Positions 1 to 64,000 of a DNA stretch of 64,000 bases are shown here, one piece after another; positions within the stretch are counted from its first letter, which is position 1, and each line of letters begins with the position of its first letter. The position numbers were made by a program, and so were the translations under genes. The notes beneath the pieces were generated by a model, which had not been told where the DNA came from, searched no databases, and was given only the letters and a program-made list of their open reading frames with translations. Origin of the DNA: Streptomyces noursei (lineage in GTDB: Bacteria; Actinomycetota; Actinomycetes; Streptomycetales; Streptomycetaceae); NCBI RefSeq assembly GCF_001646665.1, contig NZ_LWBU01000362.1, positions 1-64,000 on the forward strand. Direction: 5' to 3'.

Positions 1-33
1 TCCGGGCGGACGCCGATACTTCGCGGACACTCC

Positions 34-789
34 CTAGCGGACGGGGTGACCCGCCTCGCGCAGGGCTGCCTTCACCTCGGAGATCCGCAGGTCGCCGAAG
101 TGGAAGACGGACGCGGCGAGCACCGCGTCGGCGCCCGCTCCGATCGCCGGCGGGAAGTGGTCCAGGCGGCCCGCGCCACCGGAGGCGATCACCGGCACCG
201 TGACGTGCTTGCGGACGGCGGCGATCATCTCGGTGTCGTAGCCGTCCTTGGTGCCGTCCGCGTCCATCGAGTTGAGCAGGATCTCGCCCGCGCCCAGCTC
301 GGCGGCCCGGTGGGCCCACTCGACGGCGTCGATGCCGGTCCCGCGGCGGCCGCCGTGCGTGGTGACCTCGAACGTGCCCTCGGGGGTGCGGCGGGCGTCC
401 ACCGACAGGACGAGCACCTGGCGGCCGAACCGCTCGGCGATCTCCCGGATCAGCTCCGGGCGGGCGATGGCGGCCGTGTTGACGCCGACCTTGTCGGCGC
501 CGGCGCGCAGCAGCCGGTCGACGTCGTCGGCACTGCGTACGCCGCCGCCGACGGTCAGCGGGATGAAGACCTGCTCGGCGGTGCGGCGCACCACGTCGTA
601 GGTGGTCTCGCGGTCCCCGGACGAGGCGGTGATGTCGAGGAAGGTCAGCTCGTCGGCGCCCTCGGCGTCGTACAGCTTGGCCATCTCGACGGGGTCGCCC
701 GCGTCGCGGAGGTTCTGGAAGTTGACGCCCTTGACGACCCGGCCGTTGTCGACGTCCAGGCAGGGGATGACGCGTACCGCGAGGGTCAT
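34..789 (-). CDS. hisF: Imidazole glycerol phosphate synthase, cyclase subunit HisF
   Basis: HisF condenses PRFAR with ammonia supplied by HisH to give imidazole glycerol phosphate and AICAR, in the cytoplasm. The protein is 251 aa, the usual length for this (beta/alpha)8 barrel. The N-terminal [10 protein letters not shown] motif carries the first catalytic Asp, and LSVDARR near the middle carries the second. The ATG at 789 overlaps the stop of the RidA-like gene as ATGA, which fixes the start. An in-frame upstream extension runs across the neighbouring gene and is not real. It is the last his gene in the window. The synthase partner HisH lies two genes upstream in the same operon. Confidence 0.97.
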
Positions 790-1205
790 GACGCGGCACC
801 TCCTCGGGTGGTGTCGGCCCGGTACGCCTCGACCTCCACCTCGACGACCAGGCTCGGGTCGACGAAACCGGACACGATGATCATGGAAGCGGCGGGACGG
901 ACGCCGTCGAACAGCTCCTTGTGGGCGCGGCCGACCTCCTCCACGTCCCGGGCGTGGGTGAGGTACATCCGGGTGCGCACCACGTCGGCGGGGCCCAGTC
1001 CGAGCTGTCCCAGCGCGGCGAAGGCCACGTTGAAGGCGTTGACCGTCTGCTCGTGGGGGCCGCCGCCGGCGATCTCGCCGTCGACGATCGAGGTGCAGCC
1101 GGAGACCAGGACCAGCCCGTTGGGGAGCTCGACGGCACGGGAGTAGCCGAACTGCTCCTCCCACGGCGCGCCGGTCACCACCCGGCGTACGTCGGAGCCG
1201 GTCAT
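786..1205 (-). CDS. RidA/YjgF-family protein embedded in the his operon
   Basis: The 139-aa protein has the single-domain size and pattern of the RidA/YER057c/UK114 family, including the N-terminal [10 protein letters not shown] strand and a C-terminal block of Val/Glu strand residues. Family members deaminate reactive enamine/imine intermediates or have related roles. The substrate here cannot be read from sequence. The Arg that binds substrate in true RidA enzymes is normally in the C-terminal third; VRPAASM here is a candidate, but a strict RidA assignment is not certain. The start ATG at 1205 overlaps the priA stop (ATGA) and its own stop overlaps hisF, so it is translationally coupled on both sides. 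That context suggests a link to histidine biosynthesis. Confidence 0.88.
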
Positions 1206-1927
1206 CCGGCCACCGCCGCGAGCGCTTCCTCCAGGGTGAACGCCTTGGCGTACAGGGCCTTGCCGACGATGGCGCCCTCGACGCCGAGCGGGACGAGCCC
1301 GGACAGCGCGCGCAGGTCGTCCAGCGACGAGACGCCCCCGGAGGCGACGACCGGCTTGTCGGTGGCCGCGCAGACGTTGCGCAGGAGCTCCAGGTTCGGG
1401 CCCTGCAGCGTGCCGTCCTTGGCGATGTCGGTGACCACGTAGCGGGCGCAGCCCTCGGAGTCGAGGCGGGCCAGGGTCTCGTAGAGGTCGCCGCCGTCGC
1501 GGGTCCAGCCGCGGCCGCGCAGCGTCGTGCCGCGGACGTCCAGGCCGACCGCGATCCTGTCCCCCTGCTCGGCGATGACCTTGGCGACCCACTCGGGGGT
1601 CTCCAGGGCGGCCGTGCCCAGGTTGACGCGGGTGCAGCCGGTGGCGAGCGCGGCGGCGAGCGACGCGTCGTCCCGGATGCCGCCGGACAGTTCCACCTTG
1701 ATGTCCATGGCCCCGGCGACCTCGGAGATCAGCTCCCGGTTGTCCCCGGTGCCGAAGGCGGCGTCGAGGTCCACCAGATGAAGCCACTCGGCGCCCGCGC
1801 GCTGCCAGGCGAGGGCGGCCTCCAGCGGGGAGCCGTAGGAGGTCTCCGTGCCGGACTCGCCATGGACGAGCCGGACGGCCTGGCCGTCGCGGACGTCGAC
1901 GGCGGGGAGGAGTTCGAGCTTGCTCAT
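1202..1927 (-). CDS. priA: PriA/HisA phosphoribosyl isomerase
   Basis: This 241-aa (beta/alpha)8 barrel catalyses the ProFAR to PRFAR Amadori rearrangement. In actinobacteria without a separate trpF the same enzyme (PriA) also does the TrpF reaction; bifunctionality is inferred from lineage, not proven here. The N-terminal [10 protein letters not shown] motif gives the first catalytic Asp and VGLDVRG gives the second. The ATG at 1927 starts MSKLELLP, the expected N-terminus; a longer in-frame reading begins with an unrelated Arg/Pro-rich stretch. The stop overlaps the RidA-like start. Upstream, an 82-bp gap separates it from hisH, the only sizeable gap inside the operon. Confidence 0.96.
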
Positions 1928-2009
1928 CTCAGCGGTTCCTGGATCCTTTTGGCGGGTCGGGACGGGTCGGGGGCCGGTACGGGACGGTGCCCGCACCGGC
2001 CGGGGCGGC

Positions 2010-2660
2010 TCAGAAGGTGTCGAGCCAGTTGGTCAGCAGCTGCGCGCCGGCGTCCCCGGACTTCTCGGGGTGGAACTGGGTCGCCCACAGGGCACCGTTC
2101 TCGACGGCGGCGACGAACCGTTCGCCGTGCGTGGACCAGGTGACCCTGGGCGCGCGCATCGCGGGGTTGGCGATCTCCAGCGTCCAGTCGTGGACGGCGT
2201 AGGAGTGGACGAAGTAGAACCGGGTGTCGGCGTCCAGGCCGGCGAACAGCTCGCTGTCCTCGGGGGCCTCGACGGTGTTCCAGCCCATGTGGGGGACGAC
2301 GGGGGCCTTCAGGGGGCCGACCGTGCCGGGCCACTCGTCCAGTCCCTCGGTCTCCACGCCGTGCTCGATGCCCCGGCCGAAGAGGATCTGCATGCCGACG
2401 CAGATGCCCATGACGGGCCGGCCGCCGGAGAGCCGGCGCTCCACGATCCAGTCGCCGCGGGCCTCCTTCAGCCCGGCCATGCAGGCGGAGAAGGCGCCGA
2501 CACCGGGGACGAGGAGCCCGTCGGCGTTCATGGCCCTGTCGTAGTCGCGGGTGATCTCGACGTCGGCGCCGACGTGGGCGAGGGCCCGCTCGGCGGAGCG
2601 GACGTTGCCGAACCCGTAGTCGAAGACCACGACCTTCTTGGAGGTGTTCATCGCGCTCAT
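2010..2660 (-). CDS. hisH: Imidazole glycerol phosphate synthase, glutaminase subunit HisH
   Basis: This 216-aa class I glutamine amidotransferase supplies ammonia to HisF. The nucleophile Cys sits in [11 protein letters not shown], and the His and Glu of the triad are in [10 protein letters not shown] near the C-terminus. Two close ATG codons are possible. The one at 2660 (MSAMNTSKK) overlaps the stop of the preceding 55-aa gene as ATGA and is preferred; the one at 2651 would shorten the protein by three residues. Confidence 0.96.
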
Positions 2661-2820
2661 TCCCAGATTCCCTGGATCCGCATGACGCCCGCCACCAGGC
2701 ACATCGCCGAGGCGACGGCCAACAGGACGATGACGCCCCGGGGCATCCCCTGCTTGCTGAAGGAGTACACGCCTCCCGCGAGGAAGAGGCCGACCACGAT
2801 CAGGATGGTCGAAAGACCCG

Positions 2821-2824
<4 letters not shown>
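2657..2824 (-). CDS. 55-aa membrane protein between hisB and hisH
   Basis: A small gene of 55 codons begins at GTG 2824, which overlaps the hisB stop as GTGA, and ends in an ATGA overlap with hisH. The product has two hydrophobic segments, about residues 4–20 ([17 protein letters not shown]) and 30–47, joined by a short SKQGMPRG turn, and ends in QGIWE. It therefore looks like a hairpin inner-membrane protein. I do not recognise a domain. Its perfect translational coupling on both sides argues that it is a real gene made with the His enzymes. A longer reading of the frame upstream lies inside hisB and is not credible. Confidence 0.82.
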
Positions 2825-5905
<3,081 letters not shown>

Positions 5906-6008
5906 ACGCCGCAGTGGCGTCTTGTTGTCACACCTGACCGTTAGCGTTCGGTCCGTCACAGAGCGGGAAGAACAACCGTACGAAACAGGGGAAGCGGAGG
6001 GGGCGGCA

Positions 6009-7619
6009 GTGACCGAGCCGCACGACGACGATGTGCCGGCCGACCTCACCCCGTCCGAGGTGGGGATGTGGCAGGCCTTCCGGATCGGCGCCACGTACGA
6101 CCTGAGCACCGGCAACGCGATGCTGGACGACCCGTTCTCGCCCCGGGTCTGGCCGCCCGAGCGGAGCGTGCGGGCCGACAAGGTGGCGCTGTTGCTGCTG
6201 GACGGACCGCCCGCACTGGCCGGGCGGGTCTCGGCGCTGAAGCTGCGCGGGGTGCACATCACCGGCACGCTCGACCTCGCGGGCGGCACGGTCGGGCCGT
6301 ACGTGGAGCTGCACGGCTGCCGGTTCGAGAACGAGGTGGTGCTGCCGGAGTCGCGGTTCACCACGCTGCGCATGGTCAAGTGCGCGATACCGCGGCTGGA
6401 GGCGGCCCGGCTGCACACGGAGGGCGACCTGCACCTGCCGCGCTGCCGGGTGGACCGCGGCATGCGGCTGACCGACGCGCAGATCGGCACGGACCTGCTG
6501 ATCAGCCAGATCCACGTGGGCTCCGACCGGCGGGGCAGGGCGATCGTGGCCGACGGGATGTCGGTGGCGCAGGACCTGACGGCGGAGCTGATCGAGACGC
6601 AGGGGGAGTTCTCGCTGCGCGGGGCGAAGGTCGGCGTCTCGCTGAGCCTGCGCGGCAGCAGGCTGCGGGGCGCGGAGGGCCGGCGGGCGCTCAACGCGCC
6701 GCAGCTGACCGTGGAGCGGACGCTGTACCTGACGTACGCGTGGGTCAGCGACCGGACGGGGAACGCGGCGGGTGCCACACCGCCGGGCGGGCTGGCCAAC
6801 TTCAACACACCGATGCGCGGCACCCGGATTCAGCCGTTCGAGTGCCGGGGCGGGGTGCGGCTGGACGACGGCCGGTTCGGGGACGCGGTGGACTTCCACC
6901 ACGCCCGGTTCCTGCTGTCGTCGGAGCAGCGCGAGGAGCTGTCGCTGCGCCGGATCGTCACCCCCGAGCTGCGTTTCAACGGCGAGCGCCCGGAGGAGGG
7001 GCGGGTGGTGCTCAACGGCGCCAAGGTCGTGACGCTGATCGACCTGTCGACCAGCTGGCCCGGCCCCGGCGGGCTGGCGATGGGCGGTTTCGTCTACGAG
7101 AACCTCGTGCCGTACGGCCACTTCCCGCTCTCCCGCCGGCTGGAGTGGGTGGCGGCGGCGACCCCGGAGTTCGCCCCCGAGCCGTACGAGCGGCTGGCGA
7201 CGGTGCTGCGCAACAGCGGGGAGGACGCCGACGCCCGGGAGGTGCTGCTGGCCAAGCAGCGCAGGAGGCGCGAGACGCTGCCGCTGGCGGCCAAGATGTG
7301 GGGCTACCTCCAGGACTGGACGGTGGCGTACGGCTACCGGCCGGGGCGGGCGGCGCTGTGGATGGCGGTGCTGTGGGCGGCGGGGACCCTCGCCTTCTCG
7401 CGGTGCGATCCGCCGGCGATCAAGCCGGGCGAGCACCCGAACTGGAACGCGGCCCTGTACGCGCTGGACCTGCTGCTGCCGGTGATCAATCTCGGCCAGG
7501 ACGGCTACTGGCGGCTGGGGGGCGCCTGGCAGTGGACGTCGACCGTGCTCATCCTGCTGGGCTGGATCCTCGCCACCACGGTCGCAGCCGGTGCCTCCCG
7601 TCTCCTGCGGCGCAGCTGA
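6009..7619 (+). CDS. Predicted beta-helix protein with two C-terminal membrane segments
   Basis: The 536-aa protein starts at GTG 6009 (VTEPHDDD), preceded by a purine-rich AAGCGGAGGGGG stretch. Residues of about 75–370 are built of repeated short strand units of the type LxLxGxxI / LDLAGGTV / LHLPRC / LYLTYA. This resembles a right-handed beta-helix or pentapeptide-like solenoid. Two membrane segments follow near the C-terminus, around GRAALWMAVLWAAG and WTSTVLILLGWILATT, ending in an Arg-rich tail. Homologues in streptomycetes are often labelled 'membrane-associated oxidoreductase' (from memory), but I see no nucleotide-binding or redox motif that would support that name. It is divergent from hisD. 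Confidence 0.88.
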   Translation: MTEPHDDDVPADLTPSEVGMWQAFRIGATYDLSTGNAMLDDPFSPRVWPPERSVRADKVALLLLDGPPALAGRVSALKLRGVHITGTLDLAGGTVGPYVELHGCRFENEVVLPESRFTTLRMVKCAIPRLEAARLHTEGDLHLPRCRVDRGMRLTDAQIGTDLLISQIHVGSDRRGRAIVADGMSVAQDLTAELIETQGEFSLRGAKVGVSLSLRGSRLRGAEGRRALNAPQLTVERTLYLTYAWVSDRTGNAAGATPPGGLANFNTPMRGTRIQPFECRGGVRLDDGRFGDAVDFHHARFLLSSEQREELSLRRIVTPELRFNGERPEEGRVVLNGAKVVTLIDLSTSWPGPGGLAMGGFVYENLVPYGHFPLSRRLEWVAAATPEFAPEPYERLATVLRNSGEDADAREVLLAKQRRRRETLPLAAKMWGYLQDWTVAYGYRPGRAALWMAVLWAAGTLAFSRCDPPAIKPGEHPNWNAALYALDLLLPVINLGQDGYWRLGGAWQWTSTVLILLGWILATTVAAGASRLLRRS

Positions 7620-7745
7620 CACACCCGTACGCCTCTTTCTTTACGTTCTCTTGGCAATCGGGCGTGCAACCATTCCGCCCCTACCAAAGCTTCACAGCAA
7701 GGCCCCTGGCGCGGCTCCCACCTGCGGCTTTCAATGGTCCGCACC

Positions 7746-8762
7746 ATGTCTCTGCTCCGTGCCCTGCTCAGTACCGCCCGCGGGGTCCGGCACGCGCCGC
7801 ACCTCGCGGACGGGCTGGCGCCGGACCACGCGGTGCTGCTCGACGCGCCCGACGAGCGGCTCGCCCCGGCCCTGGTCGCCGCCGCGCTCGGGGACCACGA
7901 ACCGGCCGCGAAGCTGCTGGCCGCCACGCGCGGCGCCGCCGAGTGGGAGAGCCGCGACCGGTACGTCACGCGGCTGGCCGCCTTCGCGCGCGGCCGGGAC
8001 GAGTGGCTGGCGGGCTGGCTCGCGGCCACCCCGCACGATCCGGACGCGCTGCTGGTGCGCGCCGAGGTGGCGGTCCGCCGCGCGTGGGAGTCCCCGGCGC
8101 GGGCCGAGCGCCTGCTCGGGCTGCGGCCGCTGATCGAGGCGGCGGCCGAGGCCGCCCCGCGCGACCCGGTGCCGTGGCGGCTGGCGCTGGACCACGCGCG
8201 CGGCACGCACGCCTCGCACGGCGCCTTCGAGGCGTTGTGGGAGCAGGCCGTGCGCCGGGCCGCGCACCACTACGGGTGCCACGTGGCCGCCCTGAAGTAC
8301 CTGTCCGCGCAGCGGCGCGGCGCGCACCGCGAGTGCTTCGACTTCGCCGAGCAGGCCGCCGCCGACGCGCTGCCCGGGTCGCTGGTCAGGGCGCTGCCGG
8401 TGCGGGCCGCCTTCGCCCGGCTGACGGCGGGTGACGCCGGCTCGGTCCCGGAGGAGCGGATCGACGCGGCGGCGGACCTGGCGGTCGAGCTGTCCGGGCG
8501 GTACCCGGTGGCCGACCCGTGGCCGGCCGAGGTCCGCAACGTCCTGGTGTACGTGCTGGCGGGGCGGGCGCGGTGGGCGGCGGCGCTGGACCAGTTCCGG
8601 CTGATCGGCCCGTACGCGACGTCGTTCCCCTGGTCGTCGGAGAGCGAGGATCCGCTGGGCCGGTTCCTCGACGCGCGCGACGGCGTACGCCTCGAAGTGG
8701 CGTCCGCCGTCCCGTTGCGGGGACGGGCCGGACGCGGCCGTCCGGGCGGCCATTACGCTTGA
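7746..8762 (+). CDS. Hypothetical cytoplasmic protein, helical-repeat-like
   Basis: A protein of 338 aa if ATG 7746 (MSLLRALL) is used; an in-frame ATG four codons earlier at 7734 is equally possible and neither has a clear ribosome binding site. It is Ala/Arg-rich and helical, with segments such as DPDALLVRAEVAVRRAW, PVPWRLALDHARG and HVAALKYLSAQ. These remind me of DUF4034-type proteins with TPR-like helices, though that is a tentative match. No signal peptide or membrane segment is seen. The C-terminal 25 residues are Gly/Arg-rich. Its stop lies 6 bp before the LON-domain gene, so the two are probably co-transcribed. Confidence 0.75.
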   Translation: MSLLRALLSTARGVRHAPHLADGLAPDHAVLLDAPDERLAPALVAAALGDHEPAAKLLAATRGAAEWESRDRYVTRLAAFARGRDEWLAGWLAATPHDPDALLVRAEVAVRRAWESPARAERLLGLRPLIEAAAEAAPRDPVPWRLALDHARGTHASHGAFEALWEQAVRRAAHHYGCHVAALKYLSAQRRGAHRECFDFAEQAAADALPGSLVRALPVRAAFARLTAGDAGSVPEERIDAAADLAVELSGRYPVADPWPAEVRNVLVYVLAGRARWAAALDQFRLIGPYATSFPWSSESEDPLGRFLDARDGVRLEVASAVPLRGRAGRGRPGGHYA

Positions 8763-8767
8763 CCGCT

Positions 8768-9508
8768 GTGACCACCGCTCGCCTGCCACTCTTCCCGCTG
8801 AACGCGGTGCTGTTCCCGGGCCTCGTGCTGCCCCTGAACGTCTTCGAGGAGCGTTATCGCGCCATGATGCGCGAGCTGCTCAAGACCGACGAGTCGGAGC
8901 CGCGCCGCTTCGCCGTCGTGGCGATCCGCGACGGGCGTGAGGTCGCGCCCACCGCGCCCGGGCTGCCCGACCAGACGGCGCTGCCCGAGAAGGGACCGGC
9001 CGCGGGCTTCGGGCCGGACCCGGCCCAGGCGTTCCACCGGGTCGGCTGCATCGCCGACGCGGCGACGATCCGGGAACGGGAGGACGGCAGCTTCGAGGTG
9101 CTGGCGACCGGGACGACCCGGGTGAAGCTGCTGTCGGTCGACGCGACCGGACCGTATCTGACGGCGGAGCTGGAGGAGCTGGAGGAGGAGCAGGGCGACG
9201 GGGCGGGCGCGCTCGCCGAGGGAGTCCTGCGGGCGTTCCGCGCCTACCAGAAGCGGCTGGCGGGAGCGCGCGAGCGGTCCGTGACGTCGAGTCAGGAACT
9301 GCCCGACGAGCCCTCGGTGGTCTCCTACCTGGTGGCCGCGGCGGCGGTGCTGGACACCCCGGCCAAGCAGCGGCTCCTCCAGGCGCCCGACACGGCGACG
9401 CGGCTGCGCGAGGAGCTGCACCTGCTGCGGGCGGAGACGGCCGTGCTGCGGCACCTGCCGTCGTTGCCGGCGGTGGACCTGACCCGGGCGCCCACGAGCC
9501 CCAACTGA
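8768..9508 (+). CDS. LON substrate-binding-domain protein
   Basis: The 246-aa protein matches the N-terminal (substrate-binding) domain of Lon protease as a stand-alone protein. LPLFPLNAVLFPG and LNVFEERYRAMM at the N-terminus are the hallmark, with a helical C-terminal part ending in AETAVLRHLPSLPAVD. It has no AAA or protease domain, so it is not a protease itself; members of this group are thought to bind proteins, but the role is unknown. GTG 8768 is the chosen start. A TTG at 8759 overlapping the previous stop is an alternative and would add three residues. Confidence 0.9.
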   Translation: MTTARLPLFPLNAVLFPGLVLPLNVFEERYRAMMRELLKTDESEPRRFAVVAIRDGREVAPTAPGLPDQTALPEKGPAAGFGPDPAQAFHRVGCIADAATIREREDGSFEVLATGTTRVKLLSVDATGPYLTAELEELEEEQGDGAGALAEGVLRAFRAYQKRLAGARERSVTSSQELPDEPSVVSYLVAAAAVLDTPAKQRLLQAPDTATRLREELHLLRAETAVLRHLPSLPAVDLTRAPTSPN

Positions 9509-9531
9509 AGCGAGCGAGGGACGACGACCAC

Positions 9532-10035
9532 GTGGCGAAGAAGCAGAAGAAGCAGGCGGCCGGCACCCCGGCGACAGTGGCCCTGACCGCCGCGGGCACC
9601 CCCTTCACCCTGCACGCGTACGACCACGACCCCGCCTCCCCCTCGTACGGCGAGGAGGCCGCCGAGGCCCTCGGGGTCCCGGCCGACCGGGTCTTCAAGA
9701 CGCTGGTCGCGGACGTCGACGGGGAGCTGACCGTCGCGGTCGTCCCGGTCGCCGGCCAGCTGGACCTGAAGGCCCTCGCGGCGGCGGTGGGCGGCAAGCG
9801 GGCGGCGATGGCCGACCCGGCCGCGGCGGAACGCACCACGGGGTACGTCCGGGGCGGCATCTCCCCGCTGGGCCAGCGCAAGCGGCTGCGCACCGTCCTG
9901 GACGCCTCGGCGTCGGAGCACGGTACGGTCTGCGTCTCGGCGGGGCGCCGCGGCCTGGAGGTCGAGCTCGCCCCGGCGGACCTGGCGGCCCTCACCGGCG
10001 CGGTGCTGGCGCCGATCGGCCGCCGCCCCTCCTAG
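9532..10035 (+). CDS. ybaK: YbaK/EbsC-family Cys-tRNA(Pro) deacylase
   Basis: The 167-aa protein belongs to the YbaK/ProX editing superfamily, which hydrolyses cysteine mischarged on tRNA-Pro. Typical blocks are FTLHAYDHDP, ALGVPADRVFKTLVADVDG and the catalytic-lysine region, TTGYVRGGISPLGQRKRL, and a C-terminal RRGLEVELAPADL. The start GTG at 9532 gives a basic N-terminus (VAKKQKKQ), with a GAGG about 11 bp upstream. It lies 23 bp behind the LON gene and is followed by a strong hairpin. The exact tRNA specificity is family inference. Confidence 0.93.
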   Translation: MAKKQKKQAAGTPATVALTAAGTPFTLHAYDHDPASPSYGEEAAEALGVPADRVFKTLVADVDGELTVAVVPVAGQLDLKALAAAVGGKRAAMADPAAAERTTGYVRGGISPLGQRKRLRTVLDASASEHGTVCVSAGRRGLEVELAPADLAALTGAVLAPIGRRPS

Positions 10036-10042
10036 GTTCCCG

Positions 10043-10081
10043 CCCGGACGGGCCCGCCGGTCAGGGGCGGGCCCGTCCGGG
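10043..10081. terminator. Bidirectional hairpin between convergent genes
   Basis: A perfect 16-bp GC-rich stem (arms 10043–10058 and 10066–10081) encloses a 7-nt loop between the ends of the YbaK-type gene and the minus-strand membrane gene. No T-tract follows on either side. That is common for streptomycete terminators. Confidence 0.85.
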
Positions 10082-10097
10082 GCCGGGCGTCACCGTG

Positions 10098-10772
10098 TCA
10101 GGGGCGGGCGTCGTGCGGGGGCGCCGGGGTGTCGTGCGGGGGCGGCAGGGGCGGCAGGGCGTCGTCCCAGCCGGGTTCCGGGTCGCGGGGCCCGAAGAGG
10201 CCCGTGAGCGCCAGGTGGACGAGCATCGCGGCCACCGGCCACGCCAGGATCGCCCCGTGCGCCTTCAGCTCCAGCGGCGCATGGAAGGTGACGCCCGCGC
10301 CGACCGCGCGGGCGTGCTCCGCCACGTCGTGCGCCGGGCCGAGCAGGGTGCCGACGCCCCAGCCGAGGAGCGAACCGAGCAGCCCGCCGAGGGCGAGTCC
10401 GATCACGATCGCGATGCCGCCGTGCCGGTGGAACCAGAAGACCACCGCCGCGCTCAGCGCCCCGAGGCCCAGCGCGAGCAGCGTGAACGTGCCGTCGGCG
10501 CCGACCGCGTTCTCCCCCTCGGTGTCCTTGAGGAACACCGCCTTGCCGTCCGAGATCAGCGGGATGCGCGGGGCGAGCCACAGCCACAGCAGCCCGAGGG
10601 CAAGACCCGCCAGGGTCACCGCGAGCAGCACCACGAGACCCTGGCGTACCTCCGTGGCGGCGTCCGGCGTGTCGTCCGTGCCGTCGGCGCCCTTCGGGGC
10701 GGCGGGGTACGGGGGCGGCCAGGCGGGGTCCTGCGGGGACGGCCGGTGCGGCGGAGTCAGCGGTGCGGTCAC
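10098..10772 (-). CDS. Hypothetical membrane protein (DUF2567-like)
   Basis: The 224-aa protein has a Pro-rich cytoplasmic N-terminus of about 40 residues and then four hydrophobic segments: VRQGLVVLLAVTLAGLALGL, FTLLALGLGALSAAVVFW, IAIVIGLALGGLLGSLLG and ILAWPVAAMLVHLALTGLF. It ends in a Pro/Asp/His-rich tail (PPLPPPHDTPAPPHD). The pattern resembles the actinobacterial DUF2567 family, from memory and unverified. The start GTG 10772 is the first in the open frame. The region upstream is only 34 bp to the ABC-2 permease stop, so it could be the distal gene of that operon. Confidence 0.8.
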   Translation of the reverse strand: MTAPLTPPHRPSPQDPAWPPPYPAAPKGADGTDDTPDAATEVRQGLVVLLAVTLAGLALGLLWLWLAPRIPLISDGKAVFLKDTEGENAVGADGTFTLLALGLGALSAAVVFWFHRHGGIAIVIGLALGGLLGSLLGWGVGTLLGPAHDVAEHARAVGAGVTFHAPLELKAHGAILAWPVAAMLVHLALTGLFGPRDPEPGWDDALPPLPPPHDTPAPPHDARP

Positions 10773-10806
10773 CCTGCCATCGTGCCAGGCGTGTCCGGGC
10801 GGTGCC

Positions 10807-11640
10807 TCACCGGACCGCCGCCCGCCGGTACGCCCACGTCGCGACGGCCAGCGACACCACGCCGACCGCCGCGCACACCGCGAGATCGAGCCCGACGGCC
10901 GCCCAGTCGGGCCGGGCGTCGAACGTCCGGGCGAGCGCCTCCACCCCGTACGTCGAGGGCAGCAGGTCCCGCGCCCACCCGATCGGACCCGGCAGCCGGT
11001 CGGCCGGCAGCACGCCCAGCAGCAGCGCGGCCGACATGCCGAGCTGGCCCAGCAGGGTGGCGAGTTCCTGGCGCGGGGCGAGCAGCCCGAGCGCCGCGCC
11101 GAGCCCGGCGAGCGCGGCGCCCGCGAGCGGGACGACCGCCGCGAGGATCCACAGGTGGGTGAGGGGCAGCTGGAAGAGGACGGAGCCGGCCACCGCCGTC
11201 ACGATCGTGCCCGGCACCGTGAAGGACGCGTACGCGCCGGCCGCGCCGAGCACCACCGCGGCGGGCGGCACCGGCAGCGTGGCGTAGTGGTCGAGGCCGC
11301 CGCTCGCCCGCAGCTGGCCGAAGTACTGGGCGAGCAGGTTCAGCGCCACGAAGGCGACCACCAGCACCGAGGACCCGGCGACGACGGCCCGCGCCTCGGC
11401 GCCCCCGTCGACGACCCCGCGCATCAGCACCATGATCCCGACGGACTGGAACGTCGCCACGAACAGCAGCGGGATGCGGGCCACCCGGGCCCGCGACAGC
11501 TGGGCCGTGTACACCGCGGCGAGCGCCGGCAGCAGCCGGGCCCGCGGGGCGAGCGGCGCCGCGTCGCGCACGGCGGGTTCGCCGGCCTGCGCCGGGACGA
11601 CCGTGCCGGAGGCCAGGGCCTGTGCGGGCATGATGCTCAA
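10807..11640 (-). CDS. ABC-2 type transporter permease
   Basis: The permease partner of the ATPase upstream. It has about six hydrophobic segments, including LLPALAAVYTAQL, AVVAGSSVLVVAFVALNLL, LPVPPAAVVLGAAGAYASF, LWILAAVVPLAGAALAGLGAAL and a C-terminal VGLDLAVCAAVGVVSLAVA, in the ABC-2 order. The start is probably TTG 11640 (LSIMPAQ), because an AGGAG lies 6 nt before it. ATG 11631 is the alternative, with 15 nt spacing. The product is about 277 aa. The export substrate cannot be inferred. A six-codon open frame bridges the ATPase stop and this start. Confidence 0.9.
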   Translation of the reverse strand: MSIMPAQALASGTVVPAQAGEPAVRDAAPLAPRARLLPALAAVYTAQLSRARVARIPLLFVATFQSVGIMVLMRGVVDGGAEARAVVAGSSVLVVAFVALNLLAQYFGQLRASGGLDHYATLPVPPAAVVLGAAGAYASFTVPGTIVTAVAGSVLFQLPLTHLWILAAVVPLAGAALAGLGAALGLLAPRQELATLLGQLGMSAALLLGVLPADRLPGPIGWARDLLPSTYGVEALARTFDARPDWAAVGLDLAVCAAVGVVSLAVATWAYRRAAVR

Positions 11641-11653
11641 CGGATGCTCCTGT

Positions 11654-12634
11654 TCATGCCTTGACCAGGCCCTTCGTCTCGCCGCCGAGGGCGAGGTACA
11701 CGTCCTCCAGGCTCGGCGTCGCCAGCGTGAAGTCGTCGAGGGCGGCGAACGCGGCACCGCCCGTCACCGCCGCGACCGCCGCCCGTGCCTCGTCGGGCGC
11801 CATGCGCAGCACCCAGGTCCGCCCGGACTCCTGCGCCGATCCCCGCAGCGCGGCCACCTCCGGCACGTCCAGCGGCGCCCGCTCGCGCCACACCAGTTCC
11901 ACCCGCACCTCGCCGGCCACCCGTTCCTTGAGCCCGGCGGGGGTGTCGCAGGCGATGACCCGCCCGCGCTCCAGCACGGCGACCCGGTCCAGTACGGTCT
12001 CGGCCTCGATGACGTTGTGCGTGACGAGCAGCACAGTCGTGCCCTGCCGGGCGCGCCGGCGGTCGACCGCGGCCCACACGGCGCGCCGGGCGACCGGGTC
12101 CATGCCGGTGGTCGGCTCGTCGAGGACCAGCACCGGCCGCTCCCCGACCAGCGCGGTGGCGAAACAGGCGAGCCGGCGCTGGCCGCCGGACAGCTTCTTC
12201 AGGGGGCGCCCGGCGAGCGGGGTGAGGCCCAGCTCGTCCAGCACCGCGTCCCGCTCCGCCCGGGCGTCCCGGGCGGTGAGGCCGCGCAGCCGGCCGGTGG
12301 TCTCGGCGGCGAGCGCGACGGTCAGCTCGTCGAGGGCGGTGGACTCCTGCCCGAGGTAGCCGATGAGGCGCGCGGCCCGCTCGGGGTGGCGCACCAGGTC
12401 GTGTCCGAGCACCTGGACGGTGCCGGAATCGGGCCGCATCAGGCCGGTCAGCTGCCGGACCAGGGTGGACTTGCCCGCGCCGTTGGGGCCGAGCAGACCG
12501 AAGATCTCGCCGCCGCGCACCTCCAGCGACACCCCGTCGGTGGCGCGCACCTCGGGTGTCGCGGGCCGCCCGCGCCTGCCGCGCGTGGCGGGGTACGTCT
12601 TGACCAGCTCCCGCACCACGCACACCGTACTCAC
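11654..12634 (-). CDS. ABC transporter ATP-binding protein (ABC-2 exporter type)
   Basis: The 326-aa protein has Walker A GPNGAGKST, Q-loop YLGQES, signature LSGGQRR, Walker B VLVLDEPT and the switch His in VTHNV. After the ATPase core comes a C-terminal domain of about 90 residues typical of DrrA-like exporter ATPases. All catalytic residues are present. GTG 12634 (VSTVCVV) starts it. The permease follows 13 bp after the stop, so together they form a two-gene exporter. The cargo is unknown; nothing nearby points to a specific drug or lipid. Confidence 0.94.
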   Translation of the reverse strand: MSTVCVVRELVKTYPATRGRRGRPATPEVRATDGVSLEVRGGEIFGLLGPNGAGKSTLVRQLTGLMRPDSGTVQVLGHDLVRHPERAARLIGYLGQESTALDELTVALAAETTGRLRGLTARDARAERDAVLDELGLTPLAGRPLKKLSGGQRRLACFATALVGERPVLVLDEPTTGMDPVARRAVWAAVDRRRARQGTTVLLVTHNVIEAETVLDRVAVLERGRVIACDTPAGLKERVAGEVRVELVWRERAPLDVPEVAALRGSAQESGRTWVLRMAPDEARAAVAAVTGGAAFAALDDFTLATPSLEDVYLALGGETKGLVKA

Positions 12635-12663
12635 GAGGGATGAGCCTAAAGGGTCGCCGTGCC

Positions 12664-14061
12664 CTATTCGCCCACGGGGGCGTGCTCGGCCGCCGCCCGC
12701 ACGTCGATCTCGCGCCAGAACCCGGCCCTGATCGCGTACCGGTCGTGCTCGTCGATCTGGTCGTCCTTGTGGGCGAGCAGACCGAAGCGCGCCGCGTAGC
12801 GCAGCAGTTCGCCGTCGATGCGGTGCGGGATGCGCGGGTACATGGTCGAGAGCTTCTGTACGTGGGCCGGGTCGGGGAGCCGTTCCATCCAGCGCCGCGC
12901 GAAGACCTGGCCGACCTCGAAGGGGTCGCCGCCGACCGTGGTGATGTCCTCCTCGCGGTCGGCCCAGCGCTGCTCGGCGCTGGTGAGCTGGGCGAGCGTG
13001 GGCAGGGACGCGGTCTCGGGCGGTTCGCCGACCGTGCCGCCGGGCCGGTCGACCCAGCCCCGGTCGGAGGACCAGCGGAGGGTGGCGTTGGCGGGCTGGG
13101 CGGCGGTGGCCGCGGCTGCCGGGCCGCCGGCGGACTGGTGGCCGGGGGCGTGGAGGGCGGCCAGGTCCTTGGGCGTGGGGACGCCACCGCCCCGGGTGCC
13201 GCCGGGTGAGGGTGCGCCGGCCTGGTCGGTGGCGGCCTCCGACGGTTCACGGGGCGTGCCGTGGACGGTCCGGCCGTTGACGGTGGTCCCGTTGACGGCG
13301 GGCCTGCCGTTGACGGACGGCGCCGTGCCGTTGACGCCGGTGACGCCGCCGACCCCGGTGACGCCGTTGCCCGCGGCGGCAGCGGCGGCGGCTTCGGCGG
13401 CGCGCTCGGCGGAGGCGGCGAGCGCGGACTCCGGCAGGGGGGCGGAGAGGATGGCGGCGATCTCGGGGCGCGGCACGGGCGGGGGCGAGCAGGGACCGGT
13501 GAGCTCCTTGGCGCGTACGGCCCGGGTGATCCATTCGCGGTCCAGCACCCGGCGCTCGTCGGCCTCGGCGACGAGGTCCTCGGACTGGTTGTAGTCGCCG
13601 TCGGCGGCCTGGACGGCCCACAGGTGGACGGCGACGCCGTGCTCCTTGGCGGACATCAGGCCGGGCAGCAGGTCCCCGTCGCCGGTGACGAGCACGATGT
13701 CGGAGCAGGCCCGGTTGCGGGCCAGCTCGGTGAGTTCGGCGTGCATCGCGGCGTCGACGCCCTTCTGGGCCCACCGGCCGTCGCTGCGCGTCAGGGCGCC
13801 CAGCCGGACGGTGACGCGGGGCATCACGCGCAGCCTGCGGTGTTCCGGCTGGGGCACGCGGTCGGGAGCGCCGTCGAACCAGTAGATCCGCAGCAGCGGC
13901 TGCTGGGTGTCGGCCTCGGCGCGTTCCCGCAGGCCGTGGATGAGGGCGGTGTGGTCGACGGTGATCCGTGAGCGTGCCGGTTCCCCGGCGAGAAGGCTGG
14001 CGGCGGCTCCCAGCAGGTAGCCGGCGTCCACCAGAACGACGCAGCGGTCCACGTGTTCCAC
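12664..14061 (-). CDS. NYN-domain (PIN-like) protein with VNG-repeat linker
   Basis: A protein of up to 465 aa. The N-terminal about 190 residues are a NYN/PIN-like nuclease-fold domain: CVVLVDAGYLLG with the first acidic residue, QKGVDAAMHAELTELA, and VLVTGDGDLLPGL carrying the conserved Asp pair. A low-complexity linker follows with an Ala run and repeats of the kind GVTGV/VNG (13260–13400). Then comes a conserved C-terminal domain of about 110 residues (WADREEDITTV to the end). NYN proteins are usually metal-dependent RNases; activity here is inferred. The start is GTG 14061 or GTG 14052. The second has better spacing from an AAGAGG, which would otherwise abut the first. Confidence 0.88.
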   Translation of the reverse strand: MEHVDRCVVLVDAGYLLGAAASLLAGEPARSRITVDHTALIHGLRERAEADTQQPLLRIYWFDGAPDRVPQPEHRRLRVMPRVTVRLGALTRSDGRWAQKGVDAAMHAELTELARNRACSDIVLVTGDGDLLPGLMSAKEHGVAVHLWAVQAADGDYNQSEDLVAEADERRVLDREWITRAVRAKELTGPCSPPPVPRPEIAAILSAPLPESALAASAERAAEAAAAAAAGNGVTGVGGVTGVNGTAPSVNGRPAVNGTTVNGRTVHGTPREPSEAATDQAGAPSPGGTRGGGVPTPKDLAALHAPGHQSAGGPAAAATAAQPANATLRWSSDRGWVDRPGGTVGEPPETASLPTLAQLTSAEQRWADREEDITTVGGDPFEVGQVFARRWMERLPDPAHVQKLSTMYPRIPHRIDGELLRYAARFGLLAHKDDQIDEHDRYAIRAGFWREIDVRAAAEHAPVGE

Positions 14062-14284
14062 CCTCTTTCGGGAACCTCGGGATCGGAAGTTGCTTCGGGT
14101 TTCCTTCGAGTCTGCCCGACTGCCGCAGGGTTAACGGCCGGAACTGGATCATCGGCGTGGCGGATCGTCCCGACCCCCCGTGATGGCGGTCGACTACCGT
14201 CCGCAATGATCCAAAATGCGCGCACTATGTGCGTATGTGAGTCTGGCAGCGGCCCTGGCCCCTACACCCCACGGAGGCACCACC

Positions 14285-14455
14285 ATGGCCAAGAACAAGA
14301 AGTCGGACCGCAGTCAGAAGGCGTCGCCCGCGGAGCGCGGCGCGCAGCAGGCGAAGACCTCCTCGATGGAGGCCCAGGCCGAGCACCGCATCTCCCAGGT
14401 CACTCCCGCGGACGTCGCCGGCAAGGGCCGGCAGAAGAGGTTCGGCCACAACTAG
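14285..14455 (+). CDS. 56-aa basic hydrophilic protein
   Basis: A short gene starting at ATG 14285 (MAKNKKSDRSQK) with a good GGAGG about 6 nt upstream. The product is 56 aa, rich in Lys, Gln, Ala and Ser, without hydrophobic segments, ending KGRQKRFGHN. It is probably unstructured and nucleic-acid friendly by charge. I do not recognise a function, but the ribosome binding site, codon pattern and following terminator support a real gene. A 79-aa in-frame reading starting at 14216 has no ribosome binding site. Confidence 0.8.
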   Translation: MAKNKKSDRSQKASPAERGAQQAKTSSMEAQAEHRISQVTPADVAGKGRQKRFGHN

Positions 14456-14479
14456 GCCCGGCCCGACCCCGCGGACGAC

Positions 14480-14517
14480 GGAAGGGGCGCACCCGTGACG
14501 ACGGGCGCGCCCCTTCC
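14480..14517. terminator. Hairpin between the 56-aa gene and dnaE
   Basis: Arms 14480–14490 and 14507–14517 pair perfectly over 11 bp, and four more pairs form inside after one A/C mismatch. The hairpin separates the convergent small gene and dnaE, whose stop is 80 bp further on. Confidence 0.75.
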
Positions 14518-14596
14518 GCGCGTACGGGGGCGGGCTCGGCCGGGACGGCACGGCACCGGGCGGCGGTGTACCGCCGCCCGTGGGCCGGGCCGCCGG

Positions 14597-17500
14597 TCAG
14601 CCGGCCAGGCAGGCCGGGCCGAGCAGGACCTTCAGGTCGCCGAAGAGCGCCGGGTCGGGCTGGACGCGGTGCCGGTCGAGCCGGAGCACGGTGGTGGACC
14701 GCGGCCCCTGGAGCTTGATCCGCACCTCGGTGTTGCCCTTGTGGTGGCTGAGGATCTCGCCGAGGCGGCTGACCATCGGCGGGGTCACCTTCACCGTGGG
14801 GATGGTGAGGACCACGGGCGCGTTGGTGCCGGCCGACGACAGGTCGGGGACCATCAGCTCCATGGCGACCAGCCGGGGCACGTCCTCCCGCTTGTCGAGG
14901 CGGCCCTTGACGAAGACCACGGTGTCCTCGACGAGCTGGGTGGACACCAGCTGGTACGTCGCCGGGAAGAACATGCACTCGATGGAACCGGCGAGGTCCT
15001 CGACGGTGGCGATCGCCCAGGCGTTGCCCTGCTTGGTCATCTTCCGCTGGAGGCCGGAGATGATGCCGCCGATGGTGACGACCGCGCCGTCGGAGTGCTC
15101 CCCGCCCGTGAGCTGGGAGATCGCCGCGTCGGTCTTGTCGGACAGGACGTGCTCGATGCCGAAGAGCGGGTGGTCGGAGACGTACAGGCCGAGCATCTCG
15201 CGCTCCTGCGCGAGCAGGTAGGACTTCTCCCACTCGACGTCGGAGAACTCGACGTCGAGTCCGAAGCCCGGCTCGTCGCTGGTCTCCTCCCCCATGCCGC
15301 CGAAGAGGTCGAACTGCCCCTCGGCCTCCTTGCGCTTCACCGCGACCACGTTGTCGATCATCGGCTCGTGGTGGGCGACCAGGCCCTTGCGGGTGTGGCC
15401 CATCTCGTCGAAGGCCCCGGCCTTGATCAGCGACTCGATGGTGCGCTTGTTGCAGACGACCGCCTCGACCTTGTCGAGGAAGTCGGGGAAGGAGCTGTAC
15501 TTCCCCTTCGCCTTGCGGCACCGGATGATCGACTCGACGACGTTGGTGCCGACGTTCCGCACGGCGGACAGGCCGAAGAGGATGACGTCGTCACCCTGGG
15601 CGGCGAAGTTCGACTCGGACTCGTTGACGTTCGGCGGGAGCACCTTGATGCCCATGCGGCGGCACTCGTTCAGGTAGACGGCCGACTTGTCCTTGTCGTC
15701 CTTGACCGAGGTGAGCAGCGCGGCCATGTACTCGGCCGGGTGGTTCGCCTTGAGGTAGGCCGTCCAGTAGGAGACGAGTCCGTACGCGGCGGAGTGGGCC
15801 TTGTTGAAGGCGTAGCCGGCGAAGGGCACCAGCACGTCCCACAGCGCCTGGATCGCCTCGTCGCTGTAGCCGTTCTTCTTGGCGCCGGCCTGGAAGATGG
15901 TGAAGTTCTTCGCCAGCTCCTCGGGCTTCTTCTTGCCCATGACGCGGCGGAGGATGTCGGCCTCGCCGAGCGAGTACCCGGCGATGATCTGGGCGGCCTT
16001 CTGGACCTGCTCCTGGTAGACGATGAGGCCGTAGGTGACGCCCAGGACCTCCTTGAGCGGCTCCTCCAGCTCGGGGTGGATCGGGGTGATCTCCTGCTGG
16101 CCGTTCTTGCGCAGCGCGTAGTTCGTGTGCGAGTTCATGCCCATCGGGCCCGGCCGGTACAGGGCCGAGACGGCGGAGATGTCCTCGAAGTTGTCGGGCT
16201 TCATCAGCCGCAGCAGGGACCGCATGGGGCCGCCGTCGAACTGGAAGACGCCGAGGGTGTCGCCGCGCTGGAGCAGCTCGAAGGTCGTCGGGTCGTCGAG
16301 CGGCAGGCTCAGGAGATCGATGTCGATCCCCTTGTTGGCCTTCACCATCTTGACGGCGTCGTCCATGATCGTGAGGTTGCGCAGGCCGAGGAAGTCCATC
16401 TTCAGCAGGCCGAGCGACTCGCAGCTCGGGTAGTCCCACTGCGTGATGGTGACGCCGTCGGTGTGCCGCACCCAGACGGGGACGTGGTCGACGATCGGCT
16501 CGCTGGACATGATCACGCCGGCGGCGTGCACGCCCATCTGCCGGACCAGGCCCTCCACACCGCGCGCGGTGTCGATGACCTTCTTCACGTCCGGTTCGTT
16601 CTCGTACATCCCGCGCACCTCGCCCGCCTCCGAGTACCGGGGGTGGGAGGGGTCGGTGATGCCGGAGAGCGGGATGCCCTTGCCGAGGACGTCGGCGGGC
16701 ATGGCCTTGGTGATGCGGTCGCCCATCGCGTACGGGTAGCCCAGGACGCGCGCGGAGTCCTTGATCGCGTTCTTGGCCTTGATCGTGCCGTACGTGCCGA
16801 TCATGGCGACCTTGTCCTCGCCGTACTTCTCGGTCACGTACCTGATCACCTCGACGCGCCTGCGCTCGTCGAAGTCGATGTCGACGTCGGGCATGGAGAC
16901 GCGCTCGGGGTTGAGGAAGCGCTCGAAGATCAGGCCGTGCGGGATGGGGTCGAGGTCGGTGATGCCCAGCGCGTACGCCACGATCGAGCCGGCCGCGGAG
17001 CCTCGGCCGGGGCCCACCGCGATGCCCTGGTTCTTGGCCCACATGATGAAGTCGGCGACGACGAGGAAGTACCCCGGGAACCCCATCTGGATGATGACGT
17101 CCATCTCGTACTCGACCTGCTGGCGGCGGTCCTCGGGGATGCCCCCGGGGAAACGGCGCTCCATGCCGCGCTGGACCTCCTCCTTGAACCAGCTGACCTC
17201 GGTGTGGCCCTCGGGGATGTCGAACTTCGGCATGAGGTCGCGCTTCTCGAACATGCCGGTGGTGTCGATCTGCTCGGCGACCAGGAGCGTGTTGGCGCAG
17301 CCCTCCTGCCAGGCGTCCGAGGAGTCGATGGCGTACATCTCGTCCGTGGACTTGAGGTAGTAGCCGGTGCCGTCGAACTTGAAGCGGTCGGGGTCGGAGA
17401 GGTTCTTGCCGGTCTGGATGCACAGCAGCGCGTCGTGGGCGGTGGCCTCGTGCGCGTACGTGTAGTGGGAGTCGTTGGTGACCAGCGGCGGGATGCCGAG

Positions 17501-18136
17501 CTTCTTGCCGATCTCCAGCAGACCGTCGCGGACCCGGCGCTCGATCTCGATGCCGTGGTCCATCAGCTCCAGGAAGTACCGGTCCTTGCCGAAGATGTCC
17601 TGGTACTCGGAGGCCGACTTCAGGGCCTCGTCGAACTGGCCGAGGCGCAGCCGGGTCTGGAGCTCGCCCGAGGGGCAGCCGGTGGAGGCGATGAGCCCCT
17701 CCGACCACTTGGCGATGGTCTCCTTGTCCATGCGCGGCCACTTCTGCAGCCAGCCCTCCTTGTACGCGTCGGAGGAGAGCCGGAAGAGGTTGTGCAGGCC
17801 GGTGGCGTTCGCCGCCCAGATCGTCTTGTGGGTGTAGCCACCCGAGCCGGAGACGTCGTCCCGCTTCTGGTGCGGCTGGCCCCACTGGATCTTGCGCTTG
17901 TTGCGGCGCGACTCGGGGGCGACGTACGCCTCGATGCCGATGATCGGGGTGACCCCCGCCTTCTTCGCGGTGTGGAAGAAGTCGTACGCCCCGTGGAGGT
18001 TGCCGTGGTCGGACATGGCGATGTGCGTCATGCCCATCTCGTTGCAGGCGTTGAACATGTCCTTGAGCCGCGCGGCACCGTCCAGCAGCGAGTACTGGGT
18101 GTGCACGTGAAGGTGCGTGAACGGCGGCTTCGACAC
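14597..18136 (-). CDS. dnaE: DNA polymerase III alpha subunit DnaE
   Basis: The replicative polymerase subunit, 1179 aa, matching the size of actinobacterial DnaE1. The N-terminal PHP domain starts with HLHVHTQYSLLDG. The polymerase catalytic aspartates are in PDVDIDFDE around residue 415, preceded by GPGRGSAAGS; the third is expected further on. The C-terminal part has the OB-fold (VTIGGIISGLQRKMTKQG) and tail. GTG 18136 (VSKPPFTH) has a GGAGG 8 nt upstream; an in-frame extension from 18211 is spurious. It stands alone, convergent with the 56-aa gene and divergent from the DUF2252 gene. Confidence 0.98.
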   Translation of the reverse strand: MSKPPFTHLHVHTQYSLLDGAARLKDMFNACNEMGMTHIAMSDHGNLHGAYDFFHTAKKAGVTPIIGIEAYVAPESRRNKRKIQWGQPHQKRDDVSGSGGYTHKTIWAANATGLHNLFRLSSDAYKEGWLQKWPRMDKETIAKWSEGLIASTGCPSGELQTRLRLGQFDEALKSASEYQDIFGKDRYFLELMDHGIEIERRVRDGLLEIGKKLGIPPLVTNDSHYTYAHEATAHDALLCIQTGKNLSDPDRFKFDGTGYYLKSTDEMYAIDSSDAWQEGCANTLLVAEQIDTTGMFEKRDLMPKFDIPEGHTEVSWFKEEVQRGMERRFPGGIPEDRRQQVEYEMDVIIQMGFPGYFLVVADFIMWAKNQGIAVGPGRGSAAGSIVAYALGITDLDPIPHGLIFERFLNPERVSMPDVDIDFDERRRVEVIRYVTEKYGEDKVAMIGTYGTIKAKNAIKDSARVLGYPYAMGDRITKAMPADVLGKGIPLSGITDPSHPRYSEAGEVRGMYENEPDVKKVIDTARGVEGLVRQMGVHAAGVIMSSEPIVDHVPVWVRHTDGVTITQWDYPSCESLGLLKMDFLGLRNLTIMDDAVKMVKANKGIDIDLLSLPLDDPTTFELLQRGDTLGVFQFDGGPMRSLLRLMKPDNFEDISAVSALYRPGPMGMNSHTNYALRKNGQQEITPIHPELEEPLKEVLGVTYGLIVYQEQVQKAAQIIAGYSLGEADILRRVMGKKKPEELAKNFTIFQAGAKKNGYSDEAIQALWDVLVPFAGYAFNKAHSAAYGLVSYWTAYLKANHPAEYMAALLTSVKDDKDKSAVYLNECRRMGIKVLPPNVNESESNFAAQGDDVILFGLSAVRNVGTNVVESIIRCRKAKGKYSSFPDFLDKVEAVVCNKRTIESLIKAGAFDEMGHTRKGLVAHHEPMIDNVVAVKRKEAEGQFDLFGGMGEETSDEPGFGLDVEFSDVEWEKSYLLAQEREMLGLYVSDHPLFGIEHVLSDKTDAAISQLTGGEHSDGAVVTIGGIISGLQRKMTKQGNAWAIATVEDLAGSIECMFFPATYQLVSTQLVEDTVVFVKGRLDKREDVPRLVAMELMVPDLSSAGTNAPVVLTIPTVKVTPPMVSRLGEILSHHKGNTEVRIKLQGPRSTTVLRLDRHRVQPDPALFGDLKVLLGPACLAG

Positions 18137-18237
18137 GGTTGCTGCCTCCGGCGGTCGGGGATGGGGGACAGCTCGGAAGTCTACGTCGCCGCACCGACAG
18201 CGGCCGGGCACTCGGGAGGGGGGTCACGCGTTGGAGG

Positions 18238-18260
18238 GGGACGGAGGGCCCGTCCCTTTT
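18238..18260 (+). terminator. Short hairpin with T4 tract in the dnaE/DUF2252 gap
   Basis: GGGACGG (18238–18244) and CCGTCCC (18250–18256) form a 7-bp stem with a 5-nt loop, followed at once by TTTT. It looks like an intrinsic terminator reading rightwards. It lies upstream of the DUF2252 gene, where no plus-strand gene precedes it. It may attenuate a leader transcript or block antisense transcription out of dnaE. Confidence 0.5.
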
Positions 18261-18317
18261 GTCATGCGCGCGATCAAGAGTGCGCTCGCACCCGCCAGCA
18301 CCAGGAGGCACCCCGCG

Positions 18318-19643
18318 ATGTCGGTCCCGCAGCCCACCGCCGAGGAACGCGGTGAGCAGATACTCTCCGTCTTCGGCACCGCCTTCGGCGCGCTCCTGGC
18401 GGCCGACCCGGCCGCCTTCCGCGTCAAGTTCCGGAAGATGGCCGGCTCGGCCTTCGCCTTCTACCGGGGCACGGCCTGCCTGTTCTACGCCGACCTCGGC
18501 CGGGAGCAGCACGGCGGCGCGTACCTGGACGAGCGGACCTCCCGGGTGTGGATCCACGGCGACCTGCACGCCGAGAACTTCGGCACCTACATGGACGCCA
18601 ACGGGCGGCTCGTCTTCAACGTCAACGACTTCGACGAGGCGTACGTCGGCCCCTTCACCTGGGACCTGAAGCGGCTGTCGGCCTCCCTCGCCCTGATCGG
18701 GTACGCCAAGGCGCTCAGCGACGGCCAGATCACCGAGCTGGTGCGGATCTGCGCGGCCGCCTACCGGGAGCGGATCCACTCGCTGGCCAAGGGCGCCAAG
18801 AACGACGAGGTCCCGCCCTTCACGCTGGACACGGCCGAGGGGCCGCTGCTGGACGCCCTGCGCGTCGCCCGCTCGCTGACCCGGTTCGGGCTGCTGGAGT
18901 CGATGACGGAGATCCGTGACTTCGAGCGCCGGTTCGCGGCGGGCGGCGGGGCGATCGAGCTGGACGCGGCCACCCGCTACAAGGTGCTGGCGGCGTTCGA
19001 CGGGTACCTGGAGACGCTGCCGGAGTCCAGCCTGGCCCGGCCCGACTCGTACCGCGTCAAGGACGTGGTGGGGCGGCGCGGCATCGGCATAGGGTCCGCC
19101 GGGCTGCCGTCGTACAACATCCTGCTCGAAGGCAACAGCGACGCCCTCGAGAACGATGTCGTGATCTACATGAAGCAGGCGCAGACCCCGGCGGTGTCAC
19201 GCCACGTGACCGACCGGGCGGTCCGCGACTACTTCCAGCACGAGGGGCACCGAACGGTCATCTCGCAGCGGGCGCTCCAGGCGCACGCCGACCCGTGGCT
19301 CGGCTGGACGGAGCTGGACGGGGCCGGGCAGCTGGTGGCGGAGGTCTCGCCGTACGCGGTGGACCTGGACTGGTCGGACATCGACGACCCGGAGGAGATC
19401 GCCGCGACCGTTGCCGACCTCGGCCGCGCGACGGCCACCATGCACGCGGCGGCGGACGACGAGAGCGGGCACTCCCTGGTGCCGTTCTCCACCGAGCGCG
19501 CCATCGACGCGGCGATCGCCGCCGACGAGGAGGGCTTCGGCGACCTGCTGGTGGACTTCGCGCACGCGTACGGCGCCCGGGCGCGGGCGGACCACCAGAT
19601 CTTCGTCGACCTGTTCCGCAACGGCCGTATCCCCGGCCTGTAG
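18318..19643 (+). CDS. DUF2252 family protein
   Basis: The 441-aa protein has the DUF2252 signature, which resembles aminoglycoside phosphotransferase/kinase folds: WIHGDLHAENFGTYM (catalytic-loop-like HGDLHxEN) and VNDFDEAYVGPFTWDLKRL (DFD metal-binding-like), then IGSAGLPSYNILLEG. The biochemical activity of the family is not established to my knowledge. ATG 18318 is chosen because AGGAGG lies 9 nt upstream. A start at 18264 would add 18 residues without a ribosome binding site. A hairpin terminator follows. Confidence 0.92.
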   Translation: MSVPQPTAEERGEQILSVFGTAFGALLAADPAAFRVKFRKMAGSAFAFYRGTACLFYADLGREQHGGAYLDERTSRVWIHGDLHAENFGTYMDANGRLVFNVNDFDEAYVGPFTWDLKRLSASLALIGYAKALSDGQITELVRICAAAYRERIHSLAKGAKNDEVPPFTLDTAEGPLLDALRVARSLTRFGLLESMTEIRDFERRFAAGGGAIELDAATRYKVLAAFDGYLETLPESSLARPDSYRVKDVVGRRGIGIGSAGLPSYNILLEGNSDALENDVVIYMKQAQTPAVSRHVTDRAVRDYFQHEGHRTVISQRALQAHADPWLGWTELDGAGQLVAEVSPYAVDLDWSDIDDPEEIAATVADLGRATATMHAAADDESGHSLVPFSTERAIDAAIAADEEGFGDLLVDFAHAYGARARADHQIFVDLFRNGRIPGL

Positions 19644-19653
19644 GCACCTGGCG

Positions 19654-19690
19654 GGAACCGGCCCCGAGCGGCCCGGGAGGCCGGTTCCTT
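19654..19690 (+). terminator. Terminator after the DUF2252 gene
   Basis: GGAACCGGCC (19654–19663) and GGCCGGTTCC (19679–19688) form a 10-bp stem with a GC-rich 15-nt loop. It begins 11 bp after the stop and is followed by a short T run. Confidence 0.75.
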
Positions 19691-19730
19691 TAGGGACCGC
19701 TTACAGCCGGTCGTGGCACACTCGGCGGCG

Positions 19731-20417
19731 ATGGACGGCATATCGGGGACCCGGCTCAGGTGGCTGCGGGCAGCGTTCTTCACGGCACTGGTCGTGACGC
19801 TGTCCGTCGCCTCCCACGTGCTGCTCTCCGGCGTCCCGCTGCCCGTCGCGACCGTCGCGGGGGTCACCGCGGCGGTCTTCGGCGTCGCGTACGCCTCGGC
19901 GGGCACCGAGCGCGGATTCCGGCACATCGCGGGACTGCTCGTCCCCCTGGAGCTGGCCGCCGACACGGTCTTCACCACCGGCCAGCACGTCTGCTACGGA
20001 CCGGCCGGCGGCCCCGTCGCGGGCTCCCTGCGGTCGGTGGGCGTCGACGTGCTGTGCGGTGGCTCCGTGGGCGCCCCGCTGCCGGGTGTCGCGGCCACGG
20101 AGGGCGGCGCCGCCGCCCTGCTCCGCTCCCCCGACCCGGCGCTGCCCTGGCTGCTGCTGGCCGCGCACGTCACGGTGGGGCTGGTCGCCTCCGCCTGGCT
20201 GCGCCGGGGCGAGCGCGCGCTGGCCGGGCTGGTGCGGTCGGCGGCTGCCTTCGCGTTCCGGCCGCTGCTGCTCGCGGTGGCCGCGGCCGGCGCGGCGGGA
20301 CCGGCCGTGTGCCGGGGAGTACGGCCGGCAGACCGGCCGCGCCCCTCCCGCACCCTTCTCCTCGTGCACTCCGTGGGCCGGCGCGGACCGCCGTGCCGGG
20401 CGGCTCTCGCCGCCTGA
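19731..20417 (+). CDS. Hypothetical polytopic membrane protein
   Basis: The protein is about 228 aa from ATG 19731 (MDGISG); GTG 19713 is possible and no clear ribosome binding site decides. Hydrophobic segments lie at about residues 12–30, 33–55, 60–80, 140–157 and 170–190. Cys residues occur in GQHVCYGPAG and DVLCGG, outside the membrane segments. The C-terminal 40 residues are Arg/Pro-rich. I do not recognise the family. It is followed 47 bp later by a membrane-anchored DsbA-like gene, which hints at a shared role in extracytoplasmic redox chemistry, but that is only proximity. Confidence 0.7.
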   Translation: MDGISGTRLRWLRAAFFTALVVTLSVASHVLLSGVPLPVATVAGVTAAVFGVAYASAGTERGFRHIAGLLVPLELAADTVFTTGQHVCYGPAGGPVAGSLRSVGVDVLCGGSVGAPLPGVAATEGGAAALLRSPDPALPWLLLAAHVTVGLVASAWLRRGERALAGLVRSAAAFAFRPLLLAVAAAGAAGPAVCRGVRPADRPRPSRTLLLVHSVGRRGPPCRAALAA

Positions 20418-20464
20418 GCACGGCAGTCCCCCTTTCGTACGGATCCGTCACGGAGAACATCATC

Positions 20465-21280
20465 ATGAGTGCACGCAACAGCCAGGCGAACAAGGCGGCG
20501 GCCCGCGAGCGGCTCCGCCAGGAGCGCGAGCGCCAGGCCAAGAAGGACAAGGTCCGCCGGCAGGTCACCGTCGCGGTCTCGGCGGTGGCCGTCCTGGCGC
20601 TGGCGGGCGGCGTCGGGTACGCCGTGATGCAGGCGAACAAGCCCACCCACTGGGAGGCGGCGAAGGAGCCCGGGACCGTCACCGCGCCGAAGAACACCTC
20701 GGGCGAGAACGGCACCACCGTCGTCATCGGCAAGCCGGCCGCGAAGAAGACGCTGGAGATCTACGAGGACTCCCGCTGCCCGGTCTGCGCGGTCTTCGAG
20801 CAGGGGGTGGGCGAGACGATCGAGAAGGACGTCGCCGCCGGCAAGTACAAGCTCCAGTACGTCGGTGCCACCTTCATCGACAACAGCGACCAGGGCGAGG
20901 GCTCCAAGAACGCGCTGTCCGCGCTGGGAGCCGCCCTCGACGTCGGCCCCGAGGCGTTCCTCGACTACAAGGCGGCGCTCTACTCGGCGAAGTTCCACCC
21001 CGAGGAGAGCCAGGACAAGTTCGCCAAGGACTCCTACCTCCTGGAGATCGCCGACACCGTCCCGGCGCTGAAGAGCAACGCCGCGTTCAAGAAGAACGTC
21101 GAGGAGGGCACCTTCGACGCCTGGGCGATGAAGATGTCCGCGGCCTTCGACAAGAGCGGCGTCACCGGTACGCCCACGCTGCGGATGGACGGCAAGCCGG
21201 TCACGGACGCGGGCGGCAAGAACGCCCCCATGACCGCCGCCGCGTTCACCACCGCCGTCGACAAGGCACTGAAGGGGTAG
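20465..21280 (+). CDS. Membrane-anchored DsbA-like thioredoxin-fold protein
   Basis: The 271-aa protein has a basic, coiled N-terminus (residues 1–32), one membrane segment (about 35–57, VTVAVSAVAVLALAGGVGYAV) and an extracytoplasmic thioredoxin fold. The redox motif is CPVC in YEDSRCPVCAVFE, and the cis-Pro loop is GVTGTPTLRMDG. It matches the actinobacterial DsbA-like/thioredoxin_4 group that oxidises or isomerises disulfides in exported proteins. ATG 20465 has GGAG 9 nt upstream. A perfect hairpin follows the gene. Confidence 0.93.
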   Translation: MSARNSQANKAAARERLRQERERQAKKDKVRRQVTVAVSAVAVLALAGGVGYAVMQANKPTHWEAAKEPGTVTAPKNTSGENGTTVVIGKPAAKKTLEIYEDSRCPVCAVFEQGVGETIEKDVAAGKYKLQYVGATFIDNSDQGEGSKNALSALGAALDVGPEAFLDYKAALYSAKFHPEESQDKFAKDSYLLEIADTVPALKSNAAFKKNVEEGTFDAWAMKMSAAFDKSGVTGTPTLRMDGKPVTDAGGKNAPMTAAAFTTAVDKALKG

Positions 21281-21311
21281 CCGGGGCGAGCGGGGCACGG
21301 CTTTCGGCCAA

Positions 21312-21345
21312 CGGGCGGGCGAACACTGGGTAGTTCGCCCGCCCG
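21312..21345. terminator. Perfect 13-bp hairpin between dsbA-like gene and phoD
   Basis: Arms 21312–21324 and 21333–21345 are perfectly complementary with an 8-nt loop. It is likely the terminator of the DsbA-like gene. The downstream arm also carries GTTCGCC, which resembles one unit of the streptomycete PHO box (GTTCACC), but no second unit in register is convincing. Confidence 0.75.
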
Positions 21346-21354
21346 CGCGCTCTA

Positions 21355-21374
21355 CCGATCAGTAATCTGATCGG
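21355..21374. promoter_or_regulatory. 20-bp dyad immediately before the phoD start codon
   Basis: CCGATCAG and CTGATCGG form a perfect 8-bp inverted repeat around TAAT, ending 2 bp before the GTG start of the phosphatase gene. It fills the place where a Shine-Dalgarno would be and no GGAG-like sequence is present. It could be an operator over the transcription start of a leaderless mRNA, or an RNA hairpin that hides the start. Confidence 0.55.
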
Positions 21375-21376
21375 CC

Positions 21377-23032
21377 GTGACCAGTCGATTCCTTCCCGCC
21401 CCCAGCCGCCGCACGGTCGTCAAGGCCGCTGCCGCCACCGCTGTGGCCGCCCCCGTCCTCGCCGCCGCCACGCCCGCCGTGGCGGACGTCCTGGCCCCCG
21501 CCTTCCTTCACGGAGTCGCCTCGGGCGACCCGCTGCCCGACGGCGTCCTGCTGTGGACGCGCGTGACCCCCGCCCCCGACGCCCTGCCCGGATCCGGCAA
21601 GGGCCCCGACACCGAGGTGAGATGGGAGGTTGCCGAGGACAGGGCCTTCTCCCGGGTCGTGGCGCGCGGCGCGGTCATGGCGACGGCCGCGTCCGACCAC
21701 ACCGTCAAGGTGGATGTAAGAGGCCTTCGCCAGGAGACCGCCTATTACTTCCGCTTCACCGCCGGTACGGACGCCTCGGCGGCCGCCTCCCCCGTGGGCC
21801 GGACCCGCACCACCCCGGCCGCCGACGCCACCACGGCGGGCGTCCGCTTCGGCGTGGTCTCCTGCGCCAACTGGGAGGCCGGCCACTTCGCCGCGTACCG
21901 CCACCTCGCCGCCCGCGCCGACCTGGACGCGATACTCCACCTCGGCGACTACATCTACGAGTACGGGACGGGCGCCTACCCCAAGCCGGACTACGTCGTC
22001 CGGCAGCACGAGCCGCGGCACGAGATCACCGGCCTCGCCGACTACCGCGTGCGGCACGCCACCTACAAGACGGACCCCGACCTCCAGGCGCTGCACGCCG
22101 CGCACCCCGTCATCGCCATATGGGACGACCACGAGTTCGCCGACGACACCTGGTCCGGCGGCGCAGACAACCACACCCCGGGCACGGAGGGCGACTGGGC
22201 GGCCCGCGCGGCGGCCGCGAAGCAGGCGTACTTCGAGTGGATGCCGGTCCGGGCCTCCACCGAGGGCACGGTCTACCGCCGGCTGCGCTTCGGGAAGCTG
22301 GCCGACCTCCACCTGCTGGACCTCCGCTCCTTCCGTTCGCAGCAGGCGTCGACGGGGAGCGGCCGGGTCGACGACCCCGCCCGCACCATCACCGGCCGCG
22401 CCCAGCTGGACTGGCTCAAGGCGGGACTGGCGTCCTCCGACGCCGCCTGGAAGCTGGTGGGCACCTCGGTGATGATCTCCCCGGTCGCCTTCGGCTCCCT
22501 CCCGGCCCATCTGCTGGGGCCGGTCGCGGAGCTGCTGGGCCTGCCCAAGGGTGGGGTGGCGATCAACGTGGACCAGTGGGACGGCTACACGGACGACCGC
22601 AGGGAGCTGCTCGCCCACCTGACGGACCGGGCGATCACCAACACGGTGTTCCTGACCGGCGACATCCACATGGCCTGGGCCAACGACGTGCCCGTGACGG
22701 CCGCCACCTACCCGGTGTCGCGTTCGGCGGCGACCGAGTTCGTGGTGACGTCGGTGACCTCCGACAACCTGGACGACATCCTGCACGTCGCCCCGGGGAC
22801 GGTCTCGCTGGTCGCCGCCGCGGCCCTGCGCGGGGCCAACCGCCACGTGAAGTGGCTCGACATGGACAACCACGGGTACGGCGTCCTCGACGTGACCGCC
22901 GAGCGCTCGCAGATGGACTACTACACCGTCTCCGACAAGACGGATCCGGACGCGTCCTCGGCCTGGATCCGCTCGTACCGGACGCTGAACGGAACGCAGA
23001 AGGTCGAGCGGGTGAACACTCCGGTCCGCTGA
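21377..23032 (+). CDS. phoD: Tat-exported PhoD-type alkaline phosphatase
   Basis: The 551-aa secreted phosphatase/phosphodiesterase has a twin-arginine signal (SRRTVVKAA, then an Ala-rich stretch to about residue 37). A PhoD N-terminal beta domain follows, then the metallophosphatase core with [33 protein letters not shown] and GDIHMAW as metal-ligand motifs. An in-frame stop lies at 21368–21370, so GTG 21377 is the first usable start and is needed to keep the Tat motif. PhoD enzymes hydrolyse phosphate esters outside the cell and are usually PhoP-regulated. Here I see a dyad over the start but no firm PHO box. Confidence 0.94.
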
Positions 23033-23327
23033 CGGCCCCTCAGCGATGATTTTCAGCCAAATCCTCTCCTGTTAACAGGAGATCACCACGCCGTGGCGGG
23101 CGGTGCGTTCCGGAGATCGAATGGGGACACACCGCCCGCCTTGGGGGCCTGTTCCGTTACATGGACGTCTCGAAGTCCGGAACAGACCGCAGGATTTCTC
23201 CCGGATGTCTTCATCTACTCAACGATTGATTGGGCTTGTTCAATGCTCATCAAGATCTGACATGGCCACGTAATGTCCCCGCGGTGGCGAGGAAGGCCCT
23301 CCCCACAACCCCCCGCGAGGAGTCACC
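23033..23327. promoter_or_regulatory. 295-bp gap with three inverted repeats
   Basis: No gene is seen. An 18-bp perfect palindrome (TCTCCTGTTAACAGGAGA) lies at 23065–23082. An 11-bp inverted repeat (23095–23105 with 23130–23140) may terminate phoD. A third pair, TGTTCCG at 23150–23156 and CGGAACA at 23178–23184, lies nearer the protease gene. The last 100 bp before the protease are AT-richer than the rest, as expected of a promoter, but I cannot fix -35/-10 boxes. Confidence 0.6.
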
Positions 23328-24329
23328 ATGCGTGCTCTTGCCCGAATATCTCCGCGTATGCACCGCCGTGTTCTGAGCACGGCGGTCATGGCCGGATCCC
23401 TGGCCCTCTTCCCGCTCTCCGCTCCGACGGGCGTCGCCGCCGCCTCGTCGCCGGCCGCAACGGTGGCCGAGGAGTGCGCCGACGGTTCGGGCAGCACCAC
23501 CGCCACCGCGCGCGAGATCCACCCCGGGGGCGCCGCCCACGCGCACGAGCCCAACGAGGTGACCGACGCCAAGGCCAAGGCCATGGACGCCGACCTGAGG
23601 AAGAGACTGGAGGCGGCGCGGGCGAACGGCAGCCGCACGGACGCCGCCGCGGCCACGACCATCCCCGTCTACTTCCACGTCATCCACGACGGCGAGACCG
23701 GCAAGCTCGACACGGCCGACATCAACGCGCAGATGGCCGTCCTCAACTCCGCGTTCGGCGGCCAGGGAACCGGGAACACCGACTCCGGCTTCCAGTTCGC
23801 GCTGGCGGGCACCGACTGGACCGACAACGCCTCCTGGTACAACCTGACCTCCGGCTCCACCCAGGAGAAGGCCATGAAGTCGGCCCTGCGCAAGGGCGGC
23901 GCCGGGGCGCTCAACTTCTACACCGCCAACCTCGGCGGCGGCCTCCTCGGCTGGGCGACCTTCCCGTCCTCGTACAAGTCCAGCCCGACCATGGACGGCG
24001 TCGTCGTGCTCGACGCCTCCCTCCCGGGCGGCTCGGCCGCCAACTACGCCGAGGGCGACACCGGCACGCACGAGGTGGGCCACTGGATGGGGCTCTACCA
24101 CACCTTCCAGGGCGGCTGTAACGGCAACGGCGACTACGTGACCGACACGCCCGCCGAGAAGAGCCCGGCCTACGAGTGCCCGACCGGCCGCGACACCTGC
24201 GTCAACAAGACGGGCGCCGACCCCGTCCACAACTTCATGGACTACACGTACGACGCCTGCATGTACCAGTTCACGGGCGGCCAGGTGCAGCGCATGAAGG
24301 ACCACTGGACGGCGTACCGCGCCGGCTGA
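23328..24329 (+). CDS. Secreted zinc metalloprotease, M43-like
   Basis: The 333-aa protein has an N-terminal signal peptide (about residues 1–38: Arg-rich start, hydrophobic [13 protein letters not shown], Ala-rich cleavage region). A propeptide-like Ala/Lys/Glu segment to about residue 105 follows, then the catalytic domain. The zinc motif [11 protein letters not shown] is at 248–258 (extended HExxHxxGxxH) and the Met-turn is in [12 protein letters not shown]. Paired Cys residues suggest disulfides. This fits the M43 (pappalysin/cytophagalysin) family of secreted proteases. Substrates are unknown. GAGGAG about 6 nt before ATG 23328 supports the start. Confidence 0.93.
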
Positions 24330-24381
24330 CCCCACTCCGCTCCGGCGACGGGCTGGCGGGCAGACGGGCGGCAGGCAGGCC

Positions 24382-24951
24382 CTACAGGTCCTCCAGGAAG
24401 GCCGACGCGATCGCCCAGGCCCGCTCGGCGGCGTCCTCGTCGTGATCCGGCAGGCCGGGGTCCGTGAACAGGTGCCCGGCACCGGGGTAGCGGTAGACCT
24501 CGGTGTCGGCACCCGCCCGCCCCATCCCCAGGTACCAGGCGTTCAGCCAGTCGTGCGGCTCGAACGGGTCCGGGTCGGCGACGTGCAGCTGCACCGGGAG
24601 CTCGTCGACGGAGGCGTTCGGCGCGATGTCCGACGTGCCGTGGAACAGCAGCAGCCCCCGCGCCTTCTCGTCGCCGAGCGCCAGGGTCTGTGCCACGGAG
24701 GCCCCCAGGGAGAACCCCGCGTAGACGAGACCTTGCTCCGAGTAGGGGGCGGCGGCCATGACGGCCCGCTTGAGCAGCTCCTCCTTGCCGATCCGCTCCT
24801 TGATCGCCATGCCTTCCTCCATGGTTCCGGCCGTTTGACCGTCGTAGAGGTCGGGCACGTGCACGTGGTGCCCGGCGGCGCGCAGCCGGTCGGCTGCGGC
24901 GTGCACGGCCGGGCGCGGACCGTAGGCCGAGTGGAAGAGCATGATGTTCAT
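24382..24951 (-). CDS. Dienelactone hydrolase-like alpha/beta hydrolase
   Basis: The 189-aa protein is a small alpha/beta hydrolase. It has MLFHSAYGPRPAV at the N-terminus, HVPDLYDGQTAG, a nucleophile-elbow-like YAGFSLGASVAQTLA, an acid near LHVADPDPFEP and a C-terminal His in YPGAGHLFTD. The elbow reads G-F-S-L-G, so the nucleophile is Ser rather than the Cys of classical dienelactone hydrolase; the true substrate is unknown. ATG 24951 gives MNIMLF. A longer in-frame start at 25035 would overlap the divergent channel gene and is rejected. Confidence 0.88.
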   Translation of the reverse strand: MNIMLFHSAYGPRPAVHAAADRLRAAGHHVHVPDLYDGQTAGTMEEGMAIKERIGKEELLKRAVMAAAPYSEQGLVYAGFSLGASVAQTLALGDEKARGLLLFHGTSDIAPNASVDELPVQLHVADPDPFEPHDWLNAWYLGMGRAGADTEVYRYPGAGHLFTDPGLPDHDEDAAERAWAIASAFLEDL

Positions 24952-24982
24952 CCGGCCATCCTGCCAGCTGGATTCTGGAGCC

Positions 24983-26161
24983 ATGGAGAACGTACTGCGC
25001 CCGTTGACCGTCGTCGGTGGGGCGGTCGTGTTCACGCTGGTCGTCGGCTACCTCGCCGACGTCACGCTGCGCCGAGCCGACGCCCGGCACCACGAGACGC
25101 CGCTGTGGGGGCTGCTGCGCCGCTGCCGGCTGCCCCTCCAGGTGGTCCTCCTCACCGCGCTCCTGCGCGGCTCGTACCGCCAGACCAAGTGGTCGGTGAT
25201 CGAGGACCGCGAGACCGGGATCGGCCAGGCGCTGTCCCTGGTGCTGATCGGGGCGAGCGCGTGGCTGGTGGTGCGGATCGCCGCGGCCATAGTGGAGTCC
25301 AGTTACGCCCGGTACGCCTCGTCCACCCGGGACACCGCGCGCGTGCGCCGGGTCCGCACCCAGGTGACGCTGATCATGCGGATCGTCACGGCGGTGGTCG
25401 GCGTGGTGGCGGTCGCGGCGATGCTGCTGACCTTCCCGGACTTCCGGACCATCGGTACGTCGATGCTGGCCTCCGCCGGCATCATCGGCATCGTCGCCGG
25501 TGTCGCCGCCCAGTCGACGCTGGGCAACCTCTTCGCCGGCTTCCAGATCGCCTTCGGCGACATGGTGCGGATCGGCGACACGGTGGTGGTCGACGGCGAG
25601 TGGGGCGTGGTCGAGGAGGTCACCCTCACGTTCCTGGCCGTACGGACCTGGGACGAGCGCCGGATCACCATGCCGGTGTCGTACTTCACCAGCAAGCCCT
25701 TCGAGAACTGGTCCCGCGGCGGGGCCCAGATGACCGGCACCGTCTTCTTCCACCTGGACCACTCGGCGCCGGTGGGGCTGATGCGGGAGAAGCTGAAGGA
25801 CGTCCTCGCGGACTGCCCCGCCTGGGACGGGCGCGACTGGTCGCTCGCCGTCACGGACACCACTCCGAGCACCATCCAGGTGCGGGCGGTCGTCACGGCG
25901 AAGGACGCCGACGACATCTGGACGGTGCGGTGCGTCGTCCGCGAGCAGCTGATCGCCTGGCTGTGCGAGAAGCACCCCTACGCCCTGCCCCGGATCGCCA
26001 CCTCCCCCGCGTCGCTGCCGCCCGACGGCCAGTGGCCCGAGCGCGGCACGGCGATCCCCCGGCAGCCCCGCCCGGCGGAGGTCCACAGCAACAACGCGGA
26101 CGGTTACGTCCTGGACGGCGACGGCCCGGCCAAGGACGCGCCCCGCACGGGACGCGGCTGA
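24983..26161 (+). CDS. MscS-family mechanosensitive ion channel
   Basis: The 392-aa protein has four or so membrane segments: residues about 7–27, 40–58, 80–100 and 135–155. The pore helix and start of the beta domain (SMLASAGIIGIVAGVAAQSTLGNLFAG, written here in part) match MscS, and GDMVRIGDTVVVDGEWGVVEEV and WSRGG follow. MscS channels release solutes on hypo-osmotic shock. The C-terminal 70 residues are hydrophilic and probably disordered. ATG 24983 has GGAG only 2 nt before it, so the exact start is not firm. It diverges from the hydrolase gene with 31 bp between starts. Confidence 0.93.
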   Translation: MENVLRPLTVVGGAVVFTLVVGYLADVTLRRADARHHETPLWGLLRRCRLPLQVVLLTALLRGSYRQTKWSVIEDRETGIGQALSLVLIGASAWLVVRIAAAIVESSYARYASSTRDTARVRRVRTQVTLIMRIVTAVVGVVAVAAMLLTFPDFRTIGTSMLASAGIIGIVAGVAAQSTLGNLFAGFQIAFGDMVRIGDTVVVDGEWGVVEEVTLTFLAVRTWDERRITMPVSYFTSKPFENWSRGGAQMTGTVFFHLDHSAPVGLMREKLKDVLADCPAWDGRDWSLAVTDTTPSTIQVRAVVTAKDADDIWTVRCVVREQLIAWLCEKHPYALPRIATSPASLPPDGQWPERGTAIPRQPRPAEVHSNNADGYVLDGDGPAKDAPRTGRG

Positions 26162-26177
26162 CGGCACCCGCCCCACC

Positions 26178-26225
26178 CGCCCGGCGGCAGGCACCACCAC
26201 GGGCCGCGGCCGCCCGGCGGCAGGC
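26178..26225. repeat. 15-bp direct repeat between convergent genes
   Basis: CGCCCGGCGGCAGGC occurs twice, at 26178–26192 and 26211–26225, in the 65-bp gap between the channel and antiporter genes. No perfect hairpin is seen in this gap. Confidence 0.5.
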
Positions 26226-26226
26226 G

Positions 26227-27813
26227 TCACCGCAGGCTGCGGACGTCCAGGTGGCGCAGGACGCGGTCGACGACCTCCGGGTCGGCGCCGGGCTCGCTGC
26301 GGGCCGCCAGGACTTCGTGACGGGCGGCCGACATCAGCTCCCGCTGGATGCGCTGCATCGCCCGGTACCGCTCCGCCCGCTTCGCGGAGGCCGACCGCCG
26401 CTCCTCGTCCACCAGGTCGGGGCTGATCCGCACCCCCACGTCGAACGCGACGCGCTGAAGCCGCTCCAGCACCTCCTCCGGCAGGTCCTCGACCTCCTGG
26501 ATCTCCTTCAGGCGCCGCTTCGCGGCACCGGCGGCCCGGACGGCGAGCTTCCGCTCCAGTTCCCGCTCCGCGTCCGTGTCGGCCCGCACACCGAGCCGGC
26601 GCACCAGCCACGGCAGGGTGAGGCCCTGGAGCACGAGGGTCGCCATGATGACGCAGAACGCGATGAAGACGATCTCGTCCCGCCCCGGGAAGGGCGCCCC
26701 GTCCTCCGTCCGCAGCGGGATGGCGAGCGCCAGCGCGACCGACGCCACGCCGCGCATGCCCGACCACCACATGACGACGGTCTCCCGCCAGCTCATGGGG
26801 ATCTCCTCGTCGTAGTCCCGCCGCGTGTGGAGCCGCTTGGCCAGCCACGTCGCCGGCAGCAGCCACAGCAGGCGTACGCCCACCACGCACGCGGCGACGG
26901 CGGCGCCCCAGCCCACCATCCGCAGCTCCCGCCCGTCGGCCGTGCCGAAGACGTTGTGCAGCTCCAGTCCGATGAGCCCGAACGCGACGCCCGTCACGAG
27001 GGTGTCGACGATCTCCCAGAAGGTGCGCCCGGCGATCCGGCCCATCACGTCGTCGGCGTCCGTCGCGTGCTCCGCAAGGAAGAGGGCGGTGACGAGAACG
27101 GCCAGGACCCCGGAGCCGTGCAGCTCCTCGGCGAGGACGTACGCGACGAAGGGCACCAGGAGGGTGAGGCCGGTCTGGAGCGTGGCGTCCCCGAGCAGCC
27201 CCATCACCTTGTCGGACAGCCACCCCAGGGCGAGTCCGACCACGACGGCGACGACGGCCGACAGCACCAGTTCGCCCGCCGCCCCGCCCCAGGAGAACGT
27301 TCCGCCGACGGCCGCGCCGATCGCCACGTGGTAGAGCACGATCGCCGTGACGTCGTTGAACAGCCCCTCGCCCTCCAGGATCGACACCAGTCGGCGCGGA
27401 AGCCCCAGGGAGCCCGCGACGGCCGTCGCGGCGACCGGATCGGGAGGCGCGACGAGGGCGCCGAGCGCGACGGCGGCGGCGATCGGCAGGCCCGGGACGA
27501 CGGCGCTCGCCACGGCGGCGACGGCGGCCGTGGTGACGAAGACGAGCGCCACGGCGAGCAGGAAGATGGGCCGCTTGTTCGCCGCGAACTGGCGCCACGA
27601 CGTGCGCTGCACCGTCGCGTAGAGCAGGGGCGGGAGCACGAGCGGAAGGATGAACTCCGGGGGGATCTCCACGTTCGGCACGAACGGCAGCAGCGCCAGC
27701 ACCATGCCCGCGAGCGTCATCAGCACCGGGGCGGGAAGCCCCAGCCGCTCCCCCAGGGGCACGGTCAGCACCGCCCCGAGAAGCAGCGCGAGCAGCAGAG
27801 CCAGCTGGTCCAT
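26227..27813 (-). CDS. Na+/H+ antiporter, CPA1 family
   Basis: The 528-aa protein has about 12 membrane segments in the first 400 residues. The CPA1 hallmarks are PPDPVAATAV and EGEGLFNDVTAIVLYHVA, which hold the conserved ion-binding acidic residues. A cytoplasmic C-terminal region of about 110 residues is helical and charged (RELERKLAVRAAGAAKRRLKE…). It probably exchanges Na+ or K+ for H+ at the cell membrane. ATG 27813 is preceded by GGAGGG, a good ribosome binding site. It seems to be a single-gene unit between convergent and unrelated neighbours. Confidence 0.94.
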   Translation of the reverse strand: MDQLALLLALLLGAVLTVPLGERLGLPAPVLMTLAGMVLALLPFVPNVEIPPEFILPLVLPPLLYATVQRTSWRQFAANKRPIFLLAVALVFVTTAAVAAVASAVVPGLPIAAAVALGALVAPPDPVAATAVAGSLGLPRRLVSILEGEGLFNDVTAIVLYHVAIGAAVGGTFSWGGAAGELVLSAVVAVVVGLALGWLSDKVMGLLGDATLQTGLTLLVPFVAYVLAEELHGSGVLAVLVTALFLAEHATDADDVMGRIAGRTFWEIVDTLVTGVAFGLIGLELHNVFGTADGRELRMVGWGAAVAACVVGVRLLWLLPATWLAKRLHTRRDYDEEIPMSWRETVVMWWSGMRGVASVALALAIPLRTEDGAPFPGRDEIVFIAFCVIMATLVLQGLTLPWLVRRLGVRADTDAERELERKLAVRAAGAAKRRLKEIQEVEDLPEEVLERLQRVAFDVGVRISPDLVDEERRSASAKRAERYRAMQRIQRELMSAARHEVLAARSEPGADPEVVDRVLRHLDVRSLR

Positions 27814-27871
27814 GGTGCGCCCTCCGGCCGTTCACCCCACGAAGATCAGGAGGTCAACCCTGCCACGGGCG

Positions 27872-28339
27872 TCACAGGACCCGGCGCATCGCCAGGTGCG
27901 GTATGCCCGCGTCCTGGAACTCCTCGCCGTACGCCTCGTACCCGAGCCGCTCGTAGAACCCGAGCGCGTGCGTCTGGGCGTGCAGGTCGACCGCGGCCAG
28001 GCCACGCGCGCGTGCCGCGTCCTCGAGGGCCCGCACCAGGGCGACGCCGACACCGAGGCCCCGGGCCGCCCGGGTCACCGCGAGCCGGCCCAGCGAGCCC
28101 ACGCCCTCGGCGCCCCCGGTCTTGCCGGCCGCGTCCGCCCCGTACAGCAGCCGGCCGGTCCCCAGGGCGCTCCCGTCCCCCCGGCGGACGGCCAGGACGT
28201 GGACGGCGGTGGCGTCGTACGCGTCGTACTCGATGTCCTGGGGCACGCCCTGCTCGACGACGAAGACCTCACGGCGGACGGCGAAGCCCGCCTCCCGGTC
28301 GGCCTCGCTCACGGCCTCCCGTACGACGAACTCGCTCAT
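27872..28339 (-). CDS. GNAT family N-acetyltransferase
   Basis: The 155-aa protein has the GNAT acetyl-CoA binding motif ([22 protein letters not shown]) and the C-terminal [15 protein letters not shown] strand–helix. The N-terminal [20 protein letters not shown] is typical of the ElaA-like/YjcF-like branch. The substrate is unknown. ATG 28339 overlaps the rluD stop as ATGA, which fixes the start and shows co-translation with rluD. Confidence 0.93.
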
Positions 28340-29277
28340 GCGCTCTCCGCGGCGATCCTGTCCAGGGCGTTCTGGAGGTCGTCGGGGTAGGTGCTCGCGA
28401 ACTCGACCCACCGGCCGTCGGACGGGTGCTCGAAGCCCAGCCGCACCGCGTGCAGCCACTGGCGGGTCAGGCCGAGGCGCTTGGCCATCGTGGGGTCGGC
28501 GCCGTAGGTCAGGTCGCCGACGCACGGGTGGCGGTGGGCCGACATGTGGACGCGGATCTGGTGGGTGCGGCCGGTCTCCAGCTTGATGTCGAGCAGGGAG
28601 GCCGCGCGGTACGCCTCGATCAGGTCGTAGTGGGTCACCGACGGCTTGCCGTCGGCCGTCACGGCCCACTTGTAGTCGTGGTTCGGGTGGCGTCCGATCG
28701 GTGCGTCGATCGTCCCGCTCAGCGGGTCCGGGTGCCCCTGCACGAGCGCGTGGTAGCGCTTGTCGACGGTGCGGTCCCGGAACTGCGCCTTGAGCAGCGT
28801 GTACGCCCGCTCCGACTTGGCGACGACCATGAGCCCGGAGGTCCCGACGTCGAGGCGGTGCACGATGCCCTGCCGCTCGGCCGCGCCGGACGTGGAGATC
28901 CGGTACCCGGCCGCCGCGAGGCCGCCGATCACGGTCGTGCCGGTCCAGCCGGGGCTCGGGTGCGCGGCCACGCCGACCGGCTTGACGATCACGACGATGT
29001 CGTCGTCGTCGTGCACGATCTCCATGCCCTCGACGGGCTCGGCGACGATCTGCACGGGGGCCGGGGCGCCGGGCATCTCCACCTCGAGCCACGCGCCCCC
29101 GCTCACCCGCTCGGACTTGCCGACGGCGGCGCCGTCGACGAGCACCTTCCCGGCGGCGGCGAGTTCGGCCGCCTTGGTCCGGGAGAACCCGAACATACGG
29201 GCGATGGCGGCGTCGACACGCTCGCCTTCGAGGCCATCGGGAACGGGCAGCGTACGGATCTCGGGAATCGTGCTCAC
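28336..29277 (-). CDS. rluD: RluD-type ribosomal large subunit pseudouridine synthase
   Basis: The 313-aa protein has an N-terminal S4 RNA-binding domain ([29 protein letters not shown]) and an RluA/RluD catalytic domain with the active Asp in [24 protein letters not shown] and RQWLHAVRL follow. It isomerises uridines in 23S rRNA; the exact positions are inferred from the RluD name. GTG 29277 (VSTIPEIR) is the start. It lies 17 bp behind lspA, a common actinobacterial pairing, and is coupled to the GNAT gene. Confidence 0.95.
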
Positions 29278-29294
29278 CCGTCGAGTATGCCTTG

Positions 29295-29855
29295 TCAGTC
29301 CTTGTGGACGGTTCCGTCGGGGTCCAGCCCCCGGAACGACAGGATCACAATGAGGAACCCGCCACACACGATCGCCGAGTCCGCCAGGTTGAAGACCGCG
29401 AAGTGAGCGGGCGCGATGAAGTCGACGACCGCGCCCTCGAAGACGCCGGGCGAGCGGAAGATCCGGTCCGTGAGGTTGCCCAGCGCGCCACCGAGCAGCA
29501 GCCCCAGGGCGATCGCCCAGGGCAGGCTGTACAGCTTGCGCGCCAGCCGGATGATCACCACGATGACCGTCGCCGCGATGCAGGTGAAGATCACGGTGAA
29601 GGCCTCACCCATCCCGAACGCCGCGCCCGGGTTGCGCACCGCGACGAACCTCAGCCAGTCGCCGAGGACCTGGATGGGCTCGTGGTGCTCCAGCCTGGCC
29701 ACCACGAGCATCTTGGTGCCGAGGTCCAGCAGGTAGGCCACCATGGCCACCAGGAACAGTGCCATCACGCGGCGCCTGCCCCTGGGCGGCTCCGCGGGCG
29801 CCGCGGCCTCGTCGTCAAGATCCGGCGTACCGATGGTGCGCTCCACCTCTGCCAC
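29295..29855 (-). CDS. lspA: Lipoprotein signal peptidase LspA
   Basis: The 186-aa type II signal peptidase cleaves prolipoproteins after lipid attachment. After a charged N-terminus of about 30 residues it has four membrane segments. NPGAAFG, LGNLTDR and FNLADSAI hold the conserved Asn/Gly and the two catalytic Asp residues. GTG 29855 is the start. It precedes rluD by 17 bp and follows the TraR/DksA gene by 58 bp, all minus strand. Confidence 0.97.
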
Positions 29856-29913
29856 GTGAGTCCCTCAACCTAGGTGCCTACTGTGCACGAGGGTACGGCA
29901 CACACGTGCGGGT

Positions 29914-31638
29914 TCAGCCTCGCCGTTCCTGCTTCTGCTTGTCCTCCACGCACAGGGTGGCGCGGGGGAAGGCCTGCATGCGCGCCTTGCCGATCGGCTT
30001 GCCGCAGACCTCGCACAGGCCGTACGTCCCCGCGTCGAGCCGTTGCAGCGCGTGCTCGATCTGTTCGAGGGTGGCGCGGGCGTTGGCGGCGAGCGCCATC
30101 TCGTGCTCGCGCGTGATGTTCTTGGTGCCGGTGTCGGCCTCGTCGTGCCCGGCGCCGTCCCCGGAGTCCCGCATCAGCCCGGACAGGGCCTCCTCGGAGG
30201 CGGCGATCTCCGCCTGGAGGCGGGCCGCCTCGCCCTCCAGCTCCGCCCTCGCCTCGGCGACCTCCTCGGGGCTCCAGGGCTCCTCCCCGGGCCGTACGGC
30301 GAGCTCCTCCGGTGCCGTCCCGGCGACGCCCCGGGCGGGGGGCACGGCCGATCCGGCCGGTGCCGTGGTCACGTCCGCGGTCTTCTTCGCTGCCACTGTC
30401 CTGGCTCCTGTCTGTTCCGCGGCCTCGGCCGCCCCCTCGGCCGCGGCTGCGGCCTGGTCCGCGGCCTCGCCGGCCGCGCTTCCGTTCCCCGGCCGGTTCC
30501 CGGCGGTGTGGTCCTCGTGACCGCCCGCCGCACCGGTCGCCCTCCTACGAGACGCCGTCGTGCCGCCCCGCGCCACCCGGGGCGCCGCCCCGGCCTCCGC
30601 TGTGGCGGCTGCTTTCCGCCCCGGCGCCGCCTTCCCCGGTGCCCCGGCGCCCGCTTTCCGGGCCGGCGCCTTCCGAGCAGGCCCCTTCCCGGCCGGCGCC
30701 TCGGCAGCGGCTTCCACCGTCACCGCATCGGCACCTCCATGACCCGCCGCGCGGGCAGGCGCCTTCTTCGCCGCCTTCCGGGCAGACCCCTTCTCGGCCG
30801 GCGCCTCGGCAGCGGCTTCCACCGTCACGGCACCGCCCTCTCCAGCACCGGCACCACCACGGCCCGCCTGGCGGGCGGCCGGCTCCTTGGCAGGCGCCTT
30901 CCTCGCGGCCGCCTTGCGGGCGGGCGCCGTCCCGGCAGGCGCCTCGGCAGCGGCCTCCACCGTCACCGCACCGCCCTCCTCCGCACCCACACCACCACGG
31001 CCCGCCTGGCGATCGGCCACCTTCCTGCCGGCCGCCTCCTTGGCAGGCGCTTTCCTCGCCGGTGTCTTCTTGGCGGCCGCCTTGCGGGCGGGTGCCTTCC
31101 TGGCGGGCGTCTCGTCCGCGGGGGCCGGCGCTTTACCGGCCGTCGCCTTCTTGCCCCCCTTTTCGGCGACCACACCCGCACCGGTCGTCTTGTCGGCCGC
31201 TGCCTTCCCGGCCGGCGCCTTCCCGGGGAGCGCGTCCCCGCCGCCCGCGGCGGTGGACGACCGGCCCGCCGCGCCGGCCGCTCCCCCGGTCCGCTTCGCG
31301 GCCGCCGGACCCGCCCGCCCACCGGCCGCGCGGCCGGACGAGGCGGCGGGTCGGCGCCTCGGCGTCGAGGCCGCGACCTCGGCGGCCTCCGCGGTCTCGG
31401 CGCGCTTCGCGGACCGGTCGGCCTTCTTGGCGGCGGCGACGTCACCGCGCGGCGCCGCCGACGCGCCCACGGCCTTCTTCGTGACCGTCTTGCGCGCCCG
31501 CGCGGGGGCGCTCCGGTCCGTCGCGGGCTTCGACGCCGTGCTCTTCTTCCCCGTCGCGTCCTTGGCCGCCGCGCCCGTGGCGGTGGCGGTGGTTCTGCCG
31601 GACGCCGACTTCTTCTCGGCGGTCTTCTTCGCCACCAT
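29914..31638 (-). CDS. TraR/DksA zinc-finger protein with long histone-like N-terminal tail
   Basis: The 574-aa protein has two very different parts. The last about 120 residues are a DksA/TraR-type coiled coil and zinc finger (EELAVRPGEEPWSPEEV, a coiled region, then YGLCEVCGKPIGKARMQAF). The first about 440 residues are a low-complexity, Lys/Ala/Pro/Arg-rich tail with KKA, PARKA and PAKE units, like histone H1 or eukaryote-like Lsr2/HU tails. It includes three VTVEAAAEAPA repeat units. The finger reads C-x2-C-x17-C-x2-D: the fourth ligand, normally Cys, is Asp (LCVEDKQ). DksA relatives act on RNA polymerase. ATG 31638 is the start. It is first in a unit with lspA and rluD. Confidence 0.9.
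   Translation of the reverse strand: MVAKKTAEKKSASGRTTATATGAAAKDATGKKSTASKPATDRSAPARARKTVTKKAVGASAAPRGDVAAAKKADRSAKRAETAEAAEVAASTPRRRPAASSGRAAGGRAGPAAAKRTGGAAGAAGRSSTAAGGGDALPGKAPAGKAAADKTTGAGVVAEKGGKKATAGKAPAPADETPARKAPARKAAAKKTPARKAPAKEAAGRKVADRQAGRGGVGAEEGGAVTVEAAAEAPAGTAPARKAAARKAPAKEPAARQAGRGGAGAGEGGAVTVEAAAEAPAEKGSARKAAKKAPARAAGHGGADAVTVEAAAEAPAGKGPARKAPARKAGAGAPGKAAPGRKAAATAEAGAAPRVARGGTTASRRRATGAAGGHEDHTAGNRPGNGSAAGEAADQAAAAAEGAAEAAEQTGARTVAAKKTADVTTAPAGSAVPPARGVAGTAPEELAVRPGEEPWSPEEVAEARAELEGEAARLQAEIAASEEALSGLMRDSGDGAGHDEADTGTKNITREHEMALAANARATLEQIEHALQRLDAGTYGLCEVCGKPIGKARMQAFPRATLCVEDKQKQERRG
30691..30966. repeat. Three 33-bp repeats coding for VTVEAAAEAPA blocks
   Basis: Copies lie at 30691–30723, 30796–30828 and 30934–30966. 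The first two are identical and the third differs at two positions. Each codes on the minus strand for a VTVEAAAEAPA-type block within the tail of the TraR/DksA protein. Surrounding PARKA-type codons are also repetitive, so the gene is a likely place for slippage or recombination. Confidence 0.8.
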
Positions 31639-31899
31639 CTCGCGGCCCCTTCACATATTGTGATCTTGCTCGCGAATCGTGCTGGGACGATAAATCGACT
31701 CGGGCCCCGCGGCAACGGGGCACGCCGCCGGTCCGGACGCCCCGTACCCGTGGCGAGGGCGGCTTGCATCCGTTGTGCCCAGCTCCCCGCCCCGTAATCC
31801 GCCGGCGTTCCCGCCCCCGGCCCGCGCGCCGGGGTGTGGCCATTCGGGTCACTCACCCGCCCGCCCGGAAACCGGTCGGCCGCTGTCCGACCGGGCGCT
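31639..31899. other. 261-bp gap upstream of the T-box leader
   Basis: No gene is seen between the TraR/DksA start and the ileS promoter. It must hold the minus-strand promoter of the TraR/DksA–lspA–rluD unit. Just before that start is CACAATATGTG on the minus strand (31656–31666), a short dyad. Near 31872–31894 CCGGTCGG and CCGACCGG form an 8-bp inverted repeat just upstream of the ileS -10 candidate. Confidence 0.5.
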
Positions 31900-32196
31900 T
31901 ACACTGGGCGCAGCGAAAGGCTTGGATGGGGACGAGTAGCGTCGCAAGCAGCCATGAGCGACCCGGGGACGGTGAGAGCCCGGGGGCGAGCCCGATGTGA
32001 AGCATCACCCCGGAGCCGTCGGAAGAACGCCCGCGCGGGCAGCCGCGGGGGTCAGTAGAACCGGCATCGCGACCCCAATGAGGGGGCTCAGGACGCCGAC
32101 GAGGCGCCCGGGGCCAAGGAGGGTGGTACCGCGGGAGCCGGCCGCAGCGCAGGCGCTCTCGTCCCTCCGACGGAACGAGGAACAGTCCGCCGGAGG
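31900..32196 (+). promoter_or_regulatory. Translational T-box leader of ileS (tRNA-Ile sensing)
   Basis: The leader carries the conserved T-box AGGGTGGTACCGCGG at 32120–32134, whose TGGT (32124–32127) would pair with the ACCA end of uncharged tRNA-Ile. Upstream, GACGAGTAG (near 31930) and a GAAGCATCACC stretch near 32000–32009 look like Stem I elements. ATC at 32004–32006 followed by A is the likely isoleucine specifier. The -10 candidate TACACT is at 31900–31905. There is no terminator T-run; instead the ribosome binding site is sequestered. This matches the known actinobacterial ileS T-boxes with ultrashort Stem I that regulate translation. Confidence 0.93.
32164..32196 (+). promoter_or_regulatory. 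Ribosome-binding-site sequestering hairpin of the ileS T-box
   Basis: CCTCCG-A-CGG (32164–32173) pairs with CCG-C-CGGAGG (ending 32196) as a 10-position stem with one A/C mismatch. The downstream arm contains the GGAGG Shine-Dalgarno at 32192–32196, 5 nt before the ATG. In the tRNA-bound state the T-box antisequestrator should open this stem. Confidence 0.85.
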
Positions 32197-32201
32197 ATTC
32201 G

Positions 32202-35200
32202 ATGTCGCAGTACCGCCAGGTACCCGCCCAGGTCGACCTGCCCGCGCTCGAGCACGCCGTGCTCGATTTCTGGCGCGAGGCCAAGGTCTTCCAGAAGTCC
32301 CTTGAGCAGTCCGAGGGCCGCCCCGAGTGGGTCTTCTACGAGGGCCCGCCCACCGCCAACGGCATGCCCGGCGCCCACCACATCGAGGCCCGCGTCTTCA
32401 AGGACGTCTTCCCCCGCTTCCGCACCATGCGCGGCTACCACGTCGCCCGCAAGGCCGGCTGGGACTGCCACGGCCTTCCGGTCGAGCTCGCCGTCGAGAA
32501 GGAGCTGGGCTTCTCCGGCAAGAAGGACATCGAGGCGTACGGCATCGCCGAGTTCAACGCCAAGTGCCGGGAGTCGGTGACCCGCCACACCGACGCGTTC
32601 GCCGAGCTGACGACCCGGATGGGCTACTGGGTCGACCTGGACGACGCGTACCGCACCATGGACCCGGAGTACGTCCAGTCGGTCTGGTGGTCCCTGAAGG
32701 AGATCTTCGACAAGGGCCTGCTGGTCCAGGACCACCGTGTCGCCCCCTGGTGCCCCCGCTGCGGCACCGGCCTGTCCGACCACGAGCTGGCGCAGGGCTA
32801 CGAGACGGTCGTCGACCCCTCGGTCTTCGTCCGCTTCCCGCTGACCTCCGGCCCCCTCGCGGGCGAGGCCGCGCTCCTGGTCTGGACGACGACCCCCTGG
32901 ACCCTGGTGTCCAACACGGCCGTCGCCGCCCACCCCGACGTGACGTACGTGGTCGCGACCGACGGCGAGGAGAAGCTGGTCGTCGCCGAGCCCCTGCTCG
33001 CCAAGGCCCTCGGCGAGGGCTGGGAGGCCACCGGGCAGACCTTCACGGGCGCCGAGATGGAGCGCTGGACCTACGAGCGCCCCTTCGCCCTGATCGACTT
33101 CCCGGCCCCGGCCCACTACATCGTCAACGCGGAGTACGTCACCACCGAGGACGGCACCGGTCTGGTCCACCAGTCCCCCGCCTTCGGTGAGGACGACCTC
33201 AAGGTGTGCCGCGCCTACGACCTGCCCGTGGTGAACCCCGTCCGCCCGGACGGCACCTTCGAGGAGGACGTGCCGCTGGTCGGCGGCCAGTTCTTCAAGA
33301 AGGCCGACGAAGCCCTCACGGCCGACCTACAGGCCCGCGGACGGCTCTTCAAGCACATCGCGTACGAGCACAGCTACCCGCACTGCTGGCGCTGCCACAC
33401 GGCGCTGCTCTACTACGCGCAGCCGTCCTGGTACATCCGCACGACGGCCGTCAAGGACCGGCTGCTGGAGGAGAACGAGAACACCAACTGGTTCCCGGAC
33501 TCCGTCAAGCACGGCCGCTTCGGCGACTGGCTGAACAACAACATCGACTGGGCGCTGTCCCGCAACCGCTACTGGGGCACCCCGCTGCCGATCTGGCGCT
33601 GCGAGGAGAACCACCTCACCTGCGTCGGCTCGCTCGACGAGCTGTCCGGGCTGACGGGCACCGACCAGTCGTCGCTGGACCCCCACCGCCCGTACATCGA
33701 CGACGTCACGTTCCCCTGCCCCACCTGCCGGGAGACGGCCACCCGCGTCCCCGAGGTCATCGACGCCTGGTACGACTCGGGCTCGATGCCGTTCGCGCAG
33801 TACGGCTACCCGTACAAGAACAAGGACCTCTTCGAGAAGCGCTACCCGGCGCAGTTCATCTCCGAGGCCATCGACCAGACCCGCGGCTGGTTCTACACCC
33901 TCATGGCCGTCGGCACCCTGGTCTTCGACAAGTCGTCGTACGAGAACGTGGTCTGCCTGGGCCACATCCTCGCCGAGGACGGCCGGAAGATGTCCAAGCA
34001 CCTGGGCAACATCCTCCAGCCGATCCCGCTCATGGACCAGCACGGCGCCGACGCCGTGCGCTGGTTCATGGCCGCCGGCGGCTCCCCGTGGGCCGCGCGC
34101 CGGGTGGGCCACGGCACGATCCAGGAGGTCGTGCGCAAGACGCTCCTCACGTACTGGAACACCGTCGCCTTCCAGGCCCTGTACGCCCGCACGTCGCAGT
34201 GGGCGCCGTCCGCCGCCGACCCCGCGCCGGCCGACCGCCCGGTCCTGGACCGCTGGCTGCTCTCCGAGCTGCACGCGCTGACCGACCAGGTCACCCAGGC
34301 CCTGGAGGCCTACGACACCCAGCGCGCCGGCAAGCTGCTGTCCGCCTTCGTCGACGACCTCTCCAACTGGTACGTACGCCGCTCCCGGCGCCGCTTCTGG
34401 CAGGGCGACAAGGCGGCCCTGCGGACGCTGCACGAGGTCGTCGAGACGGTCACCCGCCTGATGGCCCCCCTCACCCCGTTCATCACGGAGCGCGTCTGGC
34501 AGGACCTGGTCGTCCCGGTGACCCCGGGGGCCCCCGAGTCCGTCCACCTCTCCACCTGGCCGGAGGCGGACCTCTCCGCCATCGACCCCGCCCTCTCGTC
34601 CCAGATGGCCCTCGTCCGCCGCCTGGTCGAGCTGGGCCGCGCCACGCGCGCGGAGTCGGGCGTCAAGACCCGCCAGCCGCTCTCCCGCGCCCTGGTCGCC
34701 GCCACCGGCTTCGAGGCCCTGTCGCCCGAGCTGCACGCCCAGATCACCGAGGAGCTGAACGTCACCTCCCTCGCCTCGCTCTCCGAGGTGGGCGGCTCGC
34801 TCGTGGACACGACCGCGAAGGCGAACTTCCGGGCCCTGGGCAAGCGCTTCGGCAAGGGCGTCCAGGACGTGGCGAAGGCGGTCGCCGCCGCCGACGCCGC
34901 CGCGCTCTCGCTCGCCCTCCGCGGCGGCGAGGCCACCCTGGAGGTCAACGGCGAGACGATCACCCTCGCCCCGGACGAGGTGATCATCACGGAGACGCCC
35001 CGGGAGGGCTGGTCCGTCGCCTCCGACGCGGGCGCGACGGTCGCCCTGGACCTGGAGATCACCCCGGAGCTGCGCCGCGCGGGTCTGGCCCGTGACGCGA
35101 TCCGCCTCATCCAGGAGGCCCGCAAGAACAGCGGCCTGGACGTCGCGGACCGGATCGCCCTGCGCTGGGAGTCCACCGACCCGGAGGTCGTCGAGGCCCT

Positions 35201-35333
35201 CGGGGACCACGCCGGACTGATCGCCGACGAGGTCCTGGCCACGGACTTCGCGTCCGGTGACGCGGACGCCACGTACGGCGAAGCGTTCACCGACGAGGGC
35301 CTGTCCCTCACGTTCCGCCTCCGCAAGGCGTAA
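32202..35333 (+). CDS. ileS: Isoleucyl-tRNA synthetase
   Basis: The 1043-aa class I synthetase charges tRNA-Ile. The HIGH-like motif is PGAHHIE in PPTANGMPGAHHIEARV, the editing domain follows (WTTTPWTLVSNTA), and the KMSKS motif is KMSKHLGN near residue 597. The length and the GAHH form fit the longer IleS clade found in actinobacteria and related to eukaryotic enzymes, which tends to tolerate mupirocin (family knowledge). The ATG at 32202 has GGAGG 5 nt upstream, which is masked by the T-box sequestrator. A terminator hairpin begins 10 bp after the stop. Confidence 0.98.
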   Translation: MSQYRQVPAQVDLPALEHAVLDFWREAKVFQKSLEQSEGRPEWVFYEGPPTANGMPGAHHIEARVFKDVFPRFRTMRGYHVARKAGWDCHGLPVELAVEKELGFSGKKDIEAYGIAEFNAKCRESVTRHTDAFAELTTRMGYWVDLDDAYRTMDPEYVQSVWWSLKEIFDKGLLVQDHRVAPWCPRCGTGLSDHELAQGYETVVDPSVFVRFPLTSGPLAGEAALLVWTTTPWTLVSNTAVAAHPDVTYVVATDGEEKLVVAEPLLAKALGEGWEATGQTFTGAEMERWTYERPFALIDFPAPAHYIVNAEYVTTEDGTGLVHQSPAFGEDDLKVCRAYDLPVVNPVRPDGTFEEDVPLVGGQFFKKADEALTADLQARGRLFKHIAYEHSYPHCWRCHTALLYYAQPSWYIRTTAVKDRLLEENENTNWFPDSVKHGRFGDWLNNNIDWALSRNRYWGTPLPIWRCEENHLTCVGSLDELSGLTGTDQSSLDPHRPYIDDVTFPCPTCRETATRVPEVIDAWYDSGSMPFAQYGYPYKNKDLFEKRYPAQFISEAIDQTRGWFYTLMAVGTLVFDKSSYENVVCLGHILAEDGRKMSKHLGNILQPIPLMDQHGADAVRWFMAAGGSPWAARRVGHGTIQEVVRKTLLTYWNTVAFQALYARTSQWAPSAADPAPADRPVLDRWLLSELHALTDQVTQALEAYDTQRAGKLLSAFVDDLSNWYVRRSRRRFWQGDKAALRTLHEVVETVTRLMAPLTPFITERVWQDLVVPVTPGAPESVHLSTWPEADLSAIDPALSSQMALVRRLVELGRATRAESGVKTRQPLSRALVAATGFEALSPELHAQITEELNVTSLASLSEVGGSLVDTTAKANFRALGKRFGKGVQDVAKAVAAADAAALSLALRGGEATLEVNGETITLAPDEVIITETPREGWSVASDAGATVALDLEITPELRRAGLARDAIRLIQEARKNSGLDVADRIALRWESTDPEVVEALGDHAGLIADEVLATDFASGDADATYGEAFTDEGLSLTFRLRKA

Positions 35334-35342
35334 CCACCACCC

Positions 35343-35380
35343 GCGAGGGCCCGGCCACCTTCCGTGGCCGGGCCCTTCGC
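35343..35380 (+). terminator. ileS terminator
   Basis: A stem of about 16 bp with a single bulged base pairs 35343–35358 with 35364–35380 around a 5-nt loop. It starts 10 bp after the ileS stop and ends in TTCGC rather than a T run. Confidence 0.85.
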
Positions 35381-35590
35381 GTGCTCCCCGCGGCCCGCGG
35401 ACGGCGTCCGGCCTGGGCAGGGCCGTGCAGGGGCGCCCCCGCAGGGAGGTGAGCCCGGAGGGGCCACGCCCCCACCCACCGGTGGAAGCCCCCCGTCGGC
35501 CAACCGAGAACAGGCACCGCCCCGGTTCCGCCGTGGAGGAATGCGGCCAAGGCCAAGCGCACCACACGCACCACGCCCGCCACACCGGCA

Positions 35591-35620
35591 CCCCCCCCCG
35601 CCCCGCCCCGCCCCGCCCCC
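35591..35620. repeat. CCCCG tandem tract, minus-strand G-quadruplex motif
   Basis: Nine C's are followed by repeated GCCCC units, giving on the minus strand five G runs of 4–9 separated by single C's. That is a very strong quadruplex motif on the minus strand and an i-motif on the plus strand. Confidence 0.7.
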
Positions 35621-35647
35621 GTGCTCCCTCGCCCCCCGCGCACGACA

Positions 35648-35693
35648 AAGGGCCGGGGCCCGGGACGTGTGAACGTCCCGGGCCCCGGCCCTT
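35648..35693. terminator. Perfect 21-bp bidirectional terminator hairpin
   Basis: Arms 35648–35668 and 35673–35693 are fully complementary with a GTGA loop. It sits 42 bp beyond the divIVA stop and can also back up ileS termination. The outer pairs are A-T, giving short TT/AA edges in both directions. Confidence 0.9.
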
Positions 35694-35735
35694 CTGCCTA
35701 CCGACGGCTACGCGCGGATCGCGCGACCCGCCCCG

Positions 35736-36824
35736 TCAGTTGTCGTCCTCGTCGATCAGGAAGCCGCGCATCGGCGACGGAGCCTGCTGCATCGGCTGCG
35801 GCGCCTGCGGCCGCACCGGTGCCATCGGCTGCGTCATCGCGGGCGACATCTGCTGCTGGCCGCCGTAGGACGGGCCACCGCCCATCGACGGGCCGCCGCC
35901 CATGGTCTGGTTGCCGCCGTACGACGGGCCACTCGCACCGGCCGACGCCATCGAGGGCGACGGCGGCAGCGAGGGCGCTGCGGACGGCGTCCGCGGCGGG
36001 GCGAGGGAGTCGTCCGCCTGGGTCTCCAGCTGGCGCAGCTGGCTCTCCAGGTAGGACTTCAGCCGCGTGCGGTACTCGCGCTCGAAGCCGCGCAGGTCCT
36101 CGACCTTGCGCTCCAGCGTGGCGCGGGCGGACTCCAGCGAGCCCATCGCGACGCGGTGCTTCTCCTGCGCGTCCCGCTCCAGGGCGTCGGCCTTGGCGCG
36201 GGCGTCGCGCTCCAGGCCCTCGGCGCGCGAACGGGCCTCGCCGACGATCTTGTTGGCCTCGGAACGGGCCTCCGCGATCGCCTGGTCGGCGGTCTGCTGG
36301 GCGAGGGAGAGAACGCGGGCCGCGCTGTCGCCGCCGGGGCCCTGACCGGGCTGCGGCATCTGCGGGCCGTGACCGCCCATGGGGCCACCCATGGGACCGC
36401 CCATCGGGCCACCCATGGGGCCGCCCTGCATGGGACCGGGGCCGTGCTGGCCCTGCGGGCCGCCGTGGCTGGGACCGGCCGGCAGCTGAGGAGCACCACC
36501 GGGCAGCTGGGGGGGACCCATCTGCGGGGGCTGCTGCTGGACCGGCGGACCCGATATCCCGGCGGGCACGGGGGCACCGGGGCCCACGGGCCTCTGGTCC
36601 TGCTGCTCCGGAGGCTTGCGCATACCCTGCTGCTGCTGGTTCTGCGCGGCCGCGCGCGTGGCGGCGGCGAGCTTGGCGCGCAGGTCCTCGTTCTCGCGGA
36701 GCAGACGCGTCAGTTCGGCTTCGACCTCGTCGAGGAAGGCATCGACCTCGTCCTCGTCATAGCCTTCTCGGAGGCGGACGGTCGTGAACTGCTTGTTCCG
36801 CACGTCCTCGGGGGTCAGCGGCAT
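35736..36824 (-). CDS. divIVA: DivIVA polar growth and cell-division protein
   Basis: The 362-aa coiled-coil protein marks and drives polar growth in streptomycetes. The N-terminal DivIVA domain ([35 protein letters not shown]) binds curved membrane. A Gln/Pro/Gly-rich insert at about residues 60–165 includes four GGPM-type repeats, and a second coiled coil (about 170–280) follows. The tail is Gly/Ser/Met/Pro-rich and ends in GFLIDEDDN. The long PQG insert is typical of Streptomyces DivIVA rather than of Bacillus. ATG 36824 is the start. It is the last gene of the minus-strand division cluster, before the 21-bp hairpin. Confidence 0.97.
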
Positions 36825-36880
36825 CTTTCCTTCACCTCTACGTAGTCGTCGGCAGTCGGCAGGACCGTATCGCTACACCC

Positions 36881-37177
36881 TCACACCCTCATCATGAAGC
36901 TGTTCACGATGGAGATCAGGATGTAGACGATGATCATCAGAACGAAGAAGGACAGGTCGAGTGCCACGCCCCCGAGACGCAGCGGCGGGATGAACCGCCG
37001 CAGAAGCTTCAGTGGTGGATCGGTGACAGTGTAGGTGGCCTCCAGTACGACCACCATCGCCTTCCCGGGTTCCCATGAACGAGCGAACTGGAAGACATAG
37101 TCCATGACCAGCCGGAAGATCAGGACGACAAGGAAGCACATCAGAGCGATGTAGATCACTTGTAGTGCGACGCTCAT
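36881..37177 (-). CDS. sepG: YggT-family membrane protein SepG/YlmG
   Basis: The 98-aa protein has two YggT-type hydrophobic segments (about residues 5–30 and 72–95) and the conserved DPPLKLLRRFIPP loop between them. In Streptomyces the homologue next to sepF is called SepG (YlmG), which helps localise SsgB and keep nucleoids compact during sporulation. That role is from the literature, not the sequence. It lies between sepF (69 bp upstream) and divIVA (56 bp downstream). Confidence 0.93.
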   Translation of the reverse strand: MSVALQVIYIALMCFLVVLIFRLVMDYVFQFARSWEPGKAMVVVLEATYTVTDPPLKLLRRFIPPLRLGGVALDLSFFVLMIIVYILISIVNSFMMRV

Positions 37178-37246
37178 CCCGCGCTTCCCTCTCCCCTGAT
37201 CCCATGTCCACCGGCCCTGCGGCCGGCCGTTCCCGGTGTCGTGCTC

Positions 37247-37873
37247 TCAGCTCTGGTTGAAGAATCCGCCCTCTGCGATGCGGGCCTTGTCCTCCGCCGT
37301 GACATCGACGTTAGCAGGCGACAACAGGAACACCTTCTGCGTCACTCGCTCAATGCTGCCATGCAGCCCGAAGACGAGACCGGCGGCGAAGTCGACAAGT
37401 CGCTTCGCGTCCGTGTCGTCCATCTCGGTGAGGTTCATGATCACAGGCGTGCCCTCGCGGAAGTGTTCCCCGATGGTACGGGCCTCGTTGTAGGTCCGGG
37501 GGTGGAGTGTGGTGATGCGGTAGGGCTCCCGCTCGGACACGACCTTGGGCATGATCACCGGTGCGTTCTTCTCCAGGCTCGGTCGTTCAGGTGTGATGGA
37601 TGCCACGGGGGCAATTCGTGCCGGACGTCCGCTTTCAGCCGGAAGCGGAACGGGATCGCGCTGCACGGGGGGCTGGGGGACGACCCGCACCGGTTCCTCG
37701 CGCTCCACCTGGTGCGAGGGCTGGTGCGGGGGCTGGTGGCGCCGTCGGTCGCGCTCGGGCTCCGGCTCCAGCTCGGGTTCGAAGTCGTCATCGGGGTCGA
37801 AACCCCGGCCGTCGTACCCATCGTCCTCCACGAGGCCGAGGTAGACCGCCATCTTGCGCATCGCGCCGGCCAT
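37247..37873 (-). CDS. sepF: SepF cell division protein
   Basis: The 208-aa FtsZ partner has an N-terminal amphipathic helix for membrane binding ([17 protein letters not shown]), an acidic and Pro/Arg-rich linker (residues about 25–95), and the C-terminal SepF domain ([19 protein letters not shown] … GFFNQS). SepF tethers FtsZ to the membrane in organisms lacking FtsA and ZipA. ATG 37873 gives the intact helix. A 142-bp gap separates it from yggS, room for its own promoter. Confidence 0.97.
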
Positions 37874-38015
37874 TCTCTGAGTCCTCCGCTCTGTGGTGGA
37901 TCGCCCTCACCATTAGTGGGCACAGCGTCACCAAGTGCCCGCGATCCACGAGGCCTGTCCGCTGTTCGGCGGAAATGACCATATTTTCTGCTGTGGTCCG
38001 ACTTGCTTCGCGACG

Positions 38016-38744
38016 TTACCCGAGCCGGGGTCGGTCTCCGAGTACCGCCGTCCCGATGCGCACATGTGTCGCTCCGGCCGCCACGGCGTCCTCGAGGTCC
38101 GCACTCATCCCTGCTGACACCATGTTCGCAGCCGGATGGGACGCGCGCAGGCGGGATGCCAATTCCATCAGCCGGTCGAAGGCGGCCCGTTGGCGCCCCG
38201 CGTACGGGCCGGCCAGCGGCGCGACCGTCATGAGCCCGTCGAGCCGGAGCCCGGGGGCACCCGCCACCGCGCCGGCCAACTCCTCGATGCCGTCCGGGGC
38301 GACGCCGCCGCGCTCCCCCCGCTCACCGGACCCGGCGTCGAGGGCGACCTGGATCAGGCACCCCAGCTCGCGCCCGGCGCGCGCCGCGGCGGTCGAGAGC
38401 GCGGTGACGAGCTTCAACCGGTCCACGGACTGCACCTGGTGTGCGTAACTCGCCACAGAACGGACCTTATTGGTCTGCAGCTGGCCGACGAAGTGCCATG
38501 TCAGGTCGAGATCCGCGCACGCCGCCGCCTTGGGCGCCGCGTCCTGGTCCCGGTTCTCGGCGACGTGGCGGACGCCCAGTTCGTGCAGCAGCCGGACGTC
38601 GCTCGCGGGGTAGGTCTTGGTGACCACGATCAGGGTCACCTCCCCGCGCTCACGCCCCGCGGCGGCGCACGCGGCGGAGATGCGCTCCTCCACCCGCGCC
38701 AGGTTCTCGGCGAGTTGCGCCCTGCGGTCCGTCATCCGCCTCAT
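38016..38744 (-). CDS. yggS: YggS-family PLP-binding protein (PLP homeostasis)
   Basis: The 242-aa protein is a YggS/PLPBP homologue: a TIM-barrel PLP binder with the PLP lysine in LIVVTKTYPASDV, then HFVGQLQTNKV and a C-terminal SAGMSADLEDAVAAGATHVRIGTAVLG phosphate-binding region. It buffers pyridoxal phosphate. ATG 38744 overlaps the stop of the upstream gene as ATGA, so MRRMTD is the start; ATG 38735 is an in-frame alternative. Its place between the yfiH-type gene and sepF is conserved across actinobacteria and Firmicutes division clusters. Confidence 0.96.
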   Translation of the reverse strand: MRRMTDRRAQLAENLARVEERISAACAAAGRERGEVTLIVVTKTYPASDVRLLHELGVRHVAENRDQDAAPKAAACADLDLTWHFVGQLQTNKVRSVASYAHQVQSVDRLKLVTALSTAAARAGRELGCLIQVALDAGSGERGERGGVAPDGIEELAGAVAGAPGLRLDGLMTVAPLAGPYAGRQRAAFDRLMELASRLRASHPAANMVSAGMSADLEDAVAAGATHVRIGTAVLGDRPRLG

Positions 38745-39505
38745 CCTTCCCCAGCCGTCGGCCGGGGGGTGCCCCCATCGAGCCAGACATATCCGGCGAG
38801 CCGCCCCGTGGTGCGGTCACGGCGGTACGAGTAGTGGTCGCGCGATTCGAGCGTGCAGACCCGCGACGCGCGCCGGTCGTGCACCCCCAGCGCGTCGAGC
38901 TGGGCGAGCACTCCGGCGGTCACGTCCACAGCGGGAGTGCCCCAACCGGTCTCGGCGTACGCCTCCGGTACGACGGCGGCGACCTCGTCCCGCATGGCCG
39001 CGGGAACCTCGTAGCAGCGCCCGCACACGGCCGGGCCGGTGCGGGCGGTGATCCGCGACGCCTCGGCACCGAGCGCGATCATGGCCTCCACGGTGGCCGG
39101 CACGACGCCCGCCACCATCCCGGGACGGCCGGCGTGGGCCGCGCCCACCACGCCCGCGACCGGGTCGGCCAGCAGGACGGGTGTGCAGTCGGCCGTCAGC
39201 ACCGCGAGCGCGAGTCCGCGCCGGGCGGTGACGACACCGTCCACCGCCGGGATCTCCTCGTCCGGCGCCCACGGGCCGTCCACCACGGCGACGTCCCGGC
39301 CGTGCACCTGGTTCATCCACACGACCCGCGCCGGGTCGAGTCCGAGGGACCCGGCGGCGAGCTTGCGGTTGCTCAGGACGGAGGCGGGGTCGTCGCCGAC
39401 CGCTCCGCCGAGGTTGAGCTCTTCGTACGGAACGGCGCTCACCCCGCCCCACCGGTCGGTGAAGGCGAAATGCGCGCCGCTCACTGAGTCGTGCTGCCCT
39501 ATCAC
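38741..39505 (-). CDS. YfiH/PgeF laccase-domain protein (YlmD)
   Basis: The 254-aa protein belongs to the YfiH/YlmD family, once called polyphenol oxidases. These are now known to remove wrong residues from peptidoglycan precursors (PgeF) or act on purine nucleosides. Metal/catalytic signatures are VVWMNQVHGRDV, LTADCTPVLLADP, AAHAGRPGMVAG and CTLESRDHYSYRRD. GTG 39505 is the start, 7 bp after the ftsZ stop, so it is co-transcribed with ftsZ. A role in cleaning muropeptide precursors fits the cluster, but the actual activity is untested. Confidence 0.93.
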   Translation of the reverse strand: MIGQHDSVSGAHFAFTDRWGGVSAVPYEELNLGGAVGDDPASVLSNRKLAAGSLGLDPARVVWMNQVHGRDVAVVDGPWAPDEEIPAVDGVVTARRGLALAVLTADCTPVLLADPVAGVVGAAHAGRPGMVAGVVPATVEAMIALGAEASRITARTGPAVCGRCYEVPAAMRDEVAAVVPEAYAETGWGTPAVDVTAGVLAQLDALGVHDRRASRVCTLESRDHYSYRRDRTTGRLAGYVWLDGGTPRPTAGEG

Positions 39506-39512
39506 GCCACGA

Positions 39513-40727
39513 TCACTTCAGGAAGTCCGGGACGTCCAGCTCCTCGGCCGAGGTGTCCGGGTACGGGCGGGCCGGCGGGACCGCCGGCGGGGTGACCGAC
39601 AGGGAGCTGTCGCTCACCGCCGGGGCCGGCTCGGGGGCCGGGGCGGGCGACTCCTCGCGGACCGGGACGGTGCCGAGGCCGCTCACCGGACGGGGCGTCT
39701 CGGTCGCCCGGGGCGGGGGCGCCGGCTCCTCCCGCTTGCTCGACCCGGCGCTGAGGATGTTGTCGCGCCGGGCCGGCGGCTGGCCGCCGTCGAAGCCGGC
39801 CGCGATGACGGTGACCCGCACCTCGTCGCCGAGGGCGTCGTCGATGACCGCGCCGAAGATGATGTTGGCCTCGGGGTGGGCGGCCTCGCTGACCAGCTGC
39901 GCGGCCTCGTTGATCTCGAACAGGCCGAGGTCGGAGCCGCCGGAGATGGAGAGCAGCACGCCCCGGGCGCCGTCGATGGAGGCTTCCAGGAGCGGCGAGG
40001 AGATCGCCATCTCGGCGGCGGCCACCGCGCGGTCGTCGCCGCGGGCGGAGCCGATGCCCATGAGCGCGGAACCGGCCTCGGACATGACCGACTTGACGTC
40101 GGCGAAGTCGAGGTTGATGAGGCCGGGGGTGGTGATGAGGTCGGTGATGCCCTGGACGCCGGAGAGCAGCACCTGGTCGGCGGACTTGAACGCGTCCAGC
40201 ACGCTGACCTGGCGGTCCGAGATGGACAGCAGCCGGTCGTTCGGGATGACGATGAGGGTGTCGACCTCTTCGCGGAGCTCGGCGATGCCGTCCTCCGCCT
40301 GGTTGGCGCGGCGCCTGCCCTCGAAGGTGAAGGGCCGGGTGACCACACCGATCGTCAGGGCGCCCAGCGAGCGCGCGATGTTCGCGACGACGGGGGCGCC
40401 GCCGGTGCCGGTGCCGCCGCCTTCGCCTGCGGTGACGAAGACCATGTCGGCCCCCTTGAGGACCTCCTCGATCTCCTCACGGTGGTCCTCTGCCGCCTTG
40501 CGACCGACGGCCGGGTTGGCTCCGGCGCCGAGGCCGCGGGTGAGTTCACGGCCGACGTCGAGCTTGACGTCGGCGTCACTCATCAACAGGGCTTGCGCGT
40601 CCGTGTTGATGGCGATGAACTCGACGCCCTTGAGACCGACCTCGATCATTCGGTTGATGGCATTGACACCACCGCCGCCGACACCGATGACCTTGATGAC
40701 TGCGAGGTAGTTCTGCGGTGCTGCCAC
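39513..40727 (-). CDS. ftsZ: Cell division GTPase FtsZ
   Basis: The 404-aa tubulin homologue polymerises into the Z-ring. The N-terminal [20 protein letters not shown], the GTP signature [10 protein letters not shown] and the T7 loop [10 protein letters not shown] are intact. A Pro-rich linker of about 80 residues leads to the C-terminal DVPDFLK peptide that binds SepF. GTG 40727 (VAAPQN) is chosen because a GAGG lies 8 nt upstream and it matches the known N-terminus. A GTG at 40763 would add 12 residues without support. Downstream are yfiH-type and yggS genes. About 280 bp of non-coding DNA upstream holds its promoters. Confidence 0.98.
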
Positions 40728-41005
40728 GTCGAAGGCCTCTCGCCTCGAGTTACGTGTCGCCACTTCGCGGTGGTCTCGCGCCGCGACGACGGATGCCGAT
40801 GGGACGGTCCGAAACGCCGACCCAAACCCTAACGTTGAAGTTTAGGGTTACCAGTGTCTCTGTTCGCTGGACTCTTCCGAACAGGACACTAAGTCGACAA
40901 GTGGCGCACGTTCAACGAACACGCCGAACCTCCCGTTTTTCTTTTCACCCTATGTGATCACCCATAGCGCTGACCAACCAGGGTGCTGGCCAGCGCATAT
41001 GTGCG
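40728..41005 (-). promoter_or_regulatory. ftsZ promoter region with leader hairpin and GACAC motifs
   Basis: No gene is seen in this 278-bp gap; it is notably AT-richer than the flanks. AACCCTAA (40825–40832) and TTAGGGTT (40842–40849) form an 8-bp hairpin that would lie in the ftsZ mRNA leader. GTGTC (40854–40858) and GACAC (40885–40889) form an inverted pair of the core motif that WhiA recognises in Streptomyces. Streptomyces ftsZ is known to have several promoters, one sporulation-induced. I cannot assign exact -35/-10 boxes here. Confidence 0.65.
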
Positions 41006-41863
41006 TCAACTCCGCGACGCCGCAGGGGCGGTCGGCGCACTCACGTCGAAGTGCCCCGCTTTGGGCGCCGCTTTCATCAGTGCGGTGAGCGTACGCGCTT
41101 TCGCCTCGCCGTCCTCACCACTGCCCCACACCACGGTCCGGCCGCCCGTCAGCTCCAGGGTGATGGAGTCGTACGAGCGGACCCGGAGGACCTTGGCGGC
41201 TGCGGCCACCCGCGCCGGCAGGTCGCCGGCCACCCGGACCGCCTCCGCGGTCAGCCGGCCCGTCCCGAAACGGCGCAGACTGGGCGACTGGTCCGCCGTC
41301 AGCTCCAGTAGCGGTACGCCCTTGGGCACCCTGGCCGCGTCGACCGTGGCGTAACGCACACCCGCCGCGTCCACTTCGGTGAACTTCCCGCCCTTCTCGA
41401 CGAGGAGGACCGGCGTGCGCTCGACCACCGTGAGGGCGATCCCGTCCGGCCAGGACCGGACGGCCTCCACCGACTCGACGCGCGGCAGGGCGCGCAGCAG
41501 CCGCCCCTCGATCTCGTCCGTGTCGACCGACGCCAGGGGCGCTCCGACCGGCACCGCGGCGGCCGCCTTGACCTGCGCGGGCGTCAGCACCCGCGTACCG
41601 GACGCGGTGACCTGCCCGACCCGCAGCCAGGCGGAGCCGTAGAAGAGCCAGACGCCGCCCAGGACGAGGAGCAGCGCGGCCGCGAGCAGGAGCACGGCAC
41701 GCGGGCCGGGCAGCGCCCGGCGGCCGCCACCGGGCCCCGGACGCCACCGGAGCAGGGGCCGGGCCGCGAGCGGCCGCCCGGACCCGGCACCCTTGGATCC
41801 GGCCCCCTTGGGGCCCCGCGGGCCCGGCGCGCCGCGCTCGGTGGTCGTCGTCGGGCCGGCCAT
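41006..41863 (-). CDS. ftsQ: Cell division protein FtsQ
   Basis: The 285-aa bitopic division protein has a Gly/Pro/Arg-rich cytoplasmic tail of about 50 residues. One membrane segment follows (about 53–74, AVLLLAAALLLVLGGVWLFYG), then a POTRA domain (LRVGQVTASGTRVLTPAQVKAAAAV) and the beta domain (ALPRVESVEAVRSWPDGIALTVVERTPVLLV). It forms the FtsQLB subcomplex that links early and late divisome. ATG 41863 is the start, 13 bp after the murG stop. It is the gene just upstream of ftsZ in the known dcw order. Confidence 0.95.
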   Translation of the reverse strand: MAGPTTTTERGAPGPRGPKGAGSKGAGSGRPLAARPLLRWRPGPGGGRRALPGPRAVLLLAAALLLVLGGVWLFYGSAWLRVGQVTASGTRVLTPAQVKAAAAVPVGAPLASVDTDEIEGRLLRALPRVESVEAVRSWPDGIALTVVERTPVLLVEKGGKFTEVDAAGVRYATVDAARVPKGVPLLELTADQSPSLRRFGTGRLTAEAVRVAGDLPARVAAAAKVLRVRSYDSITLELTGGRTVVWGSGEDGEAKARTLTALMKAAPKAGHFDVSAPTAPAASRS

Positions 41864-41876
41864 GCTCCCTGCCTTC

Positions 41877-42971
41877 TCACGCCCTGTGGCGTGCCGCGAT
41901 CGCCTCGTAGACCATGCCGACGAGCAGGTCGTCGGCGTCCCGGCGGCCGAACTCGGCGGCGGCGCGGGACATCTCGTACAGCCGGTGCGGGTCGGAGAGC
42001 ACCGGGAGCACGTTGCCCTGGACCCACTCGGGCGTCAGCTCGGCGTCGTCGACCAGCAGGCCGCCGCCCGCCTTGACCACCGGCTGGGCGTTGAGCCGCT
42101 GTTCGCCGTTGCCGATCGGCAGCGGTACGTACGCGGCGGGCAGCCCGACGGCGGAGAGCTCGGCGACGGTCATCGCGCCCGCCCGGCACAGCATCATGTC
42201 GGCCGCCGCGTACGCGAGGTCCATCCGGTCCACGTACGGTACCGGGATGTACGGCGGCATACCGGGCATGTTGTCGACGTGCGGCAGTTCGTTCTTGGGG
42301 CCGACCGCGTGCAGGATCTGGATGCCGGAGCGCTGGAGGACCGGGGCGACCTGCTGGATCACCTCGTTGAGCCTGCGGGCGCCCTGCGAGCCGCCGGAGA
42401 CCAGCAGCGTCGGCAGGTTGGGGTCGAGGCCGAACGCGGCACGCGCCTCCGGGCGGACCCGGGCGCGGTCGAGGGTGGCGATGGTGTACCGCAGCGGGAT
42501 GCCGATGTAGCGGGCGTTGCGGAGCTTGCTGTCGGGCGTGGCGACGGCGACCCCGGCCGCGTACCGCGAACCGATCTTGTTGGCCAGACCGGGCCGGGCG
42601 TTGGCCTCGTGGACCACGATCGGCACGCCGAGCCGCTTGGCGGCCAGGTAGCCGGGCAGGGCCACGTAGCCGCCGAAGCCGACGACGCAGTCGGCCTTGG
42701 TGTGTTCCAGGATCTGCTCGGCGGCCTTGATGGTGCCGCGCAGCCGCCCCGGGACGGTGATCAGCTCGGGTGTGGGCTTGCGCGGCAACGGGACGGCGGG
42801 GATGAGCGCCAGCTCGTAGCCCCGCTCCGGTACGAGACGGGTCTCCAGACCCCGCTCCGTGCCGAGGGCCGTGATCCCCACGGTCGGGTCCTGCCTGCGC
42901 AGGGCGTCCGCGAGGGCGAGCGCGGGCTCGATGTGGCCGGCGGTCCCCCCACCGGCGAGTACGACATGCAC
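41877..42971 (-). CDS. murG: MurG GlcNAc transferase (lipid II synthesis)
   Basis: The 364-aa GT28 glycosyltransferase adds GlcNAc to lipid I to make lipid II at the inner face of the membrane. The N-terminal HVVLAGGGTAGHIEPALA loop and the C-terminal CRAGAMTVAELSAVGLPAAYVPLP are both present, along with VSGGSQGARRLNEV. GTG 42971 is the start, 6 bp after the ftsW stop. All family blocks look intact. Confidence 0.97.
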   Translation of the reverse strand: MHVVLAGGGTAGHIEPALALADALRRQDPTVGITALGTERGLETRLVPERGYELALIPAVPLPRKPTPELITVPGRLRGTIKAAEQILEHTKADCVVGFGGYVALPGYLAAKRLGVPIVVHEANARPGLANKIGSRYAAGVAVATPDSKLRNARYIGIPLRYTIATLDRARVRPEARAAFGLDPNLPTLLVSGGSQGARRLNEVIQQVAPVLQRSGIQILHAVGPKNELPHVDNMPGMPPYIPVPYVDRMDLAYAAADMMLCRAGAMTVAELSAVGLPAAYVPLPIGNGEQRLNAQPVVKAGGGLLVDDAELTPEWVQGNVLPVLSDPHRLYEMSRAAAEFGRRDADDLLVGMVYEAIAARHRA

Positions 42972-42977
42972 CGAAAT

Positions 42978-44399
42978 TCACCGCTCTCCGGACGGACGCT
43001 TCTTGACGCGCCGTCGCATCGACTTCCAACTCACCCCGGCCTTTGCGCCTCGACCAGGCTGTCGCATGGCCAGGGCCGCCTTCGCCGCGGGCTCCTCTCG
43101 CGCGAAGGCGATGAGCAGACCGACGGCGAACATGGTCGGCAGCAGGGCGGAACCCCCGTAGGAGAACAGCGGGAGCGGGACACCGGCGATCGGCAGCAGA
43201 CCGAGCACCGCACCGATGTTGACCACGGCCTGCGCCGTGATCCAGGTGGTCACGCCTCCCGCGGCATACCTCACGAAGGGGTCCTCCGTGCGTCCGGCCA
43301 CGCGGATACCCGCATAGCCTAGAGCCGCGAACAGGGCGAGTACCGACAGCGTCCCCGCCAGCCCCAGTTCCTCCCCGGTGATGGCGAAGATGAAGTCGGT
43401 GTGAGGTTCGGGGAGTTGGCCCCATTTTTCCACACTCGCCCCCAGTCCCGAACCGAACCAGCCGCCCGACGCCAGAGCATAGATCCCGTGCACGGCCTGC
43501 CAGCACGAGTCCCCCGGGCCCGGCTCGGTCGCGCCGATGCAGGCGAGCCGCGCCATCCGGTTCTCGCTGGTCCGGATCAGCGTCACGCCGATCGCCGCCG
43601 CGACGGCCAGCACCCCCACGAACATCCTGGTGGGCGCACCGGCCAGCCAGAGCAGGCCGAAGAGGATGGCGGTGAGGATGATCGCCGTTCCCATGTCCCC
43701 GCCGAGCATGATCAGCCCGAGCAGCATGAAGGCGACGGGGACGAGCGGCACCAGCAGGTGCTTCCACTGCGTCAGCAGCCGCTTGTCCTGCTTGCGCGCG
43801 AGCAGGTCCGCGCCCCACAGGATCAGTGCGAGCTTCCCGAACTCGCTGGGCTGGAGCTGGAAGGGGCCGCCGAGGTAGATCCAGTTCTGGTTGCCGTTGA
43901 CGGAGTGCCCTATCCCGGGGATCTGCACGAGCACCATCAGGAAGACGGTGCCCACGAGCAGCGGATAGGCGAGCGCCCGGTGCAGCTTGGCCGGCACCCG
44001 GGAGGCGAACAGCAGCAGCCCGGTGCCGATGGCGGCGGCCAGGAACTGCTTGCGGAAGAAGTACGTGTCGGACAGCGACAGCTCCAGCGCCTTGATCTGC
44101 GACGCCGAGTAGACCATCACGAGGCCCAGGACGGTGATCAGCAGGCTGGCGCCGAGGATCACGTAGTACGCGGTCAGAGGGCGGTCCCAGGCCCTCCGGG
44201 CCCGCTCGTAGAGCCCGCGTACCCCGCTCCCGCGCGGGGGGCGGGGCGCGGGAACCCTGCGGCCGCGCACGGGCGTCCTGCGGGCGGCGGGGGGCCGCCG
44301 CAGCCCCGCGGTCCGGCCGCGCAGGGCGAGGCCGGCGGCGAGGGCCGCGACGAGGCCCGCGCGGTGCGGTGCGTACGCGGCGGCGTGGTCGGCCGGCAT
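42978..44399 (-). CDS. ftsW: FtsW, SEDS-family peptidoglycan polymerase
   Basis: The 473-aa protein has about ten membrane segments and SEDS signatures such as YLGGPFQLQPSEFGKLALI, PEPHTDFIFAITGEELGL and AQAVVNIGAVLGLLP with VPLPLFSYGGSAL. It polymerises lipid II glycans with PBP3 (FtsI). The N-terminal 60 residues and the C-terminal tail are basic and cytoplasmic. ATG 44399 is the longest sensible start; a later start would remove part of a basic extension, so its true end is not certain. murD lies 49 bp upstream. Confidence 0.96.
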   Translation of the reverse strand: MPADHAAAYAPHRAGLVAALAAGLALRGRTAGLRRPPAARRTPVRGRRVPAPRPPRGSGVRGLYERARRAWDRPLTAYYVILGASLLITVLGLVMVYSASQIKALELSLSDTYFFRKQFLAAAIGTGLLLFASRVPAKLHRALAYPLLVGTVFLMVLVQIPGIGHSVNGNQNWIYLGGPFQLQPSEFGKLALILWGADLLARKQDKRLLTQWKHLLVPLVPVAFMLLGLIMLGGDMGTAIILTAILFGLLWLAGAPTRMFVGVLAVAAAIGVTLIRTSENRMARLACIGATEPGPGDSCWQAVHGIYALASGGWFGSGLGASVEKWGQLPEPHTDFIFAITGEELGLAGTLSVLALFAALGYAGIRVAGRTEDPFVRYAAGGVTTWITAQAVVNIGAVLGLLPIAGVPLPLFSYGGSALLPTMFAVGLLIAFAREEPAAKAALAMRQPGRGAKAGVSWKSMRRRVKKRPSGER

Positions 44400-44448
44400 G
44401 GTCGCAGTCCCCTCCAGTCGTGCCCGGCGCGGCCGGACCTGGTGGCTG

Positions 44449-45864
44449 TCAGGCGCGCTCGGCGGCGAGCGCGCGGACCGCGTCCGCGAACGCCTCGCCC
44501 CGCTTGTTGTAGTTGACGAACATGTCCATCGAGGCGCAGGCCGGGGCGAGCAGGACCGTGTCCCCGGGCCGGGCGAGCGCCGCCGCTTCCCCGACCGCCG
44601 CCGACATCGCCCCAGTGTCGGTCCGGTCGAGGTCGACGACCGGTACCTCGGGGGCGTGTCGCGCGAGGGCTTCCCTGATCAGGGCCCGGTCGGCGCCCAT
44701 GAGCACGACGCCGCGCAGCCGCTTCGCCGCGGAGGCGACCAGCTCGTCGAAGGTGGCGCCCTTGGCGAGGCCGCCGGCGATCCAGACGATCGGGTCGTAC
44801 GCCGCCAGCGACGCCTCGGCGGCGTGCGTGTTGGTGGCCTTGGAGTCGTCGACGTACCGGACGCCGCCGATCTCCTCGACCAGCTCGATGCGGTGCGGGT
44901 CGGGCCGGAAGGCCCGCAGGCCGTCGCGTACGGCGGTGGCCGGGACGCCGAAGGCGCGGGCGAGGGCCGCCGCGGCGAGGGCGTTGGCGATGTTGTGCGG
45001 GGCGGGCGGGTCGACGTCGGAGATCTGGGCCAGCTCCTGCGCCTGCTTCTGCCGGTTCTCCACGAACGCCCGGTCGACCAGGAGGTCGTCCACGATCCCC
45101 ACCTGCGAGGGGCCGGGCGTGCCGAGGGTGAAGCCGATGGCGCGGCAGCCCTCCTCGACGTCGGCCTCGCGCACCAGGTCCTCGGTGGCCTGGTCCGCGG
45201 CGTTGTACACGCAGGCGACCTGGTTGCCCTCGTAGATGCGGCCCTTGTCGGCGGCGTACGCCTGCATGGAGCCGTGCCAGTCGAGGTGGTCGGGCGCGAG
45301 GTTGAGGACGGCGGCGGAGTGGGCGCGCAGGGAGGGTGCCCAGTGCAGCTGGTAGCTGGACAGTTCGACGGCGAGGACGTCGTACTCCTCCTCGCCGAGG
45401 ACCGCGTCCAGCAGGGAGACGCCGATGTTGCCGACGGCGGCGGTCCGCAGGCCCGCCGCCTCCAGGATGGCGGCGAGCATCCGCACCGTCGTGGTCTTGC
45501 CGTTGGTGCCGGTGACCGCGAGCCACGGCGCCGCGCCGGGGCCGCGCAGGCGCCACGCCAGCTCGACGTCGCCCCAGATCTCCACGCCCGCTTCGGCGGC
45601 CGCGGCGAACAGCGGCTTTCCGGGGTGCCAGCCGGGGGTGGTGACGACCAGTTCGGTGCCCTCCGGCAGGGTGTCCCCGTCGCCGAGGCGGACGGTGACG
45701 CCCTCCGCCTCCAGCTGCGCCGCCTGCGCCCGTGAGCGTTCGTCGTCGCCGTCGTTGACGACCGTGACCCGCGCGCCCAGGCCGTGCAGGACGCGGGCGG
45801 CGGGGATGCCGCTCACGCCCAGGCCGGCGACGGTGACGTTCTTGCCCTGCCAGGAGGTACTCAC
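44449..45864 (-). CDS. murD: UDP-MurNAc-L-alanine:D-glutamate ligase MurD
   Basis: The 471-aa Mur ligase adds D-Glu to UDP-MurNAc-L-Ala. The N-terminal Rossmann-like [17 protein letters not shown], the P-loop [31 protein letters not shown] and the C-terminal [10 protein letters not shown] are all in place. GTG 45864 overlaps the mraY stop (GTGA); ATG 45879 (MGSRQ) is an alternative adding five residues. Neither has a clear ribosome binding site, as expected if translation is coupled to mraY. Confidence 0.96.
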
Positions 45865-46931
45865 TTGTCGGCTGCCCATCCCGCGTAGAAGAGGCCGAGT
45901 CCGACGATGACGCACATGCCCTGGATGATCCAGAAACGGACCACCACGAGGACCTCGGACCAGCCCTTGAGTTCGAAGTGGTGCTGCAGCGGCGCCATCC
46001 GGAAGACCCGCTTGCCGGTCATCTTGAACGAGCCGACCTGGATGACCACGGACATGGTGATCAGGACGAACAGGCCGCCCAGGAGAGCCAGCAGCAGCTC
46101 GGTGCGGGAGCAGATCGCCAGACCCGCGAGCGCGCCGCCGAGGGCGAGCGAACCGGTGTCGCCCATGAAGATCTTGGCGGGTGAGGTGTTCCACCACAGG
46201 AAGCCGAAGCAGGCGCCCATCAGGGCGGAGGCGACGACGGCGAGGTCCAGCGGGTCCCGCACCTCGAAGCAGGCGTTGGGGTTGGTCAGGGTGCCGGCGT
46301 TGGCGCACGACTCCTGGAACTGCCACAGCCCGATGAAGGTGTACGCGCCGAAGACCATCACCGAGGCGCCGGTCGCGAGGCCGTCGAGACCGTCCGTGAG
46401 GTTCACGCCGTTCGACATGGCCAGGATCATGAACAGCGCCCAGACCACGAACAGCACCGGGCCGATGGACCAGCCGAAGTCGGTGATGAAGGAGAGCTTG
46501 GTGGAGGCGGGGGTCTGGCCGCGGCTGTCGGCGAACTGCAGCGCCAGGACGGCGAACGCGATGCCGACGATGAGCTGGCCGGCCATCTTCGCCTTGGCCC
46601 GCAGACCGAGCGACCGCTGCTTGACGATCTTGATGTAGTCGTCGAGGAAGCCGACGAGGCCCATGCCCGCCATCAGGAACAGCACCAGGACGCCGGAGTA
46701 GGTCGGGTCCTCACCGGTGATGACCTTGGCCAGCGCGTACGCGATGAGCGTGGCCAGGATGAAGGAGATACCGCCCATGGTGGGCGTGCCCTTCTTGCTG
46801 CCGTGCGTACGCGGGCCGTCGTCCCGGATGAACTGCCCGTATCCCTTGCGGGCCAGAAGCTTGATCAGCAGCGGCGTACCGATCAGGGTCAGGAAGAGCC
46901 CGATGGCTCCCGCGAAGAGGATCTGCCTCAT
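45861..46931 (-). CDS. mraY: Phospho-MurNAc-pentapeptide translocase MraY
   Basis: The 356-aa integral membrane enzyme makes lipid I from undecaprenyl phosphate. About ten membrane segments are visible. Catalytic-site motifs include [28 protein letters not shown] and [11 protein letters not shown]-like residues followed by [11 protein letters not shown], then the C-terminal [13 protein letters not shown] 46931 overlaps the murF stop as ATGA and its stop overlaps the murD start. Confidence 0.98.
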
Positions 46932-48358
46932 CGGCCGGTGACCTCGCCCTCGGTGGAGTTCTCGAGCAGTGCCTGGGCGATCCGCTCGAGCCCGACCGAC
47001 CTTGATGCCTTCACCAGCACGACGTCTCCCGGGCGCAATTCACTGCGCAACAGGTCGATCGCCGCCCGCGCGTCGGACACGTGCACCGACTCCTCACCCC
47101 ACGAACCCTCGTTATATGCGCCCAGTTGCAGCCAGGACGCTTCCCTGCCCCCGACTGCGACGAGCTTGCTGACGTTGAGCCGGACGGCGAGCCGTCCGAC
47201 CGCGTCGTGCTCGGCGAGCGCCTCGTCCCCCAGCTCGGCCATCTGACCGAGCACCGCCCACGTACGGCCCCCCTTGGCCTGTGCTGCCTGGCCCATGGCC
47301 GCGAGCGCGCGCAGGGCGGCTCGCATGGACTCCGGGTTCGCGTTGTAGGCGTCGTTGACGATCGTCACACCGTCCGGACGCTCGGTGACCTCCATGCGCC
47401 AGCGGGAGAGGGAGCCCGCCTCGGAGAGCGCGGTGGCGATCTCGTCGACGGACATGCCCAGCTCATGGGCGACGGCGGCCGCGGCGAGCGCGTTCGACAC
47501 GTGGTGCTCACCGTACAGGCGCAAGGTCACGTCACTGCACCCGGTGGGTGTGTGAAGCCTGAAAGAGGGCTGTCCGGTCTCTGTGAGCCGGACATTCTCG
47601 GCACGTACGGCGGCTTCCTCGGCCTCGCCGAAGAGCGTCACGCGCGCGTGGGTGCGCTTCTCCATGGCCCGTACGAGGGGGTCGTCGGCGTTCAGCACCG
47701 CGATGCCGCCGTCCTCGGCGGACGGCAGGGCCTCCACCAGCTCGCCCTTGGCCTGGGCGATCTGCTCCCGGCCGCCGAACTCGCCGATGTGGGCGCTGCC
47801 CACGTTCAGGACGAGCCCGATCCGCGGCGGGGTCAGCTCGGTGAGGTAGCGGATGTGGCCGATTCCGCGCGCTCCCATCTCCAGGACGAGGTGCTCGGTG
47901 TCCTTCTCCGCGCGCAGGGCGGTGAGGGGCAGGCCGATCTCGTTGTTGAGGGAGCCGGGCGTCCAGACGGTGGGGCCCTTGCGCTGGAGCACCTGGGCGA
48001 TCAGGTCCTTGGTGCTGGTCTTGCCGGCCGAGCCGGTCAGCGCCACGACCTTGGTGCCCAGGCGTCCGACGACCACGCGGGCGAGCGCGCCGAGGGCCGT
48101 CCGGACGTCGTCCACGACGACGGCGGGCACCCCGAGCGGGCGGGTGGCCAGCACGGCCACCGCTCCCGCCTCCATGGCGCGGTGCGCGTAGTCGTGGCCG
48201 TCGACGTTCTCACCGGCGAAGGCGGCGAAGAGGGAGCCGGGCCCGACCTGGCGGGAGTCGATGACGACGGGCCCGGTGACCTGGATGGCCGGATCCGGTA
48301 TGTCGTGCGACTGCCCGCCGACGATTTCGGCGATCTCGGCGAGGGAGAGGGCGATCAC
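46928..48358 (-). CDS. murF: UDP-MurNAc-tripeptide–D-Ala-D-Ala ligase MurF
   Basis: The 476-aa ligase adds D-alanyl-D-alanine, completing the pentapeptide. The N-terminal domain ([24 protein letters not shown]), the P-loop [15 protein letters not shown] and [16 protein letters not shown] are typical. GTG 48358 (VIALSLAEI) follows the murE stop by 4 bp. An in-frame open extension into murE is not real. Confidence 0.96.
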
Positions 48359-48362
48359 TACT

Positions 48363-50030
48363 TCATCCCTGACTGTTCTGGATTGCTTCGCGAAGGACCT
48401 GGCGGTCGTCGAAGGGGCGGACCACTCCCGCGATGTCCTGGCCCTGCTCGTGGCCCTTGCCGGCGACCAGCACGGTGTCACCGGGCCGGGCGCGCGCCAC
48501 GGCGGCGGCGATCGCGGCGGCCCGGTCCTCGAACACGGCGACCTCGCCGCGTTCGTGGACCGGCACCTCGGCGGCGCCGGCGAGCATGGTGGCGAGGATC
48601 GCGAGGGGGTCCTCGGAACGGGGGTTGTCGGAGGTCAGTACGGCGGTGTCGGCGAGCCGGGCGGCCGCGGCGCCCATGGGGCCGCGCTTGGTGACGTCCC
48701 GGTCGCCGCCGCAGCCGAGGACGACGTGCAGCCGGCCCTCGGTGACCTTGCGCAGGGCGCGCAGGACCGATTCCACGGCGTCCGTCTTGTGGGCGTAGTC
48801 GACGACCGCGAGGTAGTCCTGGCCGGCGTCGACGCGCTCCAGGCGGCCGGGGACGCCGGGGACGGCGGCGACACCGTCGGCGGCGGTCTGGGGGTCGATC
48901 CCGGCCACGGCCAGGGTCACCACCGCGGCGAGTGCGTTGGCGACGTTGAACGTGCCCGGCAGCGGGGCCTTGGCGCGGACCCGCTCGCCCTTGGGCCCGA
49001 GGATGGTGAACGTGCTGCCCAGGGCGCCGACGTGGACGTCCTCGGCGCGCCAGTCGGCGTCGGGGTGGCCCTCGGCGGAGAAGGTGACGACGGGGACGGT
49101 CGCCTCCTTCGCCAGCCTCCTGCCGTACTCGTCGTCGTGGTTGACCACTCCGAGCCGGCTGCGGCGCGGGGTGAACAGCTGCGCCTTCGCCTGGAAGTAG
49201 TCCTCCATGTCGGAGTGGAACTCCATGTGCTCCGGGCTGAGGTTGTTGAAGACGGCGACGTCGAAGACGCAGCCGTCGACCCGGCCGAGCACGAGGGCGT
49301 GGCTGGAGACCTCCATGGCGACCGCCTCGACGCCGCGTTCGCGCATCACCGCGAACAGGGCCTGGAGGTCGGTGGCTTCCGGGGTGGTCCGCTCGGACTT
49401 GATGCGCTCGTCCCCGATGCGCATCTCGACGGTGCCGATGAGCCCGGTCGGGCGGCCGGCGGCCCGGAGGCCGCCCTCGACCAGGTAGGCGGTGGTCGTC
49501 TTGCCCGAGGTGCCGGTGATGCCGATCTGCAGCAGGTCGTTGCCCGGCCGGCCGTAGATGTCGGCTGCGAGCTCGCCCATCCGGCCGCGCGGGTCCTCGG
49601 TGACCAGGACCGGCAGGCCGGTCGTCGCGGCGCGTTCGGCGCCGGAGGGGTCGGTGAGGATCGCGACGGCCCCGAGGTCGGCGGCCTGGCCGGCGAAGTC
49701 GGCGCCGTGCATGCGGGAGCCGGGGAGGGCCGCGTACACGTCTCCGGGGCGCACGGCCCGGGAGTCGTGGGTGATGCCGGTCACCTCCGCGCCGCCCGGC
49801 GCGGGGCTGCCCAGCCGGGTCGCCAGCTCGCCCAGGGGTGTGGGGCGGGCCTGGGCCGGTCGGGGTGCCCCGGGACGTTTCGCGGGGGTGTCCGTCGGGG
49901 TGGTTCGGGACTGATCAGCGTGTGGCACGGCGGTGAGCGTACCGGGCGCACCCGTGATCGGGCTAAATGAGGGCGCCTGGGCAGCGTGGTCGCCGGACCG
50001 CTCGCCGGGGGTGGGGGTGGTGGTCGTCAC
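48363..50030 (-). CDS. murE: UDP-MurNAc-dipeptide:diaminopimelate ligase MurE
   Basis: The 555-aa Mur ligase adds diaminopimelate to UDP-MurNAc-L-Ala-D-Glu. The P-loop is ITGTSGKTTTAYLVEGG, and the DNPR motif in TSDNPRSEDP binds diaminopimelate in this family. Streptomyces walls carry LL-DAP (lineage knowledge). The first about 60 residues are Pro/Thr-rich and disordered before TPLGELATRLG, an extension longer than in E. coli MurE. GTG 50030 (VTTTTPTPGER) has GGGAG 7 nt upstream. It follows ftsI by 17 bp. Confidence 0.95.
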   Translation of the reverse strand: MTTTTPTPGERSGDHAAQAPSFSPITGAPGTLTAVPHADQSRTTPTDTPAKRPGAPRPAQARPTPLGELATRLGSPAPGGAEVTGITHDSRAVRPGDVYAALPGSRMHGADFAGQAADLGAVAILTDPSGAERAATTGLPVLVTEDPRGRMGELAADIYGRPGNDLLQIGITGTSGKTTTAYLVEGGLRAAGRPTGLIGTVEMRIGDERIKSERTTPEATDLQALFAVMRERGVEAVAMEVSSHALVLGRVDGCVFDVAVFNNLSPEHMEFHSDMEDYFQAKAQLFTPRRSRLGVVNHDDEYGRRLAKEATVPVVTFSAEGHPDADWRAEDVHVGALGSTFTILGPKGERVRAKAPLPGTFNVANALAAVVTLAVAGIDPQTAADGVAAVPGVPGRLERVDAGQDYLAVVDYAHKTDAVESVLRALRKVTEGRLHVVLGCGGDRDVTKRGPMGAAAARLADTAVLTSDNPRSEDPLAILATMLAGAAEVPVHERGEVAVFEDRAAAIAAAVARARPGDTVLVAGKGHEQGQDIAGVVRPFDDRQVLREAIQNSQG

Positions 50031-50047
50031 TGGTTGCTCCCGCCGGC

Positions 50048-51982
50048 TCACTCGCCGGGTTTGAACGTGACCGGCATGCGGGGTGCTGGTTTGCCGGTGG
50101 GTGCGACTTGCAGGGTCTTGAGGGCGAACTCCATGACCTTCTTGTGGATGGGGCCGCAGATCTGGCCGCCGAAATAGCTGCCCCTGGTGGGGTTCTGGAT
50201 GGCGCAGTAGACCGTGATCTGCGGGTCGTCGGCGGGCGCGAAGCCCGCGAACGAGGCGGTGTAGCCCTTGTAGCGGCCGAGTTGGGGGTCGACGCGGTTG
50301 GCGGTTCCGGTCTTGCCGGCGACGCGGTAGCCGGGGATGGCGGCCTTGGTCCCGGTGCCCTCGCGGTCGTCGACGACCGATTCGAGCATGGCGGCCAGGG
50401 TCTTGGCGGTCTTCTCGCTGACGACCCTGGTCCGCTCGGGCGCGGGCGCGGGGGTGAAGCGGCCGTCGGGTCCCTTGGTGCCGCGTACGAGGGTGGGCTG
50501 GATGCGTACGCCGCCGTTGGCGATCGTCGAGTAGACGGACGCCGCCTGCATGGCGTTGATGGACAGTCCCTGGCCGAAGGGGATCGTGTACTGCTGCGAG
50601 GTGGACCAGTCCTGCGGCTTGGCCAGGATGCCGGAGGTCTCGCCGGGGTAGCCGAGGCCACTGGGGCGGCCGAGGCCGAACTTGCGCAGGTAGGAGTGGA
50701 GGACCCGGTTGGCCTGGGCCTGGGTGGGGCCCAGCTGGCCGGTGGCGAGGATGGTGCCGATGTTGCTGGACTTGGCCAGGACGCCGTTGAGCGTCAGGTA
50801 CCAGGTGGGGTGGTCGATGTCGTCCTTGAACAGCCGGTCGCCCCGGTGGAGCCGGTTGGGCACGACGACGTGGGTGGACGGCGTGGCGGCGCCCTCCTCC
50901 AGGACGGCGGCCATCGAGATGACCTTGGCGGTGGAGCCGGGTTCGTAGGCGTCCTGGAGGGCGGCGTTGCCCATGGCGGCGGAGTTGGCCTCGGAGAGGT
51001 CGTTGGGGTCGAAGCCGGGCGCGTTGGCCATGGCGAGGATCTCGCCGGTCCGGGCGTTCTGCACTATCACGTAGCCGCGGTCCGCCGCGGACTCCTCCAC
51101 CTGCTGGGTGATGGCCTGCTGGGCGGCCCACTGGATGTCGCGGTCGATGGTCAGCTCGATGTCGGAGCCGGGGACGGCGGGGGTCTCGCGGGCGCCGGCG
51201 GTGGGCACCCGGCGGCCGCCGGACTGGGCGTACTTGATCTTGCCGTCCTTGCCGGCCAGCTCCTTGTCGAGCATGGACTCCAGGCCGCCGCCACCGCGGC
51301 CGTCGGCGTTGACGTAACCCAGTATCCCGGCGGCGAGGGTGCCGTTGGGGTACACGCGCTTGCTGCTGGGCTCGGTGAAGATGCCGGCGAGGACGCTGAC
51401 GCCGGTGCCGCCGGTGCCCTTTTCGGAGCGGGCCTTCTCGGCGAAGACGTTCTTCAGGTCCTTGATCTGGTTCCAGACCTGCGGGGTCTGGCGGCGGGCC
51501 AGCAGCGCGTAGCGGGACTTGGGCGCCTTGAGCTTGGCGACCAGTTCGGCGGGGTCCTTGCCGAGGATCGGCGCGAGGAGCGCGGCGGCCTGCTCCGGGG
51601 CGTCGGGGGCCTTGCTCTCCGCGGGTGTGAACATCTTCGGGTCGGCGGTGATGTCGTACGCGTCGACGCTGGTGGCCAGGGCGATGCCGGCACGGTCGGT
51701 GATCTCGCCGCGCTCGGCGGACAGCGTGTACTCCTGGTACCGGTTCTTCTCCGCCTTGGCCGCGTACGCGTCGGCGTCGACCGCCTGGACCTGGAGGAGG
51801 CGCACGACGAACGCCAGCATGACGAGCGTCAGGCCGAGGCTGACCAGCCTCAGCCGGGGCCGCGGGCTGCCCAGCCGGATGGTGCCCGCGCGGGCGGGCC
51901 GGCGGGCCGGCCGGCGCGGGGGCCGGGCGGCGGGACGGGCGGGGGCCGGAACGCGGCGGCGTGGGGGCTGGGCGGGGGGCAC
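50048..51982 (-). CDS. ftsI: Penicillin-binding protein FtsI (PBP3, septal transpeptidase)
   Basis: The 644-aa class B PBP cross-links septal peptidoglycan. The N-terminus is very Pro/Arg-rich (about 40 residues), followed by one membrane segment (LRLVSLGLTLVMLAFVVRLL), a pedestal domain and the transpeptidase domain. The active-site motifs are S-x-x-K in EPGSTAKVIS, SSN in LAKSSNIGT and KTG in RVAGKTGTANR. GTG 51982 (VPPAQPP) starts it; an AGG of the ftsL end gives a weak ribosome binding site 7 nt upstream. The 4-bp gap suggests translational coupling to ftsL. Confidence 0.96.
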   Translation of the reverse strand: MPPAQPPRRRVPAPARPAARPPRRPARRPARAGTIRLGSPRPRLRLVSLGLTLVMLAFVVRLLQVQAVDADAYAAKAEKNRYQEYTLSAERGEITDRAGIALATSVDAYDITADPKMFTPAESKAPDAPEQAAALLAPILGKDPAELVAKLKAPKSRYALLARRQTPQVWNQIKDLKNVFAEKARSEKGTGGTGVSVLAGIFTEPSSKRVYPNGTLAAGILGYVNADGRGGGGLESMLDKELAGKDGKIKYAQSGGRRVPTAGARETPAVPGSDIELTIDRDIQWAAQQAITQQVEESAADRGYVIVQNARTGEILAMANAPGFDPNDLSEANSAAMGNAALQDAYEPGSTAKVISMAAVLEEGAATPSTHVVVPNRLHRGDRLFKDDIDHPTWYLTLNGVLAKSSNIGTILATGQLGPTQAQANRVLHSYLRKFGLGRPSGLGYPGETSGILAKPQDWSTSQQYTIPFGQGLSINAMQAASVYSTIANGGVRIQPTLVRGTKGPDGRFTPAPAPERTRVVSEKTAKTLAAMLESVVDDREGTGTKAAIPGYRVAGKTGTANRVDPQLGRYKGYTASFAGFAPADDPQITVYCAIQNPTRGSYFGGQICGPIHKKVMEFALKTLQVAPTGKPAPRMPVTFKPGE

Positions 51983-51986
51983 TGCG

Positions 51987-52394
51987 TCACCTGCCGGGCG
52001 TCGTCGGGGCGGTGGGCGGGGCGGGCTCGGCCGTCGCCTTGCTGGGTACGCCCCGGACCGTGCCGTCGGGCCCCAGGAAGGCGGGGCTGCCACCGGGCAC
52101 CATGCCGAGCTCGCGGGCGCGGCGTTCGAGGGCGTCGGGGGCGGAGCGGTCGTCCACGTCCCGCTGGAGCTCCTGCTCCTCGTCGGTCAGTTCGGTGGTC
52201 CGCTTCTTCAGCTCGCTGAGCCGGAAGGAGCCCTCGTTGAGGGAGGAGTTGAGCAGCAGGAGGGTGATCAGGCCGCCGCCCAGGAGCAGGACGACCAGCA
52301 GGACGAAGGGGGTACGGGCCGCGGTGCTCGGCCCGGAGGGCATGAGCCGCGCGAGCCGCGCCGCCCGCCCCTTCAGCGGTCCCGCCTTGGTCAC
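51987..52394 (-). CDS. ftsL: Cell division protein FtsL
   Basis: The 135-aa bitopic protein has a basic cytoplasmic start and one membrane segment (about residues 28–50, TPFVLLVVLLLGGGLITLLLL). A coiled-coil segment follows (about 60–95, LSELKKRTTELTDEEQELQRDVDD), then a disordered Pro/Thr-rich tail. That layout and its place between rsmH and ftsI identify it as FtsL, which has little conserved sequence. GTG 52394 has GGGAGG upstream. An 80-bp gap separates it from rsmH. Confidence 0.92.
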   Translation of the reverse strand: MTKAGPLKGRAARLARLMPSGPSTAARTPFVLLVVLLLGGGLITLLLLNSSLNEGSFRLSELKKRTTELTDEEQELQRDVDDRSAPDALERRARELGMVPGGSPAFLGPDGTVRGVPSKATAEPAPPTAPTTPGR

Positions 52395-52474
52395 CTGTCC
52401 TCCCGGTTCGCCCCGCCGTCGTCCTCGTGGTCCACGTCGCCCGCGCTACGCGTGCGTGCCGTCGGGCCCGCCGC

Positions 52475-53431
52475 TCACAGGTCCTCCTCCCTGATCCGCT
52501 CGGCGCCCCGGAGCCTGGCGGGGGCCGCACGGCGGTTCTCGGCGACCTCCTCCTCCGTGGGAAGTTCGGCACCGCGGGTCAGGAGCTTGAGCTTCGGCTG
52601 GTAGCGCTCGGGCACGACGGGCAGCCCGGGCGGGGCCGTGCTGGTGGCGCCGGCCGCGAAGACCTGCTTGACCAGCCGGTCCTCCAGCGAGTGGTAGGAC
52701 AGGACGGCGATCCGGCCGCCGACCGCGAGCGCCTTCACCGCGGCTGGTACGGCCCGCTCCAGGACGGTCAGCTCGCCGTTGACCTCGATGCGCAGGGCCT
52801 GGAAGGTCCGCTTGGCGGGGTTGCCGCCGGTCCGCTTGGCGGCCTGCGGCAGCGCGTCGCGGATCAGCTCCACGAGGCGGGCGCTGTTGGTGAACGGTTC
52901 CTTCTCCCGTTCCCGTACGACCGCCGCCACGATCCGCTTGGCCTGCTTCTCCTCGCCGTACTGGCGCAGGATGCGGACCAGTTCGCCGGGCGGGTAGGTG
53001 TTGAGGACCTCGGCCGCGCTGATGCCGGTCGTCTGGTCCATCCGCATGTCGAGCGGGGCGTCCTGGGCGTAGGCGAAGCCGCGGTCGGCCTCGTCGAGCT
53101 GCATGGAGGAGACGCCGAGATCGAACAGGACGCCCTGCACGCGCGGGACGCCGAGCCGGTCCAGGACGCCGGGCAGCTCGTCGTACACGGCGTGCACGAG
53201 GGTCGCGCGGTCGCCGAAGGGGGCGAGGCGCTCGCCCGAGAGCCGCAGCGCCTCCTTGTCCCGGTCGAGCGCGATCAGCCGGGCCTCGGGGAAGCGGGTC
53301 AGCAGCGCCTCGCTGTGGCCGCCGAGGCCCAGGGTGCAGTCGACGACCACCGCACCCGGTCGCCCCAGCGCGGGTGCCAGCATGTCCAGGCACCGCTGGA
53401 GCATCACCGGGACGTGTCGGGTCTCGTTCAT
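52475..53431 (-). CDS. rsmH: 16S rRNA (cytosine1402-N4)-methyltransferase RsmH
   Basis: The 318-aa SAM enzyme (formerly MraW) methylates C1402 of 16S rRNA. The SAM motif is [15 protein letters not shown], with [16 protein letters not shown], the [15 protein letters not shown] helix and the C-terminal [12 protein letters not shown] and [17 protein letters not shown] 53431 ([11 protein letters not shown]) has GAGG upstream. An in-frame open stretch up to 53593 lies in the leader and has no ribosome binding site. It is the first gene of the cluster, with a housekeeping promoter about 220 bp upstream. Confidence 0.97.
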
Positions 53432-53652
53432 GCGCGACCCTCGCTGCGCTCGCTCATGCGCCCTCTCAGATTCGGCGCGGCGTACGTACTGCCGGGTCCC
53501 CGCCCGCTCAGGAAGGGGAGGTCCGCCGGCGCCGGGGAGGCGTCGGCCGACCGGCGAGCGGGAGGAGGCCGAGCCGTACGTACCGCCGCACACGCGGGGG
53601 AGAAACTGCGGATTCGCTGGGATTCGCTCGATGTCTCCGTGAACTTCGCGTC

Positions 53653-53680
53653 ACTTTAGTCCACTCCCCCGCCCGGTCAA
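53653..53680 (-). promoter_or_regulatory. Housekeeping-type promoter of the division/cell-wall cluster
   Basis: On the minus strand TTGACC (53680–53675) and TAAAGT (53658–53653) are separated by 16 bp, a good match to streptomycete HrdB promoters. It points at rsmH with a leader of about 215 nt. Confidence 0.75.
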
Positions 53681-53690
53681 TCAACCGGGC
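53671..53690. promoter_or_regulatory. Dyad over the dcw promoter -35 box
   Basis: GCCCGGT (53671–53677) and ACCGGGC (53684–53690) form a 7-bp inverted repeat around CAATCA, overlapping the -35 box TTGACC. The position suits an operator that would exclude RNA polymerase. The protein is unknown. Confidence 0.5.
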
Positions 53691-53855
53691 AGCGCGTCGC
53701 GCGGGGCGGCCGCGGAAGCGGACGATCAAGGACGAGTCACCTCATCGGCGGCCTTTCGCTCGCCCCTGTGGGTTACCTCACAACAAGGCGCGTTGATGTT
53801 CTTTGTCCCCTCTCACAGCGAGCCGTACGGGCCCGTGACCATTAACGTCTTAGCC

Positions 53856-54404
53856 ATGTCGACTTCCGCATCCGCGCACCCCTCGCCGACCCCGATAGCC
53901 GACGGCGGCACGGTCACGGACCGTCTCGTCGAGGCCAACCGTCGTTACGCCGCCGACTTCACGGACCCCGGCATGGACGCCCGCCCCGTGCTGCGCGTCG
54001 CCGTCGTCGCCTGTATGGACGCCCGGCTCGACCTGCACGCGGCGCTCGGCCTGGAGCTGGGTGACTGCCACACGATCCGCAACGCGGGTGGCGTCGTCAC
54101 GGACGACGTGATCCGTTCGCTCACCATCAGCCAGCGGGCCCTGGGCACGCGCAGTGTGGTGCTGGTGCACCACACGGGCTGCGGCCTGGAGTCCCTCACC
54201 GAGGACTTCCGCCACGAGCTGGAGCAGGAGGTCGGCCAGCGGCCGGCCTGGGCGGTGGAGTCCTTCCGGGACGTCGACCAGGACGTGCGGCAGTCCATGC
54301 AGCGGGTGCGGACCTCGCCGTTCCTGTTGCACACCGACGACATCCGCGGGTTCGTCTTCGACGTGAAGACCGGACTCCTGCGTGAGATCCTCCCGGCTTC
54401 CTGA
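53856..54404 (+). CDS. Beta-class carbonic anhydrase
   Basis: The 182-aa zinc enzyme interconverts CO2 and bicarbonate. The zinc ligands are in ACMDARLD (Cys53, with Asp55 of the dyad) and VHHTGC (His106 and Cys109). RNAGG and TSPFLLHTDDIRGFVFDV complete the pattern of a short beta-CA like mycobacterial Rv1284-type enzymes. ATG 53856 (MSTSASAH) is the start; an in-frame ATG at 53793 reads through promoter-like sequence. It stands alone, divergent from the dcw cluster. Confidence 0.93.
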   Translation: MSTSASAHPSPTPIADGGTVTDRLVEANRRYAADFTDPGMDARPVLRVAVVACMDARLDLHAALGLELGDCHTIRNAGGVVTDDVIRSLTISQRALGTRSVVLVHHTGCGLESLTEDFRHELEQEVGQRPAWAVESFRDVDQDVRQSMQRVRTSPFLLHTDDIRGFVFDVKTGLLREILPAS

Positions 54405-54462
54405 GGTTTTCCGGCACGGGACACCCACCCGGATCGTGCTGTTCCCGACAAATCGCACACGG

Positions 54463-54471
54463 TTGTCCACA
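54463..54471 (+). promoter_or_regulatory. DnaA-box match TTGTCCACA
   Basis: TTGTCCACA is the exact consensus of Streptomyces DnaA boxes. It is a single copy in the 209-bp gap upstream of the MoxR operon, so it is not an origin. It may be a titration or regulatory site, or a chance match. Confidence 0.4.
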
Positions 54472-54474
54472 GCC

Positions 54475-54547
54475 GGGTGACACCTACGGGCAACGGCAAC
54501 AAGAATGCGGGGGTGACACCACTCCTGAATGGTTCGGAGACGGTGTC
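54475..54547. promoter_or_regulatory. Direct repeat and hairpin upstream of the MoxR operon
   Basis: GGGTGACACC occurs at 54475–54484 and again at 54511–54520, 36 bp apart. The second copy also begins a hairpin: GACACC (54515–54520) with GGTGTC (54542–54547), extended by CTCC/GGAG. These sit 65–140 bp before the moxR start and probably take part in its control. Confidence 0.5.
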
Positions 54548-54613
54548 CGTGTTTCAAGGGTGGACCGTGCCGGCAGTCGCGCACGGCCCATGGAACGGGC
54601 CGAGGAGGGCCGT

Positions 54614-55723
54614 GTGACGACCTATGACGATCGAGCGAGCCTCACAGATCTGACCACCACAGCGGAACGGGTCCGCCGGTCGGTGGAGGGTGTGATCGAG
54701 GGCAAGCCCGAGGTCGTACGGCTTTCGCTGACCGTGCTGCTCGCCGAGGGACACCTCCTGATCGAGGATGTCCCCGGCGTCGGCAAGACCATGCTGGCCA
54801 AGGCGCTGGCCCGGTCCATCGACTGCTCCGTGCGGCGTATCCAGTTCACGCCCGACCTGCTGCCGTCGGACATCACCGGTGTCTCGATCTACGACCAGCA
54901 GCGGCGCGAGTTCGAGTTCAAGCCCGGCGCGATCTTCGCGCAGATAGTGATCGGCGACGAGATCAACCGCGCCTCGCCGAAGACCCAGTCGGCGCTGCTG
55001 GAGTCGATGGAGGAGCGCCAGGTCACCATGGACGGGCAGAGCTACGAACTGCCCAGCCCCTTCATGGTGGTCGCCACCCAGAACCCGGTCGAGATGGAGG
55101 GCACGTACCCGCTGCCCGAGGCCCAGCGCGACCGGTTCATGGCCCGTGTGTCGATCGGTTACCCCAGCGCCGAGGCCGAGCTGCAGATGCTCGACGTCCA
55201 CGGCGGCGTGTCGCCGCTGGACGACCTCCAGCCCGTGGCGCACGCCCACGACATCGTGAAGCTGATCGACGCCGTGCGCGGGGTGCACGTCTCCGAGGCG
55301 GTCCGGCGGTACGCCGTGGAGCTCGTCGCAGCCACCCGCACCCACCCGGACCTCAGACTCGGCGCCTCGCCGCGCGCCACCCTGCACCTGCTGCGCGCCG
55401 CGAAGGCGTCCGCCGCGCTCAGCGGCCGCGACTACGCGCTCCCGGACGACGTCCAGGCACTGGCCGTCGCGGTCCTGGCGCACCGGCTGCTGCCCACCGC
55501 CCAGGCCCAGATGAACCGGCGCACCTCCGAGCAAGTCGTGCGGGACATCCTCCAGCGCACCCCGGTGCCGACCGCCGCCCCGCCCGCGGCCCCGCCGCAC
55601 GGCGGCCGCATGCACGGCTCCCCGCTGTCCGGCGGCCGGATGCCCGGCGGCCAGGCCCCGGGCGGCCCGGGCAACGGCGCCCCGCTGTACGGCCAGCAGC
55701 AGCCCGGCGCACGGCGGCTGTGA
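54614..55723 (+). CDS. MoxR-family AAA+ ATPase
   Basis: The 369-aa protein has Walker A DVPGVGKT (residues 52–59), Walker B IVIGDEINRA (111–120) and sensor-1 VATQNP, as in MoxR chaperone ATPases. MoxR proteins work with VWA or DUF58 partners in complex assembly. The last about 45 residues are a Gly/Pro/His-rich tail (HGGRMHG…). GTG 54614 has GGAGGG 4–5 nt upstream. The stop overlaps the DUF58 gene (GTGA), forming the operon moxR–DUF58–transglutaminase. Confidence 0.95.
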   Translation: MTTYDDRASLTDLTTTAERVRRSVEGVIEGKPEVVRLSLTVLLAEGHLLIEDVPGVGKTMLAKALARSIDCSVRRIQFTPDLLPSDITGVSIYDQQRREFEFKPGAIFAQIVIGDEINRASPKTQSALLESMEERQVTMDGQSYELPSPFMVVATQNPVEMEGTYPLPEAQRDRFMARVSIGYPSAEAELQMLDVHGGVSPLDDLQPVAHAHDIVKLIDAVRGVHVSEAVRRYAVELVAATRTHPDLRLGASPRATLHLLRAAKASAALSGRDYALPDDVQALAVAVLAHRLLPTAQAQMNRRTSEQVVRDILQRTPVPTAAPPAAPPHGGRMHGSPLSGGRMPGGQAPGGPGNGAPLYGQQQPGARRL

Positions 55724-57096
55724 TGGCGGCCGGGGGGTCCGCCGGCCGGGACGACGGCGACACCACGGGCGGGGTACGGGCCGCCCTCGGCGGCCTCACC
55801 ACACGCGGCCGGTCCTTCCTGGCGGCCGGCGTCGCCGCGGCGGTCTGCGCCTACGTACTGGGGCAGGGCGACCTGCTGCGCGTGGGGCTGCTGCTCGCCG
55901 TCCTGCCGCTGGTGTGCGTGCTGGTGCTGTACCGCACCCGCTACCAGGTGGCCGGCAGCCGGCGGCTGTCGCCGCAGCGGGTGCCGGCCGGCGCCGAGGC
56001 GCGCGTGCACCTGCGCATGGAGAACGTCTCGCGGCTGCCCACGGGGCTGCTGATGCTCCAGGACCACGTGCCGTACGTGCTGGGGCCGCGGCCGCGGTTC
56101 GTGCTGGACCGGGTCGAGGCCGGCGGGCGCCGCGAGGTGTCCTACCGGGTGCGGTCGGACCTGCGGGGGCGCTACCCCCTCGGGCCGCTCCAGCTGCGCC
56201 TGAGCGACCCCTTCGGGATGTGCGAGCTGACCCGTTCGTTCAGCGCCTACGACATGCTCACCGTCATCCCGCGCACCGAGCCGCTGCCGCCCGGGCGGCT
56301 GCCGGGCGAGGCGACGGGGTACGGCGAGGGGCGCCAGCGGTCGCTGGCGCTGGCCGGCGAGGACGACCTCATCCCCCGCGAGTACCGCTACGGCGACGAC
56401 CTGCGGCGGGTGCACTGGCGGTCCACCGCCAAGTACGGCGAGCTGATGGTGCGCCGCGAGGAGCAGCCGCAGCGGGCCAGGTGCACGGTCCTGCTGGACA
56501 CCCGTGAGGCGGGCTACCAGGGCTCCGGACCGGACTCCGCCTTCGAGTGGGCGGTGTCCGGCGCCGCCTCGGTGGTGGTGCACATGCTGGAACAGGGCTT
56601 CACCGTCCGGCTGCTCACCGACGAGGGCAGCCCGCTGCCCGGCGACGGCCCGGACGGCATCACCGGCTCCGCCCAGGACTCCGCCGAGGCGGCGGGGATG
56701 ATGCTGGACGCGCTCGCGGTGGTCGACCACTCCGACGGAGCGGGGCTCTCGCGCGCGTACGACCTGCTGAGCGGCGGGAACGAGGGACTGCTGGTCGCCT
56801 TCGTCGGCGACCTGGACGAGGAGCAGGCCGCGGTGGCCGCCCGGATGCGGCAGCGCAGCGGCGCCGCCGTCGCCTTCGTCCTCGACAGCGGAACCTGGCT
56901 GACCGGAGGCGCCGTGCCCGGCGCCGTGGAGGACAGGCTGCGGCGGCTGCGCGACGCGGGGTGGACCGCGGTGGCCGTACCACCGGGGGCGTCGCTCTCC
57001 GAACTGTGGCGGCACGCGGGCCGGGCCCCTGCGACGCAGGGTGCGACGGGTGACGGTACGAGTGGGATGACCGGGGTTTCGGGGGGTTGGTCATGA
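55720..57096 (+). CDS. DUF58-domain membrane protein
   Basis: The 458-aa protein has two membrane segments near the N-terminus (about residues 30–70) and then the DUF58 domain with its hallmark YRYGDDLRRVHWRSTAKYGELMVRRE. A VWA-like C-terminal half follows (CTVLLDTREAGY … AFVLDSGTWLTGG). DUF58 proteins pair with MoxR ATPases. GTG 55720 or ATG 55723 starts it; both overlap or abut the moxR stop. Its stop overlaps the transglutaminase start as ATGA. Confidence 0.94.
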   Translation: MMAAGGSAGRDDGDTTGGVRAALGGLTTRGRSFLAAGVAAAVCAYVLGQGDLLRVGLLLAVLPLVCVLVLYRTRYQVAGSRRLSPQRVPAGAEARVHLRMENVSRLPTGLLMLQDHVPYVLGPRPRFVLDRVEAGGRREVSYRVRSDLRGRYPLGPLQLRLSDPFGMCELTRSFSAYDMLTVIPRTEPLPPGRLPGEATGYGEGRQRSLALAGEDDLIPREYRYGDDLRRVHWRSTAKYGELMVRREEQPQRARCTVLLDTREAGYQGSGPDSAFEWAVSGAASVVVHMLEQGFTVRLLTDEGSPLPGDGPDGITGSAQDSAEAAGMMLDALAVVDHSDGAGLSRAYDLLSGGNEGLLVAFVGDLDEEQAAVAARMRQRSGAAVAFVLDSGTWLTGGAVPGAVEDRLRRLRDAGWTAVAVPPGASLSELWRHAGRAPATQGATGDGTSGMTGVSGGWS

Positions 57097-59519
57097 GCGG
57101 TCGCGGGAGGCTGGCGCTGTGCGCCTTCGCCGCCACGCTGATGGCGGCGGGCGCCCTGCTGCCGCTGGTCGATCCGGCGACCTGGATCGTCCAGGCGGCG
57201 GTGCTCCTGGCGGTGCAGAGCGGCGCGGGCGCGCTGGTGCGGCGGTGGTCGTCGGCACGGGCGCTGACCGTGTCGGTGCAGGCCGTGGTGGCCGTGGTGG
57301 CGCTGACGGTCGTGTTCGCGCGGGACCACGCGGTGGCCGGCCTCCTTCCGGGGCCGGACGCCGTCCAGCGGTTCGGTCTGCTGCTGACCGCCGGCGCGGA
57401 CGACGTGGGGCAGTACGCGATACCCGCGCCCGCCACGGACGGCATCCGGCTGATGCTGGTAGGTGGCGTGCTGGTGATCGGGCTGCTGGTCGACGTACTG
57501 GCGGTGACGTTCCGCAGCGCCGCTCCGGCGGGTCTGCCGCTGCTGGCGCTGTACTCGGTCGCCGCCGGGCTGTCGGGCGGCGGGGCGAGCTGGCTGTGGT
57601 TCCTGCTGGCCGCCTCCGGCTACCTGGTGCTCCTGCTGGCGGAGGGCCGCGACCGGCTGTCGCAGTGGGGCCGCGTGTTCGGCGGCGCGGGCACGGCCCG
57701 GGGCGGCCGGGGCGCGGGACGGCCCGACGGCCCGCCGCGCGGCGGGCCGCTGGCCCCGGTGCGGACCGGACGGCGGATCGGTGTGGTGGCCCTGGGCATC
57801 GCGCTGGCCGTGCCGGCGGTGCTGCCGTCGCTCGGCGGCGGGCTGCTGAGCGGCACCGGCCCCTCGGGCGGAACGGGCGGAGGCATGATCACCGCGGTCA
57901 ACCCGCTGGTGTCCCTCCAGGACAACCTGACCCAGCCCGAGGACCGCGAGGTGCTGAGCTACCGCACCAACGCCACGGAGACGTCGCAGCTGTACCTGCG
58001 CCTGACGTCGCTCGACGACTTCGACGGCGAGTCCTGGAAGCTCACCGAGCGGCCCATCGGCGACGTGCCCGACCGTTTCCCGCAGCCCAACGGGCTGAGC
58101 GGAGAGGTGGGCACCACCGAGATCACCACGAGCATCTCGGCGTCCGACTCGTACGCGCAGGTGTGGCTGCCGATGCCCTATCCCGCGACGGGCGTCGAGA
58201 CCGAGGGACGCTGGCGGTACGAGTCGGCCGGGCGCACGCTCGTCGGTGACAAGGGCCAGACCACCAAGGGCGTCCAGTACAGGGTGACCAGTCTGATCGT
58301 GAACCCGACCCGGCGGCAGCTGGCCGACGCCCCGGACGCCCCGGCGGCCCTCGTGCGCGAGTACACGCGGCTGCCCTCGTCCCTGCCGGCGGACGTCAGG
58401 TCGACCGCGGCCCGGGTCACCCGGGGCGCGACGAACGACTACGAGCGGGCCGTGAAGCTCCAGGACTGGTTCGCGGTGGAGGGCGGCTTCCGCTACGACA
58501 CCGAGGTGTCGTCGGGGACGGGCGCCGCGGCCATCTCGCAGTTCCTCAAGAACAAGGAGGGGTTCTGCGTCCACTTCTCGTTCTCGATGGCGGCGATGGC
58601 CCGCACGCTGGGCATTCCGGCGCGGGTCGCGGTCGGCTTCACCCCGGGGGCTCCGCAGTCGGGCGGCGTCATGTCGGTCGGCATCCGCGACGCCCACGCG
58701 TGGCCCGAGCTGTACTTCGAGGGCGTGGGGTGGACCCGGTTCGAGCCCACGCCGACGCGCGGCTCGGTGCCCGAGTACACCCGGCCGGAGGCCCCGGCGA
58801 ACCAGCCGAGCGCGCCGCCGGAGCCGGAGGCGAGCGCCGCGGCCGTGCCGTCCGCGCAGCCGTCCGCACAGGACAGCTGCCCGCCGCAGGCGCGGCGGCT
58901 GGGCGAGTGCGGTGAGCCCGAGGAGCAGGGCGCCGCGGCGCCCACCGACTCGGGACCGCCGCTCGGCACCGTCCTGCTGGTCGCCGCCGGCGTCGTGGCC
59001 GTGGTGCTGATCCCCCTCCTGCCGCTGCTGTGGCGCAGACGGGTACGGGCCCGGCGCCTCGGTACGGCCGGGCGGGGCCCCGAGGAGGTGGCCGCCCGCA
59101 CGCTGGCCGTCTGGGCGGAGATCATCGACACGGCGTGGGATCACGGCATCGCCCCGGACGAGTCGCAGACGCCCCGGAGGACGGCCGAGCGGATCGTCCG
59201 GCTCGGCGAACTGGACGAAGCGCCGGCCGACGCCGTGCACCGGGTGGCCGGTGCCGTGGAGCAGGTCCTCTACGCCGCGCGGCCGCTCCCCACTGCCGGA
59301 CTGGCCGAGGACGCCGCCCGGATCCGTGAGGCCCTGGCGGCTTCGGTGGGCCGGACGGGCCGGCTGCGGGCGCTGTTCGCTCCGCGCTCGGCCGTCCGGG
59401 TGGTGTGGGCGGTCACGGACGCGTGGGCGACGGCGACCGGCCGCTGGGCCGACCGGCGCCGCCGTCTGGTGGCCCGCTGGCCCTCCGCCGTCCGCCGCCC
59501 CTCCCGGCAGCGCGGCTGA
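57093..59519 (+). CDS. Transglutaminase-like membrane protein (DUF3488/TgpA type)
   Basis: The 808-aa protein has about six membrane segments in the first 250 residues and a large extracytoplasmic domain holding a transglutaminase core. The Cys is in KEGFCVHFSFSMAAMARTLGIPARV, the His in RDAHAWPELYF and the Asp-containing loop is FEPTPTRGS. A further membrane segment lies near residue 640 (GTVLLVAAGVVAVVLIPLLPLLW), and a cytoplasmic DUF4129-like tail follows. The triad residues look intact. ATG 57093 overlaps the DUF58 stop (ATGA); TTG 57087 is a weaker alternative. Probable substrate is cell-surface protein; unknown. Confidence 0.94.
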   Translation: MSGRGRLALCAFAATLMAAGALLPLVDPATWIVQAAVLLAVQSGAGALVRRWSSARALTVSVQAVVAVVALTVVFARDHAVAGLLPGPDAVQRFGLLLTAGADDVGQYAIPAPATDGIRLMLVGGVLVIGLLVDVLAVTFRSAAPAGLPLLALYSVAAGLSGGGASWLWFLLAASGYLVLLLAEGRDRLSQWGRVFGGAGTARGGRGAGRPDGPPRGGPLAPVRTGRRIGVVALGIALAVPAVLPSLGGGLLSGTGPSGGTGGGMITAVNPLVSLQDNLTQPEDREVLSYRTNATETSQLYLRLTSLDDFDGESWKLTERPIGDVPDRFPQPNGLSGEVGTTEITTSISASDSYAQVWLPMPYPATGVETEGRWRYESAGRTLVGDKGQTTKGVQYRVTSLIVNPTRRQLADAPDAPAALVREYTRLPSSLPADVRSTAARVTRGATNDYERAVKLQDWFAVEGGFRYDTEVSSGTGAAAISQFLKNKEGFCVHFSFSMAAMARTLGIPARVAVGFTPGAPQSGGVMSVGIRDAHAWPELYFEGVGWTRFEPTPTRGSVPEYTRPEAPANQPSAPPEPEASAAAVPSAQPSAQDSCPPQARRLGECGEPEEQGAAAPTDSGPPLGTVLLVAAGVVAVVLIPLLPLLWRRRVRARRLGTAGRGPEEVAARTLAVWAEIIDTAWDHGIAPDESQTPRRTAERIVRLGELDEAPADAVHRVAGAVEQVLYAARPLPTAGLAEDAARIREALAASVGRTGRLRALFAPRSAVRVVWAVTDAWATATGRWADRRRRLVARWPSAVRRPSRQRG

Positions 59520-59547
59520 CCCGCCCCCGGCCCCGGGGATCTGTCCC

Positions 59548-59584
59548 GCGAGAGGCCCCGGCCCACAAGGCCGGGGCCTCTCGC
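59548..59584 (+). terminator. Terminator of the MoxR–DUF58–transglutaminase operon
   Basis: A perfect 16-bp stem (59548–59563 with 59569–59584) with a CACAA loop, 28 bp after the last stop. Confidence 0.9.
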
Positions 59585-59880
59585 ATGCGCCACGGTGGGC
59601 CCGGTCGGCGGGGGGTGGGGGTGGGTGGGGTCGCTGCGTGCTGATCGCGTCGTTCCGGCCGGGGCGGCGGGCCCGAACGGCCCGGCTACCGGGGGGCGGA
59701 GGCGGCCCGGACGCGGCGATGCGCGGCGCAGGGGCCGGGGCCGGAGGTGTACGGGCCGCCCGCCGCGGGTGGCCGAGCTGCGGAGACGTTCCGGCCGGGG
59801 CCGGGGGGGACGGCGGCCGAACGTGGCGCCGTGGGGTGTCCCGTCCGGCGCGGCCGGGCGCTAGGTGCTTACGGGTACGG
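59585..59880. other. 296-bp non-coding stretch
   Basis: No credible gene. It is extremely GC-rich, with a G-quadruplex motif at 59610–59630 and only shadow open frames. It ends at the hairpin of the minus-strand DUF3040 gene. Confidence 0.65.
59610..59630 (+). repeat. Plus-strand G-quadruplex motif
   Basis: Runs of six, five, three and four G's are separated by single T's. This is the canonical form of a very stable parallel G-quadruplex. It lies downstream of the operon terminator, not near a promoter. Confidence 0.75.
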
Positions 59881-59915
59881 GTGAGGGGCGACCGCCCGAA
59901 GCGGTCGCCCCTCAC
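59881..59915 (-). terminator. Terminator of the DUF3040 gene
   Basis: A perfect 15-bp stem (59881–59895 with 59901–59915) with loop CCGAA, 40 bp beyond the minus-strand stop. Confidence 0.88.
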
Positions 59916-59954
59916 TCGTACATCGTATGGTGGCGCGGCCTCGCGGCCGTGCGC

Positions 59955-60350
59955 TCAGTGTCCCTGCTCGTCGCGGCGACGCTGCCACCGCTGCTCGATC
60001 CGGTCCATCATGGAGCGGCGCTGCCGGGGATGGTGCCGGCCGTGGGCCGTGCCTCCTTCGGCCTGCTGCTCGCCCGGTTTCGGCGCCTTGCGCCATCCGG
60101 TGACCGCGAGGACCGCACAGCCGAGCATGACGAGGAACCCCACCACGCTGATCCAGATCTGCTGAGCGACCATTCCGGCCATGAGGAGCGCGATACCCAC
60201 CAGGAAGCCTGCGACTGCCTGGTAGACCCGTCGCCGGGTGTGTGTACGCAGCCCGCTTCCCTCGAGCGCTGTCGCGAACTTGGGATCTTCGGCGTACAGC
60301 GCTCGCTCCATCTGCTCGAGCATTCGCTGCTCGTGCTCCGAGAGCGGCAC
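59955..60350 (-). CDS. DUF3040 membrane protein
   Basis: The 131-aa protein has the DUF3040 opening VPLSEHEQRMLEQMERALYAEDPKFATAL, then two hydrophobic segments (about residues 47–65 and 69–87) and a Gln/Arg/His-rich cytoplasmic tail. The family is actinobacterial and of unknown role. GTG 60350 has GAGGAGG 5 nt upstream. A longer in-frame reading has no matching ribosome binding site. The 263 bp to the methyltransferase gene hold no other gene. Confidence 0.92.
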   Translation of the reverse strand: MPLSEHEQRMLEQMERALYAEDPKFATALEGSGLRTHTRRRVYQAVAGFLVGIALLMAGMVAQQIWISVVGFLVMLGCAVLAVTGWRKAPKPGEQQAEGGTAHGRHHPRQRRSMMDRIEQRWQRRRDEQGH

Positions 60351-60613
60351 GGAGTCCTCCTCGTCGTCGGTCGCTGGGGGCGACCGGTATGCGGCCCTTT
60401 CAGGATAGGCAGGGATTCGCCCCCGTGAAACCCGCCCTGTGCCTTTCACCGATCGGACCGCCATGCCGGTTCGGGTGGTGAGGCGTTGATTCCCCGTCCT
60501 CCGATCCGTCATGCCGGATGGTGTCCCTCGATCATACGGGGATCCGGGCGCCAACGGGGGGCCTGTGGCGTACTCCATCTGCGGCTGCGCCGCTGATCAG
60601 CACGCTGGTCGCG

Positions 60614-61372
60614 TCAGCCTCGCTTTTCGCCCAGCACGTGCAGTTGGGTGGCGACCGACCGGAAGGCGGGCAGCTCGGCCGCCGCGGCCTCCAGCTGGAG
60701 GAGCGCGTCCAGCGCTCCGGGCTCGGTGTCGACCAGCACTCCGGGGACCAGGTCGGCGAAGACGCGCACCCCGTGCACGGCACCGACCTCCACGCCCGCC
60801 GCCTCGACGGCCTCGGTGAGCTGCTCGGCGGTGAAGCGCCGCGGGACCGGGTCTCCCTCGCCCCAGCGGCCGTCCGGGTCGGTCAGGGCGCGGCGGGCCT
60901 CGCTGAAGTGCCCGGCGAGCGCCCTGGCCAGGACCGCGCCGCCGAGTCCGGCCGCGAGGAGGCTGAGCGCGCCGGAGGGCCGCAGCGCCGCCACGGCGTT
61001 GCGCACGCCCTCCGCGGGGTCGTCCACGTACTCCAGGACGCCGTGGCAGAGAACCGCGTCGTACCCGCCGCGCTCGACGACGTCGAACAGGCCGTGGATG
61101 TCGCCCTGCACGCCCTGGACCCGCTCGGCGACGCCGGCCTCGGCGGCGCGGCGCTCCAGTGCGAACAGCGCGTTGGGGCTGGGGTCGACGACCGTGACCC
61201 GGTGGCCCAGCCGCGCGACGGGCACGGCGAAGTTTCCGCTGCCGCCGCCGGTGTCGAGGACGTCCAGGCTGTCCTTGCCGGTCGCCTTGACCCGGCGGTC
61301 GAGGGCGTCCTCCAGGACGTCCCACACCACGGCGGTACGAAGGGAGGCGCGGGGGCGCTGCGGGTCCGACAC
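60614..61372 (-). CDS. SAM-dependent methyltransferase, class I
   Basis: The 252-aa class I methyltransferase has motif I VLDTGGGSGNFAVPVARLG, motif II VTVVDPSP and motif IV YDAVLCHGVLEYVDD. This is a UbiE/Methyltransf_11-type fold. The substrate is not visible from sequence. GTG 61372 is the start. The HEPN gene lies 49 bp upstream on the same strand, so they may be co-transcribed. Confidence 0.93.
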   Translation of the reverse strand: MSDPQRPRASLRTAVVWDVLEDALDRRVKATGKDSLDVLDTGGGSGNFAVPVARLGHRVTVVDPSPNALFALERRAAEAGVAERVQGVQGDIHGLFDVVERGGYDAVLCHGVLEYVDDPAEGVRNAVAALRPSGALSLLAAGLGGAVLARALAGHFSEARRALTDPDGRWGEGDPVPRRFTAEQLTEAVEAAGVEVGAVHGVRVFADLVPGVLVDTEPGALDALLQLEAAAAELPAFRSVATQLHVLGEKRG

Positions 61373-61421
61373 GGCAGTTGACTCCTCGGTGACGGTTACG
61401 AACGCTCCCCACCCTATGGCC

Positions 61422-61928
61422 TCACGGGGCGTGCCCGGTCCCTCCGCCCGCGGGGTCCGTCCCGGCCTCCGTGGGCCTGGGGCGCGGCAGTACCGGTTCG
61501 GGCACCAACAGCCGCTCCACCAGGCCGAGGAACATGGTCACGTCGCGGATCAGGTCGTCCGCGTCGCGGTGGGTGGCCGCCCCCCGTATGCCCGCTTCCG
61601 CGCGTGCCCGGCGGGAGGCCCCGGCGGCGAACAGGGTGCTCCACTCGGTCAGCTCGGGGGCGACCTCCGGGAGCACGTCCCAGGCGCTGCGTATCTGCTG
61701 CCGTTTGCGCGGTGTGGACTCGGGCCGGCCGCGGACGGCGAGCACGGCGGCCGCGGTCCGGAGGGCGGCGAGGTGGGCGGTGGCGTACCGCTCGTTGGCG
61801 GTCTCGAGGGTGCTCGCCTCTTCCAGGGCCGCGTGCGCCTGGTCGAGAAGGTCGAGGGCGGCGGGCGGCGCCGAGGCACGGCGCAGTACGGGGTGGATGT
61901 CGCTCGCCGCCGTGCGGGTACCGGCCAT
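61422..61928 (-). CDS. SAV_6107-family HEPN-domain protein
   Basis: The 168-aa protein matches, as I recall it, the actinobacterial SAV_6107-type HEPN family: ALDLLDQAHAALEEASTLETANERYATAHLAALRTAAAVLA is an alpha-helical HEPN core. HEPN proteins are often RNases in toxin systems, usually with an R-x4-6-H motif; ERYATAH here has R-x3-H, and I cannot confirm a catalytic site. No obvious antitoxin partner lies next to it. ATG 61928 has GGAGG 6 nt upstream. The C-terminal 25 residues are Pro/Gly/Thr-rich. Confidence 0.86.
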   Translation of the reverse strand: MAGTRTAASDIHPVLRRASAPPAALDLLDQAHAALEEASTLETANERYATAHLAALRTAAAVLAVRGRPESTPRKRQQIRSAWDVLPEVAPELTEWSTLFAAGASRRARAEAGIRGAATHRDADDLIRDVTMFLGLVERLLVPEPVLPRPRPTEAGTDPAGGGTGHAP

Positions 61929-62018
61929 GACGAACCTCCAGTCGTCGGGTGACGGCAATTGCGGCCGTATGGGCCCATCGTGCAGGCCACCACTGACAGT
62001 CGGGCCTGAGCTGTGCTT

Positions 62019-62047
62019 TTGCCTGTACCCACGAAGCGGGGTAGTTT
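62019..62047 (+). promoter_or_regulatory. Promoter of the ABC-like/YhgE unit
   Basis: TTGCCT (62019–62024) and TAGTTT (62042–62047) are spaced by 17 bp. The predicted transcription start near 62054 falls inside a dyad. Confidence 0.6.
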
Positions 62048-62051
62048 TTGA

Positions 62052-62065
62052 ACTGACTGGTCAGT
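62052..62065. promoter_or_regulatory. TetR-like operator dyad
   Basis: ACTGAC and GTCAGT form a 6-bp inverted repeat around TG, right at the predicted transcription start. The short spacing and TGAC half-sites resemble TetR-family operators. No regulator gene is in view; one may lie beyond 64000. Confidence 0.6.
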
Positions 62066-62083
62066 GCAAAGGAATGGGGGCTC

Positions 62084-63094
62084 GTGGACAGCCAGGACGA
62101 CGACCCGGTGATCCCGGACGAGCGGGAGACGGACGCCGCCGCGGGCGGAAGCGCGAAGGACGGCCCCGCGGCCGTCACCGGCACCGGCGGCACCGACACC
62201 GCGTCCGGTGGCGACACCGGCGCCGGGGACGGGGAGAACGGCGGCACCGGTGACGGGGAGAACGGCGGCGCCGGCGAGGAACGGACTCCGGCGCCGGGCG
62301 ACGACCGGCGGCAACCGCACGGGGCGGCGCTGGTCGCCGAGGGCTTCGGCATGAAGGGACCGCGCGGCTGGTCCTTCCGCGGCGTGGCGGTGGACGCCCG
62401 CCCCGGCTCACTGGTGACGATCGAGGGGCCGTCCGGCTCCGGGCGCACCTGCCTGCTGCTCGCGCTGACCGGCCGAATGCGTCCCACCGAGGGCCGCGCG
62501 GAGGTCGGCGGGCTGGCGCTGCCGCGCAGGATGGCCGCCGTACGCCGGATCAGCGCGCTCGGCCCGGTGCCAGGGGTAAGTGACCTCGACCCCGCCCTGA
62601 CGGTCGCCGAGCACCTGCGCGAGCGTGCCCTGCTGCAGCGCCGGTTCGACGGCTCGCCACTGGCCCTGCTGCGCCCGCGCCGCGAACGCGCCGCCGCGTC
62701 CCGCGCCCGCGTCGAGGCGGCCCTGAGCGCCGCCGGACTCGACCTGGACGCCCTGCCCAAGGCGGGCCGCACCTCCGTGCGGGACCTGGAGCGGCTGGAG
62801 GCCCTGCGCCTGTCGATCGCCCTCGCGCTGATCGGCGAACCGCGCCTGCTGGCCATAGACGACGCGGACCTCAAGCTCTCCGACACCGACCGCGCCGAGG
62901 CCTGGGCCCTGCTCCGGTCGATCGCCGACGGCGGCACGACCGTGCTGGCCGTGTGCAGCGAGGCACCCGGCGGCACCGTCGCCATCCGCACCACCGCGAG
63001 CGAGACGGAAACCGGGACCGGGACCGGAACCGCGGACGAGACCGACACCGAGAAGGGGGCAGCCGATGCGCTCGCCGAAACTGGCCGCGCTTGA
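62084..63094 (+). CDS. ABC-like ATPase domain protein with degenerate nucleotide-binding motifs
   Basis: The 336-aa protein has an acidic Gly/Thr/Asp-rich N-terminus of about 80 residues and then an ABC ATPase fold. The Walker A reads GPSGSGRT (115–122): the invariant Lys is Arg. The signature LSGGQ is absent (SVRDLERLE at about 231–239). The Walker B reads LLAIDDAD (255–262): the catalytic Glu is missing. It is probably a pseudo-ATPase or a very divergent ABC subunit. The tail is Thr/Glu-rich. GTG 62084 follows the promoter and operator. It overlaps the YhgE gene by 29 bp. Confidence 0.88.
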   Translation: MDSQDDDPVIPDERETDAAAGGSAKDGPAAVTGTGGTDTASGGDTGAGDGENGGTGDGENGGAGEERTPAPGDDRRQPHGAALVAEGFGMKGPRGWSFRGVAVDARPGSLVTIEGPSGSGRTCLLLALTGRMRPTEGRAEVGGLALPRRMAAVRRISALGPVPGVSDLDPALTVAEHLRERALLQRRFDGSPLALLRPRRERAAASRARVEAALSAAGLDLDALPKAGRTSVRDLERLEALRLSIALALIGEPRLLAIDDADLKLSDTDRAEAWALLRSIADGGTTVLAVCSEAPGGTVAIRTTASETETGTGTGTADETDTEKGAADALAETGRA

Positions 63095-64000
63095 GCTGAA
63101 GCGGTTCGGCAGGGGCAAGCTGCCGCGCGCCGCGCTCGTGGCGATCCTGCTGCTGCCGCTGCTGTACGGCGCGCTGTACCTGTGGTCCTTCTGGGACCCG
63201 TACGGCAGGCTCGAGAAGCTTCCCGTCGCCCTGGTCAACGAGGACAAGGGCGCCACCGCGGACGGCAAGAAGATCACCGCGGGCGCCGACCTCGCCAGGA
63301 ACCTGCGCGAGAGCAAGGTCTTCGAGTGGCACGAGGTGAGCGACGCCCAGGCCCGCGAGGGTGTGGAGAACGGTACGTACTACCTGTCGCTGACCATGCC
63401 GCGCGACCTCAGCGAGCGCATCGCCTCCAGCTCGGGCGACACGCCCGAGACGGGCGCCCTCCAGGTGCGTACCAACGACGCCAACAACTACATCGTGGGC
63501 CAGATATCGCGGACGGTGTTCGCCGAGGTCCGCACGGCCGCCTCCACCAAGTCGTCCCGGTCGTTCCTGGACAAGATCTTCATCAAGTTCTCCGACCTCC
63601 ACGACGCCACCGAGAAGGCGGCCAAGGGGGCCGACGAGCTCAAGAGCGGGGCCGCGAAGGCCAAGAAGGGCTCCAAGGACCTCTCCGACGGTCTGACCGA
63701 CGCCAAGAAGGGCAGTGGTGAGCTGGCCGGGGGCCTGAAGAAGCTCGACTCCGGCGCGGCCGACCTGGAGACGGGCGCCCGGCAGGTCGCCGGCGGCACC
63801 CAGGTGCTCGCCGACAAGGTCAACGGCGTGGCCGCCGACGTACGTCCGTACCTCAAGGACAACGGGAAGAAAATCGGCGACTCCGCGCGCCTGGTCTCGG
63901 ACTTCTCCCAGGGCATGCGCAACAGCCTCGACCTCGTGGTGAAGACCGGGCCCACCCTGCGGTCCGGCGCGCACGTGGCGGCCGACGAGATCGCCGCCAT
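63066..64000 (+). CDS. YhgE/Pip-family membrane protein (partial, cut by window end)
   Basis: The gene starts at ATG 63066 (MRSPKLAALELKRF) and runs past the end of the window. The first membrane segment is about residues 22–45, then an extracytoplasmic domain (PVALVNEDKGATADGKK, VFEWHEVS, YYLSLTMPRDLSERI). A long repeated region (KSGAAKAKKGSKDL, SDGLTDAKKGSGEL and similar) of YhgE/Pip type follows. Such proteins are linked to phage infection, export or type VII-like secretion. A C-terminal membrane part is expected beyond the edge. Confidence 0.9.
   Translation, partial: MRSPKLAALELKRFGRGKLPRAALVAILLLPLLYGALYLWSFWDPYGRLEKLPVALVNEDKGATADGKKITAGADLARNLRESKVFEWHEVSDAQAREGVENGTYYLSLTMPRDLSERIASSSGDTPETGALQVRTNDANNYIVGQISRTVFAEVRTAASTKSSRSFLDKIFIKFSDLHDATEKAAKGADELKSGAAKAKKGSKDLSDGLTDAKKGSGELAGGLKKLDSGAADLETGARQVAGGTQVLADKVNGVAADVRPYLKDNGKKIGDSARLVSDFSQGMRNSLDLVVKTGPTLRSGAHVAADEIAA

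Follow-up and report, generated by a model that had tools for sequence, protein, structure and literature searches.

The window, a 64,000-nucleotide stretch of Streptomyces noursei DNA, ends in an operon that we interpret, with a probability of roughly 0.6, as the remains of a former ABC exporter. In this interpretation an ABC-like protein stripped of its residues for ATP hydrolysis (here called pseudo-NBD) would have been retained as a scaffold or regulatory subunit of the membrane protein YhgE/Pip. Judged from alignments, the data say that an actinobacterial NBD family has lost hydrolysis, yet has been kept beside one membrane protein and has acquired invariant residues of its own. Within the open-access literature we found no description of an ABC-like partner of YhgE/Pip.

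Layout of the operon and pairing of its genes

The window stops within a three-gene operon encoding the pseudo-NBD, YhgE/Pip and a TetR protein (Table 1), and the complete YhgE/Pip gene was located in the fetched locus of the same genome (L008, 3067-5160). Conservation of the operon was assessed in the best 80 of at least 587 relatives in named genomes, all 80 of them from Streptomyces, to which the window protein was added where 81 sequences are given. The initial annotation had described an ABC-like coding sequence overlapping the start of YhgE/Pip by 29 bp. This overlap was found, and the two genes form an operon in which it is conserved (29 bp in 77/80 Streptomyces loci and 14 bp in 3/80). 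With three genes mapped per locus, the operon was intact, TetR gene included, in 80/80 loci. The TetR gene guessed to lie beyond position 64,000 is present on the contig, and the active ABC partner suspected beside the operon did not appear: no second NBD gene was seen in the 80 mapped Streptomyces operons, nor an ABC partner among the open frames listed to about 10 kb downstream in the own genome.

Table 1. Positions of the features discussed (window numbering unless a contig or locus is named).
Feature	Position	Strand	Remarks
Weak promoter-like pair	TTGCCT 62019-62024, TAGTTT 62042-62047	+	Spacer 17 nt; putative
Predicted operator, inverted repeat of 11+11 nt	62047-62057 / 62060-62070		Core ACTGACNNGTCAGT at 62052-62065
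Pseudo-NBD gene (ABC-like protein)	62084-63094	+	336 aa, GTG start; from ORF, Pfam, alignment and model
Acidic low-complexity N-terminal extension	62093-62311	+	Not conserved
Degenerate Walker A, GPSGSGRT	62426-62449	+	Lys to Arg; Arg121 codon 62444-62446
G130-R131-M132, family-diagnostic motif after Walker A	62471-62479	+	
ABC signature position	62786-62800	+	LERLE for LSGGQ; alignment to ABCA4
Walker B-like LLAIDD	62846-62863	+	Position of catalytic Glu is Asp260
Position of H-loop His	62957-62959	+	Ser292; alignment
YhgE/Pip gene	63066-64000 in window; ends at contig 65159	+	697 aa, first 311 aa inside window; ATG 63066
TetR gene	contig 65171-65779		Beyond window edge; 11 bp after YhgE/Pip; last gene of operon
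MmpL-pseudo-NBD fusion	L264 1792-5202	-	
MmpL-pseudo-NBD fusion	L265 1781-4888	-	
MmpL-pseudo-NBD fusion	L266 3611-7468		
MmpL-pseudo-NBD fusion	L267 4010-7468		
MmpL-pseudo-NBD fusion	L268 4016-7468		
MmpL-pseudo-NBD fusion	L269 1336-4152	-	

Outside the genus, 59 YhgE/Pip loci were collected, 47 of them from 45 of the 75 Pip-matching genomes, chosen mostly as Pip matches over the cut-off, and 12 from other genera of the family. An ABC-like gene lies directly upstream of YhgE/Pip and on the same strand in 57/59 of these loci (55 detected with a profile of Streptomyces sequences, and two with a wider profile), and at L133 and L168 neither profile detected such a partner. Among 150 genomes of the genus both genes were found in 124 and both went undetected in 26 at the thresholds used; counted by gene, 123 genomes gave an ABC-like match and 124 gave YhgE/Pip, the difference being G010, whose partner is diverged. 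The distance matrices of the two proteins are correlated (r 0.84, 55 loci, 0/500 permutations), which is explained by co-inheritance, albeit shared descent alone also yields such a correlation.

A gene for a SAV_6107-like HEPN protein (61422-61931, minus strand; Pfam, 127 bits) is divergent from the operon, and a CmoM-like methyltransferase is found beyond it at 60614-61372. At L135 (1396-8572) there are tandem pairs of pseudo-NBD and YhgE/Pip with a TetR gene between them, and at the Streptomyces locus L250 (5734-9321) no stop codon ends the YhgE/Pip frame before it enters the TetR region, possibly owing to a frameshift or a fusion.

Catalytic motifs and ancestry of the pseudo-NBD

The ABC-like protein matches the Pfam family ABC_tran (PF00005) with 47.8 bits (cut-off 25), and it has no close paralogue in its own genome, where the score falls from 691 to 47 bits at the next of 47 matches. 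The initial annotation had reported Arg for the Walker A Lys, no LSGGQ and no catalytic Glu, all of which was confirmed by alignment, and the Q-loop Gln and H-loop His, which it had not listed, are also missing at the aligned positions. Among the 81 Streptomyces proteins Arg121, Thr122, Asp259 and Asp260 are each found in 81/81, the H-loop position has His in 0/81, and Gln is present at position 161 in 11/81. The Walker A Arg is also common to 57 further loci of the same bacterial family, and the non-standard motifs, being fixed in the 81 Streptomyces proteins and in these loci, can be attributed neither to a local error nor to recent decay. A sequencing error behind the Arg is ruled out by its occurrence in 81/81 proteins, which together with the exact operator in 80/80 loci (see below) excludes chance as well. 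The strict retention of the Arg and the double Asp in Streptomyces would be compatible with a possible nucleotide-related role of some kind.

The acidic N-terminus is real in the window protein (19 D/E and 5 K/R in 76 residues), but it could not be upheld as a conserved feature: more than 100 residues precede Walker A in only 3/81 proteins, the window protein included, and 76/81 have only 37-63. Median dN/dS values over pairs (Nei-Gojobori) were 0.38 for the pseudo-NBD with its variable tail included, 0.36 for YhgE/Pip and 0.19 for TetR.

To follow the motifs in relatives drawn from the whole class, 64 pseudo-NBDs were aligned with seven canonical NBDs. The two halves of a broken copy at L129, L008 (a duplicate of the window) and L077 (a duplicate of L172) were left out of this set. 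Manual additions were L132, L140, L158 and the second copy at L129; of these, L132 and L158 had been detected solely by the wider profile built from other relatives. An LSGGQ-like motif is present in 0/64 pseudo-NBDs compared with 5/7 canonical controls, and Glu at position 260 in 0/64 compared with 7/7. Neither His at position 292 nor Gln at position 164 is found in any of the 64, the near-misses being a His one residue later in 3/64 and a Gln within three residues in 2/64. The position of the Walker A Lys is occupied by Arg in 40/64 and by Lys, in an intact loop, in 8/64, and the P-loop is lost in the remaining 16/64 (14 with neither Lys nor Arg, and two with Arg but without the preceding Gly). 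The Walker B Asp is kept in 48/64. No Pfam ABC_tran match was obtained for three of three eroded relatives so tested, and the pseudo-NBD of L170/L269 matches the Streptomyces profile weakly (E 1.3e-5) and has no Pfam ABC_tran match.

Other residues have become fixed instead: R131 and G137 in 64/64, E180 in 60/64, D262 in 57/64 and W274 in 48/64. R131 is the center of a GRM motif, with G130 in 62/64 and M132 in 50/64, and GR is found there in 0/7 canonical NBDs. Judged from the alignment, the invariant R131, G137 and E180 are unrelated to catalysis. In the phylogenetic tree all 64 pseudo-NBDs are placed on one side of a branch that separates them from the seven canonical NBDs (SH-aLRT 100), a single-clade result that a wider outgroup could alter, as the seven all come from one genome.

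At L129, where the operon is present in two tandem copies, the ABC-like gene of the first copy is split over two frames (1683-2600 and 1795-2493) by a frameshift or sequencing error, and the second copy is intact.

The view that the ABC fold is kept agrees with a confident NBD model (pLDDT 90.5, pTM 0.88) that aligns to 4yer with a Z score of 21.9 (rmsd 2.5, 201 aligned). Among solved structures, the NBDs of ABCA4 and ABCA3 come closest in sequence. YhgE/Pip matches the N-terminal model TIGR03061 with 196.4 bits (cut-off 96.15) as the only protein of its genome, Pfam ABC2_membrane_3 with an E value of 5e-9, and the EsaA model weakly. Its structural model shows a single helix at the N-terminus, a small domain of mixed type, an extended coiled part and a C-terminal group of helices, but is too poor for a fold search (pTM 0.35), and its sequence matches in the PDB were discarded as coiled-coil resemblances only. 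The relation to ABC-2 proteins therefore rests on the ABC2_membrane_3 match and on the inclusion of putative ABC-2 transporters among PIP-family homologues in PMC3924187. Together with the likeness to the ABCA4 and ABCA3 NBDs, the ABC2_membrane_3 match makes both halves of the system point to an exporter of the ABC-2/ABCA kind as the probable ancestor. ABCA/DrrA-like NBDs with their ABC-2 subunits resemble the present pair in the NBD fold and in having the NBD gene before the membrane gene, but differ in that the Walker A Lys, Q-loop Gln, LSGGQ, catalytic Glu and H-loop His are all absent here at the aligned positions.

An alternative to a scaffold is a switch that binds nucleotide without hydrolyzing it, the nucleotide closing a pseudo-NBD dimer and gating YhgE/Pip. 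The P-loops with Arg or Lys (48/64) and the equally frequent Walker B Asp speak for such a switch, but we regard it as unlikely, given that the P-loop is lost in 16/64 and that the signature, which clamps the second face of the nucleotide, is absent from 64/64.

It is quite improbable that the pseudo-NBD is the degenerate half of a heterodimer with its active NBD encoded elsewhere. Exporters of which only one nucleotide site is degenerate do exist, TM287/288, TAP and CFTR among them, and there, too, the catalytic residues of an ABC subunit are impaired (PMC7756269). At least 46 other ABC-like matches are present in the own genome, and at L165 (195-3770, minus strand) an ABC-exporter-like frame of 1192 aa directly follows the TetR gene, the only such neighbor seen. 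However, one of the two sites remains active in those exporters, whereas here the search revealed no active NBD alongside the operon: an intact-site partner is not co-encoded in any of the 80 mapped three-gene operons. Moreover, since Walker A, the catalytic Glu and the signature are all changed, both composite sites of such a heterodimer would be hit.

A non-canonical but active nucleotide hydrolase, with Arg121 serving for Lys and Asp260 for Glu, is very improbable. The invariance of these residues, of Thr122 and of Asp259 in Streptomyces, where the glycine-rich loop is intact, would suit such an enzyme, but the signature, Q-loop and H-loop residues are gone too, and hydrolysis cannot be the common function when 16/64 relatives encoded in the corresponding gene position are without any P-loop. 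A decaying gene or annotation artefact without function is hardly credible, because dN/dS is well below 1 and similar to that of YhgE/Pip, 80/80 operons are intact and non-catalytic residues are invariant class-wide, the split copy at L129 and the 26/150 genus genomes in which the pair was undetected notwithstanding.

Predicted operator and proposed mechanism

The dyad ACTGACTGGTCAGT, which the initial annotation had placed on the predicted start site, is present at 62052-62065 and widens to an inverted repeat of 11+11 nt. Its placement on the start site was a guess, and a consensus scan gave no strict sigma-70 promoter match. The weak -35/-10 pair listed in Table 1 would place the start of transcription at the dyad, and its T-rich -35 area and the TA..TT before the dyad are partly conserved in the 81 upstream regions. 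A terminator-like hairpin with a T run (62026-62043), which may be due to chance, overlaps the pair; one was found compared with 0.1 expected in shuffles.

The 14-bp core is exact in 80/80 Streptomyces loci, where only the central two bases vary, and the conserved footprint around it reads TTTG.ACTGACYRGTCAGT.CAAA. The 14-mer pattern is found at one place in the own 7.64 Mb genome, and its reversed control at none. Outside the genus (61 YhgE/Pip genes) the exact core accompanies 22/24 genes with this TetR downstream versus 1/37 without it (Fisher 2.7e-13), and of the two exceptions, one carries a core that differs by a single mismatch. From this linkage the dyad is very probably the operator of the downstream TetR. 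Both marks of an autoregulated TetR operon, a TetR gene within the operon and a predicted palindromic operator at the putative promoter, are seen in the sequence.

In the mechanism that we propose, YhgE/Pip would be a six-helix membrane subunit of the ABC-2 type with a large external coiled domain, and the product of the first gene its former ATPase subunit, which has kept the ABC fold after the residues for ATP hydrolysis were gone and would have been under selection without them through many speciations. We infer a physical complex in which the pseudo-NBD most likely occupies the former NBD-TMD interface beneath YhgE/Pip, where it would both hold and gate the membrane protein in the role of an obligate scaffold or regulatory subunit. 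The forms in which a P-loop survives, with either Arg or Lys, perhaps still sense nucleotide. Any movement of substrate would be powered otherwise than by ATP hydrolysis in the pseudo-NBD. TetR would repress its own operon from the single operator, and release would probably be brought about by a lipophilic or envelope-active ligand.

MmpL fusions and related systems

At six loci (L264-L269) the pseudo-NBD forms the C-terminal part of a single open frame with an MmpL-type (RND) transporter, and this frame precedes and overlaps YhgE/Pip. Six of the 59 loci outside the genus have such a fusion; no MmpL frame was found in the window or in the Streptomyces loci, and the MmpL genes of the own genome sit on other contigs. 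In the three fusions searched against Pfam, MMPL was found in 3/3 and ABC_tran in 2/3. The Walker A Lys is kept in 5/6 fusions and the loop is lost in the sixth. The fusion suggests that in some lineages the pseudo-NBD serves as an adaptor to a pump driven by protons, and in these relatives it would link YhgE/Pip to another transporter. SbmA/BacA peptide transporters have the membrane fold of an ABC exporter and work without ATP hydrolysis; they are not known to possess any NBD, whereas the present system has retained one that is dead.

YhgE/Pip proteins serve as phage receptors and are related to components of type VII secretion, and those of Bacillota share the TIGR03061 N-terminal domain with the present protein, as do EsaA/YueB. 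Six predicted TM helices are described for the PIP of E. faecalis (PMC4999554), and YueB is reported to be required for both SPP1 infection and YukE secretion (PMC3701619). The pseudo-NBD partner, the MmpL fusion and the one-target TetR switch offer direct handles on the activity of YhgE/Pip. A switchable gene set of this kind in Streptomyces and many other actinobacteria suggests that an ATP-driven pump may have evolved away from the usual use of ATP. It is conceivable, if somewhat doubtful, that the actinobacterial YhgE/Pip systems as a whole are ABC exporters leaving ATP, with an NBD turned adaptor (from Lys through Arg to no P-loop) and in some cases welded to MmpL, so that an RND transporter would operate a membrane subunit of the ABC type. 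The Bacillota proteins without an NBD (YhgE/Pip, phage receptors and EsaA/YueB) would then belong to the same lineage, after complete loss of the NBD.

The pairing was also followed on plasmids, in a sample of 10 of 55 plasmid records. A degenerate partner accompanies Pip at 4/4 actinobacterial loci (Tsukamurella, Rhodococcus and two Arthrobacter), whereas no ABC-like gene lies beside Pip at any of the six loci from Bacillota/Deinococcota. The four partners are annotated as hypothetical, ATP-binding cassette protein, ABC ATP-binding protein and not at all, and the "ATP-binding" label on two of them steers experimenters to ATP-driven efflux.

A second, shorter Pip-like family with open frames of about 430-580 aa was observed in the same bacterial family (L270-L283). 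No ABC-like gene lies beside these short genes (0/14 loci), and at 2/14 loci a canonical ABC gene is found further off, on the opposite strand.
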